Assembly (NCBI GenBank): GCA_963678675.1 | Contig: OY783192.1 | Span: forward strand, 1,002,001 to 1,066,000 | Length of the DNA stretch: 64,000 nucleotides | Direction of reading: 5' to 3' | Source: Xiphydria camelus | Taxonomy: Eukaryota > Arthropoda > Insecta > Hymenoptera > Xiphydriidae | Part shown: positions 1 through 64,000 of the stretch, piece by piece | Numbering within the stretch: position 1 is the stretch's first letter | How the letters are laid out: the number at the start of each line of letters is the position of its first letter | Notes under the pieces: generated by a model | Told to the model about the DNA's origin: nothing | The model's database searches: none | Seen by the model: only the letters and a program-made list of their open reading frames with translations | Program-made: the position numbers and the translations under genes

Positions 1-1500
1 GCCGACGCGAGACTCGCGATCGTCGCGTCGACGTTACACCGGGCGGAGCGACGACGAAAACGGCTCCGGGGGATTCGCGACGGGAGACTGTTCGCGCGCG
101 AAACTCAAACTCACTCGGCGCCCGGGAGTATTGGTGGTAAAACGTGTGAAAGGATTCGATCCACTTCGCGTCGGAACGCGAAGTGACGCGGTTGACAGGG
201 AACAAAGTGGGGGGTCTCGAAAATCCTCTTTTCCCCGGGCTAAATCCACTTTTCCGCTCGAAGAGTGGGGACCGTGAAAAACGCGATATCTCGGCGGAAG
301 TAAGAATGATTTTTACGCGGGCAAATTTCGTTCGGAGCGTCGATCCGTCGCGATGATGCACCGCGCGGATAACGCTCGGAGGCCATTAACGTCATCGCAC
401 CTTTCCCTCGCGGACTATAAATCATACTGTACAGAGAGTACCTATCATTAGTGTCGAGAATTGTTTACGATGAATATCTAACCGCCATTAATTTGTTTGC
501 TTGTCAATGAATCTAATCGACCAAAAATCGCATCACGCGTGTGTGAATCCACGCGACGTCTATCGCGGTAGACATCGTAAATTGTATACACATGTGGGTA
601 TGGTTTTAGCTATACGCTGTACGAGCAAACGAGAATCAATATAGGTACGTGTGGCTGTATTCCCCACGGCGCAAGGCGCTTTTCACGTTCGATCACCTTC
701 CACACTCGTCGCTAGCTTCACTAACGCTCGCGCACTTCGCTCATTTCTGCTTTACGTCTTCGTATATAGGTATTATACATCGTAAACGACACCGGAGGGA
801 TAGTAAATGCGCTCGATAAAGACTGCGAAGGGATTTCATGCTATTTATATATTCTCCGTGGAGGAAGACCCTTTGAAAATCTTCTCTCTGCCAAAGCTGA
901 AATTATTTTCGATCGGGTAGCGAGTGGCACGGCTGGAGAACCAAGATAGCGAGGCGCGAGAGCAGAAGATAGAGACGGGATCGGGAACACGAGGAATAGG
1001 ATGCACAAATTTATGCGCGCGGTAGGCTCTACGTCGAGAGTGCGAGAAGAGCGAGAAAAAGAGAAGAGGGAAATGGCTCGAATCTGCGGAGCGGCGAGGG
1101 TAGTTTTAATCGGCTTATTTTGGCAGCATTTTAATTTCATGATATACGACTGAAGCTCGCTGACGCTGCGCGCCTCTTCCCGCGCGCGCCACGGTTAATG
1201 ACCAGACCGGGTAAAATTTATCACTCGACATATACATATATATACCATATCCGCGCGGAGAGGAAATAAGTTTCTCCTTCTTTCGCGCCGAGGGAAACAT
1301 TCGGATTAGGACCCGTCGATTTTCGCCGTTCCACTACATTTTACGAGCGCTCACACGCGCGAAGCGGGACGCGAAACTACAAACACCGTGCTTTCGTTCG
1401 ATAAACGATGGTCTCGCAGTCGTTTATTCAATTATACAGTGCAATCGTGTTGTAGAAACGACTTCAATTTCTTTTATTGGATTCGTTGCTCGATCCTATA
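1..1500. other. Gene-free CpG-rich stretch
   Basis: Mixed-composition sequence with frequent CG dinucleotides. Only short open frames (under 100 codons) occur, with no recognisable domain, and several overlap on opposite strands as expected by chance. No repeat, RNA gene or promoter could be supported here. Confidence 0.6.
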
Positions 1501-1737
1501 CCGGGAGAAGAGGAGGATTTATTTTTAATGAATAAATTTATAGGTATTTTTGATTATGGCGAAAGAAATGTTTCGTTGGGCAAAGTAAATCTATGTTAAT
1601 TATCATAATATCTCTTTTATTCAAATAGAAATAGAGTAAGTAATAACTAACGAATATTTTCCGGATCAAAAGAAATATTTCTGTCGCTATGATCAAGTAT
1701 ACGTATTATTAACTATAAATAAACTGTTTTCTCAGTG
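1501..1737. mobile_element. MITE family F, copy 1
   Basis: This 237-bp element matches the copy at 57966-58187, including the shared internal blocks TTGATTATGGCGAAAGAAAT and AGAAATAGAGTAA. The right end reads TTTTCTCAGTG. The left end is eroded (CCGGGAGAAGAG against CACTGGGAGAAGAG in copy 2) and follows a TA. The arms are long and inverted, as in foldback or mariner-type MITEs. It has no coding capacity. Confidence 0.8.
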
Positions 1738-3457
1738 TGTAGATTATCGATTGATACCGATTCACATGGATCCTCGATCAATTTCGCAAAACGCGCTACG
1801 CCATAATTGCCGTCAATTAAGTTCTACCAATATAGCGCGCGTCGACGTATTTTTCTCTCCTTTCGGGACACTTCGAGTGGCCTCCTTCTTTGGTCCGCAG
1901 CTTCTCGTTGCGAAGAAAAGAGCCACTCGACATTTTTATTCTCATCTTGTCGCTGTCGCTTCGGGGCGTTGCGATTAAGTGACGCGACTGGTCGATCGTC
2001 TCTCTTGACTTATCCGCCGAAACGTTTCCTTCCGTAGAGATGAGATAAAATGGTAGGAACCGATAAAGCGCCTCTCTTTTCTCTCGTGATCTCGAAAAGA
2101 TCATATGAAATTATAATCAAAATCTCTTCATTCAAATCTCCAATTGATTTGGCGGTTATATATGAAACCAATAAACAATTTCACCCGCTGTAAAGCTCGC
2201 TGGTGACGTTACTTTAGTTTCTCATTGACAGGTACATGACGACGGCAATCCAGGCTGACGGTAGGCAACTGAATATTTCAAACATCGACTCCGCGTGATT
2301 CGAAATCCGTTGGTCGGGATAGGATATTATAAAAAAATAATACGGAATCGGATAACGATCGGGTGTCTCATTTGATATGCGCAGTCGGATCACCGATGTG
2401 CGGGTAAAAGTTCGAGAGCTGCACGCGTTCGCGATTTGTATGCGTATTTTATAAACTATTCGTCTGCATTTTATACGTTACCATACAAGGTTACACCTGA
2501 AAAGTAAACTTCGTCGTAACGAGTTCGCAAAATTTGCAGTTCCCGTATATCCGATAACTGACGTCAACTGCATTAATAAACACGATCCGTCGACGAGGAA
2601 ATTCCGAAGCAATGTACGTCGAGGCGCCTCGCTGTGGGACCGAGCCGACGTAATACGGGGGTACGTCCTCCCGATCCGTTTCTTAATGCCTCGGAATGCA
2701 CCAAAGCCGAGTTTCTCGAAGGTGGAATGTCCTCTGACATCGTGGGCACGGGAAGCGCGCTACGTGCCGCGTTCCATTTTATTCGCGGCTAAAGGGTTGG
2801 CGTGTACGAGGAAATGCCGATGGAAAGTGCGCGTACACCCTGTCGACTCAGTTTAACGTATTCTTCAATAATTCATTTTGCACGTAGGAGAGCTGCGGAA
2901 ATGGCAGGGAGAATGTGGGCGATGGTAGAGGAAGTGGTGGCGTGGCGCGGCGGGGGTGGGAGGGAGAGGAGGAGACGGTGGGAGCTGAGAGAAGGACGGG
3001 TAGCGCGGCTATTAAATATGCCCCGGAAAATTGGATTTGAAATTCTTATTTTTCCTCGACGCAGAGCGAGTCTACCTACTTCTGCTCGGGTGGTAAAAAC
3101 GCGCGTTCGGCCCGAGGCTAAATACCAATGTCAGCACCGCGTCACGTATGGCAGCTATACACCGACCTAATAGTCTTAAATTTTTATGTTATGTACCTGC
3201 TGGGAAGCCTCCGCGGAAAACCGGGACGTACCTGCATGTAATGGAATACCCTCCAGAGATACGTCGAGTGTTCCGTGGTAACTATATGCCTGCAGCCTCT
3301 CGAGCGGCTTTCACGTGCGCGATATGTACCGCGTGTGCCACGCGATATCGCCCGTCCGGACGGTCGCACTCGACGTAAATGTGAACGAATCGCATCGAGA
3401 GAGTCCGTATATATGTTATAACGCCTTTCTTGCGCGGCTAACGGAACGCGTGTCTAC
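1738..3457. other. Gene-free stretch
   Basis: No gene is supported. A purine-biased GC-rich patch of GGGAG, GGAGG and GGCGG runs lies at about 2925-3000. The rest is ordinary mixed sequence with short chance open frames. Confidence 0.55.
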
Positions 3458-3713
3458 ACTGAGAGAAATAATTGCTAGTGTCAAAAATATATATCTTGAA
3501 CCAAGGAATGTGTAAAAATGTTTAAGAATACAGTTTCTTGGTCGAAGAATATACATTCTTGATTTAAATATACCTTCGTTGGCACGAGAAATTTTTTCTG
3601 TGTGAAGAAAACAATTACTCGAGCCTATCAAGTATTTTCTTGCACGAAGAAAACCATGGTTCGATCCTGAAATTATGTCATGTTTTTGGTTAAAAAACAA
3701 ATTTTTTTCTCTT
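3458..3713 (-). mobile_element. MITE family A, truncated copy at 3.5 kb
   Basis: It begins TA-CACTGAGAGAAATAATTGC and follows, block by block, the reverse complement of the complete copy at 29479-29773. Shared blocks include TTTAAGAATACA, TTCTTGGTC, AACAATTACTCGA and GATCCTGAAATT. The distal terminal repeat is missing or scrambled after about 3713, so the copy is 3'-truncated. An open frame of 178 codons overlapping it on the minus strand is TE sequence, not a gene. Confidence 0.82.
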
Positions 3714-4525
3714 GGTATATTCGAGTCGAAGTGGCTCGAAAAAAAATTCGCGTTCGAGTGCGCTTCTCTTGGCACTCTCAATTTTCTCTTTACGCGGGAG
3801 CTAGCGAGCCTAATAAATTGGAACCCTTCCGTCGTCAGCTCCTCGTTATTACTTCTCGGTAAGGAAGGAAGGAGACTGGCAGTCACGATGTTGATTAGGG
3901 TTGACGAATATTGATGAAACGTAGGTATCAAGAAACTTCGGTTCATTGTCACACCGATATCTCAATTTGTAGATAATTTGCTTGAAAATTGCTCCCTTCT
4001 AGTCCGATGTTTACGATCTATTTATTACCTCCCCTCATTTGCCCAATAAAAAACTTATGGAAATATCAACTGATCGATGACTGCGTAGGATGTATATTAC
4101 ATTATCGAGCGAGGTCCTCGCGTGCCTGATATTATACCGTCGAACGAACGTCAACTTAATTTTACCCAGGTATCAAATTTCTCCGCGGGAGTGATTGCGT
4201 CGAAAATTGGACCGTTATCGTCTAGCGTAACGACTTCCGCCACGCGGAGTGCGAACCGTGTAACGTTATCGCGCGCGACACCCAGCCTATAAGTAGCCGT
4301 GCGCTTTTGACGGGTCATATTTTACGAAAGATCTCTGTATCTAATTGTATGTACGACAGCTTGATTGCTAGTACCGATGGTTGATGATAGGAATTACAAT
4401 TTCCTGACGATGATTTGAAAATTAATATGGACGTGGAATACAGTAATGGTATACTAGGAAAAGTGGAAAGGTTGAAACGAGGAAATGAAATGACACGTAT
4501 GACATTAAATCGGCATTTTGAATTA
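3714..4525. other. Gene-free stretch
   Basis: Nothing beyond ordinary mixed sequence is seen between the family A fragment and the foldback at 4526. No supported gene or repeat. Confidence 0.5.
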
Positions 4526-4668
4526 CCGCTTCATCCAGTAGCGCTGAGACTCATGCTCGTTCTCGAGAATTTGTACGTAGGAGACATTTGTATTTACTGT
4601 TGTAAGCAGTTTCCTCTATACAAATTCTTAAAAACGTGCCCGAGTCTCAGCACTACTGGATGAAGCAG
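4526..4668. mobile_element. 143-bp foldback element with TA flanks
   Basis: Both ends carry the inverted sequence GCTTCATCCAGTAGYGCTGA. The arms continue for about 70 nt (GAGACTC, AGAATTTGTA and GGA pair across the centre), with a loop near 4597. TA dinucleotides flank both ends (4524-4525 and 4669-4670), consistent with a mariner-type target duplication. If transcribed it would form a long hairpin, so a hairpin-RNA source is an alternative reading. Confidence 0.75.
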
Positions 4669-7213
4669 TAAAAATTGCTGTTTTTTCCGTATAGACAGAT
4701 TTGTTTCCTTAGAGAAAGAAAAGAGCTGAAAGATGCCCGTTGAGTGAATTCCATTCCAATATTATAATCCCCCAATAGGGAGCGCGCACGTCGCAGTTAT
4801 TGAACTGCTAAAAACAGATACGGTCTTTAATTTTAACCCGTAGACCCGAGAGAAGATCTAAATCCGTAAATAGAGTATTAGTTACGGGTCGCCGACCATC
4901 CATACCTTTGATAATGGTACGTGGGACCCAAAATAGCTTACTTCTGCACACGAGGTGAATCGACGTTCTATAATAGAGAGAACGAGTAGATTATTTCTTC
5001 GACCAAAATGAATTCCATCTGGCTTTACTGGAGGCAAGTGAACACAATTTTTATTTTCCAAGTGGAGGGATTAACGTTCGACAAATAAATTCATTTCCCT
5101 CGGCAGCGGGAGCTTTTTTATTTTGTAAAGAACCACTCCACGAAAATAACTGAAGAACTCATACATATCGACAAATTGTTCGTACATGAATGCCGATGTC
5201 AATCAGCATTGTACAGTTCATTGCGTCAAGGGCGCAGCGAATGCTAGAAGACGATGCAATTATGACAATTTCGAGCGAGGCCTCAGTTAATTAAACAACT
5301 CGTAACAAGCATCCGAGTTTCCCATTCGCGGAAGTGATGGAATTATGTAAATGATAGCCGGATACGGTGTGTGTTTCGCGCAGCCATCGGTGGATACGTA
5401 TATCGAATAACGTTATCTCATTAGGACGAGCAAATTGCCCGCTTTCGAGCTTTGCGCCATTCCACCCCTCTTCTAATACGGCAAACATTTCGACCCAGCG
5501 GAGAGTGGCTGTTAAAAGGTAGCTTCGAAAAATAAGCAGTATTTGAAAGGAGTCGATATGCAGCACCTGGTCAGTCATTGCGGTCGCCGTTTAAAAATGG
5601 AACGCCGGAAGAGGGTGTGGAGAGAGAATGAGGAGAGCGAAAGAGGCGGGAGGGGTTAGTGGAAGAACGAGGGTCGGTCGGATTAAGGGCACCACCGCGA
5701 CAAATTTCTCCCTCTTCCCCCCGCATTGCCCCTACGTCGCTTATTCACATTCGTCCATTGTTTGTTCGTTATTCAATTATTGACATTCCCGCAACGATGA
5801 AAAGCTCGCTGCAGTCAAATTGGCAGAGCGAGGATTAAGCAGCCTCGCGGCTAGAGCCGCGTTGATTGTTAATGACGCCCTTCATCCCGTCCCCCTGGAC
5901 CCTTTCAACCCTCGTAACACCCTTCTTTTTAACAATAGGAAAAGTGACGTTTCGGACCCGGTGAAACAACGACGACTGCGACGACGACGACAATGCTGAC
6001 GACGCGAAACGTTCGAGTCCTCCTTTACCGTGTCGAGGATCGTGACGTTGCACGGCGTGGACTATAGGTCCGTCGTAATTATTTACGAGGGTATCAGCAG
6101 AAAGGTCGAATCGTGTCGGGCCTCGATTCCGCGTACCTTTTGTGCATTTCTGACCTCGATTCATTTGTAAATGAAGCGGCTGCCCCTGCGGGACCGGCCG
6201 CGACCCGACGTGTGTTTGCATAATTACGAATTCATGCATGCAGGATTTTATTGGAGTCCGGAGAAATTAACTAAGTACCCGGGGTATCCCCGGCCGCGAC
6301 ATTAAACATGCATGTATGCAAATAAAAGAAACGCAAGCCTAAGTAACTGGATGTCGTTTCAAATTTCGCATCGCGCCGTCGCTCCGACGTTGATTCCCGT
6401 GGATTTGTGCAGGAGTTGAAGCGAAAACGGAGACTCGTGCATACGGGGCGGCCGCGCTCGGGGTGTGGAACAAAAAACTCCTGCCACTGTCAAAATTAAA
6501 CCAGTCGCTGTAGCTTTTAAGCTCGCCGCTCTCCGTCCACGCGGAAGGCGTGTCTCGTGCTGAAATTTACCGAAAATCTAAAAGCCGCCCTCTCCTCCCC
6601 CCGCCCATACGATAATTCGGGCGACATAAAGTCGCAATTTACGAGAAAACTACGAGCGTACGTCAAATTTTATATCTCTTCATCCCGAGGGAGATCCGGT
6701 TCGGGTTAGTTGCCGGGGTGTTCACCTCCCCCTCCCTTCTTGCCCTTATCGTACAAAGCTCACCCGCGCTAGAGCGGACGAACATGTGAGCGGAGAACGA
6801 GAGAACAAGGGGCTGAATCATTTTTTACGAGCGCAATATTTTTACTTAAAGTTTTACAGCATCTAACGAAATTGTCGGCGCCACGTTCGGATCGTGATAA
6901 AAAATATCATAAAACGCATCGGCCCGCGCTCTCGTACGAGTACACCCATACGGAGCGTCCGTCTGAAAAGAATGTCTTATTAAGAATAAACCGTAGTCAT
7001 ATCGTCACCAAAAGTAACATCCTACTCACGACGGAAAATTGAATGTCTTCGCTCGAAACTTCACTCCGCAGGGAAAGTTATACGCGCCGGAAATTTGCCG
7101 CTGGTTTCTGGAGAATACACGAGACAAGTTTGGCGCTATAAAAGTCAGCTTCGACGTACGAAGCTCGAGCGCGCCCTCTTTAAATCGAGTTCTATACATT
7201 TTTTCTCCTCACG
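4669..7213. other. Gene-free stretch with small repeats
   Basis: No gene is supported. Visible features are a degenerate ACG trinucleotide patch (about 5967-6003) and a perfect 16-bp palindrome at 5846-5861 (CGCGGCTAGAGCCGCG). The CG-rich parts give several overlapping chance open frames up to 134 codons. Confidence 0.5.
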
Positions 7214-7262
7214 CGCTATATCTATATATATATATATATCTATATCTATATATATCTATATC
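7214..7262. repeat. TA/TC microsatellite
   Basis: A run of TATA and TATC units, directly visible, is interrupted only by C substitutions. It probably varies in length between individuals. Confidence 0.92.
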
Positions 7263-9897
7263 CGCACGAAGACGTTGCCCCGGTCTGCTCGGATAGCGAA
7301 AATGGATCGCAGGTGCATCAGTCCGCGAGGCATTCGTCCCGATATCCTTGCACGTCTTCGTTCGCGGCGATCACCCTGTATAAGATCGAAGCCGGCGCGC
7401 GAGGGTCGCGTTTTGATTCCAGTGGGCTCCTTTCATTATTCAAGGAACGGCGTCCCATCGCGCGATCTTATCACCGTTTCTTATTAAGGCCGCGATGAGA
7501 GTCTGCGGTCGGCGACGCCTCGAAACTTTCCAAACGAACCCACCTCCGATCGAATCGCGTCGCATTCGAATCGCGCACGAACGTTACACGCGAGCATCGG
7601 TGGGTGGTGCAACAATACGACGGGATCCTCCCGTCGCGTCGGCTGGCGGTCGATCGCAGGAATCGACTTTATCGGAGAGAGGTCATCGAGACCGTGCAAA
7701 CGCGGGATCGCGGAAACGACGGCTCCAAGTTTTTCCGGAAAAGGAAAACTCGGGCGAAAGTAAATATGAGAAAGAGCCTGCCGGCGTGGAGCGTTCCGAG
7801 GAGAGCGAGAGAAACGTGGAACGCGTGGGGGAGAGGTCCTTATAACCGTGCTTCAACGGTCGGAGCACCCTCGCCCTCTTCCTCGGCACCGCGGGCGAAA
7901 TACACCCCCGAAAAAGCGAGCGACTCTCCCTTGCGAGACAAAGCCACCCCCCGCCGGCCTACCCCCGCGGACTAGCCGGCGGCGAGGTCTCGAGTTAATT
8001 TTTAAACTTTCCCGTCCGGAATTCCTTCGGCAATTTCGCCGCCGGTTTTCCCGCCAATTACACCCAACCGTTTTTGTAACTTTAATTCGAAGAAACTCTC
8101 TCGTTTCCTGCCCCGTTGTCCCCGACCCCGTCGCCCACGCGCACCGCGACTCCCGACCCCTGCTGGCGTCGGCTCTTCCTCCTTTCTTCCTTCCCCCTTT
8201 CTGTTCGGAAAAGTCAATTCGGCGGGGCTTCCTAAATTTCAAGCGAAGTTAATCGGGCAGGTGCTTTTGAATTTTAATCGCGACGAGGACCGCGCCGCAC
8301 CGTTAGTTGCGGATTCTCTAGCTTCGCGCGTCGTTGTCGGTGATCATTTCCGATTGGAATTGGGGGTTAGGCGATCAACGCACTTCCGGTAATGGTTATA
8401 TCATCGTCTCTGTGAGAATATAAATTGAAGATAAATATTGATGAGCGAGGCAAGGAAGGAAATTCGTTTTTGTTATAAAATGCGGAAAAAATAAGCGTCG
8501 CGATAATGAGAAACGCGGTACACATTGCCGCACGTTTACAACGTCAGCTGCCGTATGCATCCCGAGTGCAGCAAAAGCCCCAATTTGCGACGCCTATTAA
8601 AACTACGGTACGTCGATGAATAATCGGAGCAGAGGCGAATATTGCGTTGTATTTTCCGAAATTCGTCGAAACAGCATTTACTGCAAAAAAAATGAGTTCG
8701 CGAGAACGAGGGATAGATATGAATATTTGATGGCGTCGATTAATAATTTTCCTCGAAACGATTGAGACTCATTTGGCAAAATGAAATTGTAATTCGTAAC
8801 AATGAATTACTAGTTGGGGATTGATTAAGCCGGCATTTATACGAATGGGAAAATAAATACTTTGTTAAACCAACTATACATTTTACCTCCCTGTAGGTAC
8901 ACCAAAAAAGATGTTCTCGATTGTTGCAACAATCGAATCGTTCGATTATCGCAACCCCTCTTGTGCTGCACTACAATCGCCAAAGCGGGAATTGAAGGAC
9001 GAGTATTTCTGTTGTATCACGTTCACTTCCATTAACACGCGTTCCTAAAATGACCTCGTAATCATTTCAACCGAATCCGGAGTTCGACTTCTACGCGTTT
9101 ATCTCGCGTATAGGCGCGCGTATTCCTCGATGATACGCTACGATATACCGTCGTTCGTTCCGCTTTTTGTATCCGTCACACGTCCATTGATTTTCGATGA
9201 TAATCTGGGTTACACGTCGCCGATCGAAGACGACGGTCGCGCTTCAATTCTCGGTCTCGCGTCATTCCACATACTCGCCTCGTCGATGTTTTATAAGCCT
9301 GACGTAGGTCGACGCGCTTGTCATAGGAGGCTGTATCGTTCGAGGTGTAACGACAGATTTCCCGGGAACTTTCTCGCGCGAAACCACGCGCGTGAAGGGC
9401 AACGATCGACCGAAAATAACGCGCGACTCCGAGGTATCCTCATGCCTGTTCCCTTCGTTTTTTCACGCGGACAAGGAAGGGACTACACGGAAGGGGAGAC
9501 TCTCGACGGCGATACGAAGGGAATTGACGAAAAAAATTTTCAATCCACGTCGCGACACCCGAGGGACGCGCGACTCGACTTTCGCGGGGGCGAGTTATCG
9601 ATCGCCAAAAGATCCGCGTGTACTCTGGAGAGATACGCGGTCTCTCGGCGGAAAACTGAAATTGTTAAAAATGCGGACGGCTCCGAAAACGGGTAGCGTC
9701 CGTCCCACCCCGCGGGGACGCGCGGGAGAGATCTCGATATTCGTCCCGAACTACACCGCTCGCAAGGAAACCGATCCAGGAGAGGGTCGAGCTCCTTGAT
9801 CGATAAACGTCACGAAACATCCCCGCATTCGGCCAATCTGCTTTTTTCCTTCTCGTCGCGTAGTTTTTTCGTCGACACTTTTTGCCAGCTCCGTGCT
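7263..9897. other. Gene-free CpG-rich stretch
   Basis: Long overlapping open frames occur on both strands (up to 188 codons at 9130-9696). They are rich in Arg, Ser and Pro, as expected when CG-rich DNA lacks stop codons, and match no family I know. A perfect 18-bp palindrome (CGATTGTTGCAACAATCG) lies at 8929-8946. Confidence 0.5.
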
Positions 9898-9968
9898 CCA
9901 TTCCCTCCCTCCCTCCCTCTCTCCTTCTCTTTCTCGTATTTCTTCTTCTTCTTCTTCTTCTCCTCTCT
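9898..9968. repeat. Polypyrimidine tract with TTC microsatellite
   Basis: A 70-bp run of nearly pure pyrimidine has CCCT repeats, then CT, then eight or so TTC units near 9940-9961. On the opposite strand it is a pure purine tract, which is what gives Glu/Lys/Arg-rich chance frames there. Confidence 0.9.
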
Positions 9969-10973
9969 TAACCGTGTTCTTGCTCCACTCTCCATCGATC
10001 GGGACAACACGGCATTGCGTATACGCCCTTTGCGTAGGACCCATGCACACTATCACAAGTACGAATATATGTTGTATGTATACGGAAAACAGCGCCGCCA
10101 AACTGGGTTTCTTGGCGAAACACACTAGGGTGTAAATTCTCTATATGTACACGTGTAACACAAACGAAAGCTACGCTTGTGAATGTACGCAAAAGGCCTG
10201 TAGGTACGAGCGACGACGAAAGTAGTTTACGTCTCGCGCCCATCGGTTCATTGATTTTTATATTAGGCCGATATAGTCGCATCGACCCGCCGAGATAACG
10301 TCTCGACTGATTACTCGTGTGAATGGAACGCGTATAGACGCGAAGGAACGGCCGATAGCGGATGCTTAATGTCCGCTTAAAGCGTGCATCGCTTCTAGTG
10401 GTGCGCTCCAGTAGTAACGGCGAGCCGGTGCGCAGACCGATCGTAAATCGTTCTTCGACCGTCTCCGAGACGATTTCTGTTAGTCCCGGAATCGATTGCC
10501 GGCTCTCCGCGATTACGCCGAAACGCAATTCCGAGGAATAGCGAGATTTTCGAAATTTCTCTCGCAACTTAGTCTCGCGTTCGCAAAAACGTACCGGTCC
10601 AATCCCCACGAACCCCTTCGAAAGGTTCTCCAAAAACGAGCCTAGTTTTTGCTTTCCACGTCCCGAAGGATCGCGCCCATTCTTCACCAAGGATTTGGTT
10701 CTACCCAACGGCCACGTAAACGCATTTATCGGCCATTGCGCGTTTCAAATTGGAGATTTCAGACGAGGGATATATCTTCGGCTCGAGAGCCCTACGTTCC
10801 GGTCGAATTTCTCGCTCCGCTGGCAGACGTTCCGCTCTTGTCGGTGGGGCGCTTAAATCCGCGTCACTTAGCTCGCGGGCAGCGAGTGGTGCTCGCGCTC
10901 AACCTCTTCCACCTCTCTCTTCTTCGCTCGCCTATGCGCAAATCTGCGCTCGTTCGGGTAAATCACGAGAGAG

Positions 10974-10975
<2 letters not shown>
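9969..10975. other. Gene-free stretch containing the longest open frame
   Basis: A 246-codon open frame runs on the minus strand at 9968-10708. It has no recognisable domain, signal peptide or transmembrane segment, and an unrelated 189-codon frame begins on the + strand at 10649. I regard both as chance. No splice-linked continuation was seen. Confidence 0.5.

Positions 10976-11019
<44 letters not shown>
10976..11019. repeat. (CT)22 microsatellite
   Basis: About 44 bp of uninterrupted CT dinucleotides, directly visible. The length and purity suggest a variable locus. Confidence 0.97.
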
Positions 11020-11024
<5 letters not shown>

Positions 11025-11218
11025 ACTACTTTTACTCTTTACTATTCTTTATTGTATTATACTTGCTACTTTATTTCTTTATTACGTTATCGACTTCAAT
11101 TATCATTATCAATACCAGGTACTATTCTCTCATCACCATCTTCATTAGTATTACATTGTACCGGCTACTTTATTATTTCTGCATATTATCATTAATCATT
11201 ATTATTACTATAGCTTAG
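11020..11218. repeat. Degenerate TTA/TAC/CAT low-complexity tract
   Basis: About 200 bp made mostly of TTA, TAC, ATT and CAT triplets directly follow the CT repeat. The pattern (TTTACTAC, ATTATCATTA, CATTATTATTA) looks like an old, decayed trinucleotide array. Confidence 0.75.
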
Positions 11219-13130
11219 GCTACTTAATTATTTTTACTTTGTTTCCTTTATATTAATTTGTCTTTCCCATCGGCTCTTAGAGGGTACGCCCTAGACCTTA
11301 ATAAATGCTATTCTATCCTAGTCTTTCTCCCTCTTTCTCTCGAAAGAGATATACGTATATAATGTACCGTTAGCGACCTTGTTAGAGGACCGCGTGCGAC
11401 GGATTGGCGATGTATCTTCGTGTACCGAGGAGGGTTCAGGGAGCAAGTCGCGCCCTGAACAAACAGTCGTGCCGCCGCGACTGCGGCTGATCAATATGGG
11501 GGCCCCAACTTTCCAGCCGTAAGAGCCTTTATACTCGTATGTATACGAACGATCGCGCTTCCTCGGGTCTCTGCCGCTTTCCGCTTTACGCGGACTCCGC
11601 AGCGTGCGAAGCGCTACTAAAATAGCGACTGCAGGTTTTTTCTCGCTTTACGCCGCGGCCAATGACGCGACGAAGATGTAACGACGCCGATAAGCCCTTC
11701 GCGCGAGTAACGCGCGTACATAAAGCAGCTTCGCTGCGTTAAGTCACTAACTTTTAATCCGATAATATTGAATGTTACTTTCACCATTATATCATTATTA
11801 CAGTAGGTAATAACGTATAACGCGAGCGAATAATGAACTATGCCAATGCTCGTTGGTCATTGGGATACTGGCAACCCTTTAATTCAATACGGCCCTAAAA
11901 CAGCCGAGCTATCTGATTGGTCAATGGCTCATCTTACAGCTTTATACGCGGAACCGTCTTCCGACTCACTATAGCACAGGCCTAAGTGCCTTACAAACGG
12001 CGACGACGCCGAAGGTATACCTCCATGCCTGTCGCGAAATTTACATTTCGAAAGATAAAAGGCTTTCCGGATAATCTCTCTTTACCTAACGGACGCGGTG
12101 AATAAAATATGAGCACGCGCGCGCGAATCGTCGGCCCTTTCCTCTCCCTCCCCCCGTGGCTCCACGCGGCCCACCGCTTTCCTCGTTTCGACGAAGCGAA
12201 GGGGTGCGTGGAACACGCGAGATGCACCACCTCTTATCGCGCGTTACGCGCGCGCGAGAGAAAGAGGAGGAGGGAGAGAGAGATGTTGGGAGCTAGTTCT
12301 CGAGAGAAAAAAATACACACATCGTTCTCTTTACAGCCTCGCAGCGCGATCGATGGAGATACGATCTCTCGGCGTTGTTCCACGTAATGAGACGAAGCCA
12401 TAAAGCACCGCGCGATTCGAAAGTTCGTCGAACGACGGAGGCGTCGTCGGCGTTTGCACTGTGAAAGTGTGCAGACGCTTCCCTCGTCTTTATTCTACGC
12501 CCGCTTCGTTCACGATCGCTTCTTCTGACTTTCTCCTCTCTCTTTCGTTCTATCTCCCGCAGCGAGACTATTTCCCAGCGCCAGACAGACCGAAATGGGC
12601 GGACTCGTCCAATAGTTTCGAGATAAGACGACGGGCCATTAAAAACTTAAACGGCGAGCCGACTATTATCGCGCCGTGTCGACTTCGCGGCGAACTATGC
12701 GCGGTGTTTCTGCTAATTCGAGACTCGCGATTAAGCTAAGCTCCGGGTGCCCACTCAACGGGTGACGTTTTCATAAATCTCGTGGAGATATAACGTATCC
12801 GTTGCCCGCGGGGGTTGGAAATGTCTTTCGCATGTCTGAGCGCGTGACTCGACGTACGGATATCGCCGGGAGTTTCCATTTCGCCGTTCCATATCCGTTC
12901 GGTATAATAGCGGCGCGATATAAGACGGAGGTTCGGTCTCGGAAACTCGATCAGCTGCGTATACGCACCGCTGGTATTGCGATCCCACGGAATGTATCGC
13001 GACGTAGGAAACGGAGCTGCGACGATCGGTGAGAAGGATTTTCGATTAGATGGTATGGAGCATTTAAATTGAGATAAGAGTACATGAATATCTGTAAAAC
13101 AATTGACGCATTTTAGAAAGAAATGTTTCT
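11219..13130. other. Gene-free CpG-rich stretch
   Basis: No gene, RNA or repeat supported. Several CG-rich patches (for example 12100-12260) yield short open frames without recognisable content. Confidence 0.5.
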
Positions 13131-13432
13131 TATAAAAGTTATTTGCTTTAGTGAGAGAAAGAGAACTGTGTATGTTTTATTTTTCTTTTAGTAGACGTCT
13201 TCAAGGCTATTTTAAGATCGTTTTTTCTTTAAATGGAAAACAAATGAAGAAATAAAAAAACGTGCAGACAATAGTTGTGTCTTTTTACGTGTAGATTAAG
13301 AATTTATTTAAAAAATATAGACTTCCATTTAAAGAAAAACTGTCAACTTTAAAATGACCTCGAAAATGTCTACTAAATGAAAAACAAAACATACAGTTCA
13401 CTTTCCCCCCTCTAAAGCAAATAACTTTTTAA
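13131..13432. mobile_element. 300-bp long-arm foldback MITE
   Basis: Inverted arms of about 105 bp start with AAAGTTATTTGCTTTAG at both ends. They continue through ACTGT.TATGTTTT, TTTAGTAGAC and TTTTTCTTTAAATGGA, separated by a spacer of roughly 95 bp. TA-rich ends are compatible with a TA duplication. No protein is encoded. The arms differ at scattered sites, so this is not a recent insertion. Confidence 0.82.
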
Positions 13433-15004
13433 AAAATAACCGTGCAGCCTTATTATAATTCAAAGTCGTAATTTTTTAACAGGAATTTCAAATCTCTCGC
13501 TCAGTTTGTATTAGAAACGATTCAATTTTCATCTGGTTTCGATAGTACGCAACTTCTAAAAAAATAGAAATACGCCACACACACACAGTCCCAAATCGCC
13601 ACCCTTTCCTTCGCAGAAAGAAAATGAAGAATGTCGAAGTGGAAAGTACTAGAAAACTTGCGCGGGAAAAGTCGCACACTAATACTTCTTCGGAATAAAG
13701 GGTTGCGAAAATGCATGGATTTTGCGAGCAGCTGTCAAACCTCCCAAGAAGGGAATATGTACGTGCAACGTATCAAGACGCCGGGGGTGAAACACAGTTG
13801 CGAGCGGTTCAAATTAGTTTATAATGCTTGCGAGACAGTGGTCGGGGTTGCGAGGAGTTGGGGTGGGAACGGTGCAGACACGGAAAGAGAGAGACGGTAG
13901 GGACTGGCGGAGGAAACCTGCAGTACAATTCTGTGCTCGTAAGGCCGGACTATAAATAATGAACTCCGTTCTCCGAGCCCAGATCCCGCACGGGGCAAAC
14001 GCGACCGGGTAAGCTTCCAGTTTGTATCATCGCTGTGCCGGACAGTGGTGCTCAAATCGCTCGGTTCCTCGTTAGGAACTTCTTATCGGGTGGACACGCT
14101 ATATTCCCGCGGCGTGGAAAAGTAAAGTTTCGTAATTAAATAATGTTCAGTCGTTCGCCTGACGTTTCATCGCGATGACCTTTGCCGGGTCGCGGGTAAA
14201 TGAAAATCGTACGAAATACTATGAAGAAATTCACGCCTCACAAAAAAAAACATGCAGAAAAATAGACATTTACCTTTTATTTAATTATTTCATCTACCTT
14301 TTACATACTCGTTATTTTCTCTATAAAACTGACTTTCCCGTGCCCCAAGAAATTCAAAGATATCTCGAAGACATTTGGCCACGTAGGTATATCTAGAAAT
14401 GTTTTGTTTTCATCGTACGAGACGCTGTTATTCCGCGTACGTTTACTGCAACCGGGGGATGAATCTATTATATCACTACGCGCGATACTTGCGTGTACGT
14501 ATACGCAGCGAAGTGCTGTGGTTTGCAAGTCGTACACTCCCACGCCTGACGGAAGGAGAAACTATGCTTCATTGTCAGACGCGTCATGTGCGAGGAGAAT
14601 CGGGATAAGAATTGCCGGCACAATAGATACATCTCTCGTAACAATAGGTATACGCGTATCTCCCTACAGCGTATGCATTCGTATGAGTGGATTGATACGA
14701 GACGAGAGCGAGGACCGAAGCGATATATATTTTTCGAGATATGGAATAGACCAAGGCGAATCGGTTTATTCCACGATTTAAGAAATATATACGGAAAACA
14801 AAGGATTTTTTGCAGTCTTAGCAAAACTAGGTTTTGCTGAGAACTCTTTGCTATCATGACAAAAGTATTATATCCGTGGCAGCAAAATGTACGTTCAATA
14901 ATGGCAAATGTAATTGCAGTTACAGTGAAATATTTGTTGATAAAAATATTTCCTATCCCAACAGATAAATATTTTTACTATTATTCGACATGACTTTTGT
15001 CGCC
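13433..15004. other. Gene-free, increasingly AT-rich stretch
   Basis: A short CA repeat is present near 13574-13587. A compact hairpin (TAGCAAAAC/GTTTTGCTGA) lies at about 14818-14842 and an imperfect inverted AAATATTT-rich pair at about 14930-14982. No gene is supported. Confidence 0.5.
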
Positions 15005-15148
15005 ATACATAATATTAAAAAATTATTTGAGTTTATCAAATATTTTCTTGCATGAATTCATCTTGGAATTACGAGTACATGTTTTGATTGAAAAAAAAAA
15101 ATAAAAAAATCACAGATTTCGCTCGGGGATTTCATTTCGATGTCGGGG

Positions 15149-15808
15149 ACATTGAAAATGATACGAAAAATATATAAATGATATTGTTACTAACTATGTA
15201 TTACAATGCAAAAAAGATATATAATCATATATAATAGCATATTGTATATTTACCGCGATATTGCAAAGTAATTTTTTTTGTTTTACGCATCCATGAACAG
15301 AAAATATATAAACTATTACAATATCCTACATTGGGGTGGCACATCAGATTATGTTAGTTTATCATGTTTTAAGAATCGTCACCAAAGATCAGCACGATAA
15401 AACATTTTCTAAGGGTCGCTCACGAATTTTGAAAATTTCAAAAACAGTGAAAAATCGATTTTTTAAAATTAATTTTATTTTTCTTTCTACTTCGAAAATA
15501 CAACATACATCTCTTATACTAATCGGATATAAAATTACTCTGTTTCATAATCCTTATTTTCTATATAACCCTCAAACTCAATATCCTCGTCGCTATCGTA
15601 AATCATGTCATTTCCCGGGGGGGGGGGGGGGGGGGGGGGGGGAGAGCTCGTTCCTCTTTTTTCGTCCCACATGGCTGCCTCACCACCCGTAGCACTACAT
15701 AGTACCATCACCCGTAACCGCTCTTAGTCTACTAGATACACACGGCCAAGAGCGCTAGAGTGGAGCACGCACGAGACCAATATACGGGAACATAAACATT
15801 TTCAATGT
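15149..15808. repeat. Putative insert bounded by a 12-bp inverted repeat
   Basis: ACATTGAAAATG at 15149-15160 and its exact complement at 15797-15808 bracket the DNA that interrupts family A. The insert carries a 26-nt G run. No coding content was recognised. The bounding repeat is short, so element status is tentative. Confidence 0.3.
15617..15642. repeat. Poly-G run, 26 nt
   Basis: Twenty-six consecutive G after TTTCCC, directly visible. The exact length may be an assembly approximation, because such runs are hard to sequence. Confidence 0.95.
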
Positions 15809-15852
15809 TAAAAACTTTTTTTTTGGCATCACCAATTATTTCTCTCAGTGTA

Positions 15853-18540
15853 GATCTATCATACGATTCGCCTCGGTTTACCCTAGTGTACGGAGGAGTA
15901 CTTAAATAAAAGTTTGGCCGACCGATGTGACCACCGCGCGAGCGAGAAACAAAATTGGATGCTACGCCGATACGTCGATCCGAAATGAGTCGCTAAAGTT
16001 ATCTCGTCCGCCCGACCCATTCCGGTACGTTCGAAACGCTAGGTGCGTGCCGGGCCGTCGCACGGCACGAAACTACCGTAATTCCGTCGCCGAGCGGACA
16101 GGGGACCGGTATACGCTCGCGCGTCCGAATCCGAAGACACCGATGTCCCTCCGAGGAGGAATTCGATTCCGTTGTACGCAACCCCGACCCACTTATCCCC
16201 GCCGTCGCCGTCTATTTACGAGCGGACTCCCCGCAATAAATCCGCCGGCCCGTTCTCCTGCGCTCGCAACAGATTTTTACGAACAATTTGTTAACAAAGC
16301 TGCGTATCGGCCAGTCCGATCTCTCGCGCGCCGCGCGGTGGAAGGCACGCTACCTAGCGCCGAACGCGTCGAGAGAAAAACAAATGAAGTCGATGGCGTG
16401 CTAACTCCTACCCGAACGCCTCCCACGCCTAGCTTCGCACCTCCGTTCACCCCGCCCGTTCCCGAGCGCCCTCCCCCGCCGCGTACCCCCGACAAGCGCC
16501 GACCCTAATATCGCGCCTCCGATCCTGCTAAATTAGAGCCATTACGGCGCTCCCGTGATTTTATACCACTGAGAACATAATTAGTCGTTTCACCGGCGGA
16601 TTCGTCGCGGCGTCTTCGCGAGGGCGGCCTCTCTCCCTCTCTTTCTCTCTCTCTCGAGGAGAGGCCAGATGTGCGAATCGATTAGGCGCACGAGGAGACG
16701 GTGCGTCGAGCGAGCTTCGCCGGTAGTCGGTGTCCCCTCCCTCTTAACGTTGCCACATCTTTCACCGACCCGTTGTCCCTCGCGAAATTGCTGAAGAAGC
16801 CCGCGCGCGCGTCGTGAGGCAGAAAAATATCGGGGGAGAGATCACCCCTCGATCGCGCGATCCGCAAACCGGATGGGGCGCGCGCGAGGTGCTCGGGAAG
16901 AAAGGAGTAAGCGAAACCCGGAGTCAATATTTGTCGTCGGTGAAACGGAATGCCACCTCCGATGGTGCGACCGAACGACGGAGAGCGATTACGAGGGTGC
17001 CGGGGCACGACTCGCAGGCGTTGCCGTTTGCCGATACCTACGGCCTCGTATTTCGGAGGAGGGGTTGCTCTTCGAGCGCGCGCGCTTCGCGCTACGGAGA
17101 ACTTCGTTATCGTCCTACGTGTGGCGACTGATTGCGAGACTATAATACTGGGTAAAGAAGATGCGCAACACGGAAGGCTTATCTAACGCGCGAAGGGCGT
17201 TTTCTAAGCCGAAGGATAAACCCCGTGCATCGTCGGATGTAGGTACCTCATTCTGGAAAGGTAGCGTAGCAACGGCGTAGCGTTACGCGTGTATGTGATC
17301 TCCCCGTATAAGCAGGAGTACACGTATAGGCATAATAAAGGTCCTGCCCTCCCTGTCGAACACGTGGTGTGTGTCTCTCGAGCTCTCAGGCTCGCTCGCG
17401 TAGATCAGGGCGTATTAACGAACGTATACCAGCTCATAAATCATGCCCGCGGTCCAATCGGGGGGGACGGATAGACCGGAGCGACCAATCGGGAAGCGGC
17501 TTCAGCGGACGTCCCTGCCGAACGAATTCACGCCCCGGAAATTACGTGTCCGACTCTAAACTCCGATGATTGATGAGCCGGCTGTCCGTGGAATAGTGTA
17601 CCGCGCTTGCTATACGACGCTACGACTTCCACTCTTCGTCTCCCTTCCGCGCTCGCTTCCGCTGAGTTTACCGCTCTCGTCTTCCGCACTTCGGCCGTGG
17701 TATACGAGAGAAAGCACAGAGGCCTATGTACGCGCTACGTGTATACCTATTATAGAATTATGTACCACTCGAGCACAGCCAATCGGCTTCTCTCGCGCTA
17801 CCCTGCGCGTAACGGGGGACGCTATAGGTACGATCGAATCACCCTCACGATCGTCGACCGCCGCGCGTCTCTCGATACCATATCGTTATGATCTTACTCT
17901 CCTCTCGGCATGGAGACCAAATTATAACGGAAGCGTTGGACGTTCAATATCGATTAGTTGTCTAGCTTCCGGCGATAATGTAGGGTGACCCTTAACTTGC
18001 CGCAGTCTGTCGGCTGATCGCACTCGGTATCTACTACTGCCGCTGGTCCGTCGCGATTACAACCGGCGGTAAGCCAGGAGTGGTAAGAATCGACGCAATT
18101 GCTCAGAGAAAAGAAATAGCAAATTGGACTAAATTAGCAGTCACGGGCGGGGAACGCTGATTTAGTTGGTTGGATTAAATAGTTTGATTATATTTATAAT
18201 GATTTGAAACTGTTTGACGAAAAAAAAGCCGTAGTCAGTTTTTCCAAATTATAAGTACAAGTAACTCTAAATTCCCATTTCCCCTCATGTGACCGTTGAT
18301 TTAGTCATATTTACTACATTTTTTTTGTTTAGTGTAGAAATCATCCTTTCTTGAGATCTTAAAGTCGCGGCACCCTCTGTCTAGACAGAAAAAAGGTCGG
18401 CAATTTATTAAATTTACATTCTCGAGTTTCGACACACGAACAAAAGCTCCAAGGAAATTGAAGCTCGAGTGTACGCAAAAAGAGAGTTCGATGGAAATAA
18501 TTTTCCCCTGGCGCGCGCGCACTGAATTCGTCGATCCCGA
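15853..18540. other. Gene-free CpG-rich stretch
   Basis: A 193-codon open frame (15927-16508, +) ends in a Pro/Arg-rich tail and has frames on the other strand of the same kind. I see no domain. A CT-rich tract lies at about 16630-16657. No other feature supported. Confidence 0.5.
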
Positions 18541-18688
18541 GATATACCGAATGTCGCACGGATAACTGATCAGGTGGGGGCCTTCTGAATTTCTTAATGA
18601 ATCAATCGAGTATCGTCCAAGCGTTGCCGAGTTCAAATTCAGAAGGCCCCCTACCTGATCGGTTTCCCATGCGACATTCGGTATATCC
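18541..18688. repeat. Foldback, 52-bp arms
   Basis: The arm GATATACCGAATGTCGCAYG...GGGGGCCTTCTGAATTT (18541-18592) is inverted at 18635-18688 with a few mismatches. A loop of about 42 nt lies between. No target duplication was recognised. It could be a degraded MITE or a hairpin-RNA locus. Confidence 0.75.
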
Positions 18689-19547
18689 CAGCACAAACGC
18701 GAGAAGAAGAATGAACTCGCCGGGGAACGCGCAGTTGTCGCGAGCATCAAAGGACCGAAATGAAAAATGTTTGATGCGTTGTTGCGGGGACAATTGTTTC
18801 ATCGGAGTCAAAGGCGAGGCCGCCTAGCGGTTACGGGCAAAGGGGAGCGATAGGGGATTTTTCCAGAATGACGAATCGAGCGAGTTAAGTTACTCTTTGG
18901 CGTAATAAAACTGCGTTTCGATCGAAAATATGGCCTTTTTAATCCCTGTAATCCGCACGCGTTCGTATTTTTGAGAGTGGGAGCGGGCTTGGCGCGAAAT
19001 ATGCGACGCGTCGGAATCCTTTTAGAGTCTGATCCACCGCTGCTCGGGTTTCGCCGCATCCTTTTCACGAGATATACCGAACAAACGTCGTAAAACGCTC
19101 GTAGATAAGAGCCGCACGTTGCCGCACGAGCGTCTCACCGCCGTTAATCTCCCGAGGTGCAACTTTCACCTCGAAGGACATCCTCGAGGAATCGGTTTAC
19201 ATAAAATGGACGCGTATTTCGGCAATCCTTTTATATACGCCCCGACCTTACTTCGGGGGCAGCGCTACTCAAAGTGGGCTCCGCCACCCGTCGAGGGGTC
19301 GCGAACTGAGGCGCTCGCGGGTGTAACGGAATAACGGGAGGGGCGGGATGAAAAATTGAATTGTTCGGAGAATAACGAAGCGGCGCGAAGGGGTTGGGAA
19401 ATGATGAAAGACCGCGGAAATTGGAATGCTCGTTTTCAGTGCCGGTGCTGAGATAGCCGCCGTGCAATCGAAGGATCCTGCCCGGCCATTCGTTCGTGGC
19501 GTTCGTAACAGGGTTTTTCTCGCGCTCACTTCCGCCCGTGGTTTTTT
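18689..19547. other. Gene-free stretch
   Basis: Mixed sequence with short chance frames; no supported gene, RNA or repeat. Confidence 0.5.
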
Positions 19548-19551
19548 TTAA

Positions 19552-19812
19552 CCCTTAACTCTCTGGTATACATACTAGGGTCACACACACTTCTGACCCC
19601 AAGCGCATTAAATCGTATGAAAATTCGTTGGTTCATGTTTGAAAATGTTCAGAATTTTTTGTTAGTTTAAGTATTTGTTTTTTTTAATCAATATAATAAT
19701 TACTTTGCTAAAAAATTTGCTTATTTATCCGAAATGTCGTTAGCGACTTTTCTTTCTCTTTATACCAGATTTAAATTGGGGTCACCTGTGACCCCATAAT
19801 ACCAGTTACGGG
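19552..19812. mobile_element. piggyBac-like MITE
   Basis: TTAA flanks both sides (19548-19551 and 19813-19816), the hallmark target duplication of piggyBac transposons. The ends are CCCTTAACTCTCTGGTAT and, inverted, CCCGTAACTGGTATTATG. Subterminal GGGTCAC and TGACCCC repeats are present on both sides. At 261 bp with no coding frame it is non-autonomous and would depend on a transposase elsewhere. Confidence 0.88.
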
Positions 19813-19816
19813 TTAA

Positions 19817-20384
19817 CGATGTCCGTTCGCCACTTTAGCGCTTTTTCGCATCACTCCTCCACACGCGACCGACGCACGCGGGTTGAGAACCGCGAGCGCC
19901 ATCGGGTGTTATCCGAGATTCTTTCAAGCACTCCGTCGATTCGCTTCTGTTGCCCGATAGGCTCGCGATACGCTCCACCGCGCACCGGTCAGGGAATCGA
20001 AGCTCTTTCCCGTATTCTATGACTATTATAGTGGCGTGGCCCGTGGGACGAGGGACTTACGAGGGGTGGGTGGGTCGCTCCCACGACACAGGTACTCTAA
20101 ATACTTTATGTCCCTTTCTCCCGGGAGGGCTACTGCGTCTTATTCCTTGAGAGGCCGGCCTCTCGACCCCGAAAAAAAATGGAATCAGTCGGGCGCGACA
20201 AATCGAATCGCGCAGCTGCCCGCGCAATGAAGCGAAGTAGTGACTGCGAATCGAGCTTGCGTTTGCTGTTGTCAACGTAATTTAGTGGGTTTCGCCAAGT
20301 TCACGATGACGATTTCGATGAAGTTTGGAGCGCGGAGCAAGTGTATCTCGAGAGAGGGAGGCATTTTCATATCGCATTTATGTA
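19817..20384. other. Gene-free stretch
   Basis: No gene or repeat recognised between the piggyBac-like element and the nested element at 20385. Confidence 0.5.
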
Positions 20385-20808
20385 CACAGAAAAAAAGAAT
20401 TAGTTGGATCTACTGAAAATTACACAATTTGATATATCTTCCTTACAACCATATGGAATGGTACGTACACTGAGAAAAAAATGTACTTGATCGAAATAAA
20501 CGTGCCTTTGGATAGTCCCAAAAGCATATTTATTTGATTTAAATGAATATTGGTTGGACGCAAATATTAGATTATTATTGAATTAATTAGATGTTACTTG
20601 AATCAAATCAATATTCATTTAAATCGAATAAATACGCTCTTGATACTATCCGAAGGCACGTTTATTTCGATCAAGTACATTTTTGTCTCAGTGTAATTGC
20701 AAGGAGGAAATAATTAATATGAAAAAAGATGAAATCGACGTAAATAAAAAATTACTCGTGACCCGTCAAATAATTTTTAGTAGATCCAACTAATTCTTTT
20801 CATCCGAG
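20385..20808. mobile_element. Outer MITE interrupted by a family B copy
   Basis: Terminal inverted repeats share AAAAGAATTAGTTGGATCTA and the following CTRAAAATTA, at 20393-20422 and 20774-20800, with TA flanking each end. The interior is split by the family B element at 20468-20693. Removing that insert leaves about 198 bp, a normal MITE size. Confidence 0.82.
20468..20693. mobile_element. MITE family B, copy 1 (nested)
   Basis: It starts TA-CACTGAGAAAAAAATGTAC and ends TGTCTCAGTG-TA. The two arms of about 85 nt are near-perfect complements (GATCGAAATAAACGTGCCTT, ATAGT, TTTGATTTAAATGAATAT). It is 226 bp, non-coding and sits inside another MITE. The second copy lies at 49999-50221 with its centre in the opposite orientation. 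Confidence 0.92.
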
Positions 20809-21838
20809 TATAAAACCATTTTATAATCTCAGTTTTCCCTGCTGTACTTTTCCAAAATTCCTGCTCGTATTTTAGAAAAATACCTCGTGTATCGGCATGT
20901 ATTACCTACACGTATCGCGACGCGCGGCACCCGCGAGCAATTCTCGATGACAATCCGCGTGGAAATACGTATTCCCCGATATATCGATTCGCGACAGAAA
21001 GCGAAGATTAAGCGCGATGCACGATTATCGAACGCGAATGAAAAAGCTTCATCACTGCGGTACAACGCGAGTTGCCAGAACGAGGAGTTCGACGTGGTGC
21101 GCGCGAATGTCGTAATCTGTAAATTGCCCGTAGAGCCGTTCGAGCGGACCGCGATCTATTTTCATTTTTATTAGCGGGGGCCGCCGCGCTCTCGGGCTCG
21201 CTCGATAAATATCGGACTGCAGTGCATGCAAATCGAGTCGATCGTGCGGCGCGATCGTTGGAATTTTAATTTTGCCAAATGCGAAATTAAATTTTCACCG
21301 CGTCCAACGGAGCTATTCGTGCGTTGCACCGCGCAGACGTGGACGCCGGTGATAAAGCTCGCTCGTCTCTCGACGGCGAAATTGCCCGGGTATCGGGCTC
21401 ATTGCGTACCTACGGGACAGTGAGCTTCTGATAGCGACGCTACGGAAAACATCTCAGCGCAACGACGAATCCCTATAAGCGCGACCATAAAAATAACAAC
21501 GTTCGATTTAAGGATCGATTGTCCCGTCGAGTATAACCGTCCGCTCTCTTTCTCTCCCTCCGAAACGCTCCCCCATCTCGACGCTACAATACCCACCGCG
21601 CCGGTAGCGCTTTTTCTCTCCCGCCATATAGGTACGCGACCTATACGCGCGATAGATACGATCCGCGCGTCGATTCGTCGTGTAAGTGCCCCTCTTACGC
21701 GGACGATACGTCGATAAGGGGCCGGGCCGCGCGGATATAATACCCGTTCTCTCTCGCCGCTCGCGCGCGGAATCATCCATCGCCGCCGAATTCGTCGGAA
21801 CGCGGGGGCGTTGTTCCGTTCCTGTTTTGAATATCGAA
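20809..21838. other. Gene-free CpG-rich stretch
   Basis: Only overlapping chance open frames were seen (up to 125 codons). No RNA or repeat supported. Confidence 0.5.
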
Positions 21839-21938
21839 TTTACGAGCCAAGTTCTCGGTGAATCTCTCTTCCTCTTTTTCTACTCGCGCGAACGCGGCAA
21901 CGAGAACGAGAACGGCGTTCCCCAACTTGGCTCGTAAA
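21839..21938. repeat. Perfect 15-bp inverted repeat, 70-nt spacer
   Basis: TTTACGAGCCAAGTT at 21839-21853 is exactly complemented at 21924-21938. The spacer is not palindromic. No target duplication or known element end was recognised. It could be the ends of a tiny element or a structural motif. Confidence 0.7.
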
Positions 21939-22930
21939 ACTTTACTCTCTCGGGCCGCTTCCGAAATGCGCGGCCCTCTCTCTCTTTTTCTCTATCTCGC
22001 ACTCCTCTCACTTTAGCCGCGTCTTAAGCCCCGCCGAGCTTCGAATCATTTCGAATTCCACGGAATCTCGCTCTAGTTCCGCGAGAAACGCGCGCGCGCG
22101 CGCCGAGACTTTCACTTTCTTTTTTCTTCGCTGGGATTTAAGCACCCCCTCCCTCCGAACTCTCGCACGATTCGCCCTTTAAGCGCTCGCGGAATCTCGT
22201 TCGGAGAGCCGCGATCTTCGCGGATAAGTATGTATATACTCACCCTCTCGAATCGAGAGGAGAGCGAAGAAGAGAAGTGGCTCGTGGGGTTGGGAGAGGG
22301 ACTGGGAGGGATTCTTCGGTATGCACCAATCTCGATTCTCGCGTCTCGAAGCCGTCGCGTCGGCGGCACTCGCTCGGTGAAGGATCCCGGTGAGAATCAA
22401 ATTTCGTTTCTCGAGAACGTCGGGGAGCGACGTTGGCGATCGAGGAACCGTGACGAGAATCGCGCCCGAGTATTCTCGGTGGAATTTGCTTTCCCGCGGG
22501 AGCGGCGAACTTTCCGGGATTACAAAACAAGTCGCTGTAGGTATATTTGCCGATCGCGCGAGCCGGATACGAGCTGCTGAGGGTTAACGTATACCGAGAA
22601 GAGAGCGGAACGCGGGACGTTGTATCCCGCAGTCGACTTCAATTATTATCTACCGCAGACCGCTGGTTGGCCGTAAAACTTGTAGTGTCGGCAGTAAAGT
22701 GGCAAAGTTACATGGCATGAAAATACGACGAAGGGAGAGAATGGGATGTCTACATTGGAAGGACTGTTGTAAGCGCATACACGTGTTGGACAAAATATCT
22801 GTAACGTGCGCTGAAATAATGATAATAACATATTAAATTACGCGCGTACTTTTTTTTTCTCGAAATTTAGCACCGATAATATGTCTGGAAACATTGCTTG
22901 AAATTTCAAGGTTTCATGAAAGATTAAGAC
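21939..22930. other. Gene-free CpG-rich stretch
   Basis: A short CG dinucleotide run lies near 22089-22103. Chance open frames only; no supported gene. Confidence 0.5.
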
Positions 22931-23461
22931 GGAGAAAAAGGATTAGTAAAAAATCATGGGGAATCTCATGAATTTTTACAGTTATCTCGCTAACAGGGTT
23001 CCTCGAGGTGAAATATTGAAGTTTTGATAGATCACGGCGTATTTTTTTACAGTTTATAATAGTGCAACTACCAGTTTACCAATCTCCCATTAATATGTAT
23101 CGGATGTTTACGGGTTTATACTGCAACGAACTGTATAAAGTACGCTGTGTCTATTGAAGAATTCAATGTTTCACCTCGAAGAGCCTTCCTTGAGAAAAAA
23201 ATGACGAAACACATCTAATTAAACGCGTTCAGTTATTCTGACAAAAATACTGGTTATGATTGAATTAAATATTTACTTATTCTAATCAAATGTATAATCA
23301 TTCTAACCCAAAAATGGTCAGTTTAACCAAACAGATGAAGGATCTACATTTTACCAGACGGTTTGGTCAGTGTCTCCAAGATTTTGTATTAAATTGACTA
23401 AATTATTTTTCTTCGTGCTGTTACTGGGGTTCACCGTAAAAATTATTAATCCTTTTTCTCC
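22931..23461. mobile_element. Long-arm foldback element split by family C
   Basis: The ends are GGAGAAAAAGGATTARTAA, inverted at 22931-22949 and 23443-23461. If the family C insert (23189-23417) is ignored, the right arm continues to mirror the left through ATTTTTACRGT, TAACAG and CTCGAGGTGAAAYATTGAA. That gives arms of roughly 140 bp. The restoration of pairing after removing the insert strongly supports nested insertion. Confidence 0.8.
23189..23417 (-). mobile_element. MITE family C, nested reverse copy
   Basis: This matches the reverse complement of the copy at 55216-55476: TTGAGAAAAAAATGACGAAAC at its left, CTCCAAGATTTTG and CTAAATTATTTTTCTTCGTG at its right. It also contains the family's internal AGTTATTCTRACC-type repeats. 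It lies inside the right arm of the element at 22931-23461. Confidence 0.8.
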
Positions 23462-24497
23462 ATGAATCTCTACGCGACGTAGCGTTCGCAGTAACTTGTA
23501 GCATTACTTTACGCGTAGTAATAACATACATATCTCTATAGAGGTACAGGAAACGTGGGCGATATACATATGTACACCGATCCATATATGTACAACCATC
23601 CAATCGCCAACTTTGGCTTGAATAATTAATCGGCCCTCGTATCTATTTTCACGTCGCACACAAAGTGGCTGAATATGGGGCGGGGCGTCGACGTCGTTTC
23701 GCAGCACCTGCGTCGCCGTGCAACGACGAGAGAGTCAGACAACTACTGCAACCCCCGGTCACTCGCGATGTCCTTTACTCAACAGTATCCGCGTGACGCA
23801 ATTACAAAGGCGAGCGGCCGCATTCTAATGGCACCCATTAACTGTCATCGTTCGCGACTAATTGTGAGAGGCTGGAAAGCGTTTCTCGGATATCATGGGT
23901 CGCACTTTCTACCGCCGTCGAAGTACTAAAGATTGGTTTTCCTTTTACGACGCTAGATGAAATTTGCATCCTTTGACGCTGGTCGAACGAGGTGCAGCTG
24001 TATCGCGAAAAGCTATAAAAAGAAAATCGAATGGAGTATTAAAACGAAGTATTTTTTAGACTTTCCTTCGACGAGATTGCGCTCCGCCACTTCGGAAGAG
24101 TACGCCGGATCGTTCACTTTTCTTTCGAAATATTTCTCAAGATTTGACCAACGCGAACAACGTGAATTTCAAATACGAAAGCTGCGTTTAATTTTCTCAC
24201 TGCGTATAGCTGCGTTTCGAAGATGCGCCCTACTTTTCAAAGTTCAAAAGATGTAAATGTTCCGTATCCCCCCGACGCCGCGGAAGCGCCGGGGAAAAGA
24301 AAATGTATGAGATAGCGAAAGAAACGAAAAGAGGGGGAGTCGAAGTGAACCGTAACCGAAGAGCATTAGATTCTGCGTAGCTTCCCAATCTCGCGGCAGA
24401 GTACAGCACGGTAGATGCGAAAATATTGATGGAGCAAAAAACAGATATACTGGATGAAAGTACCATCGAATGCTTGGAACATTTTCAAGAACCTATA
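23462..24497. other. Gene-free stretch
   Basis: No supported gene or element. Short frames on both strands are chance-like. Confidence 0.5.
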
Positions 24498-25021
24498 AAC
24501 TCAAAGAAATAATTGCTGGTATCAAAAAAATGTTTTCTTCAATAAAAAATACGATATAACTTCAGGATTAAGCTATGGTTTTCTTCGCGCATGAAAATAT
24601 CTGAGAGGTTCGAGTAATTGTTTGTTTTTGCGCAGAAAGAATTTCTTGTTCACATAACGGGTCTCCTTGAATGAAGAATATATATTCTTCGATTAAGAAT
24701 CCGTATCCTTAAAAATTGGTGAGATCATATGAGGGGTCTAGATGCAAATGTCACATTCTCCGCTTTTTTAAATTTTACAGGAACCGAAAAGACCTGTTTA
24801 AATCGATTTTAATTGTTATCGTTAAATCGGTATTAGTTAACTACATGCTTCAACAAAATCATAGCGTCCAAAGAATTACATTGTTAAAATCGATTTAAAC
24901 AGATTTTTTCGGTTCCTGTAAAATTTGAAAAAGCGGAGTATGTGACATTTGCATCTAGACCCCTCATATGTTCTCGACTCAGGAAACATCTTTTTGACAC
25001 TAGCAACTATTTATCTCAGTG
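24498..25021 (+). mobile_element. MITE family A copy carrying a nested foldback
   Basis: The flanks match the complete family A copy at 29479-29773 in the same orientation: AGAAATAATTGCTGGTATCA, AGGATTAAGC.ATGGTTTTCTT, GTTCGAGTAATTGTT, TTTTTGACACTAGCAACTAT and TATCTCAGTG. The match breaks inside at AGATCAT and resumes at TGTTCTCGACTC, where the foldback 24730-24966 is inserted. Confidence 0.88.
24730..24966. mobile_element. 237-bp foldback MITE inserted in family A
   Basis: The ends are TGAGGGGTCTAGATGCAAAT and its inverse. Arms of about 82 nt match at all but roughly four positions, down to the AAATCGATTTTA sequences either side of a central loop of about 73 nt. A TA flanks each end. The high arm identity and clean insertion suggest it is younger than its family A host. 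Confidence 0.9.
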
Positions 25022-25710
25022 AAGAATTTGATTCTGGATGAAACACGCTTTCGATCTTTTCCGATTGACCAGTGCCGTTAATTGATCTCGAAGAAGCTTG
25101 ATAAGAATAGAAATTAACCTTACAAGGTAAACGAACCAAAGCGAGCGAGTAAACAAACAGAAACGGATATGTATCGAGCGCACTATTCACCGCGACTTTC
25201 GAGGGGTTGTAGTCGACTCGCCGTCGATGGTGATATCCAGAAGCAGCACTGCGTGCATAACGAGGCGGGTAAATAACGAGGAGGCGAAACAGAACGAGGC
25301 AAGGAACAAGAGCGGATGGATATGACTTGAATTTCCGGTGGAAAATCTGAAAGGAAAATATACAGCTCGACGTGACTCGCTGCAGCGTGGCAAACTCTGC
25401 GAAAGATTTTCTGCGCTGTGTGGCCCATCGCGTCTCTCCCACCTCCACCGTCCTCCGTTCCTCTTTCACCTTCATCAAAGCCTTCAAATATTGTACTTCG
25501 CGCAGCGTCGACGCTGAACAAAGGTAAACTCTCGATTTTGAAACTCGCTCGTCTCCCAGCGACCGATGAACACGCTGCGCCAGCTTTCGACCGTCGACGC
25601 TGTCGCGACGAGTCGGCATTTCGTCGTAGTCAAAGAATCGCAATGACATCACTTTTCCAACGCTTGTAACGGCTGAGTCGAGTGGAGGAATCGATCCGGA
25701 GAAACCACAA
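25022..25710. other. Gene-free stretch
   Basis: A 213-codon minus-strand frame (25011-25652) starts in unique sequence and shows no recognisable domain; treated as chance. No other feature. Confidence 0.45.
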
Positions 25711-25857
25711 ATGAGGCTATGAGCGCAATATGTTTACATAAGGTTGTTTGATCCACTTTGCAGTTGATATAGATACCGATTTAACAGTTTCAATTCCGTA
25801 TTAAAACCAAAATCACACTTTGTGGGTTAGTCCATTATTGCGCTCATAACCTCAAAT
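25711..25857. repeat. Foldback with 22-bp strong arms
   Basis: ATGAGGCTATGAGCGCAATA at 25711-25730 is inverted at 25836-25855 (one substitution). Weaker pairing continues inward (CACTTTG). The element is about 147 bp. No TSD was assigned. Confidence 0.65.
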
Positions 25858-28800
25858 ACGGTGGACAGTTACGGGCGTATTGTCTTAACTTCATTTGGTC
25901 AGAGCTTACGTCACGACATTATGCGCATGGGTGTATATTTACATGGATATACGCAGTAGAGAACCACGCATATGTAAATTCGTTTCAGTCACTTTCATCA
26001 CCGGCGACTCGCCGTTGGATATTCCGTAAATTTCACGAACGCTACTAACCGAGGCGATCGACGAAGAGTTGCAAGCCATTTGCGAATATCTGTACATTTT
26101 TTTGCAATTTCGTGACCCCACGCGCGTTAATTGATTATCGGTACCGACTGCAGTAGGTAACGCAAAATTAATACATACTCGTTATTTCGTATCGGAGAGT
26201 GCCGAACGCCAGTTCAGAACCCGACGAATTGATCGAATTAAAAAGCTGCTAACGAATCGTCCCTCGCACACTGCGGGCTATTCTCGCGTGTCCCGAATAT
26301 GCCAGAAATGTTGATTCGCGCTAAAAAACCGCGCTTCCGCGTAGCGCGGGTGGAGCGTGCGAAATGGTTGACGGTCGAACGGGTAAATACGCCTATGAAT
26401 ATTCTTCCATCGCCCGTGGAAGTGTCCGTATACCGTTGAGATTTACGAGTTTCGCTCTCGCTCCCCCGGGCACCACCAATTTTTGCTCTATTGAATTTTT
26501 GGACTCGCGAGCCTTCGCGCTTTTTTCGCCATCACCGATGTGCTCTTCGTTCGTGTAGCGGGAATCGAACGCGAGAATCTATGACGGCATTCGGTTTAAT
26601 CGGGACGATCTCGTCGTTTTTGCTGCAGTGGCACTTGAACAAAATTTGTGATCGTTTCGAAAGTCCTCATTGGTTCTGGGCACGGTTCGACGTTATCGTT
26701 TGCTAAAAGATAAAGGGGTGGAAATGCCATTATAAAGAAGAGCACTTGCGTCTTTTTAAATGTAACAGTCGTATATTCTAAGTATCACTATTATTGCTTA
26801 AATTCTCCCAGCGCGGCATTATTAAACGGAGTTCTAAGTACTTCTCAATTTTGTTCTTCCTCAAATGTCAATTTCTATCTCTTAGCAACAAATGACGTAC
26901 ATGCATTCGTCTCTTCTATTGACACAACCGTTTCGGATTAGCCACGACTCGGTACGTAGCTCCCATTGGCACGTCTTTATTGTTCCACCGAGACGAAATC
27001 CTCTCGAGAGGATGATTGCGAGATCTCTGCAGAGAGTCGAGTCGAGAAAACAGTAGCAGTCGGTATAGCTATGCTGCAGAAAGTCTTCAACGATGTAGTT
27101 CGAGCGGAGACGAAAATCATTACTTCCGACTGCCGAGTCACCTCTTCATCTTTTACCATTCCTTAAGTCGAGCAGATTAACAATTGTATACTCCTTCCTC
27201 CGAGTTTATTGCGTCGAAGGTCTGAATCCGTCTGCTCCGCCTTTTAAAGGGTCCGGGCGAGGATCACTCTTTAGAGCCAAGAATAAGTAAGGGGTTGAAA
27301 CTCGGGTCTTAGTCGATAAATGTATAATAGGCCTCCCCCTCCGGTAGATCCGCGCAGATTTGCCCGACCCGCTCGCTACGAGCCACCCTCGGCACCGCGT
27401 TCGAGAAGAAAGTTTGAAGCACTCGAATTCGCGTCAATCCGCGAAATTAAAAGCCCTAGGAGTAAATTTAAGTTCGTTCCCGTTAGGATCGGAGGAGGGT
27501 GGCCGGGTGGCAGGGCTCGGATAAGATAAGGGTGAGAAATCGCGCCGCCCCTGGATGCGGTAACATTAGACTCAGACCACCCCACCCCGTCGGCGCTTCG
27601 AGCTTAACCAGCGAGGCTAAACTAGCTGCGCATAACCTATATTTGACCGCTTTAGCGACGATATAACGTCGGATTAACGCCAGCTAAAATTCCAAGGTAT
27701 TTCGCGCCGCGACGCGCGAAAATGTACATACCGTTGGAATGAAAATTACGACGTTTTGCAAGTCGCTTCTCCCTCTTATTTGTGCCGGGTTAGCACGACA
27801 CGGCTCGTGCGGTGGGTAATACAGCAGTTGATCGTTGGAAGTTGGTTAGCGGTGTCGAGCCGATGGGAAGAGGAAACTCTTGGGGGCCTGTACAAACGGC
27901 AATATTTTGCGTAGGTATCATACAAGGAGGCTGGCTTTAAAGTTGTGAGAAATGAGGAAAAAGAGTATTTGCTTGAAAAACTATTACGTAAGCTATTTGA
28001 AATGCAATTTAAATATACATAATTTGTGAATCAATCCTTCTTTTCTTGGTTATTGAGTTTAAATATTTTAATGTGTACGCTGCATATTTTATTATACAAT
28101 TCATTAACATATACGTATTTATATGTATACTTATTCGTAATGTAGATAACGTGCCAAGAAAAAAAATATCTAATAAGAAGTCCAACGATATTCATCAGTA
28201 TTACCCTATTACTAACTATACAAGGCTCGACTTAACCCTATGCATAACTCCATCGTCGACACGAACTGCTTGAACAATATTTGCATCGTAATAACCGTTT
28301 CTCTATGCTGTATTACAAGGACAAGGCGATCCGTCCAAATTAGTGTATCTACATAAGTTTCGTTCTAACAACGATGCCTCGTCAATCGATACTCTCTATC
28401 GTGGCGCGATGCAAACGACCTCTTTTTTTATTTTCCACAGTATCGGTGTTTCCTCTAATCGATAATCGAATACACCTTTTCCATTGCACACGAAATTTAT
28501 ACCAAACCGTACATAAAAAAACTGTGTACAGCATTTCGCGAAGGGAATTAAATGAAGATGGTAGTTACGAATTCCACCGGAATTAATCGCCCTTCTCTAG
28601 ATATTACCCGCCCTACCATCGCGGTAATCTAATAACATTCGTTTAACTCAGAAATACCTATTTTATACGAAAAGGTGGCAAACGAGAAGGGCGTGCGAGA
28701 GTCTGTATGTGCTGTGCGTCGCGTTGGTCGGCTCGCTGCTAAGGAAAGAGAGGAAAAAAGCAAATAGAGGAAACGCGATTACATTTTACAATGCAAATTT

Positions 28801-29476
28801 TATTGGGCGGGCGAATTATATGTACACGCCGTTGCTCGTTCGTGTGCGTATCTCAATGGAGATACTCGGAGATTTACCCCCGCGTGCACCCTTATACGTA
28901 CACACGACCATTTGCGCGAATACGCATACCCCTACGTGCGCTGCGTACAGTTCAATTTAGTTAAAACCCAGCGGCGCACGGTAAGTAGTGAGATCCAATT
29001 GTAGTCAGACACGCCTACCGTGGGCGCTCCTTTCTGACGAAGAGGCTTTGAGGGAACACGTTCGACATCGCATATTTCGCGTATCGACGGCTTTGCGGCT
29101 CTTATATTGGCGTATCCCATTGCGAAACTTCGACGAAACGATAAAGGCAAGGCAAGCGAGCTTTTGAATCGGGATTACGTGTGCTATTACTACCAGCGTT
29201 GCCTCTTTTATCGCTCCGTCGAACTCGCGTCCAATTTAATTTTTATACATGCCACTCTCCGTTTCGCCGAGGGATCGGAAAAGTTTTTACGTGGATATGG
29301 GTATTCCCTTCCATCCGGCGATCGCGAGCTTTTACGAATGGTCAAGACACGCACGTCGAATTCTTCTTCGGTGTGCTCGTCGAAATGAGAAGCTCGCTGA
29401 CGTTTCGTGAACAAATGGTATTAAATACTGCTGAATGAATAATGGAGAAGTAGATGATAAAATGTTCTTTTTGTTA
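25858..29476. other. Gene-free stretch
   Basis: About 3.6 kb without a supported gene. Small palindromes occur (for example CCGCGCTTCCGCGTAGCGCGG near 26330). Chance open frames are all under 95 codons. No repeat family of the window is present. Confidence 0.5.
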
Positions 29477-29478
29477 CA

Positions 29479-29773
29479 CACTGAGAGAAATAATTACTGG
29501 TGGTAAAAAAATATTTTCTCCGATCAAAAATATGATATGAATTTCAGGATCAAGCCGTAGTTTTCTTTACGCAAGAAAATGTTAGGTTCGAGTAATTGTT
29601 CTTTTTTCGCAGAAAGAATTTCTTGCTCCAACGAAGATATTCTTGAATTAATTTCAATATTCTTCAATCAATATATATTTTTTGACCAAGAATTTGTATT
29701 CTTAAAAATCTGTAAAATCATGTTCTTGATTCAAGACATATCTTTTTGACATTAGCAATTATTTCTCTCTGTG
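29479..29773 (+). mobile_element. MITE family A, complete reference copy
   Basis: It starts CACTGAGAGAAATAATTACT and ends inverted (AGCAATTATTTCTCTCTGTG-TA). The terminal repeats are about 30 bp and the total is about 295 bp, non-coding. The interior holds paired TTCTT.GA/AAGAA motifs. It is the template used here to recognise the copies at 3.5, 15, 24.5 and 39.8 kb. Confidence 0.9.
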
Positions 29774-32700
29774 TATATCAGATGGTTTGAGGGTATATGT
29801 ATACGCAAGTAAATTTTAAAGATTTCAATTTCTAGGAACATTTTAAGACTCATGTAATACACATAGTGTATTATAATAACACGCTTTTAATTTTTTAAAA
29901 GGGCCAACTGTGAAACCAATTGATCGGTTAATTATTATAATTTGCTACAAATGACCCGCTGTAAGTTTAACAATAATATTCTTTGTTCACTTATAGAAAT
30001 TTGACCGTAGGCGTATGTAGGTATAGATATACGCGCCTTGCCGTGCCTTAGCTCGTGCGGTGTTCCAACGCAGGCTTTGAAACGCTGGAAGGGGTGGGGG
30101 CGTAAATACATCTCATGAATTTAGGTTAGCATGCGAGCAAAACCGCAGCACTTAACAAAGCCCTCGACCCGTTGGGGCGGGTTAATTATTGTCCGTTCTT
30201 AAGGTCGATTATCAGCGCGAATTATCACGGTGCAACGGTCAATAACTGATCCGCCCTGGACTCGTGTGAATTTGATGTTGTAACCGCTTTCCAAAGAAAT
30301 ATTTTTCTTCCCCGATACTCTCGATATAACCGACCCCTTCGAACTTATATCTCCAAAGTTGACCAAGCAGAATTTAATATCCGACCAACAACTGAGCGAA
30401 AGAGACGAGGAGAGGAACCGAATAGAGGGAAAGACGGAGGAAAGAGAAAGAAAGAGAGCATCTGTTCGCATATCTAACATCACCGTGAATCGACAGAATC
30501 GCGGCGTGATGAAAGAGGCAAAGATGTAAGAATTTCCTGAAATTCGAAGCACATGGATAAATTTTACGGAGGGAAATCCGGTTGAGAGCCACGCTCGAAG
30601 TATTAATGCGAGGACGAAGGATATAGCCGGTCACGAACTGGAGAATATATGTAAAATATAATAATTTAATTGAAGACGAAGTATATATGTATGGTGGAGA
30701 ATTTGATAGCGCAACGGAGGAGGTAGTAATGCGGGGAGGCGAGAACAGCGCGATATAACGAGGTGAAGTCGCCGTAAAATATTCCCGATACGGCGCGCGC
30801 TACCCACACACACGGCGCCCTTGTCCGGCTTGACCTTAATCCGAGGAATTTCATGAATCGACCGAACGTCGACTTTTCGGTCGGCAAACCTTTAATGAAT
30901 TTCCGCACCGCGCAGAAAAATTCGCCTCAGCTAATCGCGCGCGTTATCCTCTCCATCGCGTGGACGCTCGCCCTCGCGCGAGTGTGATAGCGAACGAGCG
31001 ACGAGGACTTTTTATTTCCTTTCGTTCCGCGGCGAATTCGTTCATCCAAAGTGCACGTTTCTTATAGAAAGTTGGACAGCCCGCGGGGATGGAAGATCTT
31101 CGATTCCGAGCTAGCACTCGGCGAGTCTTGAATAAAGACCCCGTCTTCTTTTTCACGAGGAATGGTGCTACCGCCGTAGACGATAAGTCTAGCTCTCTAT
31201 AGGTATAACGAAGAATTCGAATTCTCCTTTGTCGTTTGAAAAGTCTTCGGGGAATAACATCGAATCAGTGCGCGAACGACGGATATGGATCCACTAGACG
31301 ATTGGATAGCTTCGGAGCGTCGAAACTCGAGCAATGAGTTCGGCGCTTGATATAACGTATTAACGAGCGATGGAAGTCTCAGACTCCACTCGTGCTGCAG
31401 AATGCATGTTGCCGTTGGCGATAGAAGTATAGTTACCGTATCGTACTTCCAATTTCGTATGCTGCTTTCAGGGTGATTATTAATAGATTTTGTAATGCAG
31501 CCCATGTTCAGATAGACTGGAAAGAACATAATGCACGACCGCGAGCTTAGAGTCTACACGGATATTAAATTTAACGATTTATAACTCTACCGAATAACAC
31601 ACGGCGCACAAGAGAAACTCCGTACAGAAAATGCTGCTTCGTGGCCAAACTCCACCTACGTCTAAGCATGAATTATTAGACGATGCTTTTCCAAGCGAAG
31701 AGAGGGAAGCCTCGAAGGCAACACCGCAGTAGCAACCGCGATTTGCTCCACATTACACAACCGCTACACTCTGACGTTCTATCGGGAGTATATAAATTAT
31801 CGCAGAGGGTGGCGCGCGCGCCCGGAGAAAATACAAGGGGTGGTATTTCTCGTGCAGCTACCTCGGGGTACGCAAGAAGTCCCTCCACCGCGTCTCCGCA
31901 CAGGGCAATTTTCGCGAGGGCTCTTGTGCTGTTTTTATTAGAGGCTCACACTCACCCCCGAACCCCTTTGCACCGCGCGCCAACCCTTGGACTCGACCCC
32001 GGTCGTGAGGGGCAGACTGAAATTGTTTAGAAAAGCCACCGTCGAGTAGCTGCGCTTGCCTAGCGTCAACGAAGCTACAGGTACTTCCTAGAAGGTGTTC
32101 TTGTTAACGGAATTCCCCGAAGGAGCGATCCGCGATATCGGGCGTGATACGTGGAACGCGCGGAAAAGCTGCTGCTGCACGCTCACCCGGCGCGGAGCCA
32201 CTGCAGCGGGATAACCTGCTCGCCGCGGTTACCGAGAAATCGAATAAATATAGCAACACCCCGGCAACGCTCCCACCGTTGAAAAGTTTATACCGCACAG
32301 AATTCCTGCTTGTGGAAGGTGACACTATCGTTCCGGGAATGGTCTCAAAATGGCAGCGGTACCGCGAACTCGCTCGAAACTCGCGTTTTGGTCGCATTGC
32401 CATACACAGTTATAGCTACCCACCGCGTATCTATCTCTCTCGCGCGCCGTTTCTCTCGTTTCCCTGCTCTTTACCTCTCGCTCCCTCTCGCCGCCGAACG
32501 ATCGTTACCGAACTCGGTATGCAAACTCAATTTGCGTCGACTCTCTCGCGGCTCCGCGAGAAACTCGGCTAAGTATCGCGAAAGCGATTGCGAGACTACT
32601 TTCAATGTCTCAAAAGTAACGCGGCGGCTGCCTTTCCCGCAATGGACACGGTGTACCGGAAGATTCGATATCGTATTTTACCGAATATAGGAACAATAAA

Positions 32701-34150
32701 TATATGAGCTGTACGGCAAGACTATCCTCGACTTCCGCATGCAGACGACACGTTTGCTGGTATCTGGCATCACCTCGCACCCGCACATCAGTAGTCGCGG
32801 TGCGTTCCGAAATTGATACAGTTCCTGGACGAGATTGTAGCGCGAGTATCGGGGAAAGGACGACGGGGCTCGTCCACCCCACATCTAATCTTCGTGGCAG
32901 TAACTCGGCTCTAGCGTCAGAGGTTCGGCTGTGAACACGACGTCATACCTCCGGGGGAAACTCCAGCGAGCGGAGCAAGTGTCGTCCACCGCGAAGCGAT
33001 CGGCGCGCGTCGTGTATCTGTCAATAATTCCGCGTCGCGCTTAAATCCCTCAATTTTAAGGCTATGGCGGTATTACGAGGACGGGTGAGGAGCGCCCCGG
33101 GGTCCGCCTCAGGGCGCGTAAGCTCCTCTCTTGTTTCGGTTAATCAAAATTAATTAAAATTACAAAGTTATGAAGAATAACGGGCAGGCTCGCGCTTTCG
33201 ATTCGCGTTCGTTGTGTGATTCTCGGTTACGTGCGCATTGGACGATGCGTGGGCGTCGAATTTCCAATAACGAACCGATCCGCTGCACCCTTTCGATACT
33301 GCGCGCCCGTCGACGTAACGTCACCCCCGCTACACGGCTCGCCTACACGTAGGGGACGTTACCGGGGCGAAAGCTCACACGACGCGATAGCTATACCGCT
33401 CTTCGTTCGATGCAAAAGGCTGACGCGACTCCCACGGGAAGACGCGAGAGGATTTTCTCTCGAGTGCGTAAAGGTCAGGAAAGTGAGTCTTCCGCGCGAG
33501 AAGACCTCTTTATATAACCATCTATCGACCTACGTATACATTGACATCAATGCGCGGGGCTGTATAATGCCGTTACGCTATATAGGCGCTCCAGTCGAGC
33601 GCCTCGCTCCGTATACTACGCGAAATAGATATAAGAGATATTGAAGTCGTAATAAAGATCACGTCGCTCCCCTGATTTGTACGCGCTCGCTGCATACGAT
33701 AACGATATACCTATGGCTGAGTCGCGTAGCTCTTCTTCGAAAGCGAATTGGTTGTCGTCCAAACGTCATTTCCTATCTGTTCGCTGTAGATTTGCGGAGA
33801 GAATGGGATTTGTTAGGCGCATCCATCTGTAGGTAGTCGATAAGATGTATCGAATTTAGAGCGATGACGTCGAATTTATACCCATACCCCAGAAAATCCA
33901 TTTCTCGATGCAGCGATTTAGCTAGAAATTTAGGGAAGAAAATCCGTTCGAACGAATATAAATTTGTCTTAGTAAATTGACGCGGTGTATCGAGAAATGA
34001 ATCGGCGAGCGTTTTCGCGAAATTCTCGAGTTTTCTCAAAGAATGAATAATTAAAAGCTGAAAATGGTGAGGCTATTTATCCGTTTGAAAGAATCCTGCA
34101 CATCGATTGGTACGTGTGTTTTTAATCGAGTACGATCCTAACAGAACATT
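29774..34150. other. Gene-free stretch
   Basis: About 4.4 kb with no supported gene. Several open frames of 100-142 codons (for example 32144-32572 and 33216-33644, both +) occur in CpG-rich parts, overlap others in different frames, and show no known domain. Confidence 0.45.
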
Positions 34151-34253
34151 CATCAAATTCAAATAGACTTTTATTCAATAAAAATAAATTCCTATTTACC
34201 TAAAATAAATTTGTCTATCAGGTTCGTATTCAATTAGACTTTTTACGTGGATG
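34151..34253. mobile_element. MITE family D fragment
   Basis: The right half matches 47245-47350: AAATAGACTT, TAAATTCCTATTTA, AAATAAATTT.TCTATCA, CAGGTTCGTATTCAA, then a decayed end before TA. The left half is missing. Confidence 0.75.
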
Positions 34254-36111
34254 TATAAAAGAAGTACTTCCGTTGTTATAACGTTATTCTGATATTCCTC
34301 GCATGATGTGTTAACATCGTAATTACATGATTATTTAGCTAATCGGAACTGTAGAATTGGTCAATTCGACTAATCCTCTCCATCCCTTCATCCCTCTCCG
34401 TGTAACTACATGTAACAGTGTATTAAGAGGGTTTACAAAACAGGAACCTCCCCTTCCGAGGGCGTGTGCAGGTGTCGTGGGTATCAGCCGAGTTCAGAAA
34501 GTTCCGTAACTTCCCTAAACAGGCTTAGGTTCGAACACGACTCGTACATTAAAGGTTAGCGCCTTGTTAGGCGGACATCGATGCCGAGAAAATAGGTTAC
34601 CTCGACTTTTGACCAAGTACGGCCGTAGGTATAGATAGCGGTTATCTCTCTCGAATACATTCCCCCTTTCCACGTGACGCTCGCGCAAACCGTAAAATTA
34701 CAGAAAATGTACACCGGTTTATATCCAGCGTATAATCCAATGGCGTTTATCGCGTACCGACCTACATATACAGGCCGTTGAAAATTCAATTCGACGCGAC
34801 ATCGTTTCAGCGCGCAAGCTCCGCAATGAATGCGCTTTCCACACGCTTCGACTGTGCATCGACCTCAAATTTGCGGGAGAAACTCGAACGCGGTCCACAG
34901 TTGCAGCCGATGAGAGATAGGGTAAGCAGTAGGGTTATCGACACCTTAAGCATACGAAATTTTCAATTATCGACACTGCATAATGAATTTGTCGTCGGAT
35001 GGTGTCAATAACTGTCGAGTGTCAACAACTGTACCGTTTACCCTATATCGCACAAGCGTCTCTCACCGCGAAAGTGGTCAGATTTTTGGAATAACTGCAT
35101 CATCTGTGAATCGTCCATTAACCACTATAAACGTCGACGGAGGCAGGCGGATTAAAACGTCAACTTCGCGGGAGCTTACGCGTGTTTTATCTCGGGGAGT
35201 GGCGGGCTTTAAACGAAATAATTTCACCGGAGAAAATGCACTTTGCATTTTCAGGAGGAAATGAAGAAACTACGAAGAGAAGGGAATGAGTTTACGTGTA
35301 CAGACTAGAGTGTATTGTAAGATCGACTGTTAATAATGGATATTGGCCCAGCGCTCTGCACTGCTGACGAAACTCCTCCATCCGCATTGTTACTACAACA
35401 TCCATTCCGCCGTATGTGAATTCGAGAGAACGTTGCGAGATTCGCCGTTCCGGTTTCCAGGATACCCCCGTTCTTTTCCCCGGATGGGTATTCACGCTGA
35501 AAAAACAGTTCTCCGGAGCGGAAACCGCGATGCAGAAACGGAAAGCTATTTTTCGCCGTAATCAAACGGCGAACTACCGACCGTCGAACCGCGGCAACAA
35601 TGGCAGAACAATCTAGGCGTACACGGAGCAGACTTTCCGTATACCGATACAAAACAGTCTCTGCTCATGCATACTTTAGTTGCAGCTGGCCTACCAGTTC
35701 CAATTCCCAAGCGTGTCGATGTACTGCGAAGTAAAGCTGCACCCACACGCGGTACAGATCCCGCCACGAAAACCGGCAAGGGGCGACGCGATCTTTCAGA
35801 TGTTCTCCGGCGCGCCGCGCGAGAGACTCGTCGTGAATCGCCCGCGTAAATCCTTCGAGATGGAGGGACGTGGTCGCTTATCCGCCTCGGAATCGAATGC
35901 TCGTTCGGTCGCCCGGGCGATCGATCGATGCGACCGTCATTTCGGATGATCCTTTGTGCCGCCCACTGAGACCATTCACGTTGTGAATTATGGAACATTA
36001 ATGGACACCGACTTGTCGCAGAGAGTGTTTGAATAGAAGTGATACGCCAATGTGGATAATCTTCAAAGGAGAAATTTTAAAAACTCGATCTCCCTTACTT
36101 CTCTTTATATA
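34254..36111. other. Gene-free stretch
   Basis: No gene or repeat supported. Open frames at 35305-35998 on both strands overlap in several phases and look accidental. Confidence 0.45.
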
Positions 36112-36324
36112 CAGGGTGTTCTCTCTTACGCTCCGACAATGAGTGAAGCATATTTCATTTACCGCATACGCGTTAACTGAGAGCAGCTAGGTTAACTTTC
36201 CCATTAATCAATAGATGACCGCAGGGACGACAAGGGGGGGCCAACCGAGCCGCTATTGGCTCGCGTATGCGGCAAATTCAAAATATACTCCACCCGCTCT
36301 CGGAGCCTGGGAGTGAACACCCTG
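36112..36324. mobile_element. MITE with CAGGGTGTTC ends
   Basis: A 213-bp element flanked by TA on both sides. Its ends are CAGGGTGTTCWCTC, inverted. The arms extend about 65 bp (GCTCCGA, ATATTT, GCCGCATACGCG against ACCGCATACGCG). Non-coding. The TA duplication and end sequence fit a Tc1/mariner-type non-autonomous element. Confidence 0.87.
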
Positions 36325-38025
36325 TATGTGTAACAGAATTCATCCCAACCAGATTCTCCATTCCTCGCGATTACGCCGCAATAGCGTCCGCCGCTAGGAG
36401 AATAAAAGCTCCGCAATTTCTTGGGCGCGACGACTCGACCTGATTACGCGAACGGAGAGCCGGACAGAGTCGACCGGTTAACAAAGCGGCGCTCTGACGC
36501 GATTACACCGCGGCGCAATTAGCGTCGTCCGCTCTGCAATATTTTCTAGCGTTCCCGCACTTGGCCGCTTCTTCCCTCGGCGTGCGTCTATGCGGCGCGC
36601 AACACACGCGTGCGCCCACATACGAATGCGTTCGTATATATACAATATACTATATATCTTCAGTAATTAGCTATCGGCCACCGGGTGCAACAACCGGTAC
36701 AACTCGAGCATAGTGAATATGTAGGTTACCTACACTGTCGTCCCGTAGTACGCCAGCCCGTCCCCGCTGCTCCCCCATTACTGTACCTCACAGGCAACCC
36801 CTAGCCGCGCCGCGGCTTTGATGTGGCCATATAGATTATTCCCTACGGTTACTCCGCCCCGCAAAAGTTCTCTCCCCGCGCGACCACCCCCGCTACACGT
36901 TCCGGCCGCCTTGCTTTTCGAGCTTCGCGGTCTAACGAAGACTGCGGAGTCTTCCACCCTCCCGTGCGCTTTCTCTTTTCATTCTCGTCCTCTTTGACGC
37001 TTATTCCCTCCTTCGTCGAGCTAAGCGATCCGTCTGACCGTGCTCCGGCGTACGGGTATATCTATATATCGCGATCGCGTCGGAGATATACGCGGTTAGA
37101 CCGTCTCGAACCGTCAACTTCATCGCACGGGGGAGAATTCCATTTACGTATCTAGCAGACCGCGAGCGAACGTATCTGCGGGGTACGCGAATAAGATCCG
37201 AATGGTATTTTTGAAATAGACGGTCGTCGTCGAGCGCGCATCTCTTTCTCTCTAGGAAGAGATATCTTGACGTCGTCGCGAGCGCGTCTCTCCTTCTCTG
37301 GTGCACCTCGGAGCTCGGTGTAACAACACGGTTTGAAATTCTGCACAGTCTACGAACTTTCGAGGATCTGGAGGAGGTCTAGAGGGTCTCGAAGCTCTTA
37401 TCGTCCCGTCTGCGGAGCGCTGTCTCGATTTTCCCTCTTCGAGTCTTCAGAGATATTCTCGCGGGCGCTACAGAGGTCAAGGTAGACCGCGTTCTTATCT
37501 ACTTTCGCGCGCGCATAACATCGCACGCCGTATTCTCCCGCTGCACGTACGCGCGACTGTTTCCGTCTCGAAGACTGCAGCGTCTCCCTCCACTCGTCCT
37601 TCGTGCATTCCGCGCGACCACCCTCTCGCGACACGCCGACGGAAAGTGCCGCGGCGTCATTTTTAATGCCACGTTCCATTTTAAAACCACCTTCGTGACG
37701 AGGTTTCAACTCCGTCGTCGGCAATTGAGCGACAAAGGAACCACACGTGCGCGTGTGAGTCGTCAACGTGGAATGTTGAAAAAATGAGCTACTTCTACAC
37801 GATGCACACGAATAGAATCCACGGGCATTTGTCCTCTCGAACGATTCGTATACTCGAAGATCATCTATGGTGAGGCGAGGAGGGCGACATTTAGCCTGGC
37901 TGCACACATATCGATTCTGACCCCGGCTGGGTTTGAAGCTTTTACTGCAAAATAAAATACAGATGTTCACGGAACGCAGAAATAGCAGCGATGTTTTAAA
38001 ATGCACACGTGGAAGTGCTACTTCT
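36325..38025. other. Gene-free stretch
   Basis: It includes a 202-codon minus-strand frame (37398-38006) with no credible domain, and CpG-rich DNA near 36740-36960. Nothing supported. Confidence 0.45.
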
Positions 38026-38466
38026 CAAATAACATAGCTTTTTAACCACTGAGCAAATAAATCATCATTTGATAATTTAACCTTCTTCAATACAAATTTA
38101 TTGCAATAAAAGCTTTAAACCGGACCAATCAAATGACACAGCTTTCTTGAACTGAGCAAGTAAATCGTTATTTGATATCTTAACCTTTTTGAAAATAAAT
38201 GTATTGCAGTAAAAGCTTTAAACCGAACAAATCAAATGTTATAGCTTTTTATGTAGCTCAGCTATCCACTATGAACAAATGAATAATTATTTGATACCTT
38301 TACTTTCTTCAATGCAAATTTATTGCAGTAAAAGCTTTAAACAGAACAAATCAAATGTTATAGTTTTTATGTAGTTTAGCTATCCACTGAACAAATAAGT
38401 AATTATTTGATATCTTAAGTTTCTTCAATGCAAATTTATTGCAGTAGAAACTCTTTAAATCGAACC
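38026..38466. repeat. Minisatellite, four units of 103-119 bp
   Basis: Units start with CAAAT at 38026, 38130, 38233 and 38352. Each contains AGCAAATAA-like, TTATTTGATA, ATTGCARTAAAAGCTTTAAA and a closing ACC/GAACMAAT. Units 3 and 4 share an extra block of about 15 bp (TATGTAGYTYAGCTATCCAC) absent from units 1 and 2. So units 3 and 4 arose from each other after that change. Confidence 0.92.
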
Positions 38467-38883
38467 GCTCGGAGACGGAATGTGTGCGGCCGGCCTTATA
38501 CTTCAGGAGATGTTCGATATTTGAGGAAAACGTGCAATCTCACCTTCTCGTGCCGAAAGTGGCGCGGCAGAGGAGGGTCGGAGCAGCGCGCGATGCGATA
38601 ATTGCGTGCGCGAGCGATCGGTACCACGACGCGAAAGCGCGTGTCGGGGAGAGAAGAGGAAACTTTTCTTTTAGTACGAGAACGAAAGAGGGCCTTGAAT
38701 AATTGAATTCGTTTAATCAGACGCGTCGCGATCTTCGTCGCTCCCTCTTCGACATTGATTCAGTTCCACGGAACGTACTGGATGATTTGTGCCGACTCTA
38801 GTCTGACCCGACGTAAGTGCGGGGCGCGATGTGTCACGCTATAGTTTGACGGCACGACGACCTCGCCTATAATTTCCGGACGT
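38467..38883. other. Spacer between two tandem arrays
   Basis: About 420 bp of ordinary sequence separates the minisatellite from the 275-bp duplication. No gene supported. Confidence 0.5.
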
Positions 38884-39433
38884 ATTTATCAAAGCGTCAC
38901 CTGGACGAACGCGATTGTCATTTCGTCCCTGCAGTGGTAAACGGGCGACGCGACGGGAGCTAAATCGAGTGTAAAATTTCGAATCGAATGAAGAATGACG
39001 GTGGTACGATTGTGTTCATATTTTTTTTTCTAAATTCAATGACAATTCTCGATATTTGAAAGATTCGACCGTCGCTATTGTATATTTCTGGTTCAATTCG
39101 ATACGTTGAAATATAATTATTATAGCAATGCGACTATTAAATAAACAGAAATAGGAAAATTTATCAAAGCGTCACCTGGATGAACGCGATTGTCATTTCG
39201 CTCCTGCAACGATATCCGTGCGGTGCGACGGGAACTAAATCGAGTACAAAATTCCGAATCGGACGAAAAAACGCAACGGTACGACTGTATTCATATTTTT
39301 TTTTCAAAAATGACGACTCTCGATATTGGAAAGATTCGACTACCGCTGTTGTATATTTTTGATTCGATTCGGCATTTCAAAATATAATGCATATTATAGC
39401 GATGCGACTGAGAAATGAACAGCGAGAGGAAAA
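38884..39433. repeat. Tandem duplication, 2 x 275 bp
   Basis: ATTTATCAAAGCGTCACCTG starts both units (38884 and 39159). The units stay colinear through GCGATTGTCATTTCG, TTCATATTTTTTTTTC, AAAGATTCGAC and TATTATAGC.ATGCGACT. Divergence is moderate, so the duplication is not recent. No coding frame is conserved between the two. Confidence 0.92.
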
Positions 39434-39819
39434 GATACACCAAATAATATGACTAATCAAGTTTCGTCCAAGACAAAGAGTTTCGGGGGTGACGCAGCCT
39501 TCCCCTCGTAATTCTCGTGACCGAAATTAAAAGTACTCAGTGACCTAATTAAAGAATTGGATATCCAACCGGAGGTTTCGTGATGCAAAATGGATTGGTC
39601 CGTATTTTTCGGTCAACGTAGGCTTGTAAAACGATTGAGATACTACTTAATTACACATTGATCAGAAAACGCAGACTAATCGATTTCGCGTCGCTCGATG
39701 AGGATTTCGGTACACCTAGTATCGCGATTTCTAACGATTGGGAAATTCTGGACGATTTAGAATAATCAGGGAATTTCACTTTTGAATTTCATTGAACACC
39801 GTGACTAATTTGTATAGGT
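39434..39819. other. Gene-free stretch
   Basis: Nothing recognised. Confidence 0.45.
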
Positions 39820-39836
39820 ACACTGAGAGAAATAAT
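39820..39836 (+). mobile_element. MITE family A terminus only
   Basis: TA-CACTGAGAGAAATAATC is the family A end followed directly by unrelated CG-rich sequence. Only the outer 17 bp remain, so it is a solo end or abortive remnant. Confidence 0.6.
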
Positions 39837-42800
39837 CCCCACTGTACGTTCCGATCCGTTCGCGCGGAATCGTGAAGTGAGTTTCGCCCTGCACTTGGAA
39901 GGTGGTGTGACTCGGCAGCGGTATACACGAGTCGGACATCCGATAGCGGCGGTGTATCCACCCTACAGCTGACCCGAAGGGATCGTTGCTACGTTTAACG
40001 GCGAGGAGGGTGCCGTTTTAATTACACTAAAACAAAGCAAATATGTCTCGCGTATAGTTCGCCTCCCGATGTTTGTCTTCGCCGCGGAAGGTCGACCCAG
40101 CCTGGGTTACGCACGTAACGGTTTTCATGAAAGCAAAGAGGACCCGGCCTGTGCACACGCGAGCAGGTTAGATAGGTAATGCGCCTATATGTGCGAGGCT
40201 GTATCCTCCCTCCCATATGCTCGTTCTCACGTACGCGAGTACACGGATAAGGCACACAGACGGCGCTTGCCTCGACCTCGCAACGCGGACTCGCGAAATT
40301 AATCGGGCGGTTCCTTAATTAACTCTCGGAGGCTCGATGAACGGTGGGGCGTTGGTAAATAAAATTAATAATGCACGTCGCTCGGTTTGCGACCCGCGAG
40401 AGGGCAATCTCTGCGCGAATCGGACGGAAGATTCGATCGATTTTAATCATTCTTCCGAATTCCATACGGACCTCGCGAGTTTGTCGTTTCCGGAAGTTTT
40501 AACCGCACTGTTGGAAGTTGTTAAAAACCCCCAACGTATTTGTGAATTAAATTTACACAATTCATCGTGAAATTTAAAAACGATTGAGAATTTGCGATAC
40601 ATATTGTGGTTTAACGATATCTTATCATGATTCTCTAGAATATTCATTATCATTTTCCTCGAGATTTCTTATGGAATTTGTTTTCCCATCAAATTGTTAG
40701 TAGTTTTACCACACTTTTGTGCTTGCCGGAGGCTTCCAACATAATTTCTGAATTCAACACAGACATTTTTTTAACAGTGCGAGTCAAGTTACCATCGGGT
40801 ACTCGAATATCGAAAACTCCCCGCGAACGCCGGTCGACGTCCGATTGCCATCCTCACGGGGCTCGAAAGGGTCGAACTCTGACGACAAAAGTCATCGCGA
40901 GCCTCGCTCGAACCACCCAATGTCAGGAAGGCGAGAGCCGTTGAGATAGAGAAGCACGGGAGGGGGGCTATGTCGTGCATACGCGGCAGGAGCGGCTCGT
41001 ACGGCGGTACGAGGGGTGCTGCAGTAGGACGGAGGAATATTAATCGCAGCCACTGTATCCCTCCTCTCTCCTACCCTCCCGCACTCCCGAGCCGGGAGAC
41101 AGCTACTAATGAGACCAAAAACATCAGAGCGGAGTTACGACCGTCCTAAAAACGCTACGGGTGTGATTTAGGGGATGGTAATGGAGCGGGGACCGCCCTT
41201 ACCCTCCGCCGACCGCCGACAGTCCTCCGTCCCCCTTCGCCGGCACTCCTCCGGGTGAAATAATCCTGATACGCGAGTTCGCATTGACACACACCAGCCC
41301 GAAAGGAAAATTAACGCGCCCCCGCGAGCTTTTCCGGTATAGCGTCAACCCGTTGCTTTCTTGGGCGCGGCGAAATTGTAAGGGAACGCGTCGTTACGCG
41401 CTCCACGAGAACGCCGCGATACATCCGTCAGTCGCCAATGAATATTCCCTCGATCGAGATACGATACACCACCCCGAAGCGGCGTCATTTGGTCGCTTTT
41501 CGAAAGCGTTTGCTCGCGCAAGTGCAAACGTATTTGGGCACGAACGCTCGTTAAGGCTCCCGCGTAACCGCGTCGTCGGCGGCCCCCGCGAATACGCGTC
41601 GTTTACCCCTCGCGATTTACGTCGTCCTTTTAAACACCCGGCAAAACACACCCCACGGTTCGAACGCGGGACTCGACGAGTCGCGCGGCGTACTTCGATC
41701 CGCGTAATTAAATCGCTGACGAGACGAGCGGTTCCGACGCGACGGTACGGTTCAATGGACGCGATTGACGCGAGACAGGGACGCGGCCGTATACGCACGT
41801 AGGGACTGCGCGTTAAAAAGAAGAGTTTTTTTCCGACTCGCTCGCTCTCTCGCGCGTTTATTCATTCGCTCGTTCGTCCCTTCGCGCGACGGAGGGTTGC
41901 GATGAAGCGCGAGGGACTCGGAGTCGCTAAATCGACGCTGATTAGTCCAATAGTTGCCCGATCCACGGACCCGGGACGGCGGGGGGTGCGATAATAATCA
42001 CGGGGAAGTATTGTCTTGAGTAGTGGCGAAGGGAAAAAGGCGTAAAAGAATTCGTTTTCGCCGAGAACTTTGAGGAGATTTACGGGGCCGTTCGGACGGG
42101 ATGTCTCTGCGCTTCGCTGACAACTTTATTCTATCGCCACCATCCTTTCGTCTTCCGTTCCGCCGCCGCCGTCGCCTCCTCCTCCTCGCAGCCATCCCCT
42201 CGCTTCTCCAATTTCTTTCTAGACCGCGGGTTTATCTCGCGCGAACACACCTATCGACTTACGTCGTAACAACCATATTTATTATTTTTTTTTTTTCGAA
42301 ACCCCCTTGTTATATAGGGTTTCGGTGTCTTCCCGAGGAGGGTATCTCATTTTTCAGTTTTTCCTTTTCTCGTGGATTCTTCGCGGCGAGGGTCGTTTCT
42401 CTTGCCGGTTTCGTTCGCGCGGTACCTTCGACGTGTCGTGCAGGCGTCGCCGAACTGCCCCGCCCCGTTCTCCGCGGTGTGCACCTACTTATATTCGTGC
42501 CATTCGACGCCGCGAATTTGCTCGTTGTTGGGAATAGTGCGCGGGGGTAGCAACGATAACGCTGGAGAAGAATTTCATTTGAAAATTCCAGGAGAATAGC
42601 CTGTCTTGTGTACAGCTCTTTACTATTGCTCACTTCCCTGATGTGACAATGAAAACGACGTTGAAGTTTCTATCGTTTTAAAGGCGTTACATCGATAGCA
42701 CTGTACTTAATTTTAATTAAGGAAAGTCAAAGTTGAATATCAAGTAGAGTCGTTTAAAAATGAGATCGGTGTCGTTCTTCAGCCTCCCCCTTGATTCCCT

Positions 42801-43969
42801 TCGACCGAAGAAAGACAGTCCCGCGAAAGTGGAAACAGTCGGCGTGGAAACATCCCGCGCCGGTCAGCCGAGAACCAGCGGAACCTCGCCGGGAGTAATG
42901 GACAGCGACGGTCCGTACACTTGAATCTCGGTAACGAAAAGAAAACGATCCAGCAATCCGGTCGCCTATACGTTTACACCGAGGTCGCACAGGCAGTAAA
43001 TTTAATTTAGCAGCAGGGAATGGAAGAGCAATTTCGAGTGGCCCACATCCGGTGCCGTGCACCCGCGACGTCTTACCCTTATCGATCTTCCGGGTCAATA
43101 GCGACTCGAGCGTTAATTTCATTTCCAGCGAGCAAAAAATCAACCCAATCGGCACTGATTTACGAGCTCGTTCGAGGACGGAACATCCGCCTTGCGATCC
43201 TGCTAATAAGCGATAATATTGTCGTAAATCTCGAGGCACGCCCGCGCGGGCTTGGGCGTGCTAGAAAATTGCAATTAAATTTTTGACGTTTAATTTATAG
43301 CGGGGGCTCGCTTTCGGGTGTACGAATCGCGCGGGATAAATTTCCCCTCAGCCCGTGTCTCGCGTGGGCGAGGAGGGAACGCGAATGTCACGCGATGAAG
43401 ATTTTCAGTTGCTTTGAAGCGTTTCCGAAACGCTCGCTGCCGGCGAATCGTGCGATGAAAGCATCCGGGGGATGAGTCGAGCGCGCGCGTGTTGGTAGAA
43501 AAGTACCGTGGACTCCGTTGGATTGTACACGAACTCACTGTGCACGGCGAATTTATTGGCCACGTCGTATTTACATTTTGCAAAACCCGCGCTATTTACG
43601 ACGTCGAATCGCGTACTGCTTCTATGCGTTCTGTGTATGACAAAAGCGCTCATCGTTTCTCATCTGTCCGTAGGAAGGAAGTTCGATCCGCGAAAGGAAA
43701 TTCGTCGAATAAGAAATAGGTTTCGAGATACGCGAAGAAACTTTCCACTGGAATTAAAATATTTACTGTAAGAATATTTTATACTTTTACCGTGATTGCG
43801 AAGCGCATCAGTTATCCGGGATGAATATTATACTCGCGTGTGGTGTTTGCCTGCATGCACGGCTTTTCGACAAATATTTTACAGTGTTTCATGTGTCATG
43901 TCATCATATGCCATAGCAAATATGTAAGTGTGGAAGCAGTGTCCACTATGAAAGTGCTTCATTCTTATT
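39837..43969. other. Gene-free stretch
   Basis: About 4.1 kb with CpG-rich DNA. A CCG/TCC trinucleotide patch lies at about 42160-42190. Open frames of 134-178 codons (41284-41802, 42101-42550, 42754-43239) lack recognisable domains and have counterparts in other phases. No supported gene. Confidence 0.45.
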
Positions 43970-44209
43970 CATTGTGCAAATTTAGCAATTTGATCAATTT
44001 AACTAAAATCTTGGAGACGATAACCAAACTTTGAAATATGAACCTCAATCTGTTTTATTAAATTGTCCACTTTTCGGTTAGAATAACTACACATTTGGTT
44101 GGAATACCTTGACATTTGGTTAGAATAACTTGATATTTATTTCAACTTATATTTAAATGCGTTTATTTAGATGTGTTTTGTTATTCTGATCTAATTATTT
44201 TTCTCGGTC
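43970..44209 (+). mobile_element. MITE family C, copy at 44 kb
   Basis: It is colinear with 55216-55476: GATCAATTTAACTAAAATC, TTGGAGACGATAACCAAAC, three TTTGGTTRGAATAAC-like repeats, and CTAATTATTTTTCTCGGT before TA. The left terminus has decayed (CATTGTG for CACTGAG). Confidence 0.85.
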
Positions 44210-47102
44210 TACCTACATGTAAATCTTTTGAAAAATGGAGGCGGTGACCGCGACGCTTGATCGATCCTAACAAATACTGGAGGGTAAACAGAATTGGCAT
44301 GCATTGGTAATGAAACGGTAGACACGCTTGTTTATGATCGGAACGAAACCTAATTAAAATTATAATCAGGCGTAGCTAACTACCTCACTTGAGAAGTTTC
44401 ATCGCGACCAAAGGCTGGTCCTGATTAATCTCTGCCACCCGTCAGAACCAATCAGGCGTCGCACACTCGTCGCTTACATTTTCCAGGAGCTCTACACGTT
44501 GTAATTTACATGGCCCGTGTGAATTCAGATCAATCCTGTATACGAGGACCCGTACTTGGAGGAATGACGTTCCGGGAATGGCGTTGACATTTTTCCAATA
44601 CATTTGGTGGAATGATTAATTCGCAATGGACTTATCGAGATGACACAATTATTTGGATTAAAGAAAAGCCTATTTGGCTGAATCGATAAATTTATTTCAA
44701 ACTCTCTCTGTATTCAATACGACATTCCATGTGCAAATTTATTATAATATATACATATATGTATATATACATTTCACCAAGTAGAAGGTTCTACTGTACA
44801 CTTGTACACATAGGTACCTACACTTAATTGGGTCGCACGTCAAGATAACTGACGGAAGCCGAAATGAATTACTATATTAAAGGATAAATCAAATCGCTTC
44901 GCGTTCGGTTTGACCGCATAATATTTATGCCGAATCTCATTCAACCGATTTCGCTTGCCGGCGACAGAAGAATACTCGGATCGAACGAATATAAAATCAA
45001 TACATGTGTGTGTGTGTGTCCATCCCGCTGGTGTCCACGGTGCTGTTAGGTGGCATATGTACAATCGAAAATAAAGCGAAGCCTTTATCGAGAAAGTTTA
45101 GTCGCCGGCGGGTCGTTCACCGAAATAGGCCCGTGATCGACAGGTATGTACACACGAATCCGGAAGAGCCCGTATTTGCTCGCTACGTTACCCGGGCGTG
45201 TTGGCACACACTGACACACTCGCAGCCACCGAGCGCCGTACTACGCATTATGTTAGTATATTCGGTTTATTTGCAAATCAAATCCAAAATAACGCTCCTG
45301 GCGAAATTCCGTTCTACCCCCATGGAAATTCCACGACGATGGATCGAATCCGTTTGAGCTGTGCGCGCCAACGTGTTGAAGTGTACGCAGTCGGGGGATT
45401 CGAGGAGAAAAATTAGGAGGGACGTTAGTGAACTTGGCACTCGACTTTAAATGATTATACTTTTTATAAACATTTTTTAAAATCCATCGTTTGCAACTTT
45501 TTGTAATAAAATTATTTTGGTTTGTAGTTGCACCAAAAAATAATTATGACAAAAAAAATGTCGCACGGCACTTTCTCATAAATCTAATCTAAAAACATCG
45601 ATATACATGGAATTGTTTGTAATTGTGTTTGCAGTGAAATTCTTTTCATTTGTAGTAATTCGAAAAAAGAGTTACAGCGTTTTCAAAATTCATTCCTATG
45701 GTAACTTTATAAATTTTAAACCATCATCAAATCTGCTTAGTGCTCTCTTTTCAGAATAATCGATCTGCATACTTCCTTGTCTACGACTTTTCGGGTACAT
45801 TGCAATAGGTTGCTATTCAACCGTATATCGGTAATTGATTCGATGCTTCAAGGATATATAATTCAAATTTACCGTCGTTATACCGGTACGTGATATACTT
45901 TGAACAACGACTGATGCTATTTGGGAGTATTTTCATAATCCAGCAGCGCGCGCACCCGCTCTCTCCCCTTTCAAATTCAGGAGATTCTGCGGTGTGTCGC
46001 CCTGACGCGATCGATCTTATCGTAGACCGTGAACTGACATTCTGCGGAGGCGTCGAATTTGAGATTAACCCGGGAATATCGAGGAACGCTTACGATAAAA
46101 ATTACTCGCGCGTAAAAATATAGCGCGCGCACGATAAAATATAGGGCAAACGCGTAGGATAAACGTATCCCAGTTTCCGTTAAACTTTGAACGCCATTAT
46201 CTCGAAACGCAGTAGAGATCCGTGAAAAATCGAAAGAAACTTTTTCGTAGTAGAAGTATAGGCGAATAATTTTGGTCTAAACTTTTTTTCGATATTTCTA
46301 ATCGTCTCCAAAATAATCGGTTTTTAACTTTTATCGCACTTTATAAGATCGAGACGTTTATCGCACTTTTACCCGGTAGACACTCCCTCGTGCGTATTAA
46401 TTTTAAAAGTAAAATCCTTTTAAACCCTGATACATCGTGAAAATAACGCTGTAAGCTGTCACATCAATTTGCGCAATAATACATTTAATAACCGAGGCTG
46501 TTTCTACCTCTCTCACAGATTATCGGATGCTGCAGCAGCCACCGTGCATTTCCACCGGCAGCGGAAGATCGCGAGGATGAAGTCCGGGGGATGAGAAATA
46601 ATCGAGAACAGAGTCGGGTAAGCGGGCGTGCGTTCATATATTATTATTGGAAGATAAGTCAAAGTTTCCTCCGCGGGAGCTTTAATCCGCGAGTACCCGC
46701 GCTCTATCGGTGTAGCAGTAAACGCTGCAAGGGTCGTGAATAGTTACCCACTCCACGAAGGCATCAAACGCAAGCCTCAAAACCACGAGAACTTGAATCA
46801 GCGAAGTTCAAGTAGCTCTCTAAGAGAATCTACGTGAAAGCGACGTATAGTTATGTGCTCCGCGTACTCGTTTCGAATCAAGACCGCGTGGTTCGATGAA
46901 GAAGCTCCGGCTCTCGTTTCTCGAGAGTTTAACATCTTTGCTCTCAGAGTTCCCTGTACGCGGTCGTTCCGCTTCGTTAGATTCATGGGAGGTTGCGTCA
47001 CAATGTGGAACAACGTTTATTACGAGAGGTAATGTCGAAGGAAGGCAACGACGATGGTTGCGATTTAGGAGGTCGTGTTCTGTGAGACGCGACTCATTTG
47101 CA
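44210..47102. other. Gene-free, AT-richer stretch
   Basis: A palindromic TATA/CATATATG tract lies at 44743-44775 and a GT repeat at 45003-45019. No gene supported. Confidence 0.5.
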
Positions 47103-47350
47103 CACGCAAGGAAAAGGTCTAGTTGAATACGAACCTAATTGAAAACTTTATTTGAGATGAGCAGGAATTTATTTAAATTGAAAAAAGTCTATTTCTATTA
47201 AACAAATATTCCACTAGGTTTAAAAATGTGTGCAAAACATTTTTTTCATTTAAATAGACTTATGTGTTCAATATAAATAAATTCCTATTTATCTGAAATA
47301 AATTTTTCTATCACACAGGTTCGTATTCAACTAAACCTTTTCTCTCGGTG
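47103..47350. mobile_element. MITE family D, full copy
   Basis: Inverted ends AAAAGGTYTAGTTGAATACG continue through AACCT, TTTATTTSAGATRA and AGGAATTTATTT. Arms are about 75 bp and total about 248 bp. The right end reads TCTCTCGGTG-TA. Non-coding. Confidence 0.85.
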
Positions 47351-47380
47351 TAGTGTCGTTAATTGTAAAAATAAGATGTA

Positions 47381-47592
47381 CCGAGAAAAAAAAGTACCTA
47401 GTCTACAAAATAATTTTGTTGAGTCAATTTGATAAACTAAAAAAAATATTTGTTGGATTATCCAAATATTTAGCTCTGCCATCAAAGTTTTCGTGAAATC
47501 AACCAAAAAATTTCGCGATTCCGAAAAAAAACGTTTTGTTGGCTCGTATTCATTCAAAATATTTTGTTAGCCAACCAAGAGTTCTTTCAGTG
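47381..47592. mobile_element. Probable MITE next to family D
   Basis: It begins TA-CCGAGAAAAAAAAGTACC and ends TTCTTTCAGTG. The inverted pairing is weak at the very ends but clear at ACAAAATAATTTTG against ACAAAATATTTTG. Size (212 bp), AT content and end style resemble the other families. It lies 30 bp from the family D copy. Confidence 0.5.
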
Positions 47593-49998
47593 TGGAATAT
47601 AGAAAACGTCACGGTGCATTTTTTACTGCATTTTTCTTACGCGATCGTTTCGCTCAGGTCGTTCATAAAATATGAAATCACAAATATCTATCAGCCGATT
47701 ACCCTGTCCGCCGTCAAAGACTTCTCAGAAGCCGCACACTTGTGGTGTAATTCACTACGCTCATACGCCGTATTGCGTTCCACGTTCGCCTCGATATTTA
47801 TCACCTCTTACGACCCCTTTTCTCCGCGAAACCACCACCAATCTCGTACAGGTTCTTCGAAACTATTTGTCCGCAAGCCCGTCGTGATTGGCGCGCGCGC
47901 TGTAGAATGAAAATTCAACGAGAACGCCGTGGCCGACGATAACTCGCGCGTTCGGTGAAAAATCGCGAGCGAGTATCCCTCCCGCCCGTCGCGCAATGGT
48001 TCGCGCGAACGTACAGAAACGATATCGCTTGAAATTCGCGCGCGGTAACGCGAGCACGTTTTATCGCTGCGGGGTGGGGTAGCGGGGCGCGCAATTCGCG
48101 CCGGGTTGACGCGGTCCGTACACAGGAGAGGGGGGTAACAGCGGCGTACGCGTTGCAAGTCATAAACAGGCATAAAAAGAGGATCTAGGCGAGAACACGA
48201 AAAACATACCTACAAGGCGGTCGGGAAAAGAACAACTGTGAAACGAGTCGTGGGTGCAGAAGTTGGAGACTAGCGGCATTTGTTATATACCGAATATATA
48301 TAAAAGCAGCGCGGCGAGTGCTTCTCTCCCGCGCCGCGGTAACGTCATTGCGGACCTACCCGCACGTAACCGCTCGGGTAGGTGATGGCGTAACGCGGTT
48401 TACTCCGTCGGTTGAACGAAGCGTGTGGGGGAAAAAAATGTCGAAACCGCAAACGTCGAGTCTCTCTGCCGATCTCGCGCGAGAGACCTCGAAACTGCAG
48501 GTACCTACTCGGTTCGCGCGCGGCGCGTTCGTTCATAGTCGAGCATACTCGCCGGCGGTTTTAGCGTCTCGAGTCAGCGTTCGCCCGGAGGAGGTTTAAC
48601 ATTTTCTCGGAAAAAAAAAAAGCTGACGGCCGGAACTATCGATCTTCGGGAACACGTTCGACGAGGGGGAAAGCTCATTACGACCGATATATCGCCGCGC
48701 CCGCTAACCGGAGAAACCATAAACCCGTGACGCAGTCTATGTACCCGGTAGGTGCTAGATCGTATCGCCTCGATAAGTCATTACTGTAATCCGGTTATCA
48801 TATGCGCGCGGCATATTAGGTACGGATCTGATTCACCGTTGAAGCCGAACGCTAAATGCTAATTAATTATCATCCAATCGCAATGCCGGTTGCTCGCGTT
48901 TCACCGGTGTACGCGCACGACACTTTGATACCCCGCGGATGATACGGACGGATCAAACGCATATAGGGCGCTTCTGGTATTCGAAAGGATTGAATTATCG
49001 GATAACGCGCAACAGACAATTCTTACACCTTGTCGCACGCGAGACTTGGGTTTATCGAACTGTACGGTCAACGTGACCGCTGCCGCAGTGACTGACCCCT
49101 TCGTACGGGGAGCATCATCGTCTCGCATTCGACCGCGCGCAACGCGGAAATCAGAGCACCGGCTCGGCCGGAAACTAACGCCAGGCGAGAAGTCACGAGG
49201 GATGAGAAGCGTTGTCGTGCGCGGTACCGAACAGGGGCAACGGACGCGTCATGCGCGATCGTCAATTTTCGGAAATGCGTCGCTAACGCGGGAGAGCGCG
49301 CACGCGGTAACACGCATGTGCCCGCGAAAGGGAATGTTTAGTTCCGGGGGTGGATGACGCGCGGCGGGGAAGAAGAGGAGGAACGGATTGGGCCTGGCCC
49401 GCGGAGTGGAGTTCGATCCCTACGGTTGAGGTTTTGTTCCGCCATTGTGATAACTCAAACAATGCAGCCCTGACTGGCGCTGTATACGAGCGGGTGGCGA
49501 TAGAGTGCACGAGACGAGAGGGTTCTGGGGTCTGTAGTGGTCCTCTTCGCTTCTCTTCTCTTCTCTGCTCCACTCTCTTCCTCCTCAACTCTTCCCACCA
49601 CTCTTCTCCACCCGATTCCGCAACAACTCGTACTCTGCATGGTCCAGATCTCTCCTCCGCGTTACCAGAACTACGTGTACGTTCTCCCGGAGCAAACGCC
49701 GGAGTCCTGTCGTCGCTTACGAGCGCAGAAAACCACGTAGACGCGGTACAACCGTACAGCGCACGCGAACTCTGGGGGTTCTCGAGGAGTCGTGATGCAC
49801 TCGTCGTCGCAAAGGGTGGACGGAGACAAATTTCACGTGACCTGTTACGAGGAAATACCGAGAGGATGAAGGAGCGCGTACAGTGGCCAATTAGTTATTT
49901 GTTCTTTCGAATTGTATCTCTTGAATACTTATTACTACCGCGTTGAACCACCTTCTCATCCACGTTATTAAGTTAACTGTCCCTTAGCCCAGTAGCTA
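47593..49998. other. Gene-free CpG-rich stretch
   Basis: A TTCTC pentanucleotide patch lies at 49545-49566. A 198-codon + strand frame (49350-49946) has no recognisable domain. No gene supported. Confidence 0.45.
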
Positions 49999-50221
49999 CA
50001 CTGAGAAAAAAATGTACTTGATCGAAATAAACGTGCCTTTGGATAGTCCCAAGAGCGTATTTATTCGATTTAAATGAATATCGTTTTGACTCAAATAACA
50101 TCTAATTAATCCAATAATCTAATATTTGCGTCCAACCGATATTCATTTTAATCGAATAAATACGCTCTTGGGACTATCCAAAGGTACGTTTATTTCGATC
50201 AAGTAAATTATTTTCTCAGTG
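49999..50221. mobile_element. MITE family B, copy 2
   Basis: TA-CACTGAGAAAAAAATGTAC to TTTTCTCAGTG-TA, 223 bp. The arms match copy 1, but the central 55 bp (TAATATTTGCGTCCAACC) is the reverse complement of that in copy 1. So the element inserted in the opposite orientation. Arm identity is very high. Confidence 0.93.
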
Positions 50222-50228
50222 TATTTGA

Positions 50229-50265
50229 TACAGCAAATCATACAGCAAAATTCATACAGCAAATC
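50229..50265. repeat. Three-unit 13-bp tandem repeat
   Basis: ATACAGCAAATC, ATACAGCAAAATTC and ATACAGCAAATC follow each other immediately after the family B copy. Confidence 0.85.
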
Positions 50266-52558
50266 TTACTCGGGATTCTTACTTGGCGCTTTCTGCATAA
50301 ATCCTTAATTTATTCAAGATTTTTTTCTCACTAGTCGTTCCTTTCTATTCCGTTCAATCCCGAGCCGAAATTTTACCCTTACTTTGATACTTTTTAACAA
50401 TTAATTCGGCCTACCATTGGCCTACTATGCCTATGGACTCCTATTTTGAACTTAAAATTGGTGAAATGTTTACTAACGGATCATTTCAGGCCTAACACAC
50501 ATAGGGTTTCGATACAATGGAAAATCGATCTACTGTAAGTCTAAGAGAGTAGATCTACAATTTCAACTCGGATTAATATGAATTATACTCAAATGTGTCC
50601 AGCTACTAGAACGTATCCCGCTAATGGGACAGTTACCTTACGTGTCTTTAAATATATCAACTCGTAATACCACCTCGAGAACGAATAGGATTTGAACTCG
50701 TCGACGAGAAATCTCGCGCGATTTTAGGGCGAAAGGAGCGTGACAGCTCACGCTCCCGCACAGCTTCCGTTTGAGTTGACTTTCTCGGCGTCTACGAGAT
50801 CCGTGTCGGTTCCCGCGCTGTCGTCGCCGCACACGTAAACGTGTCAAAATATAGGACGTTGAATTAATTCCGCTGTATCAAATCAGAGCGTGCATCCAAC
50901 GTTGATTCGCCCTATCATTTCCGGCTGACAGTCTCACCCGTGTCGCGTCTAGCTGAGCGCCACCTTCGCCTATCTACTCTGTCATTATCTCAGTTCACCT
51001 CCATCCCCCGCGCAAGCCTTCCGGTGACCCGCGAGCTCAGCCCCGTGGCCCCTTATCCGCGTACCCGGCAGCGGCGTTTATCGTGACTTTACGCTTCGCG
51101 GATGCACGTCATTTCTATCGTGCTTGTTTTGTCAGCACGAGCGTCCTAAACCGTCCGGATTCGAGCGAGCGCGAATCTTCCCTCCGCCCCCCCCCCCCAG
51201 ACCCTTTAGACGTCGACTCCGCACACTCGCTTCCCGTTCCATTTTCTCGCCTTCCATTCCGCGCTCGTTCTCGCACGGCCCGTCTCTCTTCGTCGGAAAA
51301 GAAGGATACCCGGAGGAGAGACAAGAGATAGAGTGGAAAACGCGAAGTTTTGATTTCGAGGATAATTCCTGACGGAGGGGTTGACTCGGCGACCCCGCCG
51401 CGTCAGAGGGGAAAGGCAGGATAGATTGGAAACGTGAACGATTTGTCATATCCGAAGTAAAGGAGAGTTCTTCTTCTCGGGAAAACTCGAGACGCGCGCG
51501 TGGAGGCCCCCCCCCCCCCCCTGGTCGAATTATTCTTTCGGAGACGGTTGAAGTAAGGCAAGTGTCGCGTCCGCCGAGCGAGAGCTTTATTTCCAAGAAT
51601 TTTACGATATTATCGGGACTCAGTGGGTGTGCTCGCCGTTTCGTGAAACGATAAAAAGCCTGGTCCCGCGGGAACCGTGGCTCAAAGCGGGTAGAGAGAG
51701 ATCAGCGATGCTATAATTATTTTCCTATAAATTCCGCGGCGTCGCGGCGCTCTGGCCGATTTCGCGTATCGACGTGAGCCTGCCGGGGAATTTCATTAAC
51801 ACGGCACTTCTGCTCGGGCGGTTTCACCCTCGCGGTCAGCGGCGGTTTTGCAGGGATTAAAGAGAAAATATATAGGTATTGCGCGCATGCCACGTATGCA
51901 TGGTATTAGAGTGAAGAATAATATTGTCGAATAAGTCGATACACGGATGTGTTCGGATAATTAGACTCGATCGAATTCGTTCAACAAATCGGTTTAAATG
52001 TTTAGCTGTCGTTGAAGCGTATCAAAATGTTGCCCGTTTTAACGAATTATTACTTAAAATGAGTAAATATTTATCTCGAGTCGACAGCGTTTCTTTTCCC
52101 GTGTATTAATGTATGATTCCATCGACGTGTCTACCGTGCGAGCATCCTTTTCCGAATAGTTCACAGAAATGACGAGGTGCTCGCTCCTTTTCTCCGAACT
52201 TGACTGGAGATCTGCGCGACAACGTCTGTCGAGCTACCGAGAAAGGAAAATAAACGCGCGAGGAGCCTTTTAAAGGATTCGTTCGTCGGACGCCTTCGGC
52301 GAAGCCGGCTCGTAGCTGAAAAAGGAAAGGCGCTTGACTTTCGAAATCCGAGAGTGAATGGAAATTGAATGTCCTCTCGAACCGCGTGATATGGCACATA
52401 CATCAAGAATCGTTCCACTCTCGTTTCGGCGATATTGGATGCAACTATTATTTTGATTTCAATTTTTACAAATTTTTTAAATAATTGATCTTCCCTCCGA
52501 AGAAGTATTTAAATTAGCACTTCTTTTGTATACGATTTTTATAAATCCGAGAGAATTA
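50266..52558. other. Gene-free stretch with two poly-C runs
   Basis: C12 at 51187-51198 and C15 at 51507-51521, in CpG-rich sequence. Overlapping chance frames up to 154 codons. No gene supported. Confidence 0.5.
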
Positions 52559-52831
52559 CACGGAGAGAATTTTGTGATAACGTTTACTAAAATAATATAA
52601 TAACTAGTCATATATGGCATTCTAAGTACATTTAGATTTTTGAATAAGTACTACAAAATCATTTATTACATAACATGATAATGATCCCTTCACCTGTACA
52701 AAAAATGTATTAGCATATTCCAAACAAAAATTAACAGATTTATTATATTGTAGCACCGACGCTCATTCTTGCAAAAAAGTTAAGTTTATCATTCACTTCA
52801 CAAGAATGATTTTCATAAAATTCTCTCCGTG
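52559..52831. mobile_element. MITE with CACGGAGAGAATTTT ends
   Basis: The inverted terminal repeat CACGGAGAGAATTTTRTGA occurs at 52559-52577 and, complemented, at 52813-52831. TA precedes the left end; the right flank reads TG. The interior is AT-rich and non-coding, 273 bp in all, without long arms. Confidence 0.8.
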
Positions 52832-54991
52832 TGCGGAGAAGGCGAATCAAATTTATCTAGAAAGAAATAAAACAGCCTAAAAATGTGCAACGCAATATCC
52901 ACGCCGATTTATCTTTCTCCCTCGTCCGTGCACAGTGCTTCGAGCAGAAGCGAGACGTATCGCTCCATTGGACGTTACGAGAAAAACCGTCTATATTCTT
53001 TCTCGCTATACGCCCTTTGCTCGGCCTTCCACTACACGTACGAGCGCCACGTGTTCCAGTCTCTAGACGCAGACATGTTTGTGGCACGAGACTGCGGGCC
53101 ATCGGACGAGCCATACGAGACGGCCATTGGAAATCGGGCCTGAATAGGGCAGTCGGCATTCACCTGCTATGATGAATCGGCCTAATTTCGCGGACGGAAG
53201 GTCACGTACCCCCGGTAAATCTTGGCCAGCTCCCTCCGTACGTACCGGATGGACAAAACATTCGCGATCCGCCGGCGAGGCCGGGCGCGGCGAGAAGCGA
53301 TTCTAAATCATGCCTATCAACGCGGAAACACATGCAACACATTCCCGAAACTGTTTGCAGCCCATCCCTTTAGCGACCTCGCGCGACCCACGCCGCCCTC
53401 CCGCGCTGCCGCGCGCGTAAAACGCTTCCCCGCGCCACCGTCGACTGCCATAATCACCCGGTACATCCTGTCGATGAGATTAATGCCGCCCGGGGGAAAT
53501 AGGCCGCATTAATTTTCCGAATTTCGCCTCCCACTTTAGAATCTGCCCGCAGACGGGTTGCTTGCGAGTCGTTTGACATTTTTATAGGCTTCTTGCGTAT
53601 GTCTTACACGCACATTGGATGTCGTTGCGTTATAGAGATATATTCTTAAAGGTATCCATATAGTGGGTAATTTTTTACGTGAAACTATTTAATAATAGTT
53701 TTGATCACAGCAATGGGACCACTGATGTTGGAGCTAAATTTGGCATGTACACACCTAATGCCGTTCACTGCTTGCATTTAACGAATCGGGGGTCGGTGAA
53801 ATATATCATTCGCTCGAGGAACAATATTTTTTTAATTATAATATACAGTAAAAGATAGATTCAATTATAAAATTAACTCCACTTCACCTGTGTAAACCTA
53901 TATGTACCACGTCTAGTGTCATTCAGTCATATACCATTGTTATCGAATATAAAAAATGGTTTATACAGGTCCGCAGCGTAGAATTTTTTTCTACGGTATG
54001 AATAACGCTCTCGCGCGTATACGTGCACGTAACCTGCCGGCGCATTCTGGTCACAATTTTCGGTATAATTCGCCTCCCACAATCGTCGCGCGCTCTTGTT
54101 TTTTCTTTGTAATTGCGGGGGTTCTATAGCGTTAATTGACTCGACATCGCGCGGTGAAGGACGAGTGGGAGCTCCAGTCCCGGAGCGACCAGTGCAAATA
54201 GAATTGCTGAAAATTGGAAGCGCGTCGCTATCGCGAAACGGCAGCCGCCGATTCGAATGCCCGATATACAGGCACGCGACAATTGCGAGCCGTACCTGCT
54301 TGTTTCCCGGCTCGCTCTGCGGTCAGTCGTCACAAAATGTATACGAACCTCTGTCGCTCATAATTCGATTTAACGATCAGTGCGTGGATGCGAAATTCAA
54401 ACGCGGTGTATACAAATTGACGCGGAAGACCGTACAGAGCTCGTCGCGACGAAGAGAAGACGACGTTTCGCGATGATCGCATTCGCGGTACTCACTGCCG
54501 AAGCAATAATATTTATCGAGCGTCGAAACGCTCCGAATGAAGTCGTTTGCCGTAATTAATTTCTCGGAGATCGGCGCCACGGCGTAGGGAAAAACGGGCG
54601 CGAAAGGAGCGAGGAGAGGCGCGCCTGGAAGGAGCGAGAAGTCCACAAAGAGAAACGTCTAAGACCCCTTTTATTTAACGCGAAGATTAAAAATAGCTTT
54701 CCGTCTTCGACGCGGGCGGTGCGATCGACGGTTATGGTAATCGACCGAGAATGATTAATTAGGCAGATGAAGTTAATTAAAAGCCCAATTTCAATCGGTA
54801 AACCCGCGGCTCGCACAAACGATAACGATTCCCGGTGCTTCGCTCGACACTCGCGTTATACGAATTCTCGATGTTATTCGGCATAGGCGCACTTCTCGAT
54901 TAAACTGAGTCGTCGATCGTCACGACTCAATCAAAAATAACGCTTTCACTCGTATATCTCGGCAAACCGAGCTACCAGAGGGGTAAATATA
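52832..54991. other. Gene-free stretch
   Basis: No gene, RNA or repeat supported. Frames of 100 and 126 codons are chance-like. Confidence 0.45.
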
Positions 54992-55213
54992 CATTGATAA
55001 AAATAATTTACCGATCAAAGTAACCGTCGAAATGAATAGTATAAAGAACATATTTATTTAAGACAAGTGCATGTTCATTGAATTGAATGAATCTACATTT
55101 CATCCGAATAACAAACTTGATTCAACGACAGTATGTTTGACTTAAATAAATATGTTCTTGTGGCACTACTCTACTCACGTCGACAGTTACTTGTATCGGT
55201 AAACACATATCGA
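54992..55213. mobile_element. MITE with long arms, abutting family C
   Basis: Arms of about 70 bp pair through TTTACCGAT, AGTAAC.GTCGA and AAGAACATATTTATTTAAG. TA precedes CATTGATAAAAATAAT on the left. The right end merges into the TA of the next element. Non-coding. Confidence 0.7.
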
Positions 55214-55215
55214 TA

Positions 55216-55476
55216 CACTGAGAAAAATAACTTGGTCAATTTAATCAAAAGTCCTGGAGACGATGACTAAACCGTTTAATGCGATGTGGATCCTCCATCT
55301 GCCTCGTTAAACTGACTACATTTTGGTTAGAATAACTAAACGTTTGGTTGGAATAACTAAGAATTTGGTTAGAATAACTTGATATTCGGTTCAACTGACC
55401 AGAATTTTGGTTAGAATAACTAAAGGTGTTTAACTCGATGCATTTTGTCATTTTAACCTAATTATTTTTCTCGGTG
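55216..55476 (+). mobile_element. MITE family C, complete reference copy
   Basis: TA-CACTGAGAAAAATAACTTG to AATTATTTTTCTCGGTG-TA, 261 bp. The interior has four imperfect TTTGGTTAGAATAACTA repeats, an unusual feature for a short MITE. Other copies lie at 23189-23417 (reverse) and 43970-44209. Confidence 0.9.
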
Positions 55477-55478
55477 TA

Positions 55479-56498
55479 CATATTCAGAAACGTACAAAAC
55501 CGGTTAAAGACACGATCAACGATTCTACGCGGTGTTTTTCTTACATCGACTTACGCGCGCGGAGTTAACCCCCTCCGCTTTAAATAATCGTCTCCGAGGA
55601 ATACGGAGAGCCACGTGGGCGGGTTGTATCTAAATATTTTGTGACACATCTCGGTATAGCCCTGTGCCGTATCATCGGGAGCAGGTGCTCGCACGACCGT
55701 GTGTGTCTGCGTCTGCCGTCGACGGGGGTGGCGAGGGTCGCTATCTACCCCGGAATGACTTAAGCCAAGGAGTAGGACGAGGGCTTTTCGGGCAAGTTAA
55801 CCTTCGCAATCTCGGCATATCGGAGTTACAAACCCCGGATAGCGTTGTAGATTTAAACCCGAGACCAAACGGAAACGGGGCAGTGGGCCGGCGCGGCGCT
55901 GTAGATGGAGCTCGGTAAACCCGATATTGCCGGCTTAAAAAGTTAGTTTTCCAGCCGTTATCAGCGGTTAACTCTGAACTCGAGCGGTCGCGGTGAAACA
56001 CTGTTGTTCCATACGCTCCTCGAGAAGCGAATCGCGTGCCGGCGGTGCTAACGCCTATCTCGTACCAATCCCGGCGTGCTCGCGTCTCGTGGACCGTCGT
56101 GTTCTTCTTCCCGCTTGCAAAAGTGATGCGGAGTTCGGGGAGGTTCTAGTTTTTTTCGCTGCACCGCGAGCGAACGTTTCCGCGTTCTCCGGCGAGACTT
56201 CAAAGGTAACTGCAGGCACAGGGGTACGTATCTGCAAACCACTGTGGCTCGTCACCGCAAGCTCTCGCGTTGGCGTTGTGGAACGCAAAGTGAAATTTCA
56301 TTCCGCTACGCGTGTACAGGCGGAGTTGGCGCTCCGGTATTCGAGTTTCGCGAGAAATTTGTTTGCGATCGCTCGCGATTTCCAATGCTCCGCATTTATA
56401 TTTGGCGTGTACCAGTAATGACGAGCGAACGAAAACAATCGTCAGGAAACGACGAGCCAACGATTCGTCCCGAAAAAATGTATAGGATTCAATGATAG
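55479..56498. other. Gene-free stretch
   Basis: CpG-rich, with chance frames up to 151 codons. Nothing supported. Confidence 0.45.
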
Positions 56499-57190
56499 GG
56501 AGGGAGAACTTTGTGGGACTTTGAAAATTCTGCCACATCGGCGTAAGAGGCTTACGCATGCGAATGAAAACAAATCTACCCAGGCGGAACAATTCTATAT
56601 ATTTTCTGTATAGTCCATGTGTGGTTCTGGTCATACGTGGATTATAATCCATCATAATTATGCATGATTTCTATAATATATTAATCATATAAGAGCTATA
56701 TACGGATTATACAAACATTCAAAAAAATCTGTATATAGTCTTTATATCGTACATCCAGTTCAATACCGCCACAAGTGTAAATCATATAATTTTGAGTAAG
56801 AAGGAAATAAAACAATGCTGTTATGTAATTCGTCGCATAATTAATTAACTCTTAGAGGTATCTATTTGCAATTTTGATAGAATATGCTTACACGTTGTCG
56901 ATACATAACGGTATATATAAAAAATATAAGTTTTGAGTTAAAATTAACATTTTGCAGTTATGGCAGTATTGAACTGGATGTACGATATGGTTAATATACT
57001 CGTAGAAATGATATATAATTCAAATATATGACCAAAACCACATATGGATTATATACAAAATACATAAAACTTTTCAAACAAATACATAAAAATGTGTATA
57101 AAGTTCAAAAACAGAGAGGGAGAACTTCACGGAACTTGAGAAATTCTACCACCTCGACGTAAGAAGCTCACGTGTGCAAGACGCCATCGA
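56499..57190. repeat. Direct repeat of about 66 bp flanking a foldback
   Basis: GAGGGAGAACTT and what follows (ATTCTRCCAC, CGRCGTAAGARGCT) occur at about 56499-56565 and again at about 57114-57180, same orientation and spacing, differing mostly by transitions. Between them lies the AT-rich foldback 56615-57047. This could be an element inserted in a tandem duplication, or a composite whose ends are direct repeats. Confidence 0.7.
56615..57047. mobile_element. AT-rich foldback element
   Basis: Outer ends CCATRTGTGGTTYTGGTCATA are inverted (56615-56635 and 57027-57047). Inner arms of 27 bp (56745-56771 and 56961-56987) match at 26 positions around TGAACTGGATGTACGATA. No target duplication was settled. 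Non-coding. Confidence 0.75.
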
Positions 57191-57965
57191 CTATTCGTAC
57201 AAGCAACTTTAATTGCAACTCTTAAGGCTTCAATGCTACTTCGGGGCATTATACGAGTTCCCTTCGCCTCCGTTTCTTGGCGACGCTCTCCCGCTCGATT
57301 CCGAATACGAAGACGTGGTGTAATTCGATAAATCCACGGCCTAGTTACGGTCGCGATAGCGCTATTTACTCGCTGAACTTAATACCGGTTATACGAGACG
57401 TCTGTGCCTGCAGTGCCGCGCGCGTTCGTAAATTCGGGATCACCGTGAAAACTTGCCACGCTTAACGAAATGACGCGGGGTGGATCGGCGCAAATAGCGC
57501 GCCACTACCGACCCCTAGGTATTTCCATCGTCGCGCTGTAAGCTCAATGGCAAGATTGAATCGATGTGAGGCGTCTGGTAATTAGGATTCTCCGGAGGCG
57601 CTTTCCCACGGGGAATCTACTTTCGCAAAAATACTCGTAGCAGCACTTTCTATATACCTACGATGTTGAATTCTTGGAAATCTGACTCGCGTTTGCTCGA
57701 AGAAAGCGAGGGCTGCGTGGGTCTTTCATGTACCATGATTCAACATGATTTCGTTAAGGGTAAGTCGAGGAGACGTATAGAGTGATTCAGAAGTACCTTA
57801 ACATTCGAAACTGGAGTATATTCAGAGTGAGAAATGATATGTATGTATATACACACGTGAGATTAATACGTCTAATAATAATTAAGGTTAACCAATCAGA
57901 CGATAGCTTCAGCTATGGGATACCAATGTGGAACAAATTGCAAGCTATTGAGCGCGGTATCACTG
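57191..57965. other. Gene-free stretch
   Basis: Nothing supported. Confidence 0.45.
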
Positions 57966-58187
57966 CACTGGGAGAAGAGTTTATTTGTAGTTAATAAATG
58001 TATACTTGATTATGGCGAAAGAAATAGTTTGTTGAGCCAAGTAAATGTACGTCAAATATTAGAATATCTCTTTCATTCGAGCAGAAATAGAGTAATAGCC
58101 AACGAATAATTGCTCGGTATAAAGAAATATTTCTTTCGTCATAATCAAGTATACGTATATTGATTACAAATAAACTTTTTTTCAGTG
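57966..58187. mobile_element. MITE family F, copy 2
   Basis: CACTGGGAGAAGAGTTTATT pairs with the right end AAACTTTTTTTCAGTG. Inverted arms are about 60 bp, including GTATACTTGATTATGRCGAA and GAAAGAAAT. A TA follows the right end (58188-58189). 222 bp, non-coding; same family as 1501-1737. Confidence 0.87.
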
Positions 58188-58615
58188 TATTTAAGCTATG
58201 CGAATAGTAGCGACTACCATACAGAGTGCTCCCTCTTTTTATCTTTCAACGATCTATTCGCAACGTACCTTCATATGATTTCATATTGTGCTTCGACTGG
58301 AACTACGATTTAATTGGCCGATTTTAAATGCAGTTTGTACTGGAATGAAATACAATGCCGATGCCCGTCGCACATGAAAAGATATATCAGTCGCGGTCCG
58401 CCGTATATATACATTCGCGCTACGAACAAGCCGACTCCGAACGAAAAATATCTCGTAGGACGGGATAGATTTTTCAAAAATGTCAAGTCTCTATTCTTAC
58501 TACCTCTCGGGACCGCGCGGCTCCTTCTCGGCGAATATACGAGAGCCTTTATCATGTCCCGTCTCCATACGTTCCGCGAATATAAACATAGCGAGACCAT
58601 CGCGCCTCCTCCCCT

Positions 58616-58641
58616 CCTCTCTCTCTCTCTCTCTCTCTCTT
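58616..58641. repeat. CT microsatellite
   Basis: About 13 CT units, directly visible after CCCCTC. Confidence 0.93.
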
Positions 58642-61600
58642 TCGATTCTGGCTCGCGTTTCTCACGAAGAGAGACCTCCCTCTCCCGGGACACGCGTTAT
58701 AAATGAAGCACGGCTAATTGCTCGATATTCAGGGGGTGCGAAAGCCATGGATCCCGCGGACTATGTGCGAACCGAGTGCAGCCGAGCAGGCATTATCGGA
58801 GGACAGGCGGGAGGAACATAAATTACCTGAGAAATTAATGAACTCTAGGGACGGTGGGGTGTACGACAATTAAAACACATTAAAAGTTAAATAAGCCCAT
58901 AAAAATGTAAAGGATTGTCAGCTTAACGAGGAGCACGCTCGATTTAATTATCGCAACGCAAATGTTGCCCGGGTCGCAATTAACTCCTCGCGCATTCAGC
59001 TTTTCTTACACGCCGGGCGGAAAGTTCGATCGACTTTTGCATTGTCGAGCGATGCAAGTAGACCGTATACGGTACGGAATATCAACGACTTCTCTCGGCG
59101 GCGACGTTCTTTTTCGTCGGTCGTTGAATCGGTCGGGGGATAATGTGGAGCGCGAAAGCGACCCTTTCACACGACTGAGAACAGTTCGACGAACTTTTAA
59201 ACGCGAGTCGTAAAGTACTGGTGTCGTCGCCGTGCCTCGATGACAGAATCGTAAATATCCGCACGGCGCGACTCGAGCAGCTATTCGGGGATCAGAACCT
59301 CTCGTCATCGGGAAGCAACCGTTGGACGTCGCGGTCTCGTTTGTCTAATCGAAACAACTACAAATCTTCCCGAACGGCAGGCATGTAGCTACGGGTTGAT
59401 CGATTGGGTGCGTCGAGCCGAAGAAGCTTTGATGGCGAAAGGGCGATTTCCTCGCCAGGGCAAACAAACGATTCACCTTACTTCACCCTTGGTGGGTGTT
59501 TAAGCGTGCCACGCGGAAGTTTTGACTCGCTAATAGGACGACACGCCGTATCGAAAAATTACTCGGGTATTTCGGTGATTAAAGGCGACGAGAGCTTCGA
59601 AGTTTCAAGTTGGTCTTTCATCGCAAAGCCGAGCGCCGGGCATCGAAGGAGCTTCTTTATCGGGAGAAAATCATCGTTCTTCCTACGCGTACCAATCAAC
59701 GACATCAAAGGAGACTTTGTCGGTTATTCGACAACTTAATACCTCTCTTCGCAAATTACCGGATAAGGCCGTGGAAAGGGTATCGTATAAATTGATCCCG
59801 AACTAAGGGGAAACGGCATTGATATGCACAGCCGGTACGACAGATCCTTCCCCTTCGGCACTTTAGACGCGATCGCAACGAGTGGAGGCGATGCAGACGC
59901 CTCGAAATTGGTACTCACCCGATTCGGCGATAAATGGGGAATCCGTTAGAACAGGGAAAATCACCACATTTTTCCGGGCAACATTTTTCTCTCTCTCACT
60001 GCCACTAAAGACTTTTCACTGCATCTCTCGCTCGTAAAACACAATCGGACGCGATTCTCGCCGTACAACCGGTTGGCGTGGTCGGCGTCGCGCGTACGTA
60101 AAGTTCGTGCACGCGTTGTCGCGTTTCCGTCGCCTCGCGTATTCCGGCCTTTTCCCTCCTTTTCTCTCACCGCTTTCCTTCGACCACGAGGTAAACCGGT
60201 GGCGAATGCGGGATGGAGGAGCGGGGGTGCGGGAAGGTGGGACTTTTCCAGGAACGATACGTCGATTCCGCCGATACGGGCTCCCGCCACCGGAGAGCCG
60301 CGCGATAATTGGTGCACGCGAAGCGGGGACCTTATCGAGCGTCGATGCGCACCACGTTTCTGGGACGAGGGTCGGAACGCGTCCTACCCCTGCTGAGGCC
60401 GGGGTTTAACTGAAGCCGAAGCAACCCCATTCCGCGCTCATCGCGCATGCTCCTCGCCAGTCTTTACAAATAATACGAACGATACGGAGTGAGCTGGTAA
60501 AAAAGTTTTAGGACGCCGCCGAGGACATAACGAGGAGGCAGACCGAGCGGTCAGGCGAACAGTCGGTGGTAACGCGAGCGCCAGAAACAAGTACTCGTTT
60601 ACCTCGCGACAGTGCCGCCCTTCTCTCGCCCACCCTCTTATCTTTCTCTCGCTGTTTCTTCCCTCTTCTGTGCCTCCGCAAAAGTCCGAGCATCGATCGC
60701 ATTGTTAATCTTTTATTTATCCGATCGATAAGACTACCGTCGGTCGTTGACACGGTTCGGGATATCAAGTTTTCTCAGCCCTTCCGGAGAGTTACCGACA
60801 CGGGCACATGCAGCGGTAAGCCGATAATAATAATAAGATTAACAGCTCCGCTATCGCGCGGAACAACAAGCGAGCTTCTATTAAAAGCTGCTCTACGACC
60901 TAACTCGCAAAAATTTATGGACTAATTAATGAGAGCGGACAAACGACCGAGAAAAGAAAAGGGTAGAGCGAGGGTGACCGAGAAAAATATCTTCGATCTC
61001 GTTGCTGTAATTCGCCTCCTCGTTTGCTGCGTCAAACTGCCTCCGTGGAGGGTTATTCTTGCGTTGGAGACTCGCGTGAAAGTGTCACGTGGTGTCGAGC
61101 GTATAATACGATGGTACGATTGTAATAACCATTCTTTCTCCATCTACGATACAACGGAGGCAATTTACACATTCTATTGGCCGCCACACGAAGGGTACCG
61201 TGACGCTTCGCACGTATGACAACGGGAGTGTACCGCCGTACCGTCGACTCGCGCTTCCGGCATTTCCATCGTTACGGCGGAATCGTCTGTACGGGGATCG
61301 ACGAGGGAATAACATTTCCTGTGCGAGTTTCTCTTCGCTTATCGAAGCATTTCACGATAAATCTCTCATAAGAGTGATATTATTTTCCGTTTTGCTTTCA
61401 CTGAATGAACATATTTTACTGTAAACGTTCGAAAAATTGCAATTTTTCGAGGATCAATTTCGCACTTAAAATATATTTTAATTCTCCACTGAAATTATGG
61501 CGTTCTCTCATCCGTCCGCGCTCGAAAGATTGAAAATCTAGAACAGTAGGAAGGCGTACCGGGGCAAAAACGAACGGAAAGCAAGCGGAAACGATCGTCC

Positions 61601-61695
61601 CTCGCAATTTCAACTACCGCATGAACGTAATCGCGAATTTCTGTAAAAATAGGGCCAGAAAAATTGTAAAAAATTTCCGCCGAAGCGGAAGATGA

Positions 61696-61723
61696 GGGGG
61701 GGAGGGGGGGGGGGGGGGGGGGG
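61696..61723. repeat. Poly-G tract
   Basis: G7, A, then G20. Length may be uncertain for the same reason as other homopolymers. Confidence 0.93.
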
Positions 61724-62092
61724 AATGGCGAGGTTCAAAACCGGCGAGGCGAGTGAAACACGCGCAAAGTGTTTGCCTCGTGTGCGCGAAATGGGGACGT
61801 ATCTATCGACGGGAGAGCGTGCGTCGCACGCGGATTTCCCGCTTTGACGAAATGTCTCTCGGAAGGACTGTGCCTTCAGAAGGAGCGGTAGTGGCGTAGG
61901 GACAAGGGGGGGGGGGTTAACCGCGCAGTGTTTTAGCGTTTTCTAATATTTCGGTTGAAACGGCTGGGGCTGACGTGTCTCGGACGAGGGTCGGAGAGTG
62001 ACGAACCGGAGTTTCGGTGGTCAAAGCCCGCGCGTTTCCCCCTCTCCCGGCGGCCGACACTACGCGTGCCGCGCCACTTCGCTCTACGCCTT

Positions 62093-62119
62093 CACGCACG
62101 CACGCACGCACGCACGCAC
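62093..62119. repeat. (CACG) microsatellite
   Basis: Six to seven CACG units, directly visible. Confidence 0.95.
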
Positions 62120-62508
62120 TAACCCGACCGATGCCCGCGGACAACGAGTTTCGAATTTCGATCCCGACCCGCGCGTGTGATCGGAATTTCGCTGCGATAT
62201 CTCTATCGGTGGCTTGATATCGTGCCTTATTTACCCTCGGAAACCGACGCTAAAAGGTCCACAGTTTTCCACCGCTGACGAATAAGCTCTTTCGGCTGCG
62301 AGACACGATCGCGCTGCGTGGCTTTACAAAGGCGACTCGAATCGATCGCTGAATGACGGACGTAACGTACGAGCGAAAAAAGAGCGCCCCATTTTCAACT
62401 AGTTCGACGATACGCGTTCAAAATTCTTTACAGTTTTTAGACAGCCAAATCTATAGTAATTCTACTTAATCGTCACTTTGTGGCGATCCGTCACGCTACG
62501 GCGGCCTG

Positions 62509-62527
62509 CCGCCAGATGGCGCCGACC
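62509..62527 (+). promoter_or_regulatory. CTCF-like motif
   Basis: CCGCCAGATGGCGCC fits the CTCF core (CCASYAGRKGGCRSY) at all but one position (G for A at position 3). It is the leading part of the hammerhead repeat unit; the two later unit copies keep AGATGGCG but have A at the next position. Function is inferred from motif similarity only. Confidence 0.45.
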
Positions 62528-62557
62528 TTCTCGGCCCTCGACTCCGCGGCAAGCTAC

Positions 62558-62565
62558 TATATAAG
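62558..62565 (+). promoter_or_regulatory. TATA-box-like element in the repeat unit
   Basis: TATATAAG lies about 48 bp upstream of the predicted hammerhead cleavage site and recurs at 62698-62705. It could drive transcription of the unit. Motif match only. Confidence 0.3.
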
Positions 62566-62598
62566 ACCGTAACTGCCCACCTCTCACGGAGAACCACA

Positions 62599-62668
62599 GA
62601 GCGTCTAAGGCAGGAGTCGGCCTAGCCTTACTGACGAGTTCACAGGCCGACTCCGGGACGAAATGCTC
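62599..62668 (+). ncRNA. Type III hammerhead ribozyme, copy 1
   Basis: A 70-nt self-cleaving RNA fold is read on the + strand. Stem III 5' strand GAGCG precedes the cleavage triplet GTC (cut after 62605). Stem I pairs TAAGGC (62606-62611) with GCCTTA (62625-62630), six perfect pairs. The core CTGACGA is at 62631-62637. Stem II pairs GTTC (62638-62641) with GGAC (62656-62659). The second core GAAA is at 62660-62663. Stem III closes with TGCTC (one G-U pair). All invariant hammerhead positions are present. Because stems I and II carry loops and stem III is open, it is the type III permutation. Loops I and II contain exact 11-nt complements. Activity is inferred, not shown. Confidence 0.8.
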
Positions 62669-62710
62669 CGCCATGAGATGGCGACCTCACACGTCGCTAT
62701 ATAAGAAAGA

Positions 62711-62840
62711 ATTTAGAATTAGCTCATAGCATTTGCTGCTGTTGTTGTTGGTGTACTGCATATTTCTTTTTCATCACTCAGTGCGTAAAACTCGGTTTCA
62801 CGGGCGTCCCCAACCCCGTCAACCTCGTATTTGACACTTA
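62711..62840. other. Spacer between hammerhead copies
   Basis: 130 bp of unrelated sequence with a short TGCTGTTGTTGTTGG patch. No feature supported. Confidence 0.4.
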
Positions 62841-62968
62841 GGGCCGGTTTTACCAACAGGTATAAACGCGGTATAGCGCTATACTGAGAATAACCATAAG
62901 GCTTATTGCTGGTTATATTCTCAGTATAGCGCTATACCGCGTTTATACCGTGTTGGTAAAACCGGCCC
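62841..62968. mobile_element. PIF/Harbinger-like palindromic MITE
   Basis: A 128-bp near-perfect palindrome with ends GGGCCGGTTTTACCAACA (inverted copy GGGCCGGTTTTACCAACAC). It is flanked by TTA on both sides (62838-62840 and 62969-62971). A three-base TTA/TWA duplication with GGGCC-type ends fits the PIF/Harbinger group. The arms run through GGTATAAACGCGGTATAGCG and TATACTGAGAATAACCA with a loop of about 15 nt. Confidence 0.85.
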
Positions 62969-62988
62969 TTAGTGACAAAAAATAGAAT

Positions 62989-63105
62989 TCGTTATAAGGG
63001 CGTTTCGCGTCGTTTTAACTCGTGTGGTTGCCGCACTCGCTTCGCTCGTGCCGAAAACTTCACACTCGTTAAAAACGACGCTTCACGCCCTTATAACGAA
63101 AATAT
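62989..63105. repeat. Foldback with TTATAAGGGCG arms
   Basis: TTCGTTATAAGGGCGT at the left and its complement at the right enclose further pairing (GCGTCGTTTT, AACTCGTGTG). Arms are about 40 bp and the spacer is CG-rich. It is probably another short element lying between the hammerhead copies. Confidence 0.75.
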
Positions 63106-63130
63106 CTATCCTCTGCCCCCGAACTGCGCG

Positions 63131-63245
63131 TCTCTCACAGAGGACTACAGAGCATCTAAGGCAGGAGTCGGCCTACTAGCCTTACTGACGAGTCCACAGG
63201 CCGACTCCGGGACGAAACGCTCCGCCTATTAGATGGCGACCACAT
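63131..63245 (+). repeat. Hammerhead repeat unit, second copy
   Basis: It aligns with 62579-62690 over about 112 bp: CTCTCAC, CAGAGC, TCTAAGGCAGGAGTCGGCCT, CTTACTGACGAGT and AGATGGCGACC are shared. Divergence is mainly single substitutions plus a 3-nt CTA duplication in loop I. The unit ends before the TATATAAG seen after copy 1. Confidence 0.85.
63150..63222 (+). ncRNA. Type III hammerhead ribozyme, copy 2
   Basis: The fold is the same as copy 1. GAGCATC ends with cleavage triplet ATC (cut after 63156). Stem I pairs TAAGGC (63157-63162) with GCCTTA (63179-63184). The core CTGACGA is at 63185-63191. Stem II pairs GTCC (63192-63195) with GGAC (63210-63213), four Watson-Crick pairs. GAAA is at 63214-63217 and stem III closes with CGCTC. 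One C-A mismatch next to the core in stem III is the only flaw. Loop I is three nucleotides longer than in copy 1. Activity is inferred and may be weaker. Confidence 0.75.
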
Positions 63246-64000
63246 CTTTTCGCCACAACTTGTTTTCTGAAAAAATTTTCCTGAAACGTTTCACAATATA
63301 TTTCACTCACAATATGTGATAGCCGTATTTTTCCGTCGTACGGAAAATTCAAGCCAGCATTAATGCCGAGGGATTCGACCACGCCGCTTCATTGAACTAA
63401 CTCGGCGCGACACGAGGCCATTACATCGGTAACTTCATTCCGCACAAGTGGATTACACCGCGTTCTATATATGGACTCACTCTCCACCCCTTCCTCCTCC
63501 CTCTCCCAGTATATCACGTAGGTGTATCATCGCGTCGCGGTACAAAGGGAAACAAAATCCAATTTTTTGTATCCTCCTCTTTAGGAAACACCGATATTTT
63601 AACCGAAAGCATCAAAAGGCATCGAGGATTCGTAATTCGCGCGGAAAGCCGATTTAACCGTGAACTCTTTGTCGGGTGGAAAAACTGCGATTCGTGAAAT
63701 CGCTGCGAATCAACGTGTTTCGGCAAACGTGTGCTGCAGATGCGCTCGCGGTCCCGCACCTCTCCGACTAGGTGACGCACTTTCACCGGAGGGGCGATTG
63801 CCGCACTCCCGTCATATATTAACCCTTTTCTATCCATTTTTTCCCTCGTGGATCTTGACCACTGCATGGGAATACGGGAATCTTTTCGTCGAGCACAAAT
63901 TTCAAAACTATCGAGGCACGCCGTGGCCGAGGCCGTGGTGGTCGCATCTTCAAAACCGCTGTTCATCATCGTTCCTCCTCGAAACACCTCGCCTCGTCCA
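63246..64000. other. Gene-free 3' edge of the window
   Basis: It includes a minus-strand open frame of 157 codons ending at 63514, whose ATG lies 13 bp inside the right edge. Its first third has coding-like composition, but no domain was recognised. Otherwise unremarkable sequence. Confidence 0.4.

Follow-up and report, generated by a model that had tools for sequence, protein, structure and literature searches.

The 64,000-nucleotide stretch of DNA analysed here, referred to as the window, very probably contains a decayed non-autonomous LTR retrotransposon in which each LTR carries a type III hammerhead ribozyme. Such an element would be an LTR retrozyme lying in what is probably an insect genome, and a circular-RNA cycle is proposed for it. 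The LTRs, the parts of the ribozyme, the PBS, the polypurine tract (PPT), the target duplications, the recent copying and the hybrids with Ty3/gypsy elements joined at the PBS are all present in the DNA of this genome. The copy in the window is itself damaged and decayed, and far younger relatives of it exist in the genome.

An earlier note had placed a complete type III hammerhead at 62599-62668, and its cleavage triplet, three stems, CUGACGA and GAAA were all found where that note had put them and in type III order (Table 1). The site has the invariant core CUGANGA, GAAA, an NUH triplet and three stems with the opening at stem III, and self-cleavage is predicted between 62605 and 62606. A descriptor that demands a minimum of 5 pairs in stem I and of 4 each in stems II and III was run on both strands with our own script. 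Under strict as well as relaxed settings 62599-62668 was the sole site in the window, and 100 dinucleotide-preserving shuffles gave 0 sites, strict and relaxed alike. The pattern CTGACGAGN{8,30}GACGAAA has two matches in the window where 0.00 would be expected, and a chance match is ruled out by these two exact core matches together with the shuffles.

The Rfam search which the earlier note had proposed as a check came out negative in the window: no family reached its gathering score, and the best hammerhead score was that of RF00163 (15.0 bits against 34). The same model gave 21.9 bits on an intact genomic copy (E = 0.019, gathering 34). Rfam is a detection aid and does not define the chemistry of a hammerhead, and large loops may depress its hammerhead scores; the sub-threshold score is not taken as decisive, since the motif, the shuffles and the genomic family described below favour a ribozyme. 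The hammerhead model which remains after removal of clan overlaps is that of type I, as would suit a repeat of type I like those known from metazoan non-LTR retrozymes or Penelope elements. Such a repeat is extremely improbable here: a type I alignment can be drawn only with non-standard pairing in helix III, a loop closes stem I while both ends lie in stem III as in type III, and the copies possess LTRs, PBS, PPT and 4-bp duplications and so do not answer to the description of a non-LTR retrozyme. The site is read as type III in what follows.

Table 1. Features of the retrozyme copy in the window (positions are those of the window)
Feature	Position	Strand	Basis and remarks
ACTT, probable 5' target-site duplication	62475..62478	+	Repeated directly after the final LTR base, at 63258-63261; four bases may agree by chance
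5' LTR, subfamily ending CGTCGCTAyA, start TGTGGCGA	62479..62701	+	Alignment to genomic LTRs
CCGCCAGATGGCGCC, CTCF-like motif in U3	62509..62523	+	Also in checked LTRs of subfamilies A, B and C
TATATAAG, probable TATA box	62558..62565	+	41 nt ahead of the ribozyme, start to start
Type III hammerhead, copy 1	62599..62668	+	Sequence, pattern count, descriptor scan, fold prediction; predicted cleavage between 62605 and 62606
Stem III 5' strand and end of cleavage triplet, GAGCG-U-C	62599-62605	+	Sequence
Stem I, TAAGGC/GCCTTA	62606-62611 and 62625-62630	+	Sequence
GGAGTCGGCCT in loop I	62613..62623	+	Pairs with 62644-62654 in loop II
Core CTGACGA	62631-62637	+	Sequence
Stem II, GTTC/GGAC	62638-62641 and 62656-62659	+	Sequence; one U.G pair
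AGGCCGACTCC in loop II	62644..62654	+	Pairs with 62613-62623 in loop I
Core GAAA	62660-62663	+	Sequence
Stem III, GAGCG/TGCTC		+	Sequence; one G.U pair
MITE-like palindrome, GGGCCGGTTTTACCAAC arms	62830..62979	.	Inside the element
Second palindromic stretch, TTCGTTATAAGGGCG arms	62988..63100	.	Inside the element
Partial 3' LTR (leader, ribozyme and U5, without U3), end TTTTCGCCACA, the subfamily A end	63122..63257	+	Alignment to genomic LTRs
Hammerhead, copy 2	63150..63222	+	AUC triplet ending at 63156; A.C mismatch at 16.2-15.2; loop I longer by 3 nt
ACTT, probable 3' target-site duplication	63258..63261	+	Sequence

The element of the window spans 62479 to 63257, with ACTT immediately on either side. 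Its two LTR ends differ, the first being a subfamily B end and the second a subfamily A end (the letters A, B and C are labels of this analysis), and its middle is largely occupied by two palindromic stretches. These two strong palindromes lie adjacent to each other, and the GGGCCGG...CCGGCCC core of the first has TTA next to it at either outer end. The second hammerhead begins 551 bp downstream of the first and did not pass the descriptor test; it is probably weak or dead, given its AUC triplet, the A.C mismatch beside the cleavage site and the three additional nucleotides of loop I. The site given in the earlier note stands, and the second copy, the surrounding LTR element and an 11-nt complementarity of the loops, none of them in that description, are added here.

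The same genome (357 Mb in 38 contigs) was searched with a 126-bp query around the ribozyme, and 40 places were scored out of 1,444 candidates, several of them paired at a spacing of 811-819 or 619 bp. The half-motif CTGANGAGTCCACAGGCCGACTCCGGGACGAAA, with at most 3 mismatches, gave 1,139 genomic matches (557 forward and 582 reverse, decayed copies included) and its reversed control gave zero; an isolated relic is ruled out by these matches. Junctions of LTR end and PBS with at most 2 mismatches numbered 187, a count which includes other LTR families, against 0 for the reversed control. The exact pattern had no match in the public collections genome_contigs and viral_contigs.

The anatomy of the family is best given by locus L031, which has identical 250-bp repeats at 596-845 and 1409-1658, starting with TGTGGCGA and ending with TCGCCACA. 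The PBS TTGGTGACCCCGACGTGAT stands right after the first LTR, a G-rich PPT stands before the second, and ATAT is found on both sides. Within the LTR of L031 the ribozyme occupies 145-214 and the TATA box begins at 104, a spacing equal to that of the window copy. The PBS fits at 18 of 18 positions the reverse complement of the last 18 nt, CCA included, of tRNA-Trp, the putative primer. A PBS for tRNA-Met, as in the plant LTR retrozymes, was not found in its place, which is taken as a lineage difference.

Seven complete elements were compared, with L031, L032 and L033 counted as one insertion on account of their common flanks and L039 left out because the locus stops within its 3' LTR. All seven have a type III hammerhead in both LTRs. 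They are 859-1069 bp long with centres of 359-569 bp and cleavage sites 609-819 nt apart, and by frame length they are non-coding (longest ATG frame 82-124 aa). Mismatches within the LTR pairs are 0, 0, 0, 0, 1, 3 and 7 in 250 nt, the retrozyme part of a hybrid element (L022, hybrid 1 below) included, and recent movement of the family is indicated by the LTR pairs being often identical. Four-bp target duplications lie directly at six of the seven, one of which (L035) is within a TA repeat; the seventh is hybrid 1, where GAAG flanks the whole hybrid. Among full-length LTR matches, solo LTRs had 4-bp duplications in 7 of 7 cases. The TG...CA ends of the LTRs, the PBS, the PPT and the 4-bp duplications make up the anatomy of an LTR retrozyme, and the family also falls under the TRIMs, small LTR elements (about 1 kb at most) which have PBS and PPT but no coding sequence, a few copies slightly exceeding 1000 bp.

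A core resembling the CTCF consensus is kept in the otherwise diverged U3 as CCGCCAGGTGGCGCC, CCGCCAGATGGCGCC and CCACCAGATGGCGCT (L031, L014, L016, L075 and the window; three subfamilies). The match is absent from the LTRs of a ribozyme-free TRIM (L076) and of a gypsy element (L077), both described below. With this core in its LTRs, the family could spread insulator-like sites.

The loops of the hammerhead have a relation of their own, as GGAGUCGGCCU of loop I and AGGCCGACUCC of loop II are perfectly complementary over 11 nt. The duplex by itself is predicted at -24.5 kcal/mol. The nested loop-loop hairpin is the lowest-energy predicted fold both of the L031 70-mer (-31.8 kcal/mol) and of the window copy (-30.6), against -15.8 and -11.1 respectively for the plain hammerhead, all these energies being for nested structures in a model which has no pseudoknot terms. 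With both loops constrained to be single-stranded, the minimum for L031 is exactly the hammerhead, and for the window copy another fold at -12.2 stands against the hammerhead at -11.1. According to these models the pairing may be a kissing pseudoknot or an inhibitory hairpin, and it could activate or block the ribozyme.

Conservation of the ribozyme was studied in a sample taken independently of it, namely 30 loci obtained through the LTR-end/PBS junction (the first 30 exact matches, some of which overlap known loci). The stem test was passed by 26 of them, and by L072 also when a wobble pair is admitted by eye. The exceptions are L059, which is degenerate, L063, which has a different LTR without ribozyme, and L068, an inverted LTR fusion. 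In L068 the LTR lies head-to-head with an inverted ribozyme copy immediately ahead of the LTR-PBS junction. Between LTR-A and LTR-C, of which the latter was obtained via the PBS junction and not by a ribozyme query, substitutions number 0/70 in the ribozyme, 15/63 in U3, 10/41 in the leader and 2/36 in the U5 tail; for this one pair Fisher's test gives p = 1.1e-5 for the ribozyme against the rest and p = 3.5e-4 against leader plus U5. An exchange of the ribozyme-U5 module between subfamilies would yield the identical pattern. The conservation seen between subfamily A and B/C (95% against 54% in U3) was dropped as evidence, the loci having been fetched with the ribozyme and being query-biased.

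Among the copies there are 19 distinct ribozyme sequences, each a few changes from the commonest, when matches that span fewer than 46 ribozyme nt are excluded. The family is too uniform for covariation to serve as a proof of structure, and no compensatory base changes were seen among its ribozyme copies. Core changes occur in some copies, as CTAACGA (one copy in L009), GAGA (L004) and TTGACGA (L016). In three copies (L007, the second copy of L008, and L042) TTAGACGC replaces CTAAGGC and stem I is weakened; as these three share a poorly pairing stem I, one branch of the family may have multiplied with an inactive ribozyme. The same three copies have GCGTTTAGACGC at the cleavage site and stem I, where a small hairpin of its own is possible.

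These results have also to be read against an ordinary TRIM, in which the 70 nt would be kept for the 11-bp hairpin, as a signal for packaging, dimerisation or the transcript end, and the hammerhead would be incidental or a relic. The hairpin GGAGUCGGCCU/AGGCCGACUCC is indeed predicted to be far more stable than the hammerhead, the three copies with broken stem I retain its arms, and a TRIM with the same PBS exists without ribozyme. A hairpin, however, needs no CUGANGA, no GAAA, no NUH triplet and no two further ordered stems, which the descriptor matched in none of the 100 shuffles, and the whole 70 nt, beyond the arms, are identical in LTR-A and LTR-C. We consider this explanation quite improbable.

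The machinery of such a non-autonomous family is suggested by L077, an autonomous Ty3/gypsy element with the same PBS as the retrozyme. Its gag frame contains PF23055, and in its pol frame RVT_1 (6e-35), RNase H and integrase (rve, 6.6e-14) domains are present; its LTR contains AATAAA and gives no ribozyme match. The gypsy pol is at most 65% identical to any of the 120 matches listed, nine of which have organism names: seven insects (bees, psyllid and aphid; 58-62% identity) and two tapeworm entries. These relatives point to an animal host, probably an insect.

Mobilisation by Ty3/gypsy would agree with the PBS in common and with two hybrids with gypsy gag-pol, which speak for it indirectly. 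In hybrid 1 (L022, C6 at about 17.272-17.279 Mb) the LTR-centre-LTR of a retrozyme passes into L077-type gag-pol at the boundary of LTR end and PBS; the reading of this locus as an element with a leftover primer copy past the 3' LTR was wrong. Starting at the junction, the gag-pol part is 99.3-99.4% identical to L077 for as much as 1,527 nt. In the remainder the identity is 97.7% across 3.7 kb and 99.1% in the final 0.5 kb. An L077-type LTR stands at the far end, with GAAG on both outer sides. One LTR end of a retrozyme and one of a gypsy element were apparently integrated together, by which both cDNAs would have been in one complex. The exact outer ends would not easily be given by gene conversion, and the single target duplication around the hybrid suggests shared reverse transcription and integration. 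In hybrid 2 (L075/L079) a gypsy-like LTR with AATAAA is followed by PBS, centre and LTR of the retrozyme and then by the PBS and gag-pol of a gypsy element of a different type (RVT_1 2.2e-32, rve 4.6e-12); a matching 3' LTR was not found within the next 3.5 kb.

The ribozyme-free TRIM mentioned above (L076/L063) has the PBS of the retrozyme, and L076 has AGGT on both sides. From this TRIM it follows that gypsy machinery needs no ribozyme and that TRIMs with this PBS can move without one. Absence of AATAAA as a sign of 3' ends made by the ribozyme was dropped, as L076 is also without AATAAA. Two loci hold arrays of LTRs within one target duplication. L073 (135-2235) has four LTRs with 1-3 mismatches, CTAT on both sides and centres of 360, 381 and 360 nt, the first and third centre having 5 differences; L074 (50-1604) has three identical LTRs, GGGA on both sides and centres of 402 and 403 nt. 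Such arrays could arise from a circular template, from template switching or from unequal crossing-over.

The following cycle is proposed, and in it we infer the start site, the cleavage, the circle and the priming by tRNA-Trp from the sequences. The TATA box of U3 would start the transcript shortly ahead of the ribozyme, and if transcription begins about 30 nt past this box the 5' cut would take off only a short leader. Cutting by the ribozymes of both LTRs would release an RNA of unit length (813 nt in L031) that lacks a cap, a tail and a terminal R repeat. Its two ends would then be joined into a circle. The circle would be copied from a putative tRNA-Trp primer by a Ty3/gypsy reverse transcriptase, and the gypsy integrase would insert the product with 4-bp target duplications.

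An active ribozyme with no role for circular RNA is the main alternative to this cycle: it would trim or destroy transcripts, while the copies that move would be made from uncleaved RNA in the way usual for LTR elements. LTR ends, PBS, PPT and duplications as in normal LTR elements agree with this, the loop-loop hairpin could hold the ribozyme off, and the centres of L073 are non-identical, which repeated copying of one circle would not directly give. It leaves unexplained, though, why an RNA-cutting motif is unchanged beside a diverging U3 and leader, and the arrays inside one target duplication (L073 and L074) fit a circular template, even if unequal crossing-over fits them too. We regard this alternative as unlikely, yet of appreciable weight. 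The fuller form of the proposed cycle is tentative, and we put it somewhat below an even chance: an animal LTR retrozyme would move via a ribozyme-made circular RNA, removal of the R repeats would let reverse transcription go around the circle inside gypsy particles and so yield some arrays and the PBS-joined hybrids, and the loop complementarity would be a switch between cutting and full-length RNA.

Several known systems can be compared with this family. The plant LTR retrozymes are described as having LTRs of 300-400 bp with type III hammerheads, a tRNA-Met PBS, PPT and 4-bp duplications, together with solo LTRs and circular RNA, and a circular template is proposed for them as the R repeats are lost on cleavage (Cervera et al. 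2016, PMC4918200). As far as that description extends, the family described here shares with them a type III hammerhead in both LTRs, a non-coding centre, PBS, PPT, 4-bp duplications, cleavage sites some 700 nt apart, solo LTRs and a Ty3/gypsy link. It differs in its probable animal host, in its LTRs of 217-250 bp (measured on LTR-A and LTR-C copies), in the 11-nt complementarity of loops I and II, in the internal tandem repeats of about 31-35 bp in L031 and in a circle which is here only proposed. The PBS differs as well, fitting tRNA-Trp, the putative primer, in place of tRNA-Met.

A small non-coding insect LTR element with TATA box, PBS, PPT, 4-bp duplications and abundant solo LTRs is known in PbTRIM of ants (Zhou and Cahan 2012, PMC3532108). 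Its LTR lies in a shorter range, 152-184 bp, its PBS is for tRNA-Leu, and the accessible part of that paper mentions no ribozyme for it. The forward LTR primer of PbTRIM given there has a faint likeness to loop I and to the 3' strand of stem I in the present ribozyme, and PbTRIM may hide a hammerhead.

The earlier note had found a type III hammerhead in an animal genome notable. Type III is supported by the sequence and the host is probably an animal, but animal genomic copies of this type had already been reported, in termite and dipteran genomes and in D. pseudoobscura; hammerheads of type III with loop-loop pseudoknots are also described from HDV-like RNAs of termite and toad (PMC7936874). 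In the accessible text of that work the termite genomic copies are isolated motifs, insect work of the same group is cited as in preparation, and a structure-based search gave no hammerhead of that paper's own architecture in the hymenopterans searched there. Type III topology, occurrence in insect genomes and Watson-Crick pairing of loops I and II (predicted here) are shared with those hammerheads. In the HDV-like ones helix I is longer and contains an internal loop, and the match between the loops is 4 nt, whereas here there are two simple stem-loops with 11 complementary nt inside an LTR element.

Metazoan retrozymes, as described in PMC7229834 and PMC7761336, have type I hammerheads in tandem repeats of 150-450 bp without LTR, PBS or PPT; the common ground with them is a hammerhead-bearing non-coding retroelement in animals. 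No animal LTR retrozyme was found in the open literature, which was searched mostly by titles and abstracts, subscription papers and preprints lying outside its scope. What is notable is a type III ribozyme as a regular LTR part of an abundant and probably Ty3/gypsy-dependent retroelement in the arrangement of the plant retrozymes. An abundant young animal LTR retrozyme, if true, would remove the divide between plant and metazoan retrozymes and give an animal system for the circular-template model, with the hybrids tying it to a definite kind of autonomous partner. The family also bears on the suggestion, made in PMC7761336 with reference to work in preparation, that plant LTR retrozymes gained their type III hammerheads by horizontal transfer, for example from bacteria or insects.
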